From NCBI GenBank assembly GCA_001920415.1, contig MNJR01000099.1:23657-71281 (forward strand): a DNA stretch of 47,625 nucleotides, written 5' to 3'. Made by a program: the position numbers and the translations under genes. Below are positions 1 to 47,625 of this stretch, piece by piece. Position 1 is the first letter of the stretch. Each line of letters opens with the position of its first letter. The DNA comes from Acidobacteria bacterium 13_1_20CM_3_53_8. GTDB taxonomy: Bacteria; Acidobacteriota; Blastocatellia; Pyrinomonadales; Pyrinomonadaceae. Below the pieces are notes generated by a model. That model saw only the letters and a program-made list of their open reading frames with translations, was not told the DNA's origin and did not search any database.

Positions 1-3
1 CCC

Positions 4-46
4 TCGCGTCTCCGCGTCTCCGCGTCCCCGCGTCTCCGCGTCTCGT
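4..46. repeat. Octamer tandem array (cgcgtctc type), one arm only
   Basis: About five degenerate 8-base units of the form cgcgtctc run up to the end of the first gene. The same units form the 3' arm of the hairpins at 28931-29037 and 33275-33384, so this is probably the 3' arm of an element whose 5' arm lies outside the window. Confidence 0.7.
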
Positions 47-61
47 TCTGCACGTTCGCGC

Positions 62-646
62 TCATCTTCTTCCCGCAGCGTCCCAGATTTTGTTCAGTTC
101 GGTCTGCATCATGAAGAGACTTACAACGCCAAGTCCTACGACCGCCAGGACGAGCGAGATTACGGAGATGTCGTTGCGCGGCAGCCCCGCGCGATCCTGC
201 ATCTCCAACATCAACTGCGGGTACTTGTAGTGAAGATAGATAAGATAGAGTCCGCATGTGACCAGCGCAAGCACGAGGTCAAGCCCCGGATTGATGTCCT
301 CGCGTCCTAGAGAATTTTTTATCTCGGTCATGATGGTGTACCACCACCAGATAGCGTAGATACCGCAGGTGATTATAGAGAATACTATCACCATGATGGG
401 GTCTCGATTCTCGCCTGCTGCGTAGAGTCCAGCGCGCGCTCCTCCGCCCGCATACTGCATTCCGTAAGAGGGATCGCCGTAAGGCGGATTCTGCGGAGGC
501 GCGTAACCGCCAGGAGCCTGAGCGCCCGGCGGCGGCGCGGTAGCAAAGGGCTGCGAGCTTGCCTGCCCGCCAAACTGTTTTCCGCAATTAGTGCACACGC
601 GAGCCGCATCGTCGTTCGGCTGGCCGCAATTTGTACAATAGATCAT
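62..646 (-). CDS. Zinc-ribbon protein with DUF4234-type membrane domain
   Basis: The 194-residue protein opens with a double CxxC zinc ribbon (CTNCG at residues 4-8 and CTNCG at 18-22). A Pro/Gly/Ala/Tyr-rich linker follows to about residue 75. The C-terminal half matches the DUF4234 pattern: a hydrophobic segment containing TCGIYAIWWWY, a soluble turn, and two more hydrophobic segments (TCGLYLIYLHYK and VISLVLAVVGLGVVSLFMM). It is likely an inner-membrane protein with a cytoplasmic zinc ribbon; its role is unknown in the family. The ATG at 646 has a good ribosome site (AAGGAG) about 12 bases upstream. The next gene upstream on the same strand is separated by a heptamer hairpin. Confidence 0.85.
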   Translation of the reverse strand: MIYCTNCGQPNDDAARVCTNCGKQFGGQASSQPFATAPPPGAQAPGGYAPPQNPPYGDPSYGMQYAGGGARAGLYAAGENRDPIMVIVFSIITCGIYAIWWWYTIMTEIKNSLGREDINPGLDLVLALVTCGLYLIYLHYKYPQLMLEMQDRAGLPRNDISVISLVLAVVGLGVVSLFMMQTELNKIWDAAGRR

Positions 647-673
647 CTGTCGAGTTGCTCCTTATTGAAAAAA

Positions 674-805
674 GTGAGCAGTAAGCAGTGAGCAGAGAGC
701 AGTAGATTTATTGAGCGTTCATGGTTGAGTAATCCAATTCAATCCAGCAAGCCTCTCAACCTCTTCCTTACTGCTTACCGCTCACTGCTTACTGACTACC
801 GTCTA
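674..805. repeat. Heptamer hairpin, unit gtgagca
   Basis: The 5' arm is four units, gtgagca gtaagca gtgagca gagagca (674-701). The 3' arm at 768-802 is five complementary units (ttactgc ttaccgc tcactgc ttactga ctaccgt). The loop is about 66 bases. It sits between two leftward genes and ends just before the stop codon of the upstream one. Confidence 0.85.
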
Positions 806-811
806 CTTCAT

Positions 812-1876
812 CTATTCATTCGCCACGTTAGGAATCCAGAAAAGCTGGCCGTCAACTGTCACCTGACGAAGACCGCGCGAAGGCAGTTCGCTTTCGTTCA
901 GTCCGAGGAAAGTGAAATGCGGCATGTCGCTCTTGACCGTCTGAAACCAGCCGTGCGCTGCCAGTATGCGCCGCACCCGCGCATTTCCAAACTCGGCCAC
1001 GTCCAGAGCAAGCATAGAGATGTGCTGCGAAGCGCCGGGCGCGGCCACGGAATAGAGAATTGATTTTGAAAAATCGCGGCTGAAGAAGATACCACGATCT
1101 TCAAGGCGTAGAACCCCGGCAACCTGATCGTGAATTGGAAGCGCGCGAAGATGATTCACCTCTTCAGCGCTCAAACGCCCGCGCCCTCTCCAGTATTCAA
1201 GCGCTGGAAAGAAGCGCGAGTTCCATAATCTTACAGTGTCCTGAAAGCTTCTTCGCGCAGCTTCAGAGCCGCCGCGAGGCGTAATGGTCAAGCCTTGCCG
1301 CGCAGCATCTTCGCGCGCGGCCACGAGCGCGTCCATAGCAGCGCGCTGCAACTCTATGCGCGTTCCACCGACTATAGCAGAAACCGGCTGCGCATCGGTC
1401 TGAAAACGCGCGACCTCCACTTCACTCGTGAACATGCAAACGGGCGGAACGCGCACGCTCTGTGTCGCCATGAATATTGCGCCGTACTCTCTGAGTATAC
1501 GGCTCGCCACAGCATCTTCGCGCGGGCAAGCATCCTCTACGCGCATCCCGCGCGACCTCATCGCTTGCTCAAGTGCCGTGAAGAAGAGCGCTGCGCGCGG
1601 CTGGCCGAAAGCCATTGGAGAATTCGTCTCCGTCACGCCTCGCCCCATCGTTTCGGGATTCGCTGCGCCACTGTTTGCGCCCACCGCATTCTCATTTCTG
1701 TTAGATACACTCGTGCCCACGCGTCGCTCGCGTGTAGAGTTCGCGTCTGATTGAACCTGCCCGACTCGTGCCCACGCGCCACAGGCTGCGAGCGCGCATG
1801 CGCTAAAAAAGAGCAATGCTCGCGCCTTAAGGGGAAGCGGGAGCCTCAGACTTGTGCGCAGATTTTTAGACGGCAA
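812..1876 (-). CDS. Exported M15 (VanY/DacA-like) metallopeptidase homologue
   Basis: The 354-residue protein has an N-terminal export signal (hydrophobic run around residues 18-33 ending AACGAWA, possibly a lipoprotein or Sec signal) and a low-complexity spacer to about residue 90. The C-terminal third looks like a diverged peptidase M15 (D-Ala-D-Ala carboxypeptidase) fold. QHISMLALD gives H285 and D292 with the H-x6-D spacing of the family, and DMPHF gives the last zinc ligand H320 with an acid three residues before it (D317 where VanY has Glu). The RGGSEAARRSFQDTVRLW stretch resembles the family's substrate-binding helix. Start is TTG at 1876 with GGAG 8 bases upstream. The likely role is peptidoglycan peptide trimming outside the cytoplasm. 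The assignment is by motif, not overall similarity. Confidence 0.55.
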   Translation of the reverse strand: MPSKNLRTSLRLPLPLKARALLFFSACALAACGAWARVGQVQSDANSTRERRVGTSVSNRNENAVGANSGAANPETMGRGVTETNSPMAFGQPRAALFFTALEQAMRSRGMRVEDACPREDAVASRILREYGAIFMATQSVRVPPVCMFTSEVEVARFQTDAQPVSAIVGGTRIELQRAAMDALVAAREDAARQGLTITPRGGSEAARRSFQDTVRLWNSRFFPALEYWRGRGRLSAEEVNHLRALPIHDQVAGVLRLEDRGIFFSRDFSKSILYSVAAPGASQHISMLALDVAEFGNARVRRILAAHGWFQTVKSDMPHFTFLGLNESELPSRGLRQVTVDGQLFWIPNVANE

Positions 1877-2106
1877 TCTGGAATCTCCGATTTTATTCGG
1901 ACTGCTTGAAAATCAAGAGCGTACATCAAACGGCGCTCAAACAATTTCCATGAATCCGCCGAGGCGCATCATAAAGGCTCGCATCGCGCGCGGTCAACGC
2001 GCACCAGAGTTCAAGCGAAGAGTCAGAACGGAAATTGATAAGAGACTGCGATTGATATTTCATAGGACGGGACGCGCTCGCCTGAGTTACAATTATCTGA
2101 AAGCTT

Positions 2107-2454
2107 ATGAGCGTGTCCAGGCTATTCAGCGAGACGATTGCCATGTATCGCAAGCACGGGTGGCAGTTGAAACGTGCGCTCTTACGCCAAGAAACGCGCG
2201 CTCGATTGAGCGGCGAAGCAGCAGAGCTTTTCAATGACGCGAGCCAAATGGATGCTGATATTGATGCGCTTTGGTTTGCGCGAGCATCGCATGGCACGCG
2301 CGAGGCCTGGGAGTTGCGGCTGATGGGAGAGCCGCCTTACGCACTTTTCGAGACGTTCGAGCAGGACGAGGCCGAAGAGGATAGAGAAGACATGAGGCGC
2401 GAGATGGAAGCGCGCCTCAGAGATTATGCAGCCGGGCGCGCTCAGTCGTCCTGA
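2107..2454 (+). CDS. Hypothetical acidic helical protein
   Basis: A 115-residue soluble protein with no signal peptide or membrane segment, not recognised. The N-terminal half is basic and helical (AMYRKHGWQLKRALLRQETRARL) and the C-terminal half is strongly acidic with alternating E/D/R (EQDEAEEDREDMRREMEARL), suggesting an extended helix or coiled coil. It begins at ATG 2107. Its last 13 bases overlap the end of the convergent PDZ gene. The codon pattern and clean frame support it being real, but there is no domain match to name. Confidence 0.6.
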   Translation: MSVSRLFSETIAMYRKHGWQLKRALLRQETRARLSGEAAELFNDASQMDADIDALWFARASHGTREAWELRLMGEPPYALFETFEQDEAEEDREDMRREMEARLRDYAAGRAQSS

Positions 2455-3473
2455 CCCATCTTGACGGGAATCTCCATGCGCTGTCCGTCGCGCACAACCA
2501 CAACTTTCACAGTGCTTCCGGGCGCGGCGCGACCTATGCGCGCTCTTAATTCACCGGTTGTACGAATCGGTGTGTCGTTAAAATCTGTAATTATATCGCC
2601 GTCGCGCAATCCTGCTATGTCAGCCGGACGGTTGCGCCTGACCTCTATCTGAATACCGTAAGTGTTCGAGTTGGGAATCTGCACCCTGTCGAAATCAGAG
2701 ATGCCCAGATAACCCTTCGGCAGGCTGCTAGCCACAGCATCGAGACGGCTGTTCTCTTCCTGCGAGACAGTAGTCATCTTCGCAGTCTTCGTCTCGCCAT
2801 CGCGTATGAAAGTCACATCAACGCTCTTTCCAATTGGCGTCATGGTGAGAAGGTTAATCATCTCATCCGCAGTCCTGACCGTGCGGCCATCGAAGCCTGT
2901 GATGATGTCGCCGCCAACAAGACCGGCTCTGTCTGCGGCGGAACCCGGCGGCGATATTGAGTCGAATGTGCCGCCGCCATCAGCGTTCTTGAACTCGTTG
3001 ACGCCTGCGTATGATCTGGGCGCGCTGGCAACTGCTGCGGGGCGACGCCCTCCCAAGTTTACGCGAAGCGGTAGAATGCTTCCGCCCGCCATCGTTGCGA
3101 GCGCCACACCTATTATAGGCCAGATGAACCAGGGCCTGCGGCGGCGTTTTCGCCTGTAAGCAGGCCACTCTGCGCACGTCGCGGTACCATTGATAGCACG
3201 CCCGCGCGCGTCTCTTGCTATAGCGCCCCAGTACGGCATCTCGAAAGGCGCTTGCGTCCGGTTCTGCGGATTTGCAGTTGCTCGACCAGCCGCCTGCGAG
3301 TAGGGCAGACGTACGGTCTCTGTATATTCGGCCACGCCTTCGCCTAACCTGTGCCCGCACTGTCGGCAGAAGCGCATCTCTGGCGGCATCGCCGCCTGAC
3401 AATTCGGACAAGTGTTGGTCGAACTCTGCGTTTGCGAAGAGCCGCGCTCGTCTTGTTGGGATTCTGGCTGCAT
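2442..3473 (-). CDS. Zinc-ribbon membrane protein with two PDZ domains
   Basis: 343 residues from ATG 3473. Order of parts: a double CxxC zinc ribbon (CPNCQ...CRQCGH, about residues 22-43); a linker; a membrane segment after RRKRRRRPWFIWP; then two PDZ domains. The first is around GGTFDSISPPGSAADRAGLV and GGDIITGFDGRTV; the second is around RPADIAGLRDGDIITDFNDT. No trypsin-like or other protease domain is present, so it is probably a scaffold or sensor that places PDZ domains on the outer face of the membrane. A TTG at 3521 with AAGG upstream could add 16 residues. Zinc-ribbon plus PDZ without a protease is unusual, and the partner is unknown. Confidence 0.8.
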   Translation of the reverse strand: MQPESQQDERGSSQTQSSTNTCPNCQAAMPPEMRFCRQCGHRLGEGVAEYTETVRLPYSQAAGRATANPQNRTQAPFEMPYWGAIARDARGRAINGTATCAEWPAYRRKRRRRPWFIWPIIGVALATMAGGSILPLRVNLGGRRPAAVASAPRSYAGVNEFKNADGGGTFDSISPPGSAADRAGLVGGDIITGFDGRTVRTADEMINLLTMTPIGKSVDVTFIRDGETKTAKMTTVSQEENSRLDAVASSLPKGYLGISDFDRVQIPNSNTYGIQIEVRRNRPADIAGLRDGDIITDFNDTPIRTTGELRARIGRAAPGSTVKVVVVRDGQRMEIPVKMGQDD

Positions 3474-3866
3474 AAGATTATTAACTTTCAGTAAGGGCGC
3501 GAGAGCTTTTGCGCCGCTCAATTCTACCTTGTATCGTTATACGTCGGTAGGCGCGGCGTGGTTGCATGCACTTGATGCCCTGCTGTGATTTCCGTTTCCG
3601 TCACAGACCCTTGTATATTACAGCTAAAATATAGTGTCGGAAAGCTTCAGAGGCTACAGGCCGAAGTGCGGCACGAAGCGTGCTAGCGAACGAGAATAGA
3701 TGCCCGATGCTAGCTCCAGCGTTGCTCGAATGCCGAAGCATCATCGCCAGCGCGTAATTTATTTGAAAAGCAAGCGAGCAGATGTTACGGGTTTGAAATT
3801 GGCTGTTAACTCCCTCTCGTTCGGCGCGTAGCGAATTTTCTAAAAGAAAGCGTGGTAAAAAATTAG
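3474..3866. other. Divergent intergenic region, no gene seen
   Basis: This 390-base gap lies between the leftward PDZ gene and the rightward 81-residue gene. Short open frames on the minus strand near 3601-3936 have no recognisable protein character. No heptamer hairpin is present, which is unusual in this window. It presumably holds both promoters, but I could not pick convincing -35/-10 pairs. Confidence 0.4.
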
Positions 3867-4112
3867 GTGGAAGTAACAAAAGCCCTCGCAGCATTGCAAC
3901 CGCTTTACGGCAAAGACAACGTGGAGGTAATAACACGCAACGGCACGCGCATACGTGGCATAGTGCGCAGTATGAAGACCACGCAGGCGCTCACAAAACC
4001 CAGCGTCAAGATGGAGCGCGCCGACGGCGAGATAATCAAAATTCACTTCACAGACATCATAGAGATAATTGACCATAACCCGGCGGCAGACGCGGCGAAG
4101 GGAAACGGGTGA
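3867..4112 (+). CDS. Small hypothetical protein, possible SH3/Sm-like barrel
   Basis: An 81-residue protein starting at GTG 3867. The central part alternates short strands (NVEVITRNGTRIRGIVRSMK, then VKMERADGEIIKIHFTDIIEIID), a pattern seen in small five-stranded barrels such as Sm/SH3 folds. There is no signal peptide. It is the only gene transcribed rightward here and converges on the UPF0158 gene across a perfect 28-bp inverted repeat. The function is not recognised; the barrel idea is an inference from strand pattern only. Confidence 0.55.
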   Translation: MEVTKALAALQPLYGKDNVEVITRNGTRIRGIVRSMKTTQALTKPSVKMERADGEIIKIHFTDIIEIIDHNPAADAAKGNG

Positions 4113-4122
4113 AAAAAAGAAA

Positions 4123-4244
4123 GGCAAAAGTAAAAAGGTAAAAGGCAAAAGGAAGGCTGAAACCACCTTTAATAAAGACAGCTTGTCCTGTTTCTATTAA
4201 AGCGCTTTGTCCTAACTTTTGCCTTTTACCTTTTTACTTTTGCC
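4123..4244. repeat. Perfect heptamer hairpin, unit ggcaaaa
   Basis: The 5' arm (4123-4150) is ggcaaaa gtaaaaa ggtaaaa ggcaaaa and the 3' arm (4217-4244) is its exact 28-base reverse complement, with a 66-base loop. The 3' arm enters the UPF0158 gene and encodes its last residues and stop. It sits between convergent genes, so a bidirectional transcription stop is plausible. Confidence 0.9.
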
Positions 4245-4705
4245 TTTCCTATCTTTCCTTCCAGCCATGTGTCTATGAATTCGGCAATCTTCTCGTTGCG
4301 GAAGGCGAAGTAGCGTTCGCGCTCCTTTAGGGGCGCGCGCAAGAGGGCGCGGCGGAAAGCCTGAAAGCAATCGTCCGTGCAGTCGTGCAAAACTTTCTGA
4401 AGTTTAGCGCGCAGGCGTTGGTCGCTAACCGTGGCGGTGAACTCCTGCATCCAGCGAAAGGCTGCTTCGGGTGCTATAGAAGGCAGCAACTCGTAGCGAG
4501 AGGGTTCGGCGCGAACTTGGTGCGCAAGTTCGCGGTTGGCGCGGGCTATACGGTCTAGCGCGCCGTCGTCTTCCGTCCCGACCCAGACAGTCCCAACGAT
4601 AGTCAGCACCTCGCCCGTTTTCAAGTCGAAGTACTGGCCGATCTCCGGCAATTCCGTCTCAATCGCAGCTATCAGCGCTTCCCTGTCAATCTCTTCCCAC
4701 TTCAT
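4226..4705 (-). CDS. UPF0158 family protein
   Basis: A 159-residue cytoplasmic protein matching the UPF0158 layout. The N-terminal part carries QYFDLKTGEVLTI, the middle an RYELLPSIAPEAAFRWMQEF block, and the C-terminal part FQAFRRALLRAPLKERERYFAFRNEKIAEFIDTWL, where aromatic-rich ERYFAFRNE is typical. The family function is unknown. The ATG at 4705 is the first of the frame. The final residues (GKAKVKR and the stop) are read from the 3' arm of the ggcaaaa hairpin, so the natural C-terminus has probably been altered by the repeat. Confidence 0.8.
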   Translation of the reverse strand: MKWEEIDREALIAAIETELPEIGQYFDLKTGEVLTIVGTVWVGTEDDGALDRIARANRELAHQVRAEPSRYELLPSIAPEAAFRWMQEFTATVSDQRLRAKLQKVLHDCTDDCFQAFRRALLRAPLKERERYFAFRNEKIAEFIDTWLEGKIGKAKVKR

Positions 4706-4786
4706 GCGCTATCTCGGAAATATTGACCCATTTATCCATTGAATCAATGAAACAACGAGCAAATGAATCAATCTTCATCATTTGTC

Positions 4787-4814
4787 TTGAATCCGGCTTT
4801 TGCTATAGTACAAT
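4787..4814 (+). promoter_or_regulatory. Candidate sigma-70 promoter
   Basis: TTGAAT (4787-4792) and TACAAT (4809-4814) are separated by 16 bases, about 60 bases upstream of the 207-residue gene. An alternative -35 is TTGTCT at 4782. Assigned by eye only. Confidence 0.4.
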
Positions 4815-4832
4815 TATCTTGGCAGAAATGCT

Positions 4833-4860
4833 TGCGCCCGTCTAACGGGGCGCATCTTTT
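4833..4860 (+). terminator. Terminator-like hairpin in the leader
   Basis: TGCGCCC (4833-4839) pairs with GGGCGCA (4848-4854) over an 8-base loop and is followed at once by TCTTTT. It lies between the candidate promoter and the TTG start at 4875, so it could act as an attenuator. The U-tract is short. Confidence 0.45.
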
Positions 4861-4874
4861 CGGGAGAGAAAACT

Positions 4875-5498
4875 TTGAGAATGACGATGGAAGATTTCGG
4901 GGCGGGAGTTGTGAGCGTTTGGGAAGGTCTTCGCTCGACTACGCGCATCCTTATCGTCAACGCCTTGCAATCGTCTAGCGCGAATGCGAACGCGGCGACT
5001 CGCAGCGGCGCGGTCTATGACGCGCGCTCCGACTGGGAGTTGAGCCGCCTGCTTGCAGCGCTCGACGCGCGAGCGGCTGACGACGAGTCTTCTTTGAGCA
5101 CTGAGCAGGCGGGTCGTCTCAAACACATGGCAGAGACGACAGCCGCAGTCTTGCAGGAGCGCGCGCAATCTGCGGAAGTCTTCGCGCAACTCGTGGAGCG
5201 CGCCGTGCGACGGCGCGACTACGCGCGCGTTGATCGTCTGGCCGACGCGCTCTCGGCTCGTTTCGCGCCCGGCGAAATCTGCGAACTGGCGCGCCAGCCC
5301 AGCGCGGTCTCGCGCGCACTGGCTCACGAAGCCCTCGCGCAAGCTCCGACCGCAGCGCTCGTTGCTCTTCTGGCAGACCCTGTTGATGCAGTCATCGCGC
5401 GCGAGGCGCTTGAGCGCCAGGCCATTGAGTTTGACTCGGAAGACGCGCGCCAGTTCCTTAACATGCTGGAACAGATGGAAGCCGAAGAGGATTTCTGA
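4875..5498 (+). CDS. Hypothetical helical-repeat protein
   Basis: A 207-residue, alanine- and arginine-rich, all-helical soluble protein with no signal peptide. Repeated short helices in the C-terminal part (for example ALAHEALAQAPTAALVALLADPVDAVIAREALE) suggest HEAT-like or LRV-like packing, similar in style to the protein at 27119-28330. I chose TTG 4875 because GGGAGA lies 7 bases before it; ATG 4881 or 4887 are alternatives with longer spacing. It has its own candidate promoter, leader hairpin and a strong terminator, so it looks monocistronic. Function not recognised. Confidence 0.65.
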   Translation: MRMTMEDFGAGVVSVWEGLRSTTRILIVNALQSSSANANAATRSGAVYDARSDWELSRLLAALDARAADDESSLSTEQAGRLKHMAETTAAVLQERAQSAEVFAQLVERAVRRRDYARVDRLADALSARFAPGEICELARQPSAVSRALAHEALAQAPTAALVALLADPVDAVIAREALERQAIEFDSEDARQFLNMLEQMEAEEDF

Positions 5499-5537
5499 AA
5501 CGGCGGCTCAGGTTTTTAAACTTAATGATGAAAGAAT

Positions 5538-5572
5538 AAAGGCTGGCGATTCGTGTTTCGCCAGCCTTTCTT
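5538..5572. terminator. Rho-independent terminator, probably bidirectional
   Basis: AAAGGCTGGCGA (5538-5549) pairs perfectly with TCGCCAGCCTTT (5558-5569) over an 8-base loop, with T-rich sequence after it and A-rich sequence before it. It lies between the convergent 207-residue gene and the vapC-like gene. Confidence 0.8.
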
Positions 5573-5598
5573 ACTACTCAAAACTTTCATATCGCGTT

Positions 5599-6042
5599 CT
5601 AGCGTTTACGTCTGAAATAATCAGAGCCTCGCACCATGTGCACCGGACAGAAGCGACGAATCATCTGAAAATCTTTAACGTTATCCATTACCAACAACGC
5701 TCCAGCACGGCGCGCAGTCCGCGCAATCAACACGTCACGAACAATGCGATGTTTCTCTGTTGCGGGAAGTCGCGGCGTCAAACCACCATGCTTTGATTTC
5801 AGCCCACGCAGCAATGAGTTTAGAACTTTACCGGCCAGCCACCAATCTTCACCCGTAGGTACAAGTAATCTTCCTGTTTTTTCATATGTGTGTCGCGCTG
5901 CATCCCAACGCTGCAATTCAGATTTGTCTAGTGCCCCTGCCGTTAATTCTTGCAGGACAACCGCAGACATAATAAAACCGGCGGGAACTTCCGCCGGTCT
6001 GTATGCAATGAAAATGGATGTATCGAACGTTATTCCCGGCAT
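5599..6042 (-). CDS. vapC: PIN-domain ribonuclease, VapC-type toxin
   Basis: A 147-residue PIN protein. Acidic catalytic residues appear in the expected order: D7 (TFDTSIFI), E32 (LQELTAG), D103 (VRDVLIA) and D120/D124 (VMDNVKDF). Such proteins are Mg-dependent RNases that cut specific tRNA or rRNA sites until bound by an antitoxin. The gene begins 4 bases after the stop of a 63-residue lysine-rich protein, the arrangement expected for an antitoxin-toxin operon, and lies downstream of ispH on the same strand. It ends opposite a strong terminator. The PIN assignment is firm; the toxin role is inferred from the pairing. Confidence 0.85.
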   Translation of the reverse strand: MPGITFDTSIFIAYRPAEVPAGFIMSAVVLQELTAGALDKSELQRWDAARHTYEKTGRLLVPTGEDWWLAGKVLNSLLRGLKSKHGGLTPRLPATEKHRIVRDVLIARTARRAGALLVMDNVKDFQMIRRFCPVHMVRGSDYFRRKR

Positions 6043-6046
6043 ACGC

Positions 6047-6238
6047 TCAATTCTTCACGCGCTGGTGGTGGTTCTCATAAGTCTTCTTCCACGCGATGAG
6101 CGTCAACTCTTCAGCCGTCAGTTCACGCTTTTTTCGGCCACGTTTGGAAGCTGAAGTCTTACCTGTGCCTTTGCCGTTCGCACCGTTGCGCGATGAATTA
6201 GATTTCTTAGAACTCGTACCCTCTTTTTTTCGCGCCAT
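6047..6238 (-). CDS. Lysine/serine-rich small protein, candidate antitoxin
   Basis: A 63-residue protein. Residues 1-39 are low complexity (K, R, S, G, N) and highly basic, ending KRGRKKREL. The C-terminal end (TAEELTLIAWKKTYENHH) looks like a single helix. It has none of the usual VapB DNA-binding folds (AbrB, ribbon-helix-helix, Phd). Position argues for an antitoxin: it begins 16 bases after ispH ends and stops 4 bases before the PIN gene. The basic tail might bind DNA or RNA and the helix might bind the toxin; both are inferences. A histone-like or unrelated short protein is the alternative. Confidence 0.6.
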   Translation of the reverse strand: MARKKEGTSSKKSNSSRNGANGKGTGKTSASKRGRKKRELTAEELTLIAWKKTYENHHQRVKN

Positions 6239-6254
6239 CTCTTTACCTAACCTT

Positions 6255-7118
6255 TCAAGAGACCGCCGCAGTTTCGCGCTGGCCTATCTCTCGCAATCTC
6301 GCCAAGACCTGCTCGATTAACCAGTTCGGAGTTGAAGCTCCTGCTGTGACGCCGACGCGCTCTACCGCTTCAAGGTCTTCCGGGTTGATCTCGGCTGCGG
6401 TCTCGATTAGAAAACTTTTCTCGCATTGCTCTTTGCAGACCGCAAGCAGCTTGACACTATTGGACGAGTGGCGACCGCCTATGACGTAGAAGGCGTCAAC
6501 CTCGCCCGCAAGCGCGCGCGCAGCGTCCTGACGGTCGCGCGTGGCAGAGCAGATTGTGTTGATGACCTGCGGCTCTGCGTCAGCTTTTGCGCGAACGGCC
6601 TCTGCTACATCAAGAAAAGTTTGCAGCTTGAGCGTTGTCTGCGAGAGAACAATCGGGGCGTGAAGTGTGGGAAGGTTTGCGACCTCGCCAGCATCTCGTA
6701 CCACGTAAGTGTTGCTAGGGGCGTAGCCTATGACGCCAATCATCTCAGGATGATCTGGATTGCCCGCGACCACAACGTCGCGCCCTTGAGCAGCCGCGCG
6801 CTCGGCCAGTTTCTGAACTTTGGTCACGAATGGGCAGGTCGCGTCAATCACGCGCGCGGCTCTCGTTTCAAGCTCGCGCTGAACCTCCGGCGTCACGCCA
6901 TGCGCGCGAATCACCGCGGTCACATCCGTGCTAGCCTCGCCGGGCGCGTTAATCGTCCTCACGCCTTCGGCTTCGAGGCGCTGCATCTCCTGCGAGTTAT
7001 GTATCAGCGCGCCCAGAGATCGCACGGTAGAGCCTTCGGCGAGCGCCTCTTCAACCATGTCAACGGCACGCTCCACACCGAAACAGAAACCATATTCCTC
7101 AGCTAACAAGACTTCCAT
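6255..7118 (-). CDS. ispH: 4-hydroxy-3-methylbut-2-enyl diphosphate reductase
   Basis: A 287-residue IspH (LytB), the last enzyme of the MEP pathway, which reduces HMBPP to IPP and DMAPP with a [4Fe-4S] cluster in the cytoplasm. The three cluster cysteines are C12 (EEYGFCFGVERAV), C95 (DATCPFV) and C190 (NTICSAT). The substrate histidines appear in GALIHN and NPDHPEMIG, and the SSNSVKL motif binds diphosphate. Length is normal for the family. The ATG at 7118 is preceded by GGAA. It heads a leftward set with the lysine-rich protein and vapC, so the toxin pair may be read from the ispH promoter. Confidence 0.95.
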   Translation of the reverse strand: MEVLLAEEYGFCFGVERAVDMVEEALAEGSTVRSLGALIHNSQEMQRLEAEGVRTINAPGEASTDVTAVIRAHGVTPEVQRELETRAARVIDATCPFVTKVQKLAERAAAQGRDVVVAGNPDHPEMIGVIGYAPSNTYVVRDAGEVANLPTLHAPIVLSQTTLKLQTFLDVAEAVRAKADAEPQVINTICSATRDRQDAARALAGEVDAFYVIGGRHSSNSVKLLAVCKEQCEKSFLIETAAEINPEDLEAVERVGVTAGASTPNWLIEQVLARLREIGQRETAAVS

Positions 7119-7143
7119 ACTTTTCCTTCAAAAATCAGACGTT

Positions 7144-7247
7144 AAAACAGTCTGGAGTCAGATTGATTTTCGATTTTGGATTTTAGATTGGAAGAAGCGC
7201 AAAGCTTTCAATCGAAAATCGCAAATCAACCAGACTCTAGACTGTTT
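7144..7247. repeat. Hairpin with gattttg heptamers
   Basis: The 5' arm (7144-7190) begins aaacagtctggagtc and continues in gatttt-type 7-base units. The 3' arm (7208-7247) is its imperfect complement ending gactctagactgttt. The element at 31580-31719 is a homologue lying in the opposite orientation, judged from the shared loop word ggaagaagcgc. It separates ispH from the gene upstream. Confidence 0.85.
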
Positions 7248-7261
7248 ACCAGCATCTGTTT

Positions 7262-7549
7262 TTATGTTGCGTCAGCAGAAGTTTCAGTCGTTGTAGAAGT
7301 GGCAGAGCTTTTCTCACACTTTTGCCGCCACTCCTCGCGCAGGCGATCTGAAGCATTGACGCGCTCCTCAATCCAGCCCAGTTCTTTATCAGCAAACCAT
7401 CTGACGCAGCCCCAGAAATTCTTTTCAACCTCAGCAAGCTTGTGCGCTATGTCCTGTGGCAGTACAGCGTATGTTGTGTCGTTAATAAAATGCACGGCGT
7501 CGCACACAGGATTGCCTGTATTGTAACGCGGGTTCTTCTCGTCCGTCAT
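7262..7549 (-). CDS. Hypothetical small protein
   Basis: A 95-residue soluble protein, not recognised. It begins MTDEKNPRYNTGNPVCDAVH and has a charged helical middle (LGWIEERVNASDRLREEWRQK) and a Ser/Thr-rich tail. The two cysteines (VCDA and FWGCVRWF) are not in a metal motif. The ATG at 7549 has GGAGG 10 bases upstream, which supports it as a real gene. Its 3' end abuts the gattttg hairpin. Confidence 0.6.
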   Translation of the reverse strand: MTDEKNPRYNTGNPVCDAVHFINDTTYAVLPQDIAHKLAEVEKNFWGCVRWFADKELGWIEERVNASDRLREEWRQKCEKSSATSTTTETSADAT

Positions 7550-7709
7550 CTCTCAAAAACCTCCTTACGGAAAGCCAAGGTAATCTTTCGGAAAGAGCCT
7601 TCCGCCCAAAAATCAATTCTAACACACGAGCCTCACCAAAGTCGGTGTTGGCCGAGAGCTACCGAAAACGGTCTCCGAATGGCTTTACGAAAACACGGCG
7701 TCGGCGGTT

Positions 7710-7744
7710 ACTGAAAACTGAAAACTGAAAACTAAAAACTGAAA
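7710..7744. repeat. Heptamer array actgaaa, five units, no partner arm
   Basis: actgaaa actgaaa actgaaa actaaaa actgaaa in perfect 7-base register. No complementary arm was found nearby, so it is a half element. The same unit forms the inner stem of the element at 45652-45772. Confidence 0.85.
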
Positions 7745-7778
7745 ACTACTTTATTAGCCCAACATAAAAAATTCTCAC

Positions 7779-7809
7779 TTGCCTGCAACCGTGCTTTCGG
7801 GTTTATAAT
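7779..7809 (+). promoter_or_regulatory. Candidate promoter for the receptor gene
   Basis: TTGCCT (7779-7784) and TATAAT (7804-7809) with a 19-base spacer, about 95 bases before the start codon. The -10 is ideal and the spacing is long. The secA candidate promoter uses the same -35 hexamer. Confidence 0.4.
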
Positions 7810-7904
7810 CGCGCCCAAGCTCTTATTTTGAATTCTTAAAAAGAACCGAGTTTTCAGAGATTTTCACCTGCCTGCATTCCATAAAATTTCAAGGAGCAAT
7901 TAAA

Positions 7905-10826
7905 TTGAGACCAATTGCTTTATCGGTGGCCTGCTTTGCGCTCGCACTCCTTTTAACCCCAAACCTTTTCGCACAGCAGCCAGCAGCCGCGACACTGAGC
8001 GGCAGAGTCTTAGACCCGAACGGCGCAGTGATACCGGGCGCACAGGTTACGGCCACGCAAAAGGCAACTGGGGTGAAGCGCGAAACTACGACTAACGACG
8101 AGGGAGTGTTCGTAATCCCGAATCTGCCCGTAGGAGGGTATGAAGTGGTAGCACAGGCAACGAACTTTAAGACAAAGGTCATTGCCGTTACTCTTCAAGT
8201 CGGACAAACCATGACGCTTGATATGAAGCTAGATATAGCGTCCTTTATTATTGTTGACAACTTTGGCGATGAATTGCTTGATCTTATTAACAACAGCACG
8301 TCTGTGGTTGACAGCGTGATTAATCACCAAGAAGTTGAGAACCTGCCGCTCAACGGTCGCAATTTTCTGGAACTCGCGCTGCTGATTCCCGGCAACTCGC
8401 CAGCGCCGAACTTCGACCCGACGAAGACCAACACGGTCGTTATCTCTTCTGCTGGACAGTTGGGGCGAGGTGGAAACGTGACCGTTGACGGCGCTGATGA
8501 TAACGATGATGTTGTTGGCGGCGCAGTGCAGAACATCTCGCAGGAAGCAGTTCAAGAGTTTCAGATTGCGACCAATCGTTTCTCAGCGCAGTTGGGGCGC
8601 TCCGGTTCTTCAGTCGTCAACATAGTCACCAAGTCAGGCACGAATGAGTTTCATGGCTCAGGCTCATTCTATTTCCGCAATAGAAGCTTGCAAGGACTAC
8701 CGGCCACTTTTGACAGAAGCCTTAGTCAAACGCCGCCTTTTGACCGCGAGCAGTACGCATTTGCGTTGGGTGGGCCAATCAAGAGGAACAAGGCATTCTT
8801 CTTCGGTTCGTTCGAGTATCGTAATCAAGACGGCGCCGTGCTGGCAGGCGCGCGCAATCTGGCATCGCGCTCGATCACAAGAAGCTTCGCGCCCGCTCCG
8901 CTCAACGACCTGCTCACTACCAACCGCATTGATTGGAATCCTAATGGTAATGGCCATCTACATTTTCGCTATTCACTCGAACGCGAGGACGACGTTGCTG
9001 CGAGCACGTTGATTCGTTCAATCGGCTCGGCATCGCAACGCCAATCGAGCCGCAATAACACGCAATCTTTTCTGGCGAACTATACGCAGCCCGTCACCGT
9101 TGGGCCTCAGCTAACTTTCCCAAGTCTTCAAGACGGCGCATCGTTCCGCGTGCCGCAGCAGACACGCCAGCGCAGGCTTCAGTTCACAGACAACTTCACG
9201 ACTGTTAGAGGCAACCATACATTGAATTTCGGCGGCGAGGTTCAGCGCGTGAATTCCGACTTCAATCTGGGAGTCTTTCAGCAAGGGCGCATAGAATTCA
9301 TAGAAGATTTTCCAGACTTCGACCGCAACGGCGACGGGCGCGTTGATGACAACGACCTTCTGTTCGCAGTCACTTTGCGCAGCGCTTTCCCAGACCGCCC
9401 GCTCATCATCCCTGACGCCAACAATACTTACTTCGCCACATTCATTCAAGACGACTGGCGCGCAACACCGCGCTTAACATTGAATCTGGGCTTGCGTTAC
9501 GAGTTAGACACAGACGTTAAGAACGTCAGCCGCATTGATGAAATCAACCCGCTAGTAGCGCCTTTCCTTCACGGCGCTAGGGGAAGAGACACGAACAATT
9601 TCGGGCCGCGCGTCGGGTTTAACTATGCAACGAATGACGGGCGCACGAGCATTCATGGCGGTTATGGAATCTATTACGACCGCGTGACGCTTGAGATTCA
9701 ATCGCTGGAGCGCGGCCTTGACGGTCGTGCGCTTCCCGTTGAAGTCCGAGCAGGAAACGTCTTCTTCATACAGCCGCAATGTCTCTTCAATCCAGCGTGC
9801 GGAACGTTCCCGCCGCCAGCGCCTACGCTTGCGAACCCGTTCACTGGCTTCATACTGCCCGGCGCAGGAGCAGGCGGCATCAACATCATCGCCAACGACC
9901 TGCAAAATCCTATGATTCAGCAAATGAACTTAGGAATTCAGCGAGAGATTTCGGGCAATTACGTTTTTCGGGCAGATTACCTGCACAACTACGGCACGCA
10001 TTTCATCATTGGCCGCACCATTGGCAGCGTCTTCAATCCTGTGGTCGGCGGCCCAGACCTTGTGAAGAATATTGAATCGAGCGTGAAGACGAAGTATGAC
10101 GGATTACTGTTAAGTTTCGAGCGACGCTTCGCACACGGGCTTCAGTTCCGAGCCTCTTATACTTTGTCGAAAGCTTTCAACTACGCGAACGACGATCAGA
10201 TTCCATTCTCGAATGGGCCAATTGATCCGAACAATCTTCGATTAGAGTATGGGCCAACGCCGAACGACCAACGCCACCGCTTCACATTTTCAGGAGTCTT
10301 CGATCTTCCAAAAGGTTTCGTCCTCGCTCCAATCTTCACGCTTGCTTCCGGCGTGCCTATGGACATTCTCCTTCCCGATGGAAGTTCGCGCATCCCTTCT
10401 TTACAGCGCAACGCCGGAGGCCGTCTGTTCCACACGGGCGCAGAGCTTAACGCATTCATCCAGAAAGTGAACGCTGCGGGCGGTGTGAATGGTCAATTGC
10501 TGCCGCTTGTGAGCAACGATGCTAGATTCAACGATAGCTTTAACTCGCTTGACTTGAGACTGTCGCGCATCTTCAACCTTGGCGAGCGCGTGCGCGTCGA
10601 GCCGATTGCGGAAGTTTTCAATCTCTTCAACACGACGAACGTGCTGGGCGTATCGAACGTCAACTACTCAGGATTTTCTAACGTGCTTGTGCGCGACAGC
10701 AACGACCCAAGCAATCCGGGCTTTCTGCGCTCTTCCAGCTTCGGGCGACCCGTAACCACAGCGGGAGGCGTGTTCGGCTCAGGCGGCCCGCGCGCGTTCC
10801 AATTCGCGGCGCGTGTCATCTTCTAA
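7905..10826 (+). CDS. Oar-like TonB-dependent outer-membrane receptor
   Basis: A 973-residue outer-membrane protein. Signal peptide at residues 1-24 (LLTPNLFAQQ); carboxypeptidase-regulatory-like beta domain at about 28-105 (SGRVLDPNGAVIPGAQVTAT); plug domain containing VENLPLNGRNFLELALLIPG; then a large barrel with many aromatic strands, ending in phenylalanine (FAARVIF) as required for BAM insertion. This architecture is common in Acidobacteriota, where such proteins are thought to import polysaccharide or peptide fragments. It is somewhat shorter than the usual 1,050-1,200 residues. TTG 7905 is chosen because AAGGAG lies about 10 bases upstream. An amino-acid permease follows after 14 bases. 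Confidence 0.9.
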   Translation: MRPIALSVACFALALLLTPNLFAQQPAAATLSGRVLDPNGAVIPGAQVTATQKATGVKRETTTNDEGVFVIPNLPVGGYEVVAQATNFKTKVIAVTLQVGQTMTLDMKLDIASFIIVDNFGDELLDLINNSTSVVDSVINHQEVENLPLNGRNFLELALLIPGNSPAPNFDPTKTNTVVISSAGQLGRGGNVTVDGADDNDDVVGGAVQNISQEAVQEFQIATNRFSAQLGRSGSSVVNIVTKSGTNEFHGSGSFYFRNRSLQGLPATFDRSLSQTPPFDREQYAFALGGPIKRNKAFFFGSFEYRNQDGAVLAGARNLASRSITRSFAPAPLNDLLTTNRIDWNPNGNGHLHFRYSLEREDDVAASTLIRSIGSASQRQSSRNNTQSFLANYTQPVTVGPQLTFPSLQDGASFRVPQQTRQRRLQFTDNFTTVRGNHTLNFGGEVQRVNSDFNLGVFQQGRIEFIEDFPDFDRNGDGRVDDNDLLFAVTLRSAFPDRPLIIPDANNTYFATFIQDDWRATPRLTLNLGLRYELDTDVKNVSRIDEINPLVAPFLHGARGRDTNNFGPRVGFNYATNDGRTSIHGGYGIYYDRVTLEIQSLERGLDGRALPVEVRAGNVFFIQPQCLFNPACGTFPPPAPTLANPFTGFILPGAGAGGINIIANDLQNPMIQQMNLGIQREISGNYVFRADYLHNYGTHFIIGRTIGSVFNPVVGGPDLVKNIESSVKTKYDGLLLSFERRFAHGLQFRASYTLSKAFNYANDDQIPFSNGPIDPNNLRLEYGPTPNDQRHRFTFSGVFDLPKGFVLAPIFTLASGVPMDILLPDGSSRIPSLQRNAGGRLFHTGAELNAFIQKVNAAGGVNGQLLPLVSNDARFNDSFNSLDLRLSRIFNLGERVRVEPIAEVFNLFNTTNVLGVSNVNYSGFSNVLVRDSNDPSNPGFLRSSSFGRPVTTAGGVFGSGGPRAFQFAARVIF

Positions 10827-10840
10827 AGAACAGAAGCCGA

Positions 10841-12190
10841 GTGAGCGAACCCATCAAACTCAAACGTCAATTGGGCGTGCGCACGGCGACCGCTATGGTC
10901 TTGGGCGAGGTCATAGCCGTTGGCATCTTCCTCACGCCCGCAGGCATGGCGAAATCTCTCGGCTCGCCTATGCTGGTGCTGATGGTCTGGCTCTTGATGG
11001 GCGCTATGGCTCTCTGCGGCGCGCTTTGTTATGGAGAACTCGCCGCGAAATTTCCTGAAGCGGGCGGCGGTTACGTTTACCTGCGTGAAGCTTACGGCGC
11101 GCCGCTAGCCTTTCTCTATGGCTGGATGGGTTTTCTGGTGATGGACCCCGGCATCACTGCGGCGCTCGCCGTTGGACTTGCTACTTACGCGGGCTACAGC
11201 CTCAATCTTTCGGCAATAGGAATTAAGATAGTAGCAATCTCATCAATCGTAATCCTCGCGGCTATGAACATTCGCGGCGTGAGATTGGGCGCGTGGATGG
11301 TGCGCTGGCTGACGATTCTAAAATTGGGATTGCTAGCTTTCGTGCTCGTCTGGGGATTCGGTTTTCAACTGGGAAGTTGGTCTAACTTCACACCGTTCAT
11401 CTCTCAACGAGCAGGCTCCGAGCCACTCATAGCTGCTCTGGCCGGAGGTATCGTCGCAGCCTTCTTCTCTTTCGGCGGGTGGTGGGACGTGAGCAAGCTA
11501 GCGGGTGAAGTGCGCGAACCTTCTCGCACATTGCCGCGCTCTCTGGTCTTAGGCGTGATGGCGGTCACGCTCGTTTACATTCTGACCAGCGCAGTCTTTA
11601 TCTACCTAGTACCCGTTGATCGTGTGACTTCGGGCGAGACATTCGCGGCTCAGGCGGGTGAAGCTCTATTCGGTCGCGTGGGAGGACAGATTTTTTCTGT
11701 GGTTGTAATCGTCGCAGTGCTAGGCAGTCTGGCAGCCATTGTCATCTCGGCCCCGCGCGTCTATTTCGCAATGGCGCGCGACCGACTCTTTTTTCAAGCC
11801 GCTGCGAAACTTCATACGCGATTCGGAACGCCCGCGCTCGCCATAGCTCTTCAAGCTGCGCTCGCATCGCTGCTGGTCGTGCTCGGCACATTCAACGACA
11901 TAATCGCCTACTTCATCTTCGTCGTAGTCGTCTTCATAGGTCTCACCGTTGCCTCGCTCTTCGTGTTACGGCGAAGAAAGCAGGGCGAAACGAAATACTT
12001 AACTCCGGGTTATCCTTTAACGCCAATTATCTTCCTGCTGCTGACCGTTCTTCTTCTGGTTCTGCTCGGCGGTCATAATCCAACGCAGGCGCTTCGAGGC
12101 GTCCTGGTAGTTGCTGCCGGATTGCCAGTCTATTACCTGCTCTTCCGTCGCACATCTCGAACTGCGCGACCATCCGACGGCGGAAATTAA
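10841..12190 (+). CDS. APC-superfamily amino-acid permease
   Basis: A 449-residue inner-membrane transporter with about 12 hydrophobic segments. The first helix carries GEVIAVGIFLTP, the unwound substrate-binding region typical of the APC/LAT family (usually GxGIF). The GALCYGELAAKFPEAGGGYVY stretch is the family signature after helix 2. It probably takes up neutral or cationic amino acids by proton symport or exchange; the substrate cannot be told. GTG 10841 lies only 14 bases after the receptor stop, so the two may be co-transcribed: outer-membrane uptake plus inner-membrane transport. Its stop overlaps that of the convergent LTxxQ gene by 4 bases. Confidence 0.9.
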   Translation: MSEPIKLKRQLGVRTATAMVLGEVIAVGIFLTPAGMAKSLGSPMLVLMVWLLMGAMALCGALCYGELAAKFPEAGGGYVYLREAYGAPLAFLYGWMGFLVMDPGITAALAVGLATYAGYSLNLSAIGIKIVAISSIVILAAMNIRGVRLGAWMVRWLTILKLGLLAFVLVWGFGFQLGSWSNFTPFISQRAGSEPLIAALAGGIVAAFFSFGGWWDVSKLAGEVREPSRTLPRSLVLGVMAVTLVYILTSAVFIYLVPVDRVTSGETFAAQAGEALFGRVGGQIFSVVVIVAVLGSLAAIVISAPRVYFAMARDRLFFQAAAKLHTRFGTPALAIALQAALASLLVVLGTFNDIIAYFIFVVVVFIGLTVASLFVLRRRKQGETKYLTPGYPLTPIIFLLLTVLLLVLLGGHNPTQALRGVLVVAAGLPVYYLLFRRTSRTARPSDGGN

Positions 12191-12708
12191 TTATCAGGTG
12201 GCGGAGGTGGCGGAGGCGGTTCGTCGCCGGGGCCACAGGGATGTGGGCCACCGCGCCTGTGTCGCTCGTCGGCCTCTGTGCGCTGCTCAGGCGTGAGCAC
12301 CGTGTAGATTTTCGATTTGACTCGCTCTTGCTCGACTATCAAATCCGCAACCGTCTGCGCCTGCTGGTTTGCTAGAGCGCGAACCTGCGTTTCGTCGAAC
12401 TGTCCATTGGCCGTCACCGCGTCCATCTGTTTGTGCGCATCGTCCAACTTACGCATGAGAGCATCAACAACGGGACGCTCAATATCCAGGATTGATTTAA
12501 TCTGCGCCTCTTGTGCGTCGGAAAGGTTAAGGTCGTGCGCAAGATGCTCAATGCGCGGGAGGGCAAAGGGCGGCGGAGGCGGCGGAGGCCGACGCTCTCC
12601 CTGCTGCGCTGCATTAGCGCCTTGCTGTCTGTTTTGAGCTTCTGTAAAAAGCGCCAGCCCCACGACCAGCGCGGCTATGCTCAAAATGATTGCTATGCGA
12701 TCTCTCAT
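12187..12708 (-). CDS. Periplasmic Spy/CpxP-family (LTxxQ) protein
   Basis: A 173-residue exported protein. Signal peptide at 1-24 (IILSIAALVVGLALFTEAQ), a poly-proline stretch (seven Pro), then the helical Spy/CpxP body with the two family repeats: LNLSDAQEAQIKSI (LTxxQ-like) and LTPEQRTEADERHRR. A second run of eight prolines ends the protein. In enterobacteria such proteins are ATP-independent chaperones, and CpxP represses the CpxA kinase. Here it is divergent from a CpxR/CpxA-like pair, with CpxR-type boxes between them, so a feedback-inhibitor role is likely. The paired poly-proline ends are unusual. Confidence 0.8.
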   Translation of the reverse strand: MRDRIAIILSIAALVVGLALFTEAQNRQQGANAAQQGERRPPPPPPPFALPRIEHLAHDLNLSDAQEAQIKSILDIERPVVDALMRKLDDAHKQMDAVTANGQFDETQVRALANQQAQTVADLIVEQERVKSKIYTVLTPEQRTEADERHRRGGPHPCGPGDEPPPPPPPPDN

Positions 12709-12767
12709 CGTTCGGTCTCTCCTCTCTTTGATTCAGCTAAATCGAAGCACGCGAGATATGGACTATT

Positions 12768-12834
12768 CACGAAGCCACACGAAGCTACACGAAACTGCCT
12801 GAAATTTCTTCGTGTCGCTTCGTGTGGCTTCGTG
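12768..12834. repeat. Hairpin with 10-base units (cgaagccaca)
   Basis: The arms at 12768-12793 and 12809-12834 are complementary at 25 of 26 positions around a 15-base loop. Each arm contains the unit cacgaagc repeated at a 10-base period. It lies in the leader or promoter region of the LTxxQ gene. Confidence 0.85.
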
Positions 12835-12949
12835 GAGCATCTTCTTTTCGTCTCTCCCTGATACTGTTGAATTCAATTTAGCCTGGGCTAATTCGCCCGG
12901 CTACCGATTCTGTTACGCAAACTTATACGCTCTTTAGAAATCCAGTGAC

Positions 12950-13018
12950 GTAAAGAGTTGGTTATATTCATGTAAAGAAATGTAAGCCAGAGTATTCCGG
13001 GCGTTTACATTTCTTTAC
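12950..13018. promoter_or_regulatory. CpxR-type boxes (GTAAA-N5-GTAAA), inverted pair
   Basis: GTAAAGAAATGTAAG at 12972-12986 and its mirror TTTACATTTCTTTAC at 13004-13018 match the CpxR consensus GTAAA-N5-GTAAA; the second is a perfect match on the minus strand. A single GTAAA lies at 12950. The second site is centred about 43 bases upstream of the start site expected from TACAAT 13042-13047, the usual place for an activator. This predicts autoregulation of cpxR and control of the divergent LTxxQ gene. Confidence 0.7.
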
Positions 13019-13062
13019 GAACAGCCGCGTCGCTTTTGGAATACAATGGAGTGCGGTGAATC

Positions 13063-13770
13063 GTGATAGATAGAATACTTGTCATTGACGACGACGTTGC
13101 GCTCTGCGAATTGGTGACGGAATACCTTACGCCTCTGGGCTTCGGTGTGGAATCCGTTCACGATGGCGAACGTGGTGCTGAACGAGCGCTTCATGGCGAG
13201 CATTCTATAGTCGTGCTGGACGTGATGCTGCCCGGCGCGAACGGCTTCGAGGTCTTGCGTCGAATTCGTTCATCATCACGCATTCCCGTTCTGATGCTCA
13301 CAGCGCGCGGCGACGACGTTGACCGCATAGTAGGTCTTGAGATAGGCGCGGACGATTACCTTCCAAAACCTTTCAACCCGCGCGAACTGGCCGCGCGCAT
13401 ACGCGCAATACTGCGCCGCGCCAGACCCGAAGAGACTGCTGAGAGCGCGCCGCGTAAAACTCTCTCGGTCGGAGATGTTGAGATTGACATAGGCACGCGC
13501 GTGGTGCGGCGCGATGGCGACGTGGTGGAGTTGACGGCGGTCGAGTACGACCTTCTGGAAAAACTGCTTCGCTCGGCAGGGCAAGTCATCAAGCGTGAAG
13601 AGCTTGCCAGAGACGTGCTAGGCCGCAGTCTCTCGCCCTTCGACCGCAGCCTTGACATGCACGTCAGCAACCTTCGCAAGAAACTCGGCCATCAGGTTCA
13701 AGGCATCGAACGCATCAAGACTGTGCGCGGCGTCGGGTACATCTATACGACAGTGACAAGTGACAAGTGA
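13063..13770 (+). CDS. cpxR: OmpR-family response regulator, CpxR-like
   Basis: A 235-residue DNA-binding response regulator. The receiver domain (residues 3-115) has acidic pocket DDD at 9-11, phosphoacceptor D53 (VLDVMLPG), T (MLTARGDD) and K (LPKPFNPREL). The C-terminal winged helix (about 135-230) has VELTAVEYDLLEKLLRSAG, RSLSPFDRSLDMHVSNLRKKLG and the final VRGVGYIY wing. It should bind the GTAAA boxes just upstream. The start is GTG 13063. The last codons and stop (TSDK) are read from a gtgacaa repeat array, the same ending as the unrelated regulator at 45760. The symbol is given on sequence plus context. Confidence 0.85.
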   Translation: MIDRILVIDDDVALCELVTEYLTPLGFGVESVHDGERGAERALHGEHSIVVLDVMLPGANGFEVLRRIRSSSRIPVLMLTARGDDVDRIVGLEIGADDYLPKPFNPRELAARIRAILRRARPEETAESAPRKTLSVGDVEIDIGTRVVRRDGDVVELTAVEYDLLEKLLRSAGQVIKREELARDVLGRSLSPFDRSLDMHVSNLRKKLGHQVQGIERIKTVRGVGYIYTTVTSDK

Positions 13771-13905
13771 CGAGAAGGATTTTTAATTTTTCATTCTCTA
13801 TTTTAATAAAGGAGCGAGAGAGCTTCTACTTAAACTGAAAACTAATATTGAATTAAAGATTAAAAATTCTCTCTTGCTCGTCACCTGTCACTTGTCACTC
13901 GTCAC
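13753..13905. repeat. Compound heptamer hairpin, unit gtgacaa, inside the cpxRA operon
   Basis: The 5' arm is gtgacaa gtgacaa gtgacga (13753-13773), which overlaps the cpxR stop. The 3' arm is tcgtcac ctgtcac ttgtcac tcgtcac (13878-13905), 11 bases before the kinase ATG. A second nested stem lies inside (ggatttttaattttt with ttaaagattaaaaattc). It could reduce kinase expression relative to the regulator. Confidence 0.85.
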
Positions 13906-13915
13906 TGCTTTTCAT

Positions 13916-15340
13916 ATGCGTAGTCTTTTTCTAAAAATCTTCCTGTGGTTCTGGTTGGCTATGGTGTTGGTCAATGTGGCGACGTTTGTGGCTCTTGAGT
14001 TGACAAGACCAGATTCGTTCGGGCCTCCGATGCGCGGACCCAGAGACATGGTGCTGGCGAGTTTTGCAGTGTCGGCTGCTGAAACCTACGAGCGCGACGG
14101 CGGGGAAGCGTTGGCGTCTTACGTTGAGCAGATGGATAGGGCGTCGGGCATAAGGGGCACGCTGCTCAACAGTCGGGGCGCGGAAGTTTCTGGGAGAGCC
14201 GTGCCGTACGAGATTCAGGAGTTGGGCCAAAGAGCTATTGAAACGGGTCTGGCAGAGGGACGCGCTACGCGCTTCGGCCCGTTGGAAGCTCGTCCAGTTC
14301 AAACTTCGACGGGTAATCGCTACGTGATGGTCGCGCGCATGCCGCCGGGATTTATGCCTCCAGCCTTGCGCGAACAAATCTTCCGGCTGTGCGCCATATT
14401 GCTGATAGGCGGAACGCTCTGCTATCTGCTCGCGCGTTATCTAACCGCTCCTGTGGCGAACCTTCGCGCGGCCACTCAAGCTTTGTCGAAAGGGAATCTG
14501 TCGGCGCGCGTGAGTCCCATGATGGGCAAGCGCCGCGACGAGCTTGCGACCCTTGGCGCGGACTTCGACGTGATGGCCGAGCGTATTGAATCGCTGGTCA
14601 GTGCGCAGCGACGACTTCTAGGCGACATCTCGCACGAGTTGCGTTCGCCGCTCGCGCGCTTGAGCGTTGCGCTTGAGCTTGCACGCCAGCGAGCAGGGAA
14701 TGATGCGACCGCCTCGCTAGACCGAATTGAGCGCGAGGCTGAGAGCCTGAACGAAATGATAGGCCAACTGCTAACTATCACTCGACTGGAAGGCGGCGCG
14801 GGCGAGTTGAGGCGGAGCGAAGTTGATCTTGAAAGATTGGTGCGCGAAGTTGCAGACGACGCAGACTTCGAGGCGCAAAGCAGAAATCGTGCAGTGCGCG
14901 TCAACGAGTGCAGCGCCTACGCTGTGGTTACAGGCGACGAGAAGTTGCTGCGCAGCGCCGTAGAGAACGTAGTGCGCAACGCCGTGCGACACACTGCCGC
15001 AGGGACGGAAGTCGAGATTAATCTCCAGTGCGAGCAAAATGGTGACGAGCCTCACGCCGAAATCAGCGTGCGCGATCACGGAATGGGAGTGCCCGCCAGT
15101 GCGCTCACGGAAATTTTCAGACCCTTCTATCGCGTGGGGGAAGCACGCGACCGTCAGACTGGCGGCGCAGGATTAGGTCTTGCGATTACGGCGCGAGCAA
15201 TACGCCTGCACGGCGGCACTGTGATAGCCACGAACGCGCCGAGCGGCGGACTCGCAGTCAATATGAGAATCCCTATTTCACGCGATGGCTGTGAGGACGA
15301 TCCACTAAATCACACGAAGGGAACAAATCATTTCGTGTGA
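13916..15340 (+). CDS. cpxA: Sensor histidine kinase, CpxA-like
   Basis: A 474-residue membrane kinase. TM1 at about 6-29; a periplasmic region of about 130 residues; TM2 around FRLCAILLIGGTLCYLLARYL; HAMP (LTAPVANLRAATQALSKGNL); HisKA with H240 in DISHELRSPLARL; and an HATPase domain with ENVVRNAVRHT (N box), DHGMGVP (G1) and GGAGLGLAI (G2). It should phosphorylate the CpxR-like protein in response to envelope damage, probably damped by the LTxxQ protein. ATG 13916 is chosen; upstream in-frame codons are repeat DNA. The C-terminus (NHTKGTNHFV) is encoded in a perfect 19-bp hairpin. Confidence 0.85.
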   Translation: MRSLFLKIFLWFWLAMVLVNVATFVALELTRPDSFGPPMRGPRDMVLASFAVSAAETYERDGGEALASYVEQMDRASGIRGTLLNSRGAEVSGRAVPYEIQELGQRAIETGLAEGRATRFGPLEARPVQTSTGNRYVMVARMPPGFMPPALREQIFRLCAILLIGGTLCYLLARYLTAPVANLRAATQALSKGNLSARVSPMMGKRRDELATLGADFDVMAERIESLVSAQRRLLGDISHELRSPLARLSVALELARQRAGNDATASLDRIEREAESLNEMIGQLLTITRLEGGAGELRRSEVDLERLVREVADDADFEAQSRNRAVRVNECSAYAVVTGDEKLLRSAVENVVRNAVRHTAAGTEVEINLQCEQNGDEPHAEISVRDHGMGVPASALTEIFRPFYRVGEARDRQTGGAGLGLAITARAIRLHGGTVIATNAPSGGLAVNMRIPISRDGCEDDPLNHTKGTNHFV

Positions 15341-15350
15341 TTTAGTGGAT
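15300..15350. terminator. Perfect 19-bp hairpin at the end of cpxA
   Basis: The arms at 15300-15318 and 15332-15350 are exact complements (atccactaaatcacacgaa) with a 13-base loop. It spans the cpxA stop and lies between convergent genes. There is no strong U-tract, so it may be a repeat-type end element rather than a classical terminator. Confidence 0.7.
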
Positions 15351-15397
15351 AACTTTTGGCTTCAATCTTCTGAACGCTTATATCGAACTCGCGTTAA

Positions 15398-16066
15398 CTA
15401 CTCCGCCGCAATCTGAGTCTCGTTTGCAGTCGCATACTTACGCGCAGCGCTTCGAGTGACGAGTGTTGGCGTTTTAACCTGTGTGCTCTTTGATTCTTCG
15501 TCGCGCTTGGTGTCTGTGGCTGCGGCGAGTTGAGTCATGCGGCAACTGCCGTCGAAGATTGCGCCCTGCTCAATCACAAGCGCGGGCGTTTGTATATTTC
15601 CCTTAACTTTAGCTGCGCGCCCAAACTCAACACGCTCGGTTGCGACGATGTCGCCGTTAATCGTGCCGTTAATCTTAGCCACGCCGACCTCTATGCTTGC
15701 GTCAACCTGCCCGCCGGAGCTAACAATCAGCGTGCCTTTGTCCGAAGTGATGCGCCCCGAAAGATGGCCGTCCACCCTTAACATCTCTTTGAAAATCAGG
15801 TCGCCGTTGAGCATCGTGCCGCTGCCGACGAACCCGCTCACGTTCCCCTCTTTGATGTCGCGCGCGAGCGCTTCCGTTTCAGAGACTGCGCGAGGTGAAG
15901 CAGGCGTGCGCTCAATGGGCGCTTGTGCCTGAGAGTCTGCGGTCTGTGAAGGCGTTGCGTTTGAAGCGTAAGTGCTGAGCGCGCCTTCGTCCTGCGTGCG
16001 GTTAACTGCTCTCTCCTTATCTTCCGTGCGCTCCGCAGCGTTTGCGTTCTTTCCCATTCTGAACAT
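15398..16066 (-). CDS. Bactofilin (polymer-forming cytoskeletal protein)
   Basis: 222 residues from ATG 16066, which has GGAGG 8 bases upstream; the longer frame to 16144 has no such site. The N-terminal 100 residues are hydrophilic and disordered. The core (about 85-190) is the bactofilin beta-helix, with short repeating strands: GTMLNGDLIFKEMLRVDGHL, GTLIVSSGGQVDASIEV and AKVKGNIQTPALVIEQGAIF. Bactofilins self-assemble without nucleotides into membrane-bound filaments that position cell-wall enzymes. The tail is charged. It converges on cpxA and has no operon partner in the window. Confidence 0.9.
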   Translation of the reverse strand: MFRMGKNANAAERTEDKERAVNRTQDEGALSTYASNATPSQTADSQAQAPIERTPASPRAVSETEALARDIKEGNVSGFVGSGTMLNGDLIFKEMLRVDGHLSGRITSDKGTLIVSSGGQVDASIEVGVAKINGTINGDIVATERVEFGRAAKVKGNIQTPALVIEQGAIFDGSCRMTQLAAATDTKRDEESKSTQVKTPTLVTRSAARKYATANETQIAAE

Positions 16067-16629
16067 TATTTCGTCCTCCGGTCTTATTAAGTTATCTGTA
16101 TTAACCCGTGCGACGGCGCGCGAATACCAGACTACACACGGCAACCCGGCCAGTCGTTACAAGCCATTACTGTAAGCTCATGCTTGATGTGAGGTGAGAT
16201 TCTTCGCCTGATAGCTCAATGGGCAAGGGCTTACGCGAAAAACCGACGAGATGATAACCCTGTTTCTTCACCTGAGAGTATTACATTGTGATTATAAAAC
16301 CGTTATGATGAGTCCGAATGCCGAAGTCAATCAAAGATGACCGAGGACTTAGAGCATATTTCAAAATCCCTTTGCGAGCTTATCTTTTATCTTTGCGCCT
16401 TTGCGAGAACATGCAATTCTCTCTAAGCTCAAGCTAGAGAGAGTTATAGTTTCACGCAAAGGCGCAAAGTTAAAGACTTAAGCTCGCAAGGTCGTGCGAT
16501 GCTACGGCTTTTGAAATGACTTCTTAATACACAATCTGTTTTTGTCAAAGTATTCATCAATGAAGTGGCTATTAGATTCAAAATGTATTTTCAAAAGCAG
16601 GGGCAACCTCTGAATACAGGAGAGATTGA
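16067..16629. other. Long divergent intergenic region
   Basis: 563 bases between the bactofilin and the secreted 126-residue protein. The right half is filled by the ctttgcgc-type element (16360-16515). The left part (16150-16320) has tRNA-like and ribozyme-like words that do not fold properly. No gene was recognised. Confidence 0.5.
16360..16515. repeat. gcgagctt/ctttgcgc hairpin element, copy 1
   Basis: The 5' half reads from tttcaaaa through tgcgagctta and ctttgcgcctttgcgaga. The 3' half mirrors it through cacgcaaaggcgcaaag, taagctcgca and cttttgaaa. Related elements lie at 28400-28530 and 43935-44055. The ctttgcgc words form 8-base tandem units. Confidence 0.85.
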
Positions 16630-17010
16630 ATGAAACTTCTCGCCACAACGTTTCTGATTCTATTAACGCTCGCGCCCGGGCGCGCAACATATCAGAACGC
16701 GAACACGACGGGCGCGCCTCAGTTCACTCCATTCTGGACGAAATTCAAAGCGGCGGTAGTCAGTGGTGATAGAGAAGCGGTCGCCTCTATGACCAAACTC
16801 CCTTTTGAATATGGCCTAAGCAAGCTCGCGCGTGCGGACTTCCTCAAGTCGTTCAATAGAATCTTTCCAGCCAATGTCAGAAGGTGCTTCGCGCGCACAC
16901 GCCCGGCGAAAACTGACGACGGATACATGGTCACTTGCCACAGCATGGATTACTACTTCGGTCTTGAAGGCGGCGAATACAAATTTCTTTACATGGGACC
17001 GGATGATTAA
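16630..17010 (+). CDS. Small exported protein of unknown function
   Basis: A 126-residue protein with a Sec signal peptide (residues 1-20, LLATTFLILLTLAPGRATYQ). The mature part has FTPFWTKFKAAVVSGDREAVASM, a pattern seen in small secreted proteins with an SnoaL/NTF2-like start, and two cysteines (RRCFA, TCHSM) that could form a disulphide. The ATG has a purine-rich AGGAGAG site 6 bases upstream. Its stop overlaps the start of the next gene by 8 bases, so the two are translationally coupled. Function not recognised. Confidence 0.75.
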   Translation: MKLLATTFLILLTLAPGRATYQNANTTGAPQFTPFWTKFKAAVVSGDREAVASMTKLPFEYGLSKLARADFLKSFNRIFPANVRRCFARTRPAKTDDGYMVTCHSMDYYFGLEGGEYKFLYMGPDD

Positions 17011-17581
17011 AAGAACATCAGTCGCAGTAATAATTTTGCTGGCTCTGCCATTCGCTGTTCGTGCGCAGGCGGTCGAGCGTGGAAGCTCGCACGCTGGTTC
17101 TCTAAGATTTTATGCGAGCATACGTCACGTTGATTTCCGAAACTTCACTTACAGGCTGGGCACGTTGCCGCCCATACGCGTGCGCAACGGAAGGCACAGG
17201 CGACGCAACGACGATGATTTCGACATTGACGGAGTGGAAGTCACTTACGGCGATTTGACGGGCGACGGCCACGACGAAGCTATTATCGTCGTACGCTCCA
17301 GCGCAGGCGGCACGGGCTACTTCTCCAACGGCTTCGTTTACACGCTCAGACGAGGGCGTCCATTGCTTCTCACAGAATTCGAGGGCGGAGACCGCGCACA
17401 GGGCGGCATCGAGAGCGCAAAGGTCAAACGAGGAATATTGATTGTCGAACGCGCAGGCGGTCAGGGAGCGTGCTGTCCTGAGTATGTGGAGATTACTGAA
17501 TACCACTGGGACGGAGCACGATTAGTTCAGAACGGTGCGGTGAGAAGAAGAGAACTCTTGCCAAATGATCCTCTCAGTTAA
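17003..17581 (+). CDS. Exported protein with an FG-GAP-like calcium loop
   Basis: 192 residues from ATG 17003; the longer in-frame extension lies inside the upstream gene and is not used. Signal peptide at 1-21 (VAVIILLALPFAVRAQA). The central GDLTGDGHDEAIIVV is a D-x-D-x-D-type loop like those of FG-GAP/VCBS repeats. The GGQGACCPEY motif and the TEYHWDGARLV ending recur in secreted proteins of this lineage in my experience, but no function is known. It is coupled to the preceding small exported protein (ATGATTAA overlap), which suggests a periplasmic pair. Confidence 0.75.
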   Translation: MIKRTSVAVIILLALPFAVRAQAVERGSSHAGSLRFYASIRHVDFRNFTYRLGTLPPIRVRNGRHRRRNDDDFDIDGVEVTYGDLTGDGHDEAIIVVRSSAGGTGYFSNGFVYTLRRGRPLLLTEFEGGDRAQGGIESAKVKRGILIVERAGGQGACCPEYVEITEYHWDGARLVQNGAVRRRELLPNDPLS

Positions 17582-17587
17582 CCCCGG

Positions 17588-17728
17588 ATGAAGAAGGCAA
17601 AAGTGAAGGCAAAAGGTAAAAGTAAAAAGGCAAAAGTGTGGACACGCCTAAAGGCGTGAATTATAAATTAAAAATGGTCTGCGGCCTTCACTTTTGCCTT
17701 TTACCTTTTTACTTTTGCCTTCTTCATC
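17588..17728. repeat. ggcaaaa heptamer hairpin with inner stem
   Basis: The 5' arm (17588-17638) carries ggcaaaa/gtgaagg/ggtaaaa/gtaaaaa units. The 3' arm (17685-17728) is complementary and covers the stop codon of the SGNH gene. Between them is a second hairpin, acacgcct...aggcgtg. The element at 37319-37456 has the same outer arms and the same inner hairpin. Confidence 0.9.
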
Positions 17729-18443
17729 TTCCAATCGCGCTCTTCACAATAGGCCACATCATCTTGGCCCAGTATTCGTAACCTATATCAGAAGGATGAA
17801 AGCCGTCCGCAGAGAAGAATTCAGGATGCTCCGGGACGAGTTGATGTGTTGAAGTGTAAGCATCAACAACACGAAGATCATAACGCTCGGCCAGCGTCTC
17901 TATTTTTTCGTTGAATGCGTGCACGCGAGCATTAACTCCGGCACGCATCGCAGGCGGGATGACGGGCGCGAGCGAAACATCAGGGATGTTAGTGACAACT
18001 ATAGGCGCATTCGATTTGGCACGTATGCGTTTGAGAATCTCTTCATAATTGCGCGCAAATTTGTCTTCCGAAAATCCGTGACCTATGTCGTTGACGCCTA
18101 CGCCGAGCGTAATCAGCGTGGGGTTCTTTGCAACAGCCGCGTCCACCTGTCCGCGCAGCACATCTTCCGTAGTCGCGCCGCTAACGCAGAGATTGCTCAA
18201 ACTAGAATGCGGTCGCTCGTGCTCTATTCGCTCAAATATGCGCGCGACGTAGCCACCGTGCGTTGCGCCTACGCCTACGCCTGTGGAATCGCCAAGCGCA
18301 ACGTAAGTGACCGCGCCCGATTGCTCGTTATTCACCAAGACAGTCCCCAGCTTATTTCCCGAAAGTCCGCAGGACGCGGTTAGAAAGATTGTAGAAAGGA
18401 TGAGAAGGGCAACTGCGCGCCCTGTAATTTTTGGAAAATTCAT
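17724..18443 (-). CDS. SGNH/GDSL-type lipoprotein hydrolase
   Basis: A 239-residue lipoprotein. The signal ends in a lipobox (FLTASC, Cys about residue 25). SGNH blocks are in order: block I YVALGDSTGVGVGA (nucleophile Ser), block II VSGATTEDV (Gly), block III LGVGVNDIG (Asn) and block V DGFHPSDIGYEYW (Asp/His dyad). Such enzymes are esterases, thioesterases or carbohydrate deacetylases; the membrane anchor suggests an envelope substrate. The start ATG is at 18443. It follows the two helicase frames on the same strand by 27 bases. Confidence 0.9.
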   Translation of the reverse strand: MNFPKITGRAVALLILSTIFLTASCGLSGNKLGTVLVNNEQSGAVTYVALGDSTGVGVGATHGGYVARIFERIEHERPHSSLSNLCVSGATTEDVLRGQVDAAVAKNPTLITLGVGVNDIGHGFSEDKFARNYEEILKRIRAKSNAPIVVTNIPDVSLAPVIPPAMRAGVNARVHAFNEKIETLAERYDLRVVDAYTSTHQLVPEHPEFFSADGFHPSDIGYEYWAKMMWPIVKSAIGR

Positions 18444-18470
18444 GTACTAAAAATTCTCCCATTGCTCGTT

Positions 18471-20336
18471 TCATCTGACAGGCTCGCGTAAAGTAGCTTC
18501 AGCCGCTTGCGATGCGACGCGCGCCGCGACGGGTTTCGCATGTTTAAGACCTGCGATTTGCAATAAAGATTCGCCCGTGCGCGAGAGCATTCGTATCAAA
18601 TCGCCCTCTTCGGCGCGAGTCTCTTCGACAAGCTTCGTCCAATCCGCACCGCCAGCCCAACGGGATGCGGTTGCGGCTGCCGAAAAATTTATCTCCGGCG
18701 CAGGTTCAAGCCCTTGCCTCCACTCTTCCGTAGCAACCGCGTAAGCAACTTCATCAAATCGCGCAAGCACAGTCACCAGAGAATCGCCCAACTCAAGCTC
18801 GCCGTAGTCGCGGTCTTCGTCTGCTGCGAGAGCGGCCATCAAACCTGCCGCGCGCGGTACGTCGAGTTTATCGAAAAGCCCCTTGTCAACCGCCTCGCCT
18901 ACGAGCAGGGTTCTGTCAACGTGCAAGTCAGCGAGCCACTTGCCTCGCTCCGTTACACGCTCGCCCGCGAAATCAAGATAGCCGAAGTGGTCTAGCACGC
19001 GCGCGCGAAGCTCGAACGGACGCCACACTTCATTGCGCAGAGCTTCGATGCGTACCGCGCCCTTTTCGACTGCCTCTGCGTCCGCGATGACAGACCAGAG
19101 AGCCTCTGCGCATCTCTGTTTATCTTTCTCGTTAATGTGGCCGGGTGTGATGCGGTCAATCATATTGTTGATTATCTCTACAGCATCATCCTCTTCCGAC
19201 CTGACATCCTTCAGCTTCGGCTCTTCAATAGCCAACTCATTCGCCTTCGTTCTCACTTCATCAAAAGCCTGTTCGATTGCGTCCTCTTTTAACGGGTAGA
19301 ATTTTCCAAAAACGCGCGCCACACGGTCAAGCGAGAGGTTGACGCCGCGACCGTCTTCGCGCATGCCTGCGAAATTCTGGCCGCGCCGCTGTATGACAAG
19401 CACCAGGCGGCGACCTCTGCGGCCAGTGGCGACTATGCGACCGGGCAAGACCTGTTCATCCAGCCAGTTCATCATCACTTCCGCGCGGGTCTGAGGAAGT
19501 TTTTCAAGAAGACGCGAGCGTGCGCTCGCTAATCGCTCAAGCCCGCGCGCAACTTCAATTGGCAGATCGCACCCGGCCTCTTCCAGCTTCCTCTTCATCT
19601 CGCGCTCGCTCCCTAAAATCTCTTTTTCAAGTCGGTTGATGCGTCGCGCCATATCGCGGTGAGCAAAACTTCTTTCGGCAATCTCGCGCACGTGAGCGAA
19701 AGATTGGTAAGCGTCCAGAAGATTAAGAAGCGTTGAGTAGGTCGCGCGGAACTGGCTTTCGAGCGGGTCTGGCTGAGATTGAAGAAGCTCTGCAATGAGC
19801 GCGGGGTTTTGATGAAGTCCGGGCGCGACCACTATGAAGCCCACGCGGTCTTTCCCACGTCGGCCTGCGCGCCCGGTCATCTGCTGCAATTCGGAAGCTG
19901 TGAGCAAGCGCCAGCCGTGCCCCGTGCGCGCATCCGCGTTGGTGACAACGACAGTGCGCGCCGGAAAATCAACGCCAGCCGCTACCGTCATCGTCGCGAA
20001 AATGGCGTCAAGCAATCCTGCGCTCATCAATTTTTCAATGGCTAGCTTCCAGGCTGGCGTGTGACCCGCATGATGCGACGCCACGCCGCTCTTTATGATT
20101 GCGTCCCAGTGCCTGTGATTGCGAACCTCCGGGTGCTCTTCGACAAAGCTGCGCAGAAAATCTCTTCGCGCATCTCGTCGTCCGCCTTGGTCATCGCGCT
20201 TCGCAGACGCGGCTTCGCTAGCGGATTGATCGCACTTGCGCCGCGTAGGCAGAAAGACGATTGCCGGAAGCAGATTGTAATTTTTCAGCGCCGAGAGAAG
20301 CTGCGCGGGCGGCAACTCCGGCATGTTGAGCTTCAA
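18471..20336 (-). CDS. Ski2-like helicase, C-terminal part (RecA2, winged helix, helical)
   Basis: A 621-residue second part of a superfamily 2 Ski2/Mtr4-like helicase. It starts at TTG 20336 inside the linker between the two RecA domains. Motif IV-like (LPAIVFLPTRRKCDQ), ASHHAGHTPAWK, motif V (ATMTVAAGVDFPARTVVV) and motif VI (QMTGRAGRRG) are present. The rest is the helical DSHCT-like region (about 430-600). It has no ATP-binding motif of its own, so it needs the upstream frame. The frames overlap by TTGA (20333-20336), which fits stop-start reinitiation; a frameshift in a single gene, or an assembly error, is the alternative. Confidence 0.85.
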   Translation of the reverse strand: MKLNMPELPPAQLLSALKNYNLLPAIVFLPTRRKCDQSASEAASAKRDDQGGRRDARRDFLRSFVEEHPEVRNHRHWDAIIKSGVASHHAGHTPAWKLAIEKLMSAGLLDAIFATMTVAAGVDFPARTVVVTNADARTGHGWRLLTASELQQMTGRAGRRGKDRVGFIVVAPGLHQNPALIAELLQSQPDPLESQFRATYSTLLNLLDAYQSFAHVREIAERSFAHRDMARRINRLEKEILGSEREMKRKLEEAGCDLPIEVARGLERLASARSRLLEKLPQTRAEVMMNWLDEQVLPGRIVATGRRGRRLVLVIQRRGQNFAGMREDGRGVNLSLDRVARVFGKFYPLKEDAIEQAFDEVRTKANELAIEEPKLKDVRSEEDDAVEIINNMIDRITPGHINEKDKQRCAEALWSVIADAEAVEKGAVRIEALRNEVWRPFELRARVLDHFGYLDFAGERVTERGKWLADLHVDRTLLVGEAVDKGLFDKLDVPRAAGLMAALAADEDRDYGELELGDSLVTVLARFDEVAYAVATEEWRQGLEPAPEINFSAAATASRWAGGADWTKLVEETRAEEGDLIRMLSRTGESLLQIAGLKHAKPVAARVASQAAEATLREPVR

Positions 20337-21265
20337 CGCCCGCCTCCTCTTCTGTACCTCCAGCCGCTCCGCTCTCGTCGCACCTCGCGTTCCTGCCTCT
20401 CTCTTTCAATCAATCGCACAATCTCAGGATTGAGTCCCCCGCGCTCGTCCAGCAGCGGCGTAAGCTGGCCTTCGGGGTAGAGAAAGGCTGCGCGCAAGGG
20501 AACGGGTCGAGCGCCGGGGCGAGCTACTATGCCGCAGCGAACGCCGCGCACCTCTTCAATCCATGCTGCGAACTCTGCGGCATTGCCAATGGTTGCAGAT
20601 AACAGAAGAAGACGTATGCGCGGCGGCGATAGGATGATGGCCTCTTCCCAGACGTGGCCGCGATCTTCGTCTGCAAGATAATGAGCTTCGTCAAGCACAA
20701 CAAGGTCTGCGCGAATGTCCGTGCCACTGCGAAGAGAGTCGAAGAGTTGATTGCGGTAGATTTCCGTAGTGCCTACGATGAGCGGCGCGCCGCCATTCTC
20801 TTTGCGGTCGCCAGTGAGTACGCCTACGTTTTCCGCGCCGAACTCCTCAGAAAACTCCTGGTACTTGGAATTGGTTAGAGCTTTTAGCGGCGTCGTGTAC
20901 CATGCGCGCTTACCGGCAGCAAGGAGCCTGCGAATCTCCTCGCGCGCAATCCATGTCTTACCGCTTCCAGTAGGCGCGGTCACAAGCACGTCTTCATATT
21001 CGAGCGCTGCGAGCGCCTCTAACTGAAAAGGATCAGGTTGAAAGGGCGCAGGCTCTGGCGCGCCTATGCCAGCGAGCAGGCGATTAAGAATGCGATCTTG
21101 CTTAGCCCTTCCCGTAGCGCGCAATGGTTCTTCACGTTGACGAGAAGCGCGCTCCTTCTCATCATCCCCGCTTTTTATGCACTTACGCCCTTTGCCCTCT
21201 CGCTGCTCTCTTGACTCAACCCTTTGGCTTCTGCGGTGGCGATTTTTTTCGCGGGAGCGTACCAT
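20333..21265 (-). CDS. Ski2-like helicase, N-terminal part (RecA1, DEAH box)
   Basis: 310 residues from ATG 21265. A very basic N-terminus (about 60 residues) is followed by a Q-motif-like FQPDPFQLEALAAL, Walker A TAPTGSGKT, motif Ia TTPLKALTNSKYQEF, GTTEIYRNQLF, DEAH box LVVLDEAHYL and motif III LLLSATIGN. The frame ends in RYRRGGGR after the RecA1 domain, where related single-chain helicases continue into RecA2. It should remodel RNA or RNA-protein complexes together with the next frame. The longer TTG start at 21322 would be read from tttcaag repeat DNA and is less likely. Confidence 0.85.
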   Translation of the reverse strand: MVRSREKNRHRRSQRVESREQREGKGRKCIKSGDDEKERASRQREEPLRATGRAKQDRILNRLLAGIGAPEPAPFQPDPFQLEALAALEYEDVLVTAPTGSGKTWIAREEIRRLLAAGKRAWYTTPLKALTNSKYQEFSEEFGAENVGVLTGDRKENGGAPLIVGTTEIYRNQLFDSLRSGTDIRADLVVLDEAHYLADEDRGHVWEEAIILSPPRIRLLLLSATIGNAAEFAAWIEEVRGVRCGIVARPGARPVPLRAAFLYPEGQLTPLLDERGGLNPEIVRLIERERQEREVRRERSGWRYRRGGGR

Positions 21266-21312
21266 AGAACTGATTTTAACCGCGAGATATTGAGAAAGTT
21301 TCCGCCTTAGAA

Positions 21313-21374
21313 GAGGTTTCAAGTTTCAGGTTCTTTAGCTTTTAACTTGAAACCTGAAACCTGAAACTTGAAAC
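21313..21374. repeat. Heptamer hairpin, unit tttcaag
   Basis: The 5' arm (21313-21330, tttcaag tttcagg) pairs with part of the 3' arm (21344-21374, cttgaaa cctgaaa cctgaaa cttgaaa). The 3' arm has more units than the 5' arm. It lies upstream of the helicase gene. Confidence 0.85.
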
Positions 21375-21441
21375 TATGTTACTCGCAACTTTTCGTGGCT
21401 TGCGAGCGTCTAAGACAAGGTATTTTGCGCTTAAAGGGTAG

Positions 21442-21517
21442 GTCAGTACCGCCTGCGGTAGCGGGCGGGTAACGAATGCGACGCGGTGACCCGCCCGCTA
21501 CCGCAGGCGGTACTGAC
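21442..21517. repeat. REP-like perfect 29-bp inverted repeat
   Basis: The arms at 21442-21470 and 21489-21517 are exact reverse complements over 29 bases, with an 18-base loop. Each arm contains its own small palindrome (accgcctgcggt). It is not built from heptamers. This nested design is typical of REP/BIME elements moved by RAYT transposases, though no RAYT gene is in the window. Confidence 0.8.
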
Positions 21518-21566
21518 AAGAGCATTGGCTATAGTGCTAATGTAAGCGCAAAAGGGTGAGGAAAAA

Positions 21567-22652
21567 GTGGCAGAGCTTTTTGCTGACATAGAAATCAATA
21601 GGGAATCCATCTGGCCGCGTCTGTCGCGCATACTGGCTGGTTCAATAGTCTTCCACCTGCTTGTAGCCGTGGCTGTGGTCTATATTCCCGGCCTGCGCGA
21701 CGCGCTTTATATAGCAAGCTTGTACAGCGGCGCGGGTTACGTGAGCCGTGATTACAGAAAAACTATGATAGGCGAGCGCGCGACCATAATTGATCTGGCG
21801 CATGACCGGTTTGAATACCCGGAAGGCTACTTCGCCATGATGAACGGCGAAATGATTCCGCCAGCGACTTCCGTCGTGCCGCCTGCGCCTGTGCCAGATG
21901 TTCAGATAGTCTCAATGGCTCAGCCTGAACAGCGCACGCCGCGTGTACGAACACCCTGGGTCGGCAGGCCACAAGCTTCGCCAACACCTTCAGCAAGCCC
22001 GACCGTTGCGGCTTCGCCCGCGCCCAGCCCGCTTGTCGCCAGCGCAAGCCCAAGCCCAAGCCCGTCGCCCAATGCAGACGAAGAGGCGCAGCGAATGGAG
22101 CAGGCGGCGGCTGCCAACGGCGTTGCCCCTTTCCCGCAGATAAACACGAAGCCTTTCACAGACCTTTACGATGAAGTGAAGCAGATGCAGGATAGGGGCG
22201 AGATCAATCTGAGCGGCGCAATTGACGTGACCATAGAGGCGGATATAAATCAGGATGGAACTTTCTCTAATGCCGTAGTCACGCAGCAGACGGGCGACGC
22301 GAAACTCATCGAACTGGCTAAAAAGGCAACTGCTTCTTTGAGCGATAGCCATGTTCTGGCGCAACTCAACGAGCTAAAGCACCTGACACTAAAACTCGTG
22401 GCGAATGATACGGATGTTTTAATCATCATCACGTCCGATGCTCCTTCGGAAGAGCGCGCTGTAAAAATGTCAAAGGGTCTGAACACCCTGCTGGCTCTTG
22501 CGGCGTTGAAAAAGAAGGGGCAGGATGTAGAGGCGTTTATTAATAGCACGAATATCGCGGCGAGCGGCAAGCAGATAGTAGTAAACTTCAAGATGCCGCG
22601 CGCTGACTTCGGCGCTAAAATAGCAAAACTGTCGAAGAAGCCAACGAGCTAA
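21567..22652 (+). CDS. TonB-like envelope protein
   Basis: A 361-residue protein with one membrane helix (about 24-42, LAGSIVFHLLVAVAVVYIPG) after a short cytoplasmic N-terminus. A 60-residue Pro/Ser/Ala spacer follows (repeating SPSP/ASPT, about 130-165). The C-terminal domain has INLSGAIDVTIEADINQDGTF and AKLIELAKKATASL, the strand-turn-strand-helix of TonB C-terminal domains. It may couple inner-membrane energy to receptors such as the Oar-like protein; no ExbB/ExbD is nearby. The GTG at 21567 has GAGG 6 bases upstream. The region after residue 260 is not recognised. Confidence 0.65.
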   Translation: MAELFADIEINRESIWPRLSRILAGSIVFHLLVAVAVVYIPGLRDALYIASLYSGAGYVSRDYRKTMIGERATIIDLAHDRFEYPEGYFAMMNGEMIPPATSVVPPAPVPDVQIVSMAQPEQRTPRVRTPWVGRPQASPTPSASPTVAASPAPSPLVASASPSPSPSPNADEEAQRMEQAAAANGVAPFPQINTKPFTDLYDEVKQMQDRGEINLSGAIDVTIEADINQDGTFSNAVVTQQTGDAKLIELAKKATASLSDSHVLAQLNELKHLTLKLVANDTDVLIIITSDAPSEERAVKMSKGLNTLLALAALKKKGQDVEAFINSTNIAASGKQIVVNFKMPRADFGAKIAKLSKKPTS

Positions 22653-22664
22653 AGTTACTTTTTT

Positions 22665-23033
22665 ATGCAGACACAGCGCAACACAGTTCCGTCACTCTTC
22701 ACAATCTTCGTTGGCGTCTCTGTGTGTCTGCTGGCCTTCGATGCTTATTCGCAGACGGCTCGTGAGAATCAATCACCTCGCTTGAACTTAGCTAGCCTGA
22801 ACACAGATGCCTCCGCGATTTACTTCAAAGGGAAACCGGTCAAGCGCTCGTCGCAAATGGCAATCGCGCGCAACAACTTCTTTCATGCAGGCGGCATACT
22901 AAAGCAGGGACGCGACGAAGCATCTGTTTCAGATAACATCACAACCGCAGCAAATAACGAGAACGTCGAGACTTTCGCAATGCGCCGCGACACATTCACG
23001 GCGCTGCTCTCAAGAATGCTAGCCATTTATTGA
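22665..23033 (+). CDS. Small exported protein, unknown
   Basis: A 122-residue protein with a signal peptide (about residues 10-30, FTIFVGVSVCLLAFDAYSQ). The mature part is polar with no cysteines, metal motifs or repeats that I recognise. It starts 12 bases after the TonB-like gene on the same strand and is probably co-transcribed with it. It ends about 150 bases before secA. The ribosome site is poor, and the start at 22665 is the first ATG. Confidence 0.6.
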   Translation: MQTQRNTVPSLFTIFVGVSVCLLAFDAYSQTARENQSPRLNLASLNTDASAIYFKGKPVKRSSQMAIARNNFFHAGGILKQGRDEASVSDNITTAANNENVETFAMRRDTFTALLSRMLAIY

Positions 23034-23078
23034 ATCCCTTCAATCATGGGCAGGCCGTTTCCGCGAAAACCCACTAGC

Positions 23079-23129
23079 TTGCCTCTAGCCAAACCGCTCT
23101 ATTACAATCACAGGTTGCCCGGAAACCTG
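23079..23129 (+). promoter_or_regulatory. Candidate secA promoter and leader hairpin
   Basis: TTGCCT (23079-23084), an 18-base spacer, then TACAAT (23103-23108). Directly downstream, CAGGTT (23111-23116) and AACCTG (23124-23129) form a small hairpin at the expected transcript start. It may be an operator or mRNA 5' structure. Confidence 0.5.
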
Positions 23130-23188
23130 TGTGATTTGAGGTTGCTTGACCTTGCAGTGTCAGGCTTTTGGAAATTGAAGGAAAGACA

Positions 23189-25960
23189 ATGATTGACAAG
23201 TTTCTAACAAAGCTTTTCGGCAGCGAAAATCAGCGCTACCTGAAGAAAATTCAGCCCATCATTAACAGCATCAACGAGCTTGAGCCTTCGGTGCAAAAAC
23301 TCTCTGACGAAGAACTGCGCGCACGCACCGTTCAGTTCAAAGAAAGAGTCGCGCAGGCCGTCGCGGACGCGCAAGACATGGAAGAGCGCAAGCGGCGCGA
23401 GCGTGAAATTTTGGATGAGTTGTTGCCCGAAGCCTTTGCCACTGTGCGAGAGGCCAGCGTGCGAACAACAGGCATGCGCCACTTTGACGTGCAATTAATC
23501 GGTGGCCTTGTACTCCACGAAGGCAAGATAGCCGAGATGCGAACCGGTGAAGGAAAAACTCTAGTTGCAACGCTTCCAGCTTATCTGAACTCTCTGACGG
23601 GACGCGGCGGCGTTCACGTCGTTACCGTAAACGATTACTTGGCCTCGCGCGACGCCGAATGGATGGGACAGATTCATCGTTTCCTGGGTCTGGAAGTCGG
23701 CTGCATTCAGAACGACATGGATGATTTCGAGCGGCAGGCCGCATACGCTGCGGACATAACATACGGAACGAACAACGAGTTCGGCTTCGATTACCTGCGC
23801 GACAACATGAAGTTTGATCTTGCGACCTGCGTTCAGCGCGGCCACTACTTCGCAATCGTTGACGAGGTTGATTCAATCCTGATTGACGAAGCGCGCACGC
23901 CTCTAATCATCTCCGGCCCGTCGGACGAAGCGACCGACAAGTATTACAAGGCCGACACAATCATCCCACAACTCAAGCGCGGCGAGGAGATTGAAGACGG
24001 TAAGAAGACCGGAGATTACATCGTTGACGAAAGGCAGCACACGGCTGTTCTGACGGAAGAGGGTGTTGAAAGAGCAGAACGCTTGCTAGGCGTTGATAAC
24101 CTCTACGACCCGTCGAATATGGAGCTTCTGCACTGCGTCGAACAGGCTCTGAAAGCTCACACGCTCTACAGGCTGGATCATCAATACGTAGTGCAGGACG
24201 GCGAGGTCATCATCGTTGATGATTTTACGGGGCGCTTGATGAAAGGCCGCCGTTGGTCTGATGGATTGCATCAGGCAGTCGAAGCGAAAGAGGGCGTCAA
24301 AATTGAGAAAGAGAACCAGACGCTCGCCACCATCACGCTGCAAAACTATTTTCGTCTTTACGAAAAATTGTCTGGTATGACGGGTACTGCCGAGACGGAA
24401 GCCGCAGAGTTTCACTCGACCTACAAACTGGACGTGATAGTCATCCCTACGCACAGGCCTATGGTTCGCACGGACAATCCAGACGTAATCTACCGCACGC
24501 TTCCAGAAAAATGGGATGCGGTTGTCGAAGAGATTAAGGATTGCTACGAGAAGGGGCAGCCCGTTCTAGTAGGCACGGTCTCGGTTGAAAATTCGGAGTT
24601 GATTTCAAGACGTTTGCAGCGCGAGCGCATCCCGCACAACGTCCTGAATGCGAAATACCACGAGCGCGAAGCGGAGATTGTCGCTCAAGCCGGACGCAAA
24701 GGCGCAGTCACGATTGCGACCAACATGGCCGGGCGCGGGACTGACATTCTCTTGGGCGGCAATCCTGATTTCATGGCGCGCGAGTTTCTCAAAAAAGAGG
24801 AGGTTGACCCGGACGAGGTTAAGGACGAGCAATGGGAAGAGGCTTACCGGCAGGCCAAGCAGATTGTTGAAGACGAGCACGAAGAGGTTGTCAGAATCGG
24901 CGGTCTGCACATTCTTGGGACAGAGCGCCACGAATCGCGCCGCATTGACAATCAGCTTCGCGGTCGTTCGGGTCGCCAGGGCGATCCAGGCTCTTCGCGC
25001 TTCTTCCTCTCTCTCGAAGACGACCTGATGCGCATCTTCGCTGGCGATAAAGTTAAAGCCTTGATGCAGCGTTTGGGAATGGAGAAGGGCACGGCCATCG
25101 AATCAAAGATGGTGTCGAAGCGAATAGAGGCTGCGCAAAAGTCTGTTGAAGGGCGCAACTTTGAAGCTCGTAAACACCTATTAGAATACGACGACGTGAT
25201 GAATCGTCAGCGCGAGACCATCTACGGCCTGCGCCGCCAGTTGATGGAGCAGCCCGACCAGCGCGATTTCCTTCTGGGCGACACGGGCGTTGCGCGCGAC
25301 CTGCTCGCAGACATGACGAAGCAATACCTCAACCCGGATGTTGACCCGGATGACTGGGATACAGAGAACTACAAGGTTCAACTGAAATCCGTCTACAACT
25401 TTGACGCGGACGCAGAGGGCATTGATTTTACGAAGATGACCTCGCCAGAGGTGGAAGAGGATGTCTGGGAACGTCTAAAGGCCAGGTACGCTGAGAAAGA
25501 AGAGCAGATTGGTGTAGAGGCAATGCGCACATACGAGCGCATCATCATGCTCAACATCATTGATGCGCAGTGGAAGGATCACCTGCTCTCGCTAGACCAT
25601 TTGAAGCAGGGCATTGGTCTCGTAGGCTACGGACAGAAAGACCCGCTCGTAGAATACAAGAAGCAGTCGTTCGATCTTTTCCAAGAGATGCTAGACCGCA
25701 TTGACACCTTCACGATTCGCTCGCTCTTCAACCTGCAAGTCGTGTCCGAAGAATCCAGCGATAAGATTCAGCAGCGACGGCCTCCGCGTCGCCAGACGCG
25801 CATGACTTTCACAGGCCCGAATCAGGGCGCTGCGGCGGCGGGCGAAGAGGCCGGAAAGGTCAAGACCGTCACGCGCGATCAACCCAAAGTTGGCCGCAAC
25901 GATCCATGCCCCTGCGGCTCAGGCAAGAAGTACAAAAAATGCTGCGGCGCGTCCGTGTGA
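23189..25960 (+). CDS. secA: Preprotein translocase ATPase SecA
   Basis: A 923-residue motor that drives proteins through SecYEG at the inner membrane. Nucleotide-binding domain 1 has Walker [18 protein letters not shown] and Walker [18 protein letters not shown]. The preprotein cross-linking domain lies around 230-370. The second ATPase domain contains [14 protein letters not shown] and [15 protein letters not shown]. The helical scaffold has [16 protein letters not shown]. The C-terminal tail [20 protein letters not shown] is the zinc-binding site for SecB or ribosome. ATG 23189 with AAGGAAAG upstream is preferred to the TTG at 23168. The TPR-TonB gene follows after 29 bases. Confidence 0.98.
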
Positions 25961-25989
25961 CGCGGCGCAGCATTCTAAGGAAACTTAAA

Positions 25990-27048
25990 ATGAACCCTCG
26001 CCTCAACTTTCTATCGTTTATCACCGCGAGCCTGTTGCTGTGCTCGCAGTTTTTTGTCTGCGCAGTTAGTGCACAGCAAACAGCATCACCGCTCGTTTCC
26101 GAAGAGGCGACGCGCGGTGCTGCGCTTCTTTCGCAAGGAGATATTAAAGGCGCTATCAAAGCTCTTCAGTCCGCCACGAAGCATCATAGGGATGATGCGA
26201 CCGCATGGTATTACCTTGGACTGGCATATAACCGAGACGGCAACTTAAAGCAGGCGCGGAGTGCGTTTGAGAACTCTATAAGACTGCAACCTAATCTTGC
26301 TGGCCCATACGTAGGGCTAGCTTACATAATGCTTCTCAAAAATCAGACGCAGCCCGCTTTGCGTGAGGCAAAGTATGCGCTGACTCTTGACGGACAGAAC
26401 GCCGAAGCTCATTACATCATCAGTGCAATTTATATGAAGGAGCAATCGCTGCCTCAAGCTCTGGAAGAGGTTGAGACGGCATTAAAGCTTAATTCCAGTT
26501 TCCCCGCAGCGTTTCTCTTAAAGAGCCAAATTCTTGTTGCCATGTACCCTAAGAAAATAGCATTCGTAGAGGGAGACTCTGCGGAGACTCGTCAACTGCG
26601 AAGGCGGGAAGCTACGCTACTCCTTAAAAATGCGGCTGAAAGTTTAGAAAGATATTTGCAGCTTGATCCTACGACACCGAGCGCTAAGCTTTGGCGTGAG
26701 CAACTCGAAACTTTACATGTTTACTCGCAGAGCGACGCAGACGATGACGCAACGCGCACCGTATTCACCTCCTTAGAAGTGACAACCAGAGCGCGTATTC
26801 TGACTAAGCCGGAGGCTCAGTACACAACATCTGCTCGTCTGGGGCAGGTTTCGGGAACGGTAGTCTTGCGTGCCGTACTGGCTTCGGACGGAACGGTCAA
26901 GCATATACTTGTAATCCAGTCGCTTCCATACGGCTTAACAGAGCAGGCTATTTTGGCAGCGCGTAAAATTAAGTTCGAACCAGCCACGATAGACGGTCGT
27001 CCAGTTTCTCAGTTCATCCAAATTGAGTACAACTTTAGCGTTTTCTAA
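25990..27048 (+). CDS. Exported TPR protein with TonB C-terminal domain
   Basis: 352 residues from ATG 25990 (AAGGAAAC upstream); the longer frame lies inside secA. Signal peptide at 1-28 ending VSAQQ. Four or more TPR units span about 35-190 (ATAWYYLGLAYNRDGNLKQA, AGPYVGLAYIMLLKNQTQPA, AEAHYIISAIYMKEQSLPQA). The C-terminal 85 residues are a TonB C-terminal domain (SGTVVLRAVLASDGTVKHILV ... AARKIKFEPATIDGRPV). With no membrane anchor beyond the signal it is probably periplasmic. TPR plus TonB-C is a common acidobacterial combination whose partner is unknown. It may be co-transcribed with secA. Confidence 0.85.
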   Translation: MNPRLNFLSFITASLLLCSQFFVCAVSAQQTASPLVSEEATRGAALLSQGDIKGAIKALQSATKHHRDDATAWYYLGLAYNRDGNLKQARSAFENSIRLQPNLAGPYVGLAYIMLLKNQTQPALREAKYALTLDGQNAEAHYIISAIYMKEQSLPQALEEVETALKLNSSFPAAFLLKSQILVAMYPKKIAFVEGDSAETRQLRRREATLLLKNAAESLERYLQLDPTTPSAKLWREQLETLHVYSQSDADDDATRTVFTSLEVTTRARILTKPEAQYTTSARLGQVSGTVVLRAVLASDGTVKHILVIQSLPYGLTEQAILAARKIKFEPATIDGRPVSQFIQIEYNFSVF

Positions 27049-27118
27049 TGGCCGCTCACTTCTTTACTTGAAAAGTTGTCGAGAATGTTATCCTGATTCA
27101 AGGCATTTCGAGATTTCT

Positions 27119-28330
27119 ATGAGCGCTAACGTCACATCAACCAATCCGGTCGTGCAGGCAATCGTAGCGGGCACTGCGCCGCAGGCTGCGCGCATGGCTG
27201 CGGCTCGTGGGCTTCTGCCGCTCGCACAGGCCGATCTGATGGAAGCGCTGGTGGCTTTGCGCGCAAGCAATGATGCGGAGATTGCCGGCGCTGCTCAGGC
27301 CACGCTTGATGAACAATCGCCGACGGATTTGTTGGCAGTTGCGAAAGCGAATGACGCTGCGCCGTCTGTGCTCGCATTCCTGGCAACGCACACGAAGGCG
27401 GGACGCGATGTTTACGAGGCGGTCACGCTCAATGCTCAAACGCCTGATGAAGCAATAGCTGCGCTCGCACGTTCGACCGCAGACGGATCGCTGCTGGAGT
27501 TGATAGCAATCAACCAGCAGCGATTGATTCGCGCGCCTGCAATCATTGACGCGATAATAAACAACCCAGCGCACACGCCTGAAGCCGAGCGACGCGCGCG
27601 TGAGACTCGGCGCGAGTTCTTCGAGAAGGAGCGCGGCGCGCAGCAGATTGCGGAAGAGATGCGCGTGCGCGGCCACACGGCGGCGGCAGAGTTCTTCGCC
27701 ACCTCTGAGACTTTCGCTGCGGGCGAGAGCCTGACGGTCGAAGACGTTTGGCTAATAGCTCAGCACATAGAAGTCTCCGACGCAGACATTGACGACACAT
27801 GGTTCTCGCTTGAACGATTTGAAGAGATAATTCCCGAAAGCTTTGAGCAGCGCACGGCGTTGGCCGAACGCATCATAGCGGACGCGCGCCTCACAGATGG
27901 AGATGTTTCACCAGAAAGAATCTCGCTCATACGCCGCATCATGTTGATGACTGTGCGCGATCGCATCAAGCTAGGCATGAAAGGCGACCGCGAGGCTCGC
28001 AGCATTCTCATACGCGACTCGAACCGTATAGTCTCCACAGCCGTCATCAACAACCCGCGCATCACGGATCAGGAAGTTGAGAACATAGCCTCCATGCGAA
28101 CCGTCTCGAACGAGGTCTTGCGCATCATCGCATTGAACCGCGCGTGGGCGCGCTCCTATCCAATCATACACAACCTTGCGCGCAATCCGCGTGCGCCTAT
28201 CCCTACGGCCATAAGCATACTCCCGCGCCTCTTCACCAAAGACCTGCAAAACATGTCGCAGAACCGCAACGTCTCCGAAGCGGTCAGACGACAGGCTCAG
28301 CGGCTCGTCGCGACGCGCACGGGTCACTGA
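27119..28330 (+). CDS. Cytoplasmic HEAT/LRV-like helical repeat protein
   Basis: 403 residues from ATG 27119, all-helical, no signal peptide. The N-terminal half has short Ala-rich helices with a roughly 25-residue period (AQATLDEQSPTDLLAVAKAN, NAQTPDEAIAALARS). The C-terminal part contains the block LGMKGDREARSILIRDSNRI followed by NNPRITDQEVENIASMRTVS and EVLRIIALNRAWARSY. I know this block from conserved uncharacterised proteins of deltaproteobacteria and acidobacteria. The LRV/HEAT fold is inferred from the pattern and the function is unknown. The extended frame upstream (to 27023) lacks a ribosome site and is not used. Confidence 0.75.
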   Translation: MSANVTSTNPVVQAIVAGTAPQAARMAAARGLLPLAQADLMEALVALRASNDAEIAGAAQATLDEQSPTDLLAVAKANDAAPSVLAFLATHTKAGRDVYEAVTLNAQTPDEAIAALARSTADGSLLELIAINQQRLIRAPAIIDAIINNPAHTPEAERRARETRREFFEKERGAQQIAEEMRVRGHTAAAEFFATSETFAAGESLTVEDVWLIAQHIEVSDADIDDTWFSLERFEEIIPESFEQRTALAERIIADARLTDGDVSPERISLIRRIMLMTVRDRIKLGMKGDREARSILIRDSNRIVSTAVINNPRITDQEVENIASMRTVSNEVLRIIALNRAWARSYPIIHNLARNPRAPIPTAISILPRLFTKDLQNMSQNRNVSEAVRRQAQRLVATRTGH

Positions 28331-28399
28331 AACCTTGTTGACAGTCGTAAGCCAGCACCCGTAGAATCGCGCCAAATTTTTAAGAGCGCGATTCAAAAC

Positions 28400-28578
28400 C
28401 ATCTTAGCGAGCTTTGCTCTTTTCTTTGCTTCTCAAGCGAGAACCTGCAATTATCTCAAAGCTCAAGAATCATGTAAGTTGCAGGTTCTCGCAAAGGCGC
28501 AAAGGGAAATACTTAAGCTCGCAAGGAGTTGAGCTATTCATTTCGTCTCCAAGATGTCGGACACTTAGCTGAATAGCT
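28400..28578. repeat. gcgagctt/ctttgcgc hairpin element, copy 2
   Basis: The 5' half is gcgagctttgctc ... gcgagaacctgcaatt. The loop is agctcaagaatcat. The 3' half is ttgcaggttctcgcaaaggc ... ttaagctcgcaagg (to about 28525). An additional 9-bp inverted repeat (agctattca, 28532-28540, with tgaatagct, 28570-28578) follows. The loop word is shared with the copy at 43935-44055. The whole 316-base gap to the next gene holds little else. Confidence 0.85.
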
Positions 28579-28646
28579 TTCACTGCGCCAATCACACGCC
28601 TGAGCTGAAGCAGGCGGCGCTGACCTTGGCTTTGAGGAGGAGCAGC

Positions 28647-28925
28647 ATGCTATATGCATTGATTGCCTGGATAATTTTCGGATTGATAGCTGGCGCAATC
28701 GCAAAGGCGCTAATGCCGGGAAGAGACCCCGGCGGTTGCATCATAACAATCTTGCTGGGAATCGCAGGCGCTACGCTCGGAGGATTTCTTGCAAGAAACG
28801 TTTTCCAGATCGGCGGCGAAGCGGGCATACGAAGCAAAGGCTTCTTCGTTCAACTAGCCATAGCAGTCGTCGGCGCAGTAATCATTCTGGCGCTCTATCG
28901 TCTGATAGCCGGAAAGCGAACGTGA
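28647..28925 (+). CDS. GlsB/YeaQ/YmgE-family small membrane protein
   Basis: A 92-residue inner-membrane protein with three hydrophobic helices. The family patterns IIFGLIAGAIAKALMPGRDPGG, ILLGIAGATLGGFLA and a final VVGAVIILALYRLIAG are all present. The family is linked to general stress responses in several bacteria; the biochemical role is unknown. ATG 28647 is preceded by GAGGAGG; the frame upstream to 28626 has no ribosome site. Confidence 0.9.
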   Translation: MLYALIAWIIFGLIAGAIAKALMPGRDPGGCIITILLGIAGATLGGFLARNVFQIGGEAGIRSKGFFVQLAIAVVGAVIILALYRLIAGKRT

Positions 28926-28930
28926 AAAGC

Positions 28931-29037
28931 AGGGACGCGGAGAGTGGGAGACGCGGCGACGCGGCGAAAGAAAAGGTTGAAGCGGCTCTTGCTCTTTTTA
29001 TCGCCGCGTCGCCGTGTCCCCGCGTCTCCGCGTCTTC
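28931..29037. repeat. Octamer hairpin, unit gacgcgga
   Basis: 5' arm 28931-28969 (gggacgcggag ... gacgcggcgacgcggcg); 3' arm 29001-29037 (tcgccgcgtcgccgtgtccc and onward). The first 35 or so bases of the 3' arm are identical to the arm at 33346-33380. Sits between convergent genes. Confidence 0.85.
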
Positions 29038-29047
29038 TTTCTTACTC

Positions 29048-29575
29048 TTAAAATATTTCCGAGCCTTTTCGCAGCATTGACCATGCAACGTCGGTCAGCG
29101 TGTGACTGGCTGCGCCCCACCACAATCCTGCCAGCACTGCCCAGACGACGTGGCGACCGATGCTGCGCGCGGCGCTGGCTTCTATAGCTCGCCACGTCTC
29201 GGCCATCTTCATAAAACCCGGCGCAGCTACACCTGTTGCCAGCGCGTAGATGTAGACCGCTACGGATGCCAGAAGAACTATCATGCCTGTGAAGTAGAGC
29301 ACGCGTATAATCGTCCCGAAGAGTAGGCCGTGCGACCAACGTGAGCGATGTCGAAAGACCACGCGATAAGGCCACCAGACGAAGCGGAAGAAGCCCCATC
29401 GTGTGTATTGGCGCGACTGAATATCCAGATCAGGCCCGAACATCAACCCGCCAAACAGCATAGCGCACGTCACCACTACGGCGAGCGCAATGCTTCCGGC
29501 CAGCACCCACGCCACAACGAAAGTCGGCGCTGCCAGCAGAAAAGTTAAGCGGTCGTGCGTGCGTCCCGAAGGCAT
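29048..29575 (-). CDS. DUF2227 putative metal-binding membrane protein
   Basis: A 175-residue protein matching the DUF2227 layout. It begins MPSGRTHDRLT, followed by membrane helices, then FGPDLDIQSRQYTRWGFFRF, PYRVVFRHRSRWSHG and further helices ending in a WWGAASHTLTD block. Conserved His/Asp residues (HDR, PDLD, HRS, SH, SH) resemble the metal-dependent LexA-binding/YdjM-like membrane hydrolases. The function is unknown. It is the last gene of a leftward run whose members are each separated by a repeat hairpin. Confidence 0.85.
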   Translation of the reverse strand: MPSGRTHDRLTFLLAAPTFVVAWVLAGSIALAVVVTCAMLFGGLMFGPDLDIQSRQYTRWGFFRFVWWPYRVVFRHRSRWSHGLLFGTIIRVLYFTGMIVLLASVAVYIYALATGVAAPGFMKMAETWRAIEASAARSIGRHVVWAVLAGLWWGAASHTLTDVAWSMLRKGSEIF

Positions 29576-29586
29576 GATTTAAGAGC

Positions 29587-29662
29587 AGTGACAAGTGACA
29601 AGAAATAATTTTTAATTAAATCCGGCTTCCGCCTTCCTTTTGCCTTTTTACTTTTGCCTTTC
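29587..29662. repeat. Chimeric repeat: gtgacaa arm followed by ttttgcc arm
   Basis: The left part has agtgacaagtgacaag (29587-29602); the right part has ttttgcc/tttttac/ttttgcc units (29636-29662). The two halves belong to different unit families and cannot pair with each other. It looks like a recombinant or degraded element. Confidence 0.8.
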
Positions 29663-29664
29663 TT

Positions 29665-31521
29665 TTACGGTTGCGAAACCAGCGCTTGCTTAGCTTCCGT
29701 TGCTTCGTTGAAAGCTCCGCCGTCAACTCGGCCAATCTTTATAGCTTCGTCAAACTCCCTTATGGCCTCTTGCCGTCTTTCCAGAAAAGCTAGTATGCGT
29801 CCCATCGCAGTGTGTGCGCGTGAGAGTAGCGCTTGATCCGTGTCTGTGGATGCGGCGCGGACGGCCATTTGAAAATGGGAGAGGGCGCGTTCGAGTCGTT
29901 GCGCCTGCACGCTCTCATCAATTGCGTCTTGCGCCGAAAGGCTAGCCGTCTGACCCAACGCGAAGAAGATGCGAGGCTCGCCCGGAAACTCAGTCAACAT
30001 CTGGCGCAGACGGTTCTCGGCCTCTTCGTAATTCTTGATTCGCAGCAACTGCTCCACCTCGCTCAGCTTTCTAACGAGCGTTGCTCGGCGCACATTCTCC
30101 GCATCACCGCCAGTCTCATTGGCGGCAGCGTTGGCACGCGCTGCTGCGCGCGCACGCCGCGCAGCAACGGCACGCGCACGAGCCTGCGCGTTCTCATCTA
30201 GTCGGCGGCTTTCGCGCGCGGGGTCGAACGTGTTGATTGCGTCGCCAAGAAAATTGGCTATATCGAAGCCGGACTCTTCCGAACTGCGCAGTTGATCCGC
30301 GAAGTAAAAAGCCAGAACAGCGCCCTGCTCGTAAGCGTCTGCGAGTTCGGCCACGCCTTCGTCCTCTATCTCCTGTTTGCGCACCTCAAACTGCTTCGCC
30401 AATTGCGCGCGCACGGCTGCGTCCTGCGTCCCGGCCAATCGCTGGCGCGTCTGATATGTCAGAGCTGCTATCTCGGTTGACACATCAAGGCGCGCTTCGG
30501 CTGCTGCTACGAGCGAGCGAGCGACCGCAATGAAGATGTCTGGAGAAATATTCTGGTTGTGGCTGGTGCGCTCGTCCAAGAGTTGTTTGATCTGCGTGCG
30601 GCGCGCCGCTATCTCGCGGTTGAAGTGAAGCACTACAGGGTCAACTGCATATTGGATGTATGCTCGTCTCAGCTCAGACGAAGTTGGGTCTGTGCCCTGC
30701 GGGACAATTGCGTAGTAATCGTCTGCTATGATTCGAAAGTTAATTGCGCCGGGCACTGCCAGAAGGTCAGGGACGATGAAGAAGCGGCGCTCGTGCTCTC
30801 GAAAAGTGTAGGTCTTCTGCCTCCCTGTGCTTCTTCTTGAATTGTTCGAGCCAGGGGCGTTGACAACGACGCGCTCGCTGTATGTGGTGACGGGTTGTGT
30901 GTGAAGGTAAGAGAGCACGCTCTTGACCATCTCAATGGTTGGGCGTCGCAACAGGTCGCCCTCCGCCTGATACATTCTCAGGTAAGCGGGCAGTCGCGCA
31001 TCTATGCCGGACTTTTGATAAAACTCGCGCAACAAGGGCACGAAGTCCAGAACTTCCAACAACCCTCCGGGCAATTCTATGCTTCGTTCGGGGGCTTCAA
31101 AGTTAGGCACTGGGCCAAGCGCGTAAGCCAGGGAAACGTAGCGCGCGGCCTGCTCGGCGGGCGTGGCAGTAGCAAGCTGCCTGTTATTGAGTTCGAAAAA
31201 CTTTTTCATGCGCGCGCGAAGCTCAGGATCAAGGTTTATTTGGTCGCGCCTCACTTGCGCGCGAAAGGGCGAAGGTTCTTCGCCGTGCGGCACGGGGTCG
31301 AAACCTGCTGCGTCGAGCGCGGCCATCATCACAACGAGACGCGGCTCTGGCTGTATGCGCACGCCGTACTGTGTGAGGTCGAAAGCGGCCTGTTGCGGTC
31401 TAGCGGTTTGCGCGCGATTCGGCGCAGGCGTAGGTGTCGTAGAAGCATTTGGCCTCTGCTGCGCCAGAAGAAAACTGCTGGTTAAGAGAATGAATACGAT
31501 AGCGATAAAAAATCTTTTCAT
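29665..31521 (-). CDS. Large exported protein with C-terminal TPRs
   Basis: A 618-residue protein with a signal peptide (1-20, FFIAIVFILLTSSFLLAQQ) and a Pro/Thr/Ala linker. The unrecognised central region contains a repeated helix pattern and the segment FFIVPDLLAVPGAINFRIIADDYY. A strongly basic Ala/Arg helix (ARARAVAARRARAAARANAAANE) follows at about 445-470. TPR-like repeats close the protein (KNYEEAENRLRQMLTEFPGEPRIFFALGQ, LERALSHFQMAVRAAS, RRQEAIREFDEAIKIGRVDGG). Periplasmic or outer-membrane associated; function unknown. The start has little ribosome-site signal. Confidence 0.8.
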   Translation of the reverse strand: MKRFFIAIVFILLTSSFLLAQQRPNASTTPTPAPNRAQTARPQQAAFDLTQYGVRIQPEPRLVVMMAALDAAGFDPVPHGEEPSPFRAQVRRDQINLDPELRARMKKFFELNNRQLATATPAEQAARYVSLAYALGPVPNFEAPERSIELPGGLLEVLDFVPLLREFYQKSGIDARLPAYLRMYQAEGDLLRRPTIEMVKSVLSYLHTQPVTTYSERVVVNAPGSNNSRRSTGRQKTYTFREHERRFFIVPDLLAVPGAINFRIIADDYYAIVPQGTDPTSSELRRAYIQYAVDPVVLHFNREIAARRTQIKQLLDERTSHNQNISPDIFIAVARSLVAAAEARLDVSTEIAALTYQTRQRLAGTQDAAVRAQLAKQFEVRKQEIEDEGVAELADAYEQGAVLAFYFADQLRSSEESGFDIANFLGDAINTFDPARESRRLDENAQARARAVAARRARAAARANAAANETGGDAENVRRATLVRKLSEVEQLLRIKNYEEAENRLRQMLTEFPGEPRIFFALGQTASLSAQDAIDESVQAQRLERALSHFQMAVRAASTDTDQALLSRAHTAMGRILAFLERRQEAIREFDEAIKIGRVDGGAFNEATEAKQALVSQP

Positions 31522-31579
31522 AGAGTTTGAAACAAGTAAGCGTGAATCATTGCCGGGAAAGGGAGAAAGCGAAAAGCAG

Positions 31580-31719
31580 ATGTCGGGAAAGTCTGGAGTC
31601 TGGGGATTTTAGATTTTGGATTTTAGATTTTCGATTTAAAAAGCCCTGCGCTTCTTCCAATCGAAAATCGCAAATCCAAAATCGAAAATCCATTTGGCTC
31701 CAGACTTTTTTCTAGCATC
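31580..31719. repeat. Hairpin with gattttg heptamers, second copy
   Basis: The 5' arm (31580-31637) begins gatgtcgggaaagtctggag and continues gattttagattttg. The 3' arm (31659-31719) ends ctccagacttttttctagc. It is homologous to the element at 7144-7247 but inserted in the opposite orientation, judged by the loop. Confidence 0.9.
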
Positions 31720-31726
31720 TCTTCCT

Positions 31727-32194
31727 TCATCCCTGCTCTTTACCTCTCTTTCTACGCAGCAACCTTAATGTTAACGGATATGCGGCGAGCGAACAAACGA
31801 CGGAGAGCGTGAGTCCGCCTATGGCGAAAGGCACTAGCACGTCGCGTGTGTGATGGAAAAGCTCTCGCCAGTAAGTGGCGGTCAAAAGATGCGGCTCCTT
31901 CAAGAGCGCAAGGTATTCGTGCGAGAGCGAGAGCGGTCTTCCCATAACAAACGCGCCGATTGCGTAAGAGGCAAGAATGATGGGCACGAGCGTGAAGAAA
32001 GGGTTGTTGACGAAAGTGCCCGCGTAGATTGCAATCTTATTGAAGCGGAACAGAAAGGCTATGACGGTCGCCATCACCGTGTGCAAGCCCAGAAATGGCG
32101 AGAACGCTATGAAGACGCCTACAGAGAAAGCAAGCGCCGTACGCTCCGGCGGGTCATCAATCGCGAGCAGACGGCGGACAGTTGCGCGAAGCAT
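31727..32194 (-). CDS. DUF2062 membrane protein
   Basis: A 155-residue membrane protein of the DUF2062 family. Conserved features are SVGVFIAFSPFLGLHTVMA, FRFNKIAIYAGTFVNNPFF and a final helix (IGGLTLSVVCSLAAYPLTLRL). The family is often found next to glycosyltransferases or in envelope clusters; its function is not known. ATG 32194 (MLRATVRRLLAID) is used because the codons upstream of it are heptamer repeat DNA (MVVGCQSSSIHHLPLTIYQP). Confidence 0.85.
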   Translation of the reverse strand: MLRATVRRLLAIDDPPERTALAFSVGVFIAFSPFLGLHTVMATVIAFLFRFNKIAIYAGTFVNNPFFTLVPIILASYAIGAFVMGRPLSLSHEYLALLKEPHLLTATYWRELFHHTRDVLVPFAIGGLTLSVVCSLAAYPLTLRLLRRKRGKEQG

Positions 32195-32204
32195 AAGCGG
32201 CTGG

Positions 32205-32282
32205 TAAATGGTCAATGGTAAATGGTGAATGGAAGAAGATTGGCATCCAACCACCATTTACCATTTACTATTTACCATTCAC
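32205..32282. repeat. Heptamer hairpin, unit atggtaa
   Basis: 5' arm with atggtca atggtaa atggtga units (about 32205-32232). 3' arm ccatttaccatttac ... accattcac (32250-32282), ending on the stop codon of the STAS gene. Loop about 18 bases. Confidence 0.9.
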
Positions 32283-32626
32283 TTATAACTGTTGAGCGCT
32301 TCGGTTTCCGATTCGTAAACGTCGAAGACGGTCAGGAGCTTGGTGATGGCTAGCAGGTCTTGAAGCTTCTGCGTCAGGTTGAGCAGCTTAAGTTGGCCGC
32401 CCTCTTTGCCTATAGCAGTGTAGCTGGAGACGAGTTCGCCTATGCCGCTCGAATCAATGTAGCCGACGCCCGCAAGGTTCAAGAGGATGCGCTTCTTGCC
32501 CTCTTCGAGCAGGCGGCGAATCGCCGTGCGAAGCGTGACGCTGCCTTCACCGATTGTGATTCTGCCGCCCATATCCAGGATAACAACGTCCCCGGCCTGA
32601 CGCTCTTTGATATTAAGTTCAGCCAT
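32279..32626 (-). CDS. STAS-domain anti-sigma-factor antagonist (RsbV/SpoIIAA-like)
   Basis: A 115-residue single STAS domain. The phosphorylatable serine lies in [15 protein letters not shown], and the fold runs from [15 protein letters not shown] through [10 protein letters not shown] to [17 protein letters not shown]. In partner switching the unphosphorylated form binds the RsbW-type kinase and frees a sigma factor or other target. The kinase gene is directly upstream on the same strand, separated by a tttcaag hairpin. ATG 32626 has GGAGAG upstream; upstream in-frame codons are repeat DNA. Confidence 0.9.
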
Positions 32627-32642
32627 TGTCGAAACTCTCCTT

Positions 32643-32726
32643 GTTTCAAGTTTCAAGTTTCAGGTTTCAAGTTTCAAGTTTTATCGCTCTTCCAACTTGA
32701 AACCTGAAACTTGAAACTTGAAACTT
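32643..32726. repeat. Heptamer hairpin, unit tttcaag, second copy
   Basis: The 5' arm has five units (tttcaag tttcaag tttcagg tttcaag tttcaag, from about 32644) and the 3' arm has four (cttgaaa cctgaaa cttgaaa cttgaaa), 32694-32726. The loop is about 14 bases. It lies between the rsbW-like stop and the STAS start, inside a probable operon. Confidence 0.9.
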
Positions 32727-33142
32727 CAATTATTTTTCTTCGTCATTCGCACCACAGTGCCGCCTTCTGGATGTTGCGACCACTCGACTTCGTCCATGAA
32801 GGTGCGCATGAAAAGGATGCCGCGCCCCGAAGTTTTCAAAAGATTCTGCGCATCCGTGGGGTCTGCGATCTCATCAAGATCGAAGCCCGCGCCTTGATCC
32901 CGGACTATGATAACTAGTTGGCGCGACGAACTACGGAACTCTACCTCGACCGTTTTGGTCTCGTCCTGCCGGTTGCCGTGAAGCACTGCGTTCGTAACGG
33001 CCTCGCGCACAGCCATATCAACGCCGAAGGCTGCGTCGCTGCTGAGTCCGGCGCGTCTTACGACTTTCGCTGCTTCGTCCGCCGCCTGCGCTATGCTCTC
33101 TATGCGGCTTGGCAACACGAGTTCGGTCGTCTCTTCGGTCAC
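32726..33142 (-). CDS. Anti-sigma regulatory serine kinase (RsbW-like)
   Basis: A 138-residue GHKL-type ATPase. N box VREAVTNAVLHGN, G1 box VRDQGAGFDLDEI and G2 region TSGRGILFMRTFMDEV are all present. It should phosphorylate the adjacent STAS protein and hold a sigma factor inactive; the target sigma factor gene is not in the window. GTG 33142 is the first good start, with only a weak ribosome site. The gene is divergent from aroA across an octamer hairpin. Confidence 0.9.
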   Translation of the reverse strand: MTEETTELVLPSRIESIAQAADEAAKVVRRAGLSSDAAFGVDMAVREAVTNAVLHGNRQDETKTVEVEFRSSSRQLVIIVRDQGAGFDLDEIADPTDAQNLLKTSGRGILFMRTFMDEVEWSQHPEGGTVVRMTKKNN

Positions 33143-33274
33143 AGCGGCAAACGTGGCCTTTCCAAAGCCATCCCGGCCATGCGGTTCGCGGCCAAAATCT
33201 AGCGAAAAAAATCTAACCGGAAGTACGGACGTTTAACACGCCCGAAGCCCGCATGTCAAGAAAGGGATGGAATA

Positions 33275-33384
33275 GAGGACGCGGAGACGCGGAGACACGG
33301 CGACCGAGGAGATAAACACGGATAAGGATGAATCAGGTTCTTCTAATCGCCGCGTCGCCGTGTCCCCGCGTCTCCGCGTCGCTC
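33275..33384. repeat. Octamer hairpin, unit gacgcgga, second copy
   Basis: 5' arm 33275-33306 (ggacgcggagacgcggagac and onward); 3' arm 33346-33384 (atcgccgcgtcgccgtgtcc and onward). The 3' arm is almost identical to the one at 29000-29035. It lies upstream of aroA and the rsbW-like gene. Confidence 0.85.
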
Positions 33385-33411
33385 TCACCTCTTCTCTGGT
33401 ATGATTTCCCC

Positions 33412-34755
33412 ATGATTATCCGACCAGCGCGGCGAATTCGGGGACAGATGTCCGTGCCCGGCGATAAATCTATCTCGCATCGCGCGGCGATTATGGCCGC
33501 GCTGGCTGAAGGTGATTCGCGCCTATATAACTTTTCAACGAGCGCGGACTGCGCCTCAACACTCGAATGCTTGCGGCGTCTGGGCGTGACTGTAGAAAGA
33601 GACGGGAACGTTTGTCACGTTCAGGGTGTAGGCCGAACGGGCTTGCGGCCTTCCGCCGAGCCGCTTGATTGTGGCAACAGCGGCTCGACCATGCGCATGC
33701 TCGCGGGAGTTCTGGCGGGACAGGATTTCGTTTCTGAACTGACGGGAGATGAATCGCTCAACTCGCGTCCGATGAGAAGAGTCATAGAGCCGCTCGAATT
33801 GATGGGCGCGCAAGTTTCTTCTGTGGACGGTCGCGCGCCATTACGCATAAAGGGGCGCAGGCCGCTCAAGGCCATAAGCTACGCCATGCCTGTGGCGAGC
33901 GCGCAGGTGAAATCATGCATACTTCTCGCGGGGCTAAACGCAAAGGGTCGCACAGAAGTTCTTGAGCCGCCACTTTCCACACGCGACCACACGGAGCGAA
34001 TGCTCAGATACTACGGCGCTTCGGTTCAGCAGAAGCAGGTCGAACGTGATGGGCGAACGCTCGTATCCGTCTCAGTAGATGGATTGGCGCGGTTAAGAGA
34101 CAGGGGCGGAATGATTCCGGGCGACATCTCCTCTGCGGCTTTCTTCATAGTCGCCGCAGCGCTTCTGCCCCAATCAAAATTGAAGATAGTAAACGTAGGG
34201 CTTAACATCACGCGCACCGCTAGCCTCTTCTCTACGCTCACTTCGTTAGGCGCTGGCCTACGAATCAATCCAGCAGGATCAAGCTCTGTGGCCGAAGACT
34301 TTTATGAGCCAATCGGAGCGATTGATGTTTCGGGTGGCGCCGGGTTAGCTCCCGCCGAAGAAGGGCGCTCGAACGTACTGGGCGGCGCATTAATTCCGCA
34401 GTTGATAGACGAACTGCCCATGCTGGCCGTTCTGGGCACACAGGTTCTAGGCGGGTTCACGATTAAAGATGCAAGCGAACTGCGCGTTAAAGAGAGCGAC
34501 CGTATAACCGCGACGGTTGAGAATTTGCGCGCGATGGGTGCGGATGTTGAAGAGCACGAGGACGGTTTGACCATTAAGAGGCGCACGCAACTTCACGGGG
34601 CAAAGCTAAACTCTTACGGCGACCATCGCATCGCTATGGCATTCACGGTCGCCGCGCTCATAGCCGAAGGCGAATCATATCTGGCTGGCGCAGATTGCGT
34701 GAAGGTTTCTTTTCCAGAATTTTTTCAGACGTTCAGATCTGTGATTGAAAGATGA
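33412..34755 (+). CDS. aroA: 3-phosphoshikimate 1-carboxyvinyltransferase (EPSP synthase)
   Basis: 447 residues from ATG 33412. It joins PEP to shikimate-3-phosphate in the aromatic amino-acid pathway. Signatures are PGDKSISHRAAIMAAL (substrate Lys/Ser/Arg), LDCGNSGSTMRMLAGVL (PEP-binding), SAQVKSCILLAGL, IPGDISSAAFFIVAAAL and DASELRVKESDRI, plus YGDHRIAMAFTVAAL near the end. Full length for the family. The frame extends upstream to 33328, but that part is the octamer repeat. It overlaps aroK by 4 bases (ATGA), so the two are coupled. Confidence 0.97.
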   Translation: MIIRPARRIRGQMSVPGDKSISHRAAIMAALAEGDSRLYNFSTSADCASTLECLRRLGVTVERDGNVCHVQGVGRTGLRPSAEPLDCGNSGSTMRMLAGVLAGQDFVSELTGDESLNSRPMRRVIEPLELMGAQVSSVDGRAPLRIKGRRPLKAISYAMPVASAQVKSCILLAGLNAKGRTEVLEPPLSTRDHTERMLRYYGASVQQKQVERDGRTLVSVSVDGLARLRDRGGMIPGDISSAAFFIVAAALLPQSKLKIVNVGLNITRTASLFSTLTSLGAGLRINPAGSSSVAEDFYEPIGAIDVSGGAGLAPAEEGRSNVLGGALIPQLIDELPMLAVLGTQVLGGFTIKDASELRVKESDRITATVENLRAMGADVEEHEDGLTIKRRTQLHGAKLNSYGDHRIAMAFTVAALIAEGESYLAGADCVKVSFPEFFQTFRSVIER

Positions 34756-35291
34756 GTGATTCCGAGCCGCGCATGATCGTCATCACAGGTTTCATGGCCG
34801 CTGGCAAGACTACAGTCGCCAGAGCGCTCGCGCGACGATTGAACTGCGAGATGCTAGACCTTGATGAAACAATCGCAGAGCGTGAGAAGCGCACGATTCC
34901 TGATTTGATTAACGAAGAAGGTGAGACGAATTTTCGTGAAGCGGAAACCGAAACACTGCGTGAAGTTCTGGAGAAGAGAGCGGCGCGCGTCGTAGCGCTC
35001 GGCGGCGGCGCATGGACACTTTCAGGCAACCGCGCGCTTGTTGCCGAACACGATTGCATCACAGTCTGGTTGGATGCTCCATTTGAATTGTGCTGGCAGA
35101 GAATTACGAATCAAAATGTCCTGCGCCCGCTCGCGCTCGACCGTAAGAGCACGCATGAGCTTTACCTGAAGCGCAGACCGCAATACGAGCTTGCGCAGTT
35201 GCGCATAAAAATGGCTGCGGAAAGGAGCGCCGAAGAGATTTCCGGCGAGATAGAACGTGCATTGCGCCGCGAAAGCTTCGTGAAAAGTTAG
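34752..35291 (+). CDS. aroK: Shikimate kinase
   Basis: A 179-residue kinase that phosphorylates shikimate ahead of AroA. Walker A GFMAAGKTT, the shikimate-binding LDLDETIAE, FREAETETL, the GGGAW loop and the lid RPLALDRK with YLKRRPQYELA are in order. Length is normal. It starts on the ATGA that ends aroA. The next gene, rtcB, starts 45 bases downstream on the same strand. Confidence 0.95.
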   Translation: MSDSEPRMIVITGFMAAGKTTVARALARRLNCEMLDLDETIAEREKRTIPDLINEEGETNFREAETETLREVLEKRAARVVALGGGAWTLSGNRALVAEHDCITVWLDAPFELCWQRITNQNVLRPLALDRKSTHELYLKRRPQYELAQLRIKMAAERSAEEISGEIERALRRESFVKS

Positions 35292-35335
35292 AGTTTTCAT
35301 TCGGTGGATTGTCAAATTTCCAGAGGGAGCAAGCG

Positions 35336-37306
35336 ATGAGCGAGAAGATAGAGGACGCGAAAGCGTTGAAGACTGCGAAGACACTGATAAACGCACACAA
35401 CTGGAAACATCTTGCGCGCTGGAACGGTGCAGGCTATTACGAGCTTCAGACGGAAGACACAGGCGATGTTCCAGTCCGCCTCTTCCTGACGAAATCTCTG
35501 CTGGATGCTACGGAAGAGATTCTCTATCAGCAGATAATAAACGCCACACGCTTTCCCGGCGTGAAGATGGTAGTAATCACACCCGACGCACATTACGGTT
35601 ACGGTGTGCCTGTGGGTTGCGCGTTGATTACAGACGCGGAAAGCGGCGCGATTGCGATGGGGCCTGTGGGGTACGATATTGGATGCTTCACGGCGGATAC
35701 GCTAGTTCCTTTGATTGACGGCAACTCTTATCCAATCGGCGTGCTGGCCCAATCTAATGAAGAGGTATTTGTTTACGCTCTCTCTACAGAACAAAGGGTT
35801 GTCATCGCAAAAGCGAGGGTTAAAAGGACGCGAACCCGTGCCACGTTGGTTAAAGTTATGCTGGACAATGGGAGAGAGATTTTCTGCACGCCAGATCACG
35901 AATTCATGCTACGCGATGGAAGTTTCCGACAGGCTCAGCACTTAACAGCCCAGACATCTCTGATGCCCTTTCATGCAGAGAGTTATGCGTTCAAGAAGCC
36001 GGAGTTGAGTAATCAGCCCGTAGCTCGCTACAGTTATAATCATAAAGTTATTTCTGTAGAACCTTTGGAGCAGGTCGCGGATGTCTATTGCTTGACTGTT
36101 CCTGAATACGGAAACTTTGCGCTCGACGCAGGGGTATTTGTTCATAACTGCGGGATGATGAGCGCGAGGTCTGATGTTCCTGCTGATGAAGCAACGCCAG
36201 AAAGAAAATTGGAGTTCAACCGCGAGGTGATGAGTCGCGTTGAGATGGGCTATGGCGGTAAGAGCCACAGGCTTGGAAAAGTTTCAGAAAGCGAATTTCA
36301 GAATCTGGTGCGAGGCGGCGCTGAGTATTATGTGGAAAAATATGGAGCAACTTTTGATCGCAGCCGCGCCGAACGTCATCGAATTCCGGTTGACGATGAC
36401 TGGCAAATTCCTTGGGGCGGAAAAGGAAGGCCGGAGCGTGGACTAGAGCAATTAGGCAGTCTCGGATCGGGAAATCACTTTATTGAATTGCAGTGCTCTG
36501 AAAAAACAGGCACGCTCTTCGTTCAGGTTCACACTGGAAGCCGTGGGTTCGGGCATGGCCTTGCGACGAACTATTTCGAGATGGCGCGCGAGGAAAGACC
36601 CGACGAGATAAGGGATATTGACCTGGGCTACTTCACGCCGGACTCTCGTCATTACAAAGATTATCTGAATGCGGTCGCGGCTGGCGGCAACTACGCCATC
36701 TTGAATCGCTTGATAATCTTCGAGCAGGTCGCAGAAGCTTTCCGAAAAGTTTTCGGGGACGATCTGGAATTGATTTACGAGATAAGCCATAACCTTGTGC
36801 AGAAGGAGTGGAACCCAAATTTCGGCGAAGTGTGGGTGCATCGCAAAGGTGCTACGCGAGCTTTTCCCGCAGGCCATCCTTTTTTGAAAGGGTCTGTCTG
36901 GGAGACGACGGGGCATCCGGTTCTGATTCCCGGAAGCAACAAGGATTACAGCTACATTCTTCGTCCTTTGCCTGATGCTGTGAACAGCGGCTACACGGTC
37001 AATCACGGCGCTGGCCGACGCATGTCGCGTGGCGAGGCCATGCGCACGCTCTCGCAGCGCGCGATGGATGACGAGTACGCTGCCGCAGGAATTCTGGTGA
37101 ACACGGACGGCCACGTGCCGCTAGATGAAGCCGCGCCGTGCTACAAACCTTCTGCGGAAGTTGTGCAGGCTGTGGTTGAAGCTGGCCTTGCAGAGATAGA
37201 ACATCAGCTCTGGCCGCTCGCTTCGCTCAAAGGCGTGGACGAGCGGAAGATGAAGAGAAGGAAGAGAGGCGCAAGGTCAAAAAGAAAAACGGAGGAGCAT
37301 TACTAG
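35336..37306 (+). CDS. rtcB: RNA ligase RtcB interrupted by a mini-intein
   Basis: A 656-residue precursor from ATG 35336 (AGGGAGC upstream). Excising residues 117-271 leaves a 501-residue RtcB. RtcB joins 2',3'-cyclic phosphate (or 3'-phosphate) and 5'-OH RNA ends using GTP and Mn2+. Host motifs are DAHYGYGVPVGC, GYDIG/CGMMSARS, LGSLGSGNHFIELQ, VHTGSRGFGHGL, EISHNLVQKE, GATRAFPAGHP, and NHGAGRRMSR with the guanylylated His. No archease or rtcA gene is nearby. It belongs to the rightward aroA-aroK group, so it may share that transcript. Confidence 0.95.
   Translation: MSEKIEDAKALKTAKTLINAHNWKHLARWNGAGYYELQTEDTGDVPVRLFLTKSLLDATEEILYQQIINATRFPGVKMVVITPDAHYGYGVPVGCALITDAESGAIAMGPVGYDIGCFTADTLVPLIDGNSYPIGVLAQSNEEVFVYALSTEQRVVIAKARVKRTRTRATLVKVMLDNGREIFCTPDHEFMLRDGSFRQAQHLTAQTSLMPFHAESYAFKKPELSNQPVARYSYNHKVISVEPLEQVADVYCLTVPEYGNFALDAGVFVHNCGMMSARSDVPADEATPERKLEFNREVMSRVEMGYGGKSHRLGKVSESEFQNLVRGGAEYYVEKYGATFDRSRAERHRIPVDDDWQIPWGGKGRPERGLEQLGSLGSGNHFIELQCSEKTGTLFVQVHTGSRGFGHGLATNYFEMAREERPDEIRDIDLGYFTPDSRHYKDYLNAVAAGGNYAILNRLIIFEQVAEAFRKVFGDDLELIYEISHNLVQKEWNPNFGEVWVHRKGATRAFPAGHPFLKGSVWETTGHPVLIPGSNKDYSYILRPLPDAVNSGYTVNHGAGRRMSRGEAMRTLSQRAMDDEYAAAGILVNTDGHVPLDEAAPCYKPSAEVVQAVVEAGLAEIEHQLWPLASLKGVDERKMKRRKRGARSKRKTEEHY
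35684..36148 (+). other. Mini-intein in RtcB (155 residues)
   Basis: The insertion starts with Cys (block A CFTADTLVPL), has block B CTPDHEFMLRDGSF with the T-x2-H motif, block F VADVYCLTVPEYGNFALDAG and ends FVHN before Cys+1. This is a complete class 1 splicing set. There is no LAGLIDADG or HNH endonuclease, so it cannot home by itself. The +1 cysteine is the metal-binding Cys of RtcB, so splicing is required to build the active site. The same site carries a large intein in archaeal RtcB such as that of Pyrococcus. Confidence 0.92.
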
Positions 37307-37318
37307 CATCACGCTGAA

Positions 37319-37456
37319 GTAAAAAGACAAAAGAAAGTAAAAAGGTAAAAGTAAAAAGGCAAAAGTGTGGACACGCCTTGCAGGCGTGAATTAAAGATTA
37401 AAAATGGCTTTAGTCCTTATCCCTTTTGCCTTTTACCTTTTTACTTTTGCCTTTTA
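37319..37456. repeat. ggcaaaa heptamer hairpin with inner stem, second copy
   Basis: 5' arm 37319-37366, 3' arm 37422-37456, with the inner hairpin acacgcct-aggcgtg (37371-37387) as in the element at 17588-17728. The two share loop words such as gtgtggacacgcct and gattaaaaatgg. The 3' arm supplies the last residues (KRQK) and stop of the methyltransferase. Confidence 0.9.
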
Positions 37457-38751
37457 ATACAGACTGCCGTCTCGTACAAACGCTGGCGTCCGCCTCTCTT
37501 TCTAAAAGAGATTATCTTCTCAACACGGAAACCTTCTCGTTCACAAATCTTGCCGAAAATAGCTTCAGTAAATATCTCTACACCTGAGAGCCTTGAGTTT
37601 CCTACGACATAAGCTCCCTTGAAATCATTTGAAACGCAACGCTTCAGCGCCTTGATGTGTCGCCACAAATCAATGAAATATTTGGTGGCGTAGTTACACA
37701 TCAGAACGCTTCTATCTTTTAGCTCATCATAATATGAGAGATAAGGTCTGATTTCTGCGGGCACTTCTATCAACTCATTTTGCAGTATTGAAGTGGCTCT
37801 TCCCCACGTTCCGCCGATTGCGTTCAAATCTATCTCGGTCGCCTGTCGAATGTTTTCGAGCAAGTCCATGAAGTGAAGCTGTGGTCTGGTTTGATGTACA
37901 TAGCTATAGCGGTTCGGATAAGGCGGAGATGTAATCACAAGACCAACGGAACGTTTCAAAAGCTCTTCTAAATTCCGAGTCGAATTACCAAGCAGGACGG
38001 AGTTCAGTCTGGAGTTGCAAATCTCCTCATCGCTTAGACTCTCCAAATCTTTAGAAATCGTCTTGAGATTTTCGCTCACTTCGAAATAGACATCAATGTT
38101 CCTCTGATGGTTGTCATCGAAAGTGATTGTGGGGTGATTCCTATGAATGTTGGCGCAATCGAGAGCGGCTTTGTTCACAGCCAGCCACAGATAATTTGAG
38201 ATAGAAGAATATTTTCCCAGAAGACTTAACTCGCGACAGATTATCAAGTTCTTCAGAACATCGGGCTTCCACCAACGAAACACATTATGAATTAAGGGCA
38301 GCCTCGCATTGAATTTCAGAAGAACTGAATCAATCGAATCTTTCTGATGTTCGTTCAATAAACAATCTAGCTCGGCAATGTAATCTCCAAATAATTTTAG
38401 ATGACCAGTCTCCCACAGCAGAGACCTGTCGCTGACCTGTTGAAGTAGAGGATTGATCTCTATGCCTAGCGCCGGAATCCCAAGCTTCTGGCACTCTATG
38501 ATGGTCGTTCCCCTTCCGCAGAAAGGGTCTAGGACAAAGCTATCTTTTGTGACGGCGAGTTCTTGAATAAGGTATCGAACCAGACCGGGAGAGTAGCTTG
38601 GAGTCAAACGATACCAACGATGAACAGACTCATTCTGTCCGGGTTTGAAAGTGATGTCGCCTATATTGACTTCTTCGTATCTGAAGCCGGATTCCCTGAT
38701 GTTGCGGTAAAAGCAGGAGGTGATGGCGGAGTTTGTGCCGAGTTCTTTCAT
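37441..38751 (-). CDS. Orphan site-specific DNA methyltransferase (N4-C or N6-A type)
   Basis: A 436-residue amino-methyltransferase. Motif I DSFVLDPFCGRGTT (AdoMet binding) and LGIEINPLL come first, and catalytic motif IV VITSPPYPNRYSY lies near residue 280. HRWYRLTPSYSPGLVRYLI near the start is typical of this group. No restriction enzyme, specificity subunit or phage gene is beside it. Base composition is low (about 35-37% GC in two 60-base stretches I counted) against about 50-60% around it, which suggests recent transfer. Its ATG overlaps the stop of the upstream membrane protein (ATGA). The target sequence is unknown. Confidence 0.85.
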   Translation of the reverse strand: MKELGTNSAITSCFYRNIRESGFRYEEVNIGDITFKPGQNESVHRWYRLTPSYSPGLVRYLIQELAVTKDSFVLDPFCGRGTTIIECQKLGIPALGIEINPLLQQVSDRSLLWETGHLKLFGDYIAELDCLLNEHQKDSIDSVLLKFNARLPLIHNVFRWWKPDVLKNLIICRELSLLGKYSSISNYLWLAVNKAALDCANIHRNHPTITFDDNHQRNIDVYFEVSENLKTISKDLESLSDEEICNSRLNSVLLGNSTRNLEELLKRSVGLVITSPPYPNRYSYVHQTRPQLHFMDLLENIRQATEIDLNAIGGTWGRATSILQNELIEVPAEIRPYLSYYDELKDRSVLMCNYATKYFIDLWRHIKALKRCVSNDFKGAYVVGNSRLSGVEIFTEAIFGKICEREGFRVEKIISFRKRGGRQRLYETAVCIKRQK

Positions 38752-39941
38752 AGGTGCTCTTCCGTCGTTGAGGCAGGATAAAGAGTTCTAATCAGATCGG
38801 TGACCACAAAGGTCAAAACAATTCCCATGAGTATTGCGACCTTCGGCAGTTCGATCACGGGCTGGCCGAAGAGAAAAGGGAAGTAACTGAGGAGAGAGGA
38901 GAGAATCACTGCCAGTGGGACGAAAAAATATCTTGGAAAGTAGAAGGCGTAAACTATTGCGAACACATCTGCGGGGAAGAAGTAGCGCTCGTGCATTGAA
39001 GGCAGGAAGAAGGGCACGAGTATCAGGGAAACAAGCGATAGCTTGATGATTAGCTCGTCCGTCAAAACTTCTTCGCTCTTGATTGCGAGGAGACAGAAGA
39101 GATAGATCATGGCGCAGCCGAAAAAGAGCGCGAACTTTCCGAAAAGCTCGCTGCTGTCAGGCAGCCATTGATAAAAGTTCGGCGCATTCAATGTGAGCGC
39201 CTGATAGTTCACGTCTCCCTGGTGCATGTAGATGACCAAAAGTTCGCCGAGCGGTCTTCCGGCCATCCACGCAGGCAAAATCATCAGAATGTAAACCGCC
39301 GGGATGAGCAGAAACATTTTTGGGTGAATCCGCTTTCGCCACGTGAGGCTGAAGAAGACTGGCAACAGGAAGATCGTTTGCAGCTTGAAAGAGAATGCAA
39401 TTGAGAGAAACAGTATAGAGGCAAAGGGGCGCTCCTTCAGCAGAAAATAGATTGAGCCGAGCAGCAACATTGTGTAAATCGCATCCGTCTGTCCCCAGAG
39501 CGCGCTGTTGAAGATGACGGTCGGCGCAAAGAGCGTCACGAAAAACGCAGACGCCCACACCAGTTTATCTTCATATTTGAGCCGTACGACGAGAGCAACG
39601 AACACCGCGAGCGGGAAGTCGAAAATGATGGAAAGAATTTTTATCGCGTAGAGCTTCTGAACGGGCAGGTTCGTGGCGAGCGCTAGCAGGTAAAGATATG
39701 GCGGCGTGTAGTTGGAAAAATTGTACCCGAGCGCGCGAAAGCTGCCATGGCTCACAATAAAATCGTACCAGTGCGTCATGTGCGAAACGTAATCGCCGCT
39801 CTGGAAATTGAAGAGGCTCACGCGCACCATGACCGCAAGCACCAGACCTGCGCCAAAAAGCAGCAGGTCTTCTGTTGAGAAATCGCGCAGGAATTTTCTG
39901 TAAGATTTATCTTGAGAAGAGATTTTTGGGCGTTTCGGCAT
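38748..39941 (-). CDS. GT-C-type membrane glycosyltransferase
   Basis: A 397-residue protein with about 10 membrane helices after a short basic N-terminus. An acidic residue in the first loop (FNFQSGDYVSHMTHW) and SNYTPPYLYLLAL fit the catalytic Asp and aromatic motif of lipid-phosphate-sugar-dependent GT-C enzymes such as ALG6/ALG8 or PMT families. LWGQTDAIYTMLLL and a late MHERYFFPADV motif are further family marks. It probably transfers a sugar from a polyprenyl carrier at the periplasmic face. The donor and acceptor are not known. It is upstream of, and overlaps, the methyltransferase. Confidence 0.75.
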   Translation of the reverse strand: MPKRPKISSQDKSYRKFLRDFSTEDLLLFGAGLVLAVMVRVSLFNFQSGDYVSHMTHWYDFIVSHGSFRALGYNFSNYTPPYLYLLALATNLPVQKLYAIKILSIIFDFPLAVFVALVVRLKYEDKLVWASAFFVTLFAPTVIFNSALWGQTDAIYTMLLLGSIYFLLKERPFASILFLSIAFSFKLQTIFLLPVFFSLTWRKRIHPKMFLLIPAVYILMILPAWMAGRPLGELLVIYMHQGDVNYQALTLNAPNFYQWLPDSSELFGKFALFFGCAMIYLFCLLAIKSEEVLTDELIIKLSLVSLILVPFFLPSMHERYFFPADVFAIVYAFYFPRYFFVPLAVILSSLLSYFPFLFGQPVIELPKVAILMGIVLTFVVTDLIRTLYPASTTEEHL

Positions 39942-40036
39942 GTGCGGATTATGCCACGCCTTCAGAAATAGTTGAGCATAAAAATAGCGCTCGATAGGAT
40001 AGATTGCGTTTGAGTATGGAGAGTAAGACTCACTAC

Positions 40037-40136
40037 AGAGAACACGTAGGAAGCACCGAAGAAGAATAAAATATTTGAGATTTCAGATTTGAAATTAAAG
40101 ATTAAAAAATTCTTCGGTGCTTCCTACGTGTTCTCT
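40037..40136. repeat. Perfect 27-bp inverted repeat
   Basis: The arms at 40037-40063 and 40110-40136 (agagaacacgtaggaagcac and 7 more) are exact reverse complements with a 46-base A/T-rich loop containing gattaaaaa, a word shared with other elements here. It lies between the GT-C start and the topoisomerase end. The arms are not heptameric. Confidence 0.9.
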
Positions 40137-40187
40137 CCGGTCTGCGGTGGTGAATAATCTTTTCCATACGTTCAACTGCAATTCACT

Positions 40188-41291
40188 TTAGCTTTTGCCC
40201 GTGCCGTTCGGTTGAGCGCGCAGCAATTTGAGAAGCGCCAACTCTTCCGCCTCATACTCAGGTTCTATGCGTTTGATAGAGCGCTCAACTTTGCGGCGAA
40301 ACTCTTCGAGCGTGCGCCCTTCCATGTAGCTCTCAATCACGCGCGGATGTATATAGCAGTCGCGGCAAACGGCAGGCGTGTTGCCCAGATGCCCTGCAAC
40401 ATGCTTCACAGCTTTGACTATATTCTTCTTCGCCTGCTTCTCGTCTTCAGCCACACCGAGTTCGGCCAACTCAATCGCGGCTTGCAGCGTCCCGCCCCAC
40501 GTGCGGAAATCCTTTGCGGAAAACTCAGGCGATGTCGCAGCCTTTATGTATTCGTTCACATCGCGCGGCCTTATGGCTTTCACCTTTCCGTTTTCGTCGT
40601 AGTATTCAAAAAGCTTTGCGCCGCCTATCTTCTTGATGTCGGCCATAATCTCTGCGAGTTCTTCGTCAACGCAGACGACGCGGTGGCGTATGTGATGCTT
40701 GCCTACGAAATTGAAGCAGAGACGACCGCCTCGCTTGATCTCAAGATGACGATTGCGCAAGGTCGTGACGCCATAGGTGCGATAATGCTTGACGCTCGTT
40801 TCAGAGCCTACGCGAAAGTAAAGGTCATTGATGAAGCGCACCACTATGGCCAGCACACGGTCGCGCGGGAAGCCTTCAAGGTTGATGTCCTCATTCGTCT
40901 TGCGGCGAAGCGCGGGCAAACTTTCGCCGAAGCGCACTATCTTGTCGTACTTTTTGCGCTGCTGCTTCTCTCTGTAACTTGGGTGATAGAGGTATTGTGT
41001 GCGCCCGCCCGTGTCCACGCCTACGGTCTGAAGACGGCTTCGCGCAGACGGCGAGACGCGCACATGTCGCCACGCCGGAGGGATGACGAGCGCGCGTATG
41101 CGCTCTAGCTGTTCTGCGTCCGTTATACGTTTGCCTTTCGCATCCTCGTACCAGAAGCCTCTATGCTTCGAGCCATGCCTTCGCCACCATCGCGCACGCG
41201 CGCCGCGCTCTACCACGCTTAGCGCGCCCCTTTCCGGCGCAGACGGCAGGGGCGCTGGCAGCGGCTCTATGCTCCTGGCTTCGATTACCAT
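40188..41291 (-). CDS. DNA topoisomerase IB
   Basis: 367 residues from ATG 41291 (AAAGGA upstream). The eukaryote/poxvirus-like bacterial type IB enzyme relaxes supercoils through a 3'-phosphotyrosyl link. WRHVRVSPSARSRLQTVGVDTGGRTQYLYHP is the N-terminal DNA-clamp. The catalytic region has RVGSETSVKHYRTYGVTTLRNRHL, FVGKHHIRHRV, DFRTWGGTLQA and the nucleophile Tyr313 in NTPAVCRDCYIHPRV. The tail is short. A TTG start at 41333 would add 14 residues. Confidence 0.95.
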   Translation of the reverse strand: MVIEARSIEPLPAPLPSAPERGALSVVERGARARWWRRHGSKHRGFWYEDAKGKRITDAEQLERIRALVIPPAWRHVRVSPSARSRLQTVGVDTGGRTQYLYHPSYREKQQRKKYDKIVRFGESLPALRRKTNEDINLEGFPRDRVLAIVVRFINDLYFRVGSETSVKHYRTYGVTTLRNRHLEIKRGGRLCFNFVGKHHIRHRVVCVDEELAEIMADIKKIGGAKLFEYYDENGKVKAIRPRDVNEYIKAATSPEFSAKDFRTWGGTLQAAIELAELGVAEDEKQAKKNIVKAVKHVAGHLGNTPAVCRDCYIHPRVIESYMEGRTLEEFRRKVERSIKRIEPEYEAEELALLKLLRAQPNGTGKS

Positions 41292-41647
41292 CTTGGAAAA
41301 TCCTTTCGCCCGAAAAATCTTCTGCGCAAACAAACCGCGCGCCAGACTTTTGTGGAAACTGTCATACAGAGGCTTTCCCGCGCTGCGGTAAAAGATAGAA
41401 TAAGCGGGCGCTTGCGGCGATGATACAACTATCTTTGAGCGAAATCGCTTGATATTTACGAGCTTAAGCTTTAAATTCTGACCGTTCTATAAGCTTTTTC
41501 TTACCGGAACCGTTTTTCTGAGCGCAGGGCTTTTAGCTTGACCATCGGCCAACATCGCTCATTGGCAGACAAAGATAAGTTTATCAGGTCTCCTCCTTAG
41601 TGCCTGAAAATAATTCACCACTGTAATCTTAGCGGAGGCAATCAAGC
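41292..41647. other. Divergent intergenic region
   Basis: About 356 bases between topoisomerase IB and the radical SAM gene. It contains a short perfect palindrome (agcttaagct near 41460) and a possible TTGACC at about 41538, but no convincing promoter pair. It has no heptamer hairpin. Confidence 0.4.
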
Positions 41648-43369
41648 GTGGGATCACCGTTAATAGTTTTGACGGCTTCCAACACGGAAGCCAGTGAATA
41701 CAAGCACAGCATCTGGCAACAGATGCTATCTGCGACCATCCCTCATAAATACAGCAAGACTTTTTTCAGCCAAGTCTCGTTCGAGAATGAATCCTGGCCC
41801 GACGGTCGAGCCAAGTACGTTCCGAACGGCCTGCGAATGGTCGAAACTCTCTTGCTCAGAAATTATTCTGAAGATGATGTGGTGGTCTGCTATCTAGAGA
41901 ACCTGGAAAAATTCGTAGGCCCCGAAACGAAAGCCTTAGCCATTCACGCGCACAACCCTCTGGGCATCTCCTACGCTACGGACGTTTACTCGAAACTCGC
42001 TGGCGAGAATTTGATGCCACTGAACGCGTATGAATTCTTGAAAATCATCACGCATCCGGTCATCAAAAAATACAGGCCGAAGATAATCGTAGGCGGCCCC
42101 GGCGCGTGGCAGCTTGAGAAGGCAAATCGCCTGGACGAATTTAATATTGATTACTTGATTGACGGCGAGATAGAGATGGTCTTTACAGAACTCTTCGAGC
42201 GCATAATCCAGAATGATCCGACTCTGCCGCGTATCATCAAAATTCCGAAGGATAAGCAACCCGCAGTCGAAGACATCCCCGTAGTTCGTCATCGTTCCAC
42301 TTTCGGGGTCGTGGAAATTACGCGCGGCTGTGGTCGTGGCTGCCAGTTCTGCTCACCCGCTACAAAAGTCGGTCGCTCGTTCCCGCTCTCTCATATCATG
42401 GAGAGTGTAAGGATGAACGCGCGCGAGGGCGCGACCGAGATAATGATCGCTTCTGAGGACATGTTCCTCTACGAGCAGCTACCGAATTTCACGCCGAACG
42501 TGCCCGCGCTCATAGAGCTATTCAAAGGCATCAAGAGCGTGCCCGGCATCGAAACGATTCAGACATCACACATCACTATGGCTCCGGTCGTAAAAGACCC
42601 TTCTATCATAGAGCAACTGACGCCCTACATAGTGCCCTACTCGCACGTTCATCACAAAGATTCAACAGACCCGAAGCAATGTATGATTGATCCTATCATC
42701 GGCTTGGAGACGGGAAGCCCGCGCCTCTTCAACATCTTCATGAAGGGCAAAGGTTATCCGTACAAATCTCACCAGTGGCGCGACGTTGTGGTTAAAGGCA
42801 TGGAGATTCTGAACCGCCACAACTGGTTCCCGTTCTGCACATTCATAATAGGATTGCCGGGCGAAACGGACGAGGACACAAAACAGTCATTGGATTTATT
42901 ATCGGATTTGCGCGACGCGAAGGGAACGTTCGTGCCGACATTCTTCGTGCCCTTAGAGAACACGCGTATGGAGAAGAAATCCAGCGCGAAGCTGATTGAG
43001 ATGACAGACCTTCAGTGGGAGTTCTTCTTCACCTGCTGGAAATATAATCTGGAATTCTGGTACGGCGGCTCGAAGGCGAACTTCAAGTTCTCTTTGGGGA
43101 TGCCGCTCTACTACAACATGCTCGGCAAGAAATTGTTCGGCAACGGCATCAAGTATCCATTGATGCGATTCGCAGGCGTGCCAGACCGCTTCATGCGCAA
43201 GCATATGTATCTTGACTTCACAGGCCGCCCGCGCAACCACGCCGGTATGAAGCCGCTAGACAAAGAGATACTCCCCGGCTTCGAGACCATCAAGGGCTTG
43301 AACATGATTGACGCAAGCCAACTGCAAATCGGCAGAAGCAGTGAACCCGTGCACGCCTCTGGTGATTAA
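41648..43369 (+). CDS. Cobalamin-type radical SAM enzyme, substrate unknown
   Basis: A 573-residue enzyme. The N-terminal 190 residues form a Rossmann-like B12-binding domain with the KIIVGGPGAWQLEKANRLDE loop and DYLIDGEIEMVF. The radical SAM core has cluster cysteines C228, C232 and C235 (GCGRGCQFCSPA), GLETGSPRLFNIFMKG, and IIGLPGETDEDTKQSLDLL. The remaining part (about 430-573) is an aromatic-rich tail with WYGGSKANFKFSLG and GMKPLDKEILPGFE. Such proteins do methylations or C-C couplings on lipids, antibiotics or cofactors. GTG 41648 has GGAGG 9 bases upstream. It has no clear biosynthetic neighbours, so the substrate is open. Confidence 0.85.
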   Translation: MGSPLIVLTASNTEASEYKHSIWQQMLSATIPHKYSKTFFSQVSFENESWPDGRAKYVPNGLRMVETLLLRNYSEDDVVVCYLENLEKFVGPETKALAIHAHNPLGISYATDVYSKLAGENLMPLNAYEFLKIITHPVIKKYRPKIIVGGPGAWQLEKANRLDEFNIDYLIDGEIEMVFTELFERIIQNDPTLPRIIKIPKDKQPAVEDIPVVRHRSTFGVVEITRGCGRGCQFCSPATKVGRSFPLSHIMESVRMNAREGATEIMIASEDMFLYEQLPNFTPNVPALIELFKGIKSVPGIETIQTSHITMAPVVKDPSIIEQLTPYIVPYSHVHHKDSTDPKQCMIDPIIGLETGSPRLFNIFMKGKGYPYKSHQWRDVVVKGMEILNRHNWFPFCTFIIGLPGETDEDTKQSLDLLSDLRDAKGTFVPTFFVPLENTRMEKKSSAKLIEMTDLQWEFFFTCWKYNLEFWYGGSKANFKFSLGMPLYYNMLGKKLFGNGIKYPLMRFAGVPDRFMRKHMYLDFTGRPRNHAGMKPLDKEILPGFETIKGLNMIDASQLQIGRSSEPVHASGD

Positions 43370-43485
43370 GGCAAAAGTAAAAAGGTAAAAGGCAAAGGAA
43401 AGGCAAAAGTAAAAAGGCAAAAGTGAAGGAGGTTGAATTCCTTCCTTACTTTTGCCTTTTACCTTTTTACTTTTGCCTTTCCGCT
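43370..43485. repeat. ggcaaaa heptamer hairpin, third copy
   Basis: The 5' arm (43370-43430) has two runs of ggcaaaa/gtaaaaa/ggtaaaa units; the 3' arm (43441-43481) is complementary. It abuts the radical SAM stop and contains the LigD-type stop (RQK ending). It sits between convergent genes. Confidence 0.9.
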
Positions 43486-43919
43486 ATGTGTCCCGCAACT
43501 GCGTAGCGATCTTTCACCTTCTGCAAGAGCCACTGCGGGCGGCCACGCTCCTCGCGTCCCTTCATCTTGAAGAGACGCCATGCACCTTTCAATCTCTCGC
43601 CGTGAAGCGTGAACTTGAGCGTGCCCTTATTCCATTCGGCCAATGGGTCTTCGCCCTCCTCCACGTCGAACGTTCCAATGTCCCAGCGATAGACTTGGCC
43701 TGCGCCGTAATGTCCCTCAGAAATTTCGCCTACGAATTTCAGGTAAGATAGCGCATGGTCTTCGACCTCTACGGCCAGACGTTTTACTGTAGGATCAAGC
43801 GAAGGGCCTTTCGGCACAGCCCAGCTTTTCAGCGTGCCGCCAATCTCCAATCGGAAATCCCAATGAAGATGGCTCGCGTGATGCTCTTGAACAACAAAAC
43901 TGCGCTTCTTATTTCCCAA
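43467..43919 (-). CDS. Free-standing LigD-type 3'-phosphoesterase
   Basis: A 150-residue protein equal to the 3'-phosphoesterase (PE) domain of bacterial LigD. It has the signature [18 protein letters not shown] with its His/Asp metal residues, [22 protein letters not shown], and [21 protein letters not shown] removes 3'-phosphate and 3'-ribonucleotide ends during end joining. Ligase and polymerase domains are absent here. The start is TTG 43919; the upstream codons ([18 protein letters not shown]) are open but are repeat DNA, so the true N-terminus may have been cut by the repeat. The last residues RQK are also repeat-encoded. Topoisomerase IB is nearby on the same strand. Confidence 0.9.
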
Positions 43920-43934
43920 AGCTCTCTTCTTCTT

Positions 43935-44055
43935 AGCGAGCTTATCTTTTATCTTTGCGCCTTTGCGTGAACCCTCAATTCTCTTTTAGCTCAAGAATCA
44001 TATGAATTGAAGGTTCTCGCAAAGGCGCAAAGGAAAATGCTTAAGCTCGCAAAGG
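43935..44055. repeat. gcgagctt/ctttgcgc hairpin element, copy 3
   Basis: 5' half gcgagcttatcttttatctt followed by tgcgcctttgcgtgaacc; loop tagctcaagaatcat; 3' half gttctcgcaaaggcgcaaag and taagctcgcaaag. Closely matches the copies at 16360 and 28400. Confidence 0.9.
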
Positions 44056-44067
44056 GGTTGAGTATTC

Positions 44068-45633
44068 TTAATCCTCTTCTTCTACTTCTGAAAGATCGCT
44101 GTTGGCCGGGCCGTTGATGACTTTGCCGTAAGCATCGTAGCGCGAGCCGTGACAGGGACAGTCCCAAGTTTTTTCCAGCGAATTCCAGTCAACGACGCAA
44201 CCCAGGTGACGGCAGAACGCGGAGCGCTCGTGTATTGCGCCAGACTCGTCTCTGTAAACCGCGACCTTCTGTAATCCGCGTCGAATGATTGCGCCCTCGC
44301 CCTGCTTTATCTCATCAATGGAATCAACTTCGCCCGGCGTGACCAGATCAGCGTACTGCACTGCGACGTTCAAATTCTCGCCAGCAAAGCGCGGCAACGC
44401 GCGCAAATTTTTACGCGACGGATCGTAAATCTTTGCCCACTCGTTCTCGCGCCCCATTATGAGGTCTGTCAATAAAATTCCGGCGATTGTCCCGTGCGTC
44501 ATCCCGTTGCCGGAATCGCCCGTAGCTATGAAGACATTCTCCTCGTCCATAGGGTTTGGGCCAATGAAGGCCAGGCTGTCAACAGGCTCCATCACCTCGC
44601 CCGACCAGCGATAGAGAATCTCGCTCGCTTGAGGCCAACGCGTGCGCGTCCACCTTTCAAGATACGCGAACCTTTTCCCTGCGTCATCCGCCTGACCAGA
44701 CTTGTGATCTTCGCCGCCGACAATCAGCACGTCGTAATCGCCATCTTCAAAAGGCCCGCTTTGTATGCGAACGTAGTGATACGGGTTGGGCGTGTCCCAA
44801 AGGAGCGCTTTCGTAACTGAAGCAGAGGGAACGCGCACGCCTATGACGTAAGTGAGATAAGGAGCTTGCTTGGTGTGAATGGCGATGAGATCGTTGACGG
44901 GCGTGTTCGTTGCGACCACAACTTCGTCTGCTGTGACGACTGCGCCGCTTGCTGTTTCAATACGCGCTCGTTCTCCGCCTTCAATCTTGCTCGCATGCGT
45001 GCTAGTGAAGATAGCCGCGCCGTGCTTTCCCATCGCGCGAGCCAGCCCCGCAAGATATTTTAAGGGATGAAACTGCGCCTGACGCGGAAAGCGCAGAGCC
45101 TTGCCCGTATCAAAATCTTTAATCGGCGCGCGCTCCACCATCTCTAAAACGATACCAGCGCGATAGGCTGCATCAAGTTCCTTCTCTAAAATCTCTTTCG
45201 ACTCGTCCGGCGGAGTAAACAGATAACCGTCCACTCGCTCGAAGTCGCAATCAATCTTCTCCTCTGAGACAATCTCTTCAACGCGATCAATCGCAGCCGT
45301 GTGGCTACGGGCTGCGAGTTGCGCGCCACGCTCGCCATGAAGCCGCTCAAGCTCGAAGTAGCGGTCGTCGAGCGCATTCACAAGATGCGCAGTAGTCCTG
45401 CCCGTCATGCCGCCGCCGATTAGCCCATCGTCTAGCACCACGACCGCCTTGCCTTCGCGCGCGAGCAGATAAGCCGTAGTCATGCCCGCAATGCCTGCGC
45501 CTACGACGCAAACGTCTGCCTCGATACTCTTTTCAAGCGGCGCGGTCTCCATGCGCGCATCAACGGTCGCCATCCAGACTGATACTGTGCTGCCTGAGTC
45601 GGTCTTATTCTCAACTTCACTTTCTTCGCTCAT
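44068..45633 (-). CDS. FAD-dependent oxidoreductase fused to a Rieske domain
   Basis: A 521-residue protein. The dinucleotide-binding fold [22 protein letters not shown] (about 39-62) starts a DAO-type FAD domain, which includes [12 protein letters not shown] and [19 protein letters not shown] near the flavin-binding end. A linker leads to a C-terminal Rieske domain with the 2Fe-2S ligands CRHLGC and [12 protein letters not shown]. The same architecture is seen in Bacillus subtilis YhfW and related proteins of unknown substrate. It is likely an amine or aminoacid-type oxidase that passes electrons through the Rieske centre. It is preceded by a winged-helix regulator on the same strand, across hairpin DNA. 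Confidence 0.9.
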
Positions 45634-45651
45634 AGCTCCCTCACTTAAAAG

Positions 45652-45772
45652 CAGTGACGAGTGACGAGCAAGAAAAAAGTTTTCAGTTTTCAGTTTTCAG
45701 AAGAAAACCGGAAAGCTTTTAACTTAAAACTTAAAACTAAAAACTGTAAACTCATCTTGTCACTTGTCACTG
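45652..45772. repeat. Compound heptamer hairpin, outer gtgacga, inner ttttcag
   Basis: The outer arms are gtgacga gtgacga (45653-45667) and cttgtcacttgtcactg (45756-45772). The inner stem is ttttcag ttttcag ttttcag with complementary aaaactt/aaaacta/aaaactg units (45721-45746). The 3' arm provides the stop and the SDK ending of the upstream regulator, as at the end of cpxR. Confidence 0.9.
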
Positions 45773-46389
45773 TCTTTATATTTTTTCTTTCCGGCAGCTT
45801 CAGGTTCTTCGGCCCAGAAGACCCAGGCCGCACCGTTGCGGTGGCGTTCACGCTTTGCAAGAACTTCGCGCTCTTCCAGTAGAGAGCGCGCGCGGCGCTG
45901 GACGATGGCGTAAAGGTACTGCGATAGGTCTGCGAACTCCCATCCGCGCTCGGCCAAATCCGTTCTGTCGAACGCGCGCTCAAGCTGCGCCCGCTTCCTT
46001 TCAAATAGGCTTGCAACGCGCTCCGCCATCTCTTCGCAGATTGCTTGGAACTCGCTGCGCTCGTCGCGCCCTATGACGGGAAAGTTTAATTCGTAGTATC
46101 GCTCCGTAGGATAGCGCTTCTCCCATTCCTCTGATTCTCGCAAAAGTTCGCTCCCGACCATCTCATTGATGTGCGCGTGGACGCTGGGTTTAGAGATGTT
46201 CAACTCTTTAGCGAGTTGCGCAATCGTGCGCGGCTCGCGCGCCACCAGGTTGATGATCTCTTCCTTCGTCCCATCTATCAAAAGTTTCTTCTGCGCTATG
46301 GCCGCCCACGGGTCGCTGTAGCCTTCCCCCTTCGCAGACACGCACTCACAAGCGAACCGCAACTCCCGGAATCCGTCCGGCACCGTCAT
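45760..46389 (-). CDS. ArsR-type winged-helix transcription regulator
   Basis: A 209-residue protein. The winged helix (about 40-100) has TKEEIINLVAREPRTIAQLAKELN and recognition helix ISKPSVHAHINEMVGSELLRE. The longer C-terminal half is helical (RSEFQAICEEMAERVASLFERKRAQLERAF), probably for dimerisation. There is no cysteine metal site in the helix as in metal-sensing ArsR. It precedes the FAD/Rieske gene on the same strand, so it probably regulates it and itself through the palindrome at 46412-46433. The tail SDSDK is repeat-encoded. Confidence 0.8.
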   Translation of the reverse strand: MTVPDGFRELRFACECVSAKGEGYSDPWAAIAQKKLLIDGTKEEIINLVAREPRTIAQLAKELNISKPSVHAHINEMVGSELLRESEEWEKRYPTERYYELNFPVIGRDERSEFQAICEEMAERVASLFERKRAQLERAFDRTDLAERGWEFADLSQYLYAIVQRRARSLLEEREVLAKRERHRNGAAWVFWAEEPEAAGKKKYKDSDK

Positions 46390-46696
46390 TTTCCACCCCT
46401 TTACATTTTGGGTGTTAGGCTGTATCCTAACACGCAGTTAGCCTTGACCCTAATTCCCCTAATAACATGTGGGTAAGTAACCGTCATGTTGATGTGTTGG
46501 TCTGGGGTAGAATATAGCACTAAACGGGGCGCAACGGCTTGGGCCGAGGCCGCTAAACCTATTCCTTCAACTTTTATCCATTTAATCTCAACGGAATCGC
46601 TAAATACTTCCCCTCGATACCATTTCCACTAGAACCAATCGCCCTCCCGCGAGCGCCATCTCGCGATTGGGCAATTCTTCTCAAAAGGAGGTAGAT
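46390..46696. other. Divergent intergenic region
   Basis: 307 bases holding the palindromic operator (46412-46433), a weak promoter pair for the rightward gene (TTGATG 46489 and TATAGC 46513) and a hairpin at 46635-46670 (ccaatcgc with gcgattgg) just before its ribosome site. No gene. Confidence 0.5.
46412..46433. promoter_or_regulatory. Candidate operator: perfect palindrome
   Basis: GTGTTAGG (46412-46419) and CCTAACAC (46426-46433) are exact complements with a 6-base centre. It lies 23 bases upstream of the winged-helix regulator start, where such dimers typically bind to repress their own gene and the divergent one. Confidence 0.65.
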
Positions 46697-47368
46697 ATGA
46701 AACGTCAAATCACTTTGCTTCTGGCAATCGCGCTTCTGCTCTCGCTTGGTCTTCTCGCCAACGCAACGGGAAACTCGTCTATGACTCGCGCGGCTGCACA
46801 TCCGAGTCTGTCAGAGCAGAACACTAAGATGAAGCAGCTAGACTTTCGCAGCGCCATGCGCAAGCTCTGGGAGGATCACATCACGTGGACGCGGGTGTTC
46901 ATTATTAGCGCCGCAGCAGACCTGCCCGACAGAGATGCAGCGACCCAACGCCTGTTGCAGAATCAGGTTGACATCGGAAACGCGATTAAACCGTATTATG
47001 GCGAGGCGGCTGGAAACCAACTGACCGCGCTACTGAAAGATCATATCTTAATATCGGCGGATGTGGTCGCTGCGGCCAAGGCAAATGATCAGGCGAAGCT
47101 CGCAGACGCGAATCGTCGCTGGCTCGCCAACGCCGATCAGATTGCGGATTTCTTGAACAAGGCGAATCCGCAGAACTGGCCGGATGGTGAGATGAGGACG
47201 ATGATGCACGACCATCTCAAACTTACTACCAACGAGGCAGTAGCGCGATTGCACGGAGACTGGGCAGGTGACGTTAAAGCTTACGACGACGTGCATCAGC
47301 AGATTCTGCTCATGGCCGACATGCTCAGCGACGGAATCATCAAGCAGTTTCCAAACAAGTTCAGGTGA
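46697..47368 (+). CDS. Exported helical-bundle protein, conserved unknown
   Basis: 223 residues from ATG 46697, which has AAAGGAGG 7 bases upstream. Signal peptide at 1-23 (LLLAIALLLSLGLLANA). The mature part is four to six helices with LRKLWEDHITWTRVF-like motif (MRKLWEDHITWTRVFIISAA), NQVDIGNAIKPYYGEAAGNQ, LTALLKDHILISADVV and MMHDHLKLTTNEAVARL. Regularly placed His and Asp/Glu residues (EDH, KDH, HDH) suggest metal binding in a four-helix bundle; that is inference. Similar unnamed proteins are known to me from several bacterial groups. It is divergent from the winged-helix regulator. Confidence 0.8.
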   Translation: MKRQITLLLAIALLLSLGLLANATGNSSMTRAAAHPSLSEQNTKMKQLDFRSAMRKLWEDHITWTRVFIISAAADLPDRDAATQRLLQNQVDIGNAIKPYYGEAAGNQLTALLKDHILISADVVAAAKANDQAKLADANRRWLANADQIADFLNKANPQNWPDGEMRTMMHDHLKLTTNEAVARLHGDWAGDVKAYDDVHQQILLMADMLSDGIIKQFPNKFR

Positions 47369-47369
47369 T

Positions 47370-47465
47370 AAGAGAAAGAGTTTCAAGTTTCAAGTTTCAG
47401 GTTTCAGGTTTCAAGTTAAAGAAGCTTTCCTAACTTGAAACCTGAAACCTGAAACTCTTTCTCTT
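47370..47465. repeat. Heptamer hairpin, unit tttcaag, third copy
   Basis: 5' arm aagagaaag then tttcaag tttcaag tttcagg tttcagg tttcaag (47370-47418). 3' arm cttgaaa cctgaaa cctgaaa then ctctttctctt (47432-47465). It starts just after the stop of the exported protein. Confidence 0.9.
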
Positions 47466-47508
47466 ATGAGAGGAGGCACTATCAAAGTTAGTACCCCTCT
47501 CATAAGAG
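47461..47508. repeat. Perfect 13-bp inverted repeat
   Basis: ctcttatgagagg (47461-47473) and cctctcataagag (47496-47508), loop 22. It directly follows and slightly overlaps the tttcaag hairpin and lies upstream of the DUF2231 gene; it may be an operator or mRNA leader hairpin. Confidence 0.7.
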
Positions 47509-47532
47509 TCAGTGCTAAAGAAGGAGATAACC

Positions 47533-47625
47533 ATGTCAAGTCCTGCAAGCATCGCTGGACATCCCATACATCCGATGCTCATTCCATTCCCAATAGCTCT
47601 CTGGTTCTTTTCTCTCATAGCAGAC
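47533..47625 (+). CDS. DUF2231 membrane protein, cut by the window end
   Basis: The first 31 codons are present. MSSPASIAGHPIHPMLIPFP followed by IALWFFSLIAD carries the GHPIHPMLIPFPIALW signature of DUF2231 inner-membrane proteins and the start of the first helix. The ATG has GAAGGAGA upstream. The 3' end lies outside the window. Confidence 0.85.
   Translation, partial: MSSPASIAGHPIHPMLIPFPIALWFFSLIAD

Follow-up and report, generated by a model that had tools for sequence, protein, structure and literature searches.

Introduction

Is an intein that has lost its homing endonuclease a leftover of a mobile element, or a regulator of the protein that it interrupts? The question is raised by the rtcB gene of Acidobacteria bacterium 13_1_20CM_3_53_8, which lies in the window, the whole stretch of 47,625 nucleotides analysed here (contig MNJR01000099.1, positions 23,657 to 71,281 of the forward strand). 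A sequence-only reading had described an endonuclease-free mini-intein at the metal-site cysteine of RtcB and had proposed that it could act as a conditional switch. The explanation that we favour, and hold to be very probable, is that the insert, a class 1 mini-intein, descends from an HNH homing intein of the bacterial RtcB family, lost the HNH endonuclease by deletion in this lineage and likely splices constitutively.

Identity of the intein

The intein had been placed at 35684-36148, which is exact to the base: the segment encodes 155 residues, is stop-free and lies within one rtcB frame (Table 1). The RtcB flanks match PF01139 in Pfam (E 8.1e-92). The intein itself matches the N-terminal splicing model TIGR01445 over residues 1–75 (E 1.5e-10), the C-terminal splicing model TIGR01443 over residues 133–155 (E 7.4e-5) and, as its sole Pfam match, PF14890 (E 1.1e-18), with no endonuclease domain. 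The short loop at the position of the HNH endonuclease stays below zero when scored with an HNH-region HMM (best domain −1.3 bits, E 5.2), and the description of the intein as endonuclease-free is thereby borne out.

Table 1. Features of the rtcB locus, in positions of the window
Feature	Position	Strand	Basis or remark
rtcB frame	35309-37306	+	single open frame, 665 codons, intact; TTG at 35309 opens the frame, first ATG at 35336
RtcB N-extein, ending GYDIG	35336..35683	+	counted from first ATG; PF01139
Mini-intein, 155 codons	35684..36148	+	stop-free translation, Cys1 to His154-Asn155
Cys1, N-terminal splicing nucleophile, block A	35684..35686	+	translation, alignment
Block B TPDH motif, residues 69-72	35888..35899	+	translation, alignment
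21-residue loop, residues 97-117, at HNH endonuclease position of relatives	35972..36034	+	alignment
Block F, residues 133-146; Cys136, Gly143 instead of usual His	36080..36121	+	alignment
Block G, residues 149-155, last two His154-Asn155	36128..36148	+	translation, alignment
RtcB C-extein including stop; first codon is +1 Cys, the RtcB metal cysteine	36149..37306	+	
aroA (EPSP synthase) and aroK (shikimate kinase), upstream of rtcB	33328..35291	+	

An AlphaFold model of the intein, built from an alignment of 8 minis, has the HINT fold (mean pLDDT 88.3), with confidence lowest near residues 104–116 (below 50 at 104–112 and 114–116). In the PDB it has 66 matches at E ≤ 0.001, headed by the NpuDnaE, Ssp DnaB and Ssp DnaE inteins. 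The model of the 656-residue precursor (mean pLDDT 61.3) is of too low confidence to place the intein on RtcB.

Among the features of class 1 inteins, Cys1, the TxxH motif (TPDH), the penultimate His154, the terminal Asn155 and Cys+1 are all present, and the HINT fold is found in the predicted structure. Sequence families, predicted fold and 77 further distinct inteins at the same site together identify the insert as a class 1 mini-intein, an agreement well beyond chance. The sequence-only reading had reported all splicing blocks as present; this stands for Cys1, TPDH, His154-Asn155 and Cys+1, but the absence of the usual block F His (F:13), where Gly143 stands, had been overlooked. This His is common in class 1 inteins, though not obligatory. 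Across the 78 inteins collected here (see below), the position is occupied by His in 35, Gly in 31, Asn in 5, Glu in 5 and Ala in 2; since 43 of the 78 do without the His, its absence is no sign of a dead intein, although it could slow Asn cyclisation.

Class 3 (WCT) inteins have no nucleophile at position 1 and carry a Trp, a Cys and a Thr in blocks B, F and G, respectively. This class was considered owing to the block F Cys and was ruled out by the presence of Cys1; in the window intein Phe stands two residues past the block B His, and the block F Cys alone fits the signature.

The insertion site and the predicted splicing reaction

When aligned with Pyrococcus horikoshii RtcB (1uc2), intein Cys1 and Cys+1 both fall on Cys98, so that the insertion lies directly before the Cys98 codon. 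In the P. horikoshii enzyme, one Mn is bound by Cys98, His234 and His329 and the other by Asp95, Cys98 and His203 (PMC10630183), which upholds the identification of the +1 Cys as the RtcB metal cysteine and makes it the equivalent of a ligand of both active-site metals. That archaeal RtcB carries an intein at the same site had also been stated correctly: P. horikoshii RtcB is itself made by protein splicing, with Cys98 as the published junction (PMC4150793). The residues equivalent to P. horikoshii D95, C98, H203, H234, H329 and H404 are kept in the window protein, whose aligned metal and guanylylation motifs read DIG/C (the slash marking the insertion point), GNHF, HTGSRG, SHN and HGAGR against 1uc2, and D114, C272, H381, H399, H485 and H557 are invariant across 15 aligned sequences. 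Because Ala at the equivalent Cys is described as leaving the ligase dead in the RtcB of P. aerophilum, E. coli and human (PMC10630183), the precursor is predicted to be inactive, and it can be soundly inferred that RtcB activity would be off until splicing.

The precursor would be synthesised with the intein inside the RtcB active site. The motifs and the model suggest that Cys1 would begin an N–S acyl shift, that the acyl group would pass to the +1 Cys, and that cyclisation of Asn155, aided by His154, would follow; the exteins would be joined as GYDIG-CGMM into an RtcB of 501 residues, with the metal-binding cysteine restored.

Occupied and empty alleles among relatives

Only one RtcB was found among the 155 contigs (6.1 Mb) of the genome to which the window belongs. 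RtcB was found in 84 of 116 related genomes searched, with no match in the other 32, some of which are incomplete. By our reading, 28 of the genomes searched hold the window's RtcB subfamily: 16 have an intein at the site, 10 have an empty site, and in 2 (G012 and G036) the contig begins past the site. The occupied alleles comprise 6 with HNH, 8 without (149–165 aa) and 2 cut by contig ends (G004, G024); five of the HNH alleles are complete at 322 aa, and in the sixth (G051) the contig ends after the motif. The HNH assignment draws on PF13392, which four alleles were tested for and match at E 1.3e-5 to 2.3e-4, one of them above the curated cut-off, and on a strict HNH pattern present in 31 of 33 full-length inteins, with Tyr for His in L139 and Gln for Arg in L135.

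All three states are held by one genus, g20 (mini in G019, empty in G040, HNH in G051). Between the mini and the empty allele, 72 bases before the site are identical, 8 differences occur in the 60 bases after it, and the C-exteins are 94.6% identical. The two alleles, L048 (intein) and L065 (empty), display a clean insertion, GGT/TGC...AAC/TGC. An empty allele, L061, has GFDIS rather than GYDIG before the Cys and is possibly a homing-resistant site.

A scan of genome contigs returned 296 relatives of the mini query, the best 80 of which were kept. All 80 lie at the RtcB G-[VYF]-D-[IL]-G-C site; 62 are new complete inteins, 14 are repeats and 4 are cut by contig ends. Their hosts, among these best 80, are Acidobacteriota (several named Pyrinomonadaceae), many Cyanobacteria and Thiotrichaceae, with one bin each from Chloroheliaceae, Armatimonadetes and Jacksonbacteria. 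Related inteins occur in a second RtcB subfamily (GVDIG); three of these, all from the window's family, show 57–61% identity.

From 121 sources, 92 were retained for comparison (78 with intein, 14 empty), 14 repeats being dropped and 15 having no complete readable site. The 78 inteins comprise 45 minis and 33 full inteins, a biased ratio, as loci were chosen by likeness to the mini query. Named records are mostly bins, the alleles L041, L051, L054 and L077 are cut by contig ends, and the extein of L052 is frame-broken.

Other insertions in RtcB were seen alongside. A distant 508-aa intein (L076:2896-4419, minus strand) occupies the same site in an archaeal-like third RtcB type, whose genome belongs to the same class; it lies outside the set of 78, as its intein starts CL and the collecting pattern required CF. 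Four viral contigs (L166, L168, L169, L180) seemingly carry an intein at the same RtcB site and are possible carriers. The viral scan gave 114 relatives, of which 80, none above 48% identity, were kept. A simple pattern picks out L168, L169 and L180 as the 3 RtcB among these 80; it may miss some, as L166 was recognised as RtcB-like by eye among 45 viral rows. In GVDIG-type RtcB, stop-containing insertions of 1035 bases (L059:3237-4271, plus strand) and 1050 bases (L060:3849-4898, minus strand) sit at another metal-site motif, LGGG/NHF, and contain a LAGLIDADG-like ORF by eye. Their exon ends in T and the insert in G, like group I introns, and no Rfam intron family was matched at gathering scores in either locus, or at E up to 1 in L060.

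Probable loss of the HNH endonuclease

In a tree of the 78 splicing domains, built from only 134 columns, full and mini inteins are interleaved with at least 19 changes, a minimum that allows HNH to be regained. If HNH is assumed never to be regained, 30 losses are needed on the resolved intein tree and at least 14, three of them inside the window's clade, when only branches supported at 95/80 or above are counted. A single origin of all minis was considered, but the trees do not show one. Repeated loss is preferred over repeated gain because 26 of the 45 mini loops retain HNH sequence (E < 0.01); in the printed alignments, these loops look like the HNH region with its middle or one end gone. 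All 26 come from the GVDIG subfamily, which has 36 minis in the set.

In the window's clade, no remnant at E < 0.01 was detected in any of nine minis (L077 0.022, L052 0.055, L082 0.082, the window 7.4), although by eye the aligned L077 loop resembles one. The case for HNH loss in the lineage of the window itself thus comes from the trees. The window intein is sister to the HNH-bearing L045 with support of 96/79, just under full support, and the window extein is also sister to L045 (95/81). The extein tree is built with 18 hand-picked of 63 GVD rows and without L052 and L077 (short C-extein), and has long branches for L072, L112 and L137. On it, occupied and empty states change 8 times, including empty L072, an RtcB of another type, and at least 6 of these changes are forced by supported branches.

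Gene order was compared in 31 stretches from relatives. The aroA-aroK pair lies upstream of rtcB in 16, and the full aroA-aroK-rtcB order is visible in 12, five with intein (L044, L045, L046, L048, L052) and seven without (L061-L066, L068); in L041, L051, L054 and L077, aroA-aroK precede rtcB and the stretch ends inside rtcB. The order was not seen in L047, L043 (1.0 kb before rtcB), L082 or L137, nor in the other-family stretches L055, L056, L067, L069 and L070, and seven of the 31 have too little sequence before the site to judge. By gene order the rtcB locus is therefore orthologous, with or without an intein, in most members of the window's family for which the neighbours are visible.

Instead of losing its HNH in place, the mini might have arrived already HNH-free, transferred along with the gene or with flanking DNA, a course of events that we consider unlikely. 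An HNH-free allele in a distant host, the L082 Chloroheliaceae bin, suggests that rtcB can move, and both the window loop, which has no HNH remnant, and the other minis of its clade, none of which has one at E < 0.01, would fit such an arrival. Against it, both the intein and the extein tree group the window with L045, which carries the HNH, and the two share the aroA-aroK-rtcB order. Deletion of HNH within the lineage is hence preferred.

Transfer or mis-binning would explain two of the bins: the whole rtcB of L082 is nested among acidobacterial ones, and the L137 Armatimonadetes bin has its intein nested among acidobacterial inteins and its extein outside them on a long branch. Downstream of rtcB in the window (37441-39941, minus strand), a type II-like DNA methyltransferase gene (PADLOC MTase_II, E 8.2e-34) and the gene of an unassigned 397-aa protein, perhaps an acquired restriction-modification pair, separate rtcB from a topoisomerase IB gene, which in several relatives (e.g. 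L042, L048, L049) lies within about 300 bases after rtcB. GC is lower at 37001-39000 of the window.

The allele pattern fits that expected of a mobile element shedding its endonuclease, and the homing cycle (PMC1654191) accounts for it. HNH would formerly have driven homing into empty rtcB alleles and would then have been deleted in the window's lineage. The intein would have been retained because its exact removal is rare and inexact removal ruins RtcB, and for the same reason selection would maintain efficient splicing.

Other inteins were seen in the window's genome, on contigs C97, C119, C57, C44, C134 and C60 (L004-L010, L241), in DnaB, PrkA kinase, IMP dehydrogenase, a radical SAM protein and DNA polymerase I (probably two); ribonucleotide reductase has two, one LAGLIDADG and one HNH. 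Endonuclease domains were matched in each of these host proteins, which leaves the RtcB intein as the one clear mini detected in the genome. At L242 (1339-3294 and 3213-3890, plus strand), a DnaB frame shifts within the LAGLIDADG part of its intein, through decay, assembly error or a beginning split.

Selection on splicing and the proposed regulation

Purifying selection acts on splicing in the family, in most pairs more loosely than on RtcB itself. The block F Cys and the block F NF are present in 78 of 78 inteins, and the Cys before TPDH in 76 (one has Ser and one has no exact TPDH); Cys1 and the N/C end are likewise found in all 78, both being part of the collecting pattern. In 14 pairs, splicing-domain dN/dS is 0.09-0.36 in eight, dS being saturated in the other six, and C-extein dN/dS is 0.04-0.12 in 12. 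Saturated dS affects all three window pairs, so that selection on the window copy is inferred from its relatives.

Splicing might nevertheless be conditional, with oxidation, metal, temperature or RNA blocking or releasing it and RtcB thereby gated post-translationally. The +1 nucleophile is the oxidation-sensitive metal cysteine of RtcB (human Cys122; PMC12263435), described as oxidised in an aerobic P. horikoshii crystal (PMC10630183), and an oxidant or metal could in principle affect splicing and ligation alike. Precedents also exist: conditional splicing is reported in other hosts, and in P. horikoshii RadA a former endonuclease loop is described as the hinge controlling splicing (PMC5790916). 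However, the loops of nine minis of the subfamily vary in sequence and in length (15-31 aa), the window intein has cysteines just at 1, 68 and 136, the second of which is Ser in L056, splicing residues are common to HNH-bearing and HNH-free copies, and close relatives do without the intein. Proximity to the active site is in itself general among inteins (mean 8.3 Å versus 21.1 Å), and one explanation put forward for it is selection that maintains splicing (PMC3359363). The switch proposed by the sequence-only reading thus finds no support here and is judged improbable. A related idea, that immobile minis are kept as a "wait" device in which oxidants or metals stall splicing and a protected inactive precursor is released when the ligase is usable, draws on the same coincidence, the +1 splicing nucleophile being the thiol whose oxidation inactivates RtcB, and we give it very little credence. 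Given the absence of signs of regulation, constitutive splicing is most likely.

It is also very doubtful that the intein is splicing-dead or decaying, with an unspliced precursor and non-functional RtcB: the missing block F His, the related genomes in which no RtcB was matched and the dispensability of RtcB in some bacteria would allow it, but the 665-codon frame is intact, RtcB metal-site and splicing motifs are kept, and dN/dS is low in comparable pairs of relatives.

At a single site, one gene offers a natural series of alleles: empty ones, ones that carry the HNH, ones in which it is partly deleted and ones that lack it. With three states in one genus, the homing cycle becomes directly testable across closely related exteins, and comparing the splicing of HNH and mini alleles would test whether immobile inteins are leftovers or regulators.

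Comparison with known systems

RtcB inteins at the Cys98 site are already known, given the published P. horikoshii junction and the NCBIfam models for intein-containing RtcB, and the window adds one member. Among the papers listed by searches of the open-licence PMC literature, no title or abstract start concerned bacterial RtcB inteins; in its matching passages PMC4496867 mentions RtcB and inteins only separately, and PMC6390638, on the inteins of GyrB and DnaE, has 0 occurrences of RtcB.

The NCBIfam model NF052663 ("intein-containing RctB family protein", 626 positions) has its best stretch across the N-junction (protein 74-215), and NF038162 (intein-containing RtcB, 961 positions) across the C-junction (protein 236-633). 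The window RtcB falls below both curated cut-offs (307.8 versus 1050 bits and 287.8 versus 1150 bits) and by the rule of NCBI is a member of neither family.

The P. horikoshii RtcB intein (PH1602) interrupts the same host protein at the same point before the metal cysteine (PMC4150793); unlike that of the window it is archaeal, and the likeness, seen through the mature-protein alignment, concerns the site. The Ssp/Npu DnaE and DnaB inteins share the fold of the window model (TM 0.77-0.82 by query, first five rows) but reside in other host genes, at 21-23% identity in those same rows. The P. horikoshii RtcB intein is also larger than that of the window and has an endonuclease. The 322-aa HNH inteins of Acidobacteriota and Cyanobacteria (such as L045, L073 and L140) occupy the same RtcB site; the window intein lacks their HNH, and the two parts of its splicing domain have 73% and 75% identity with those of L045.
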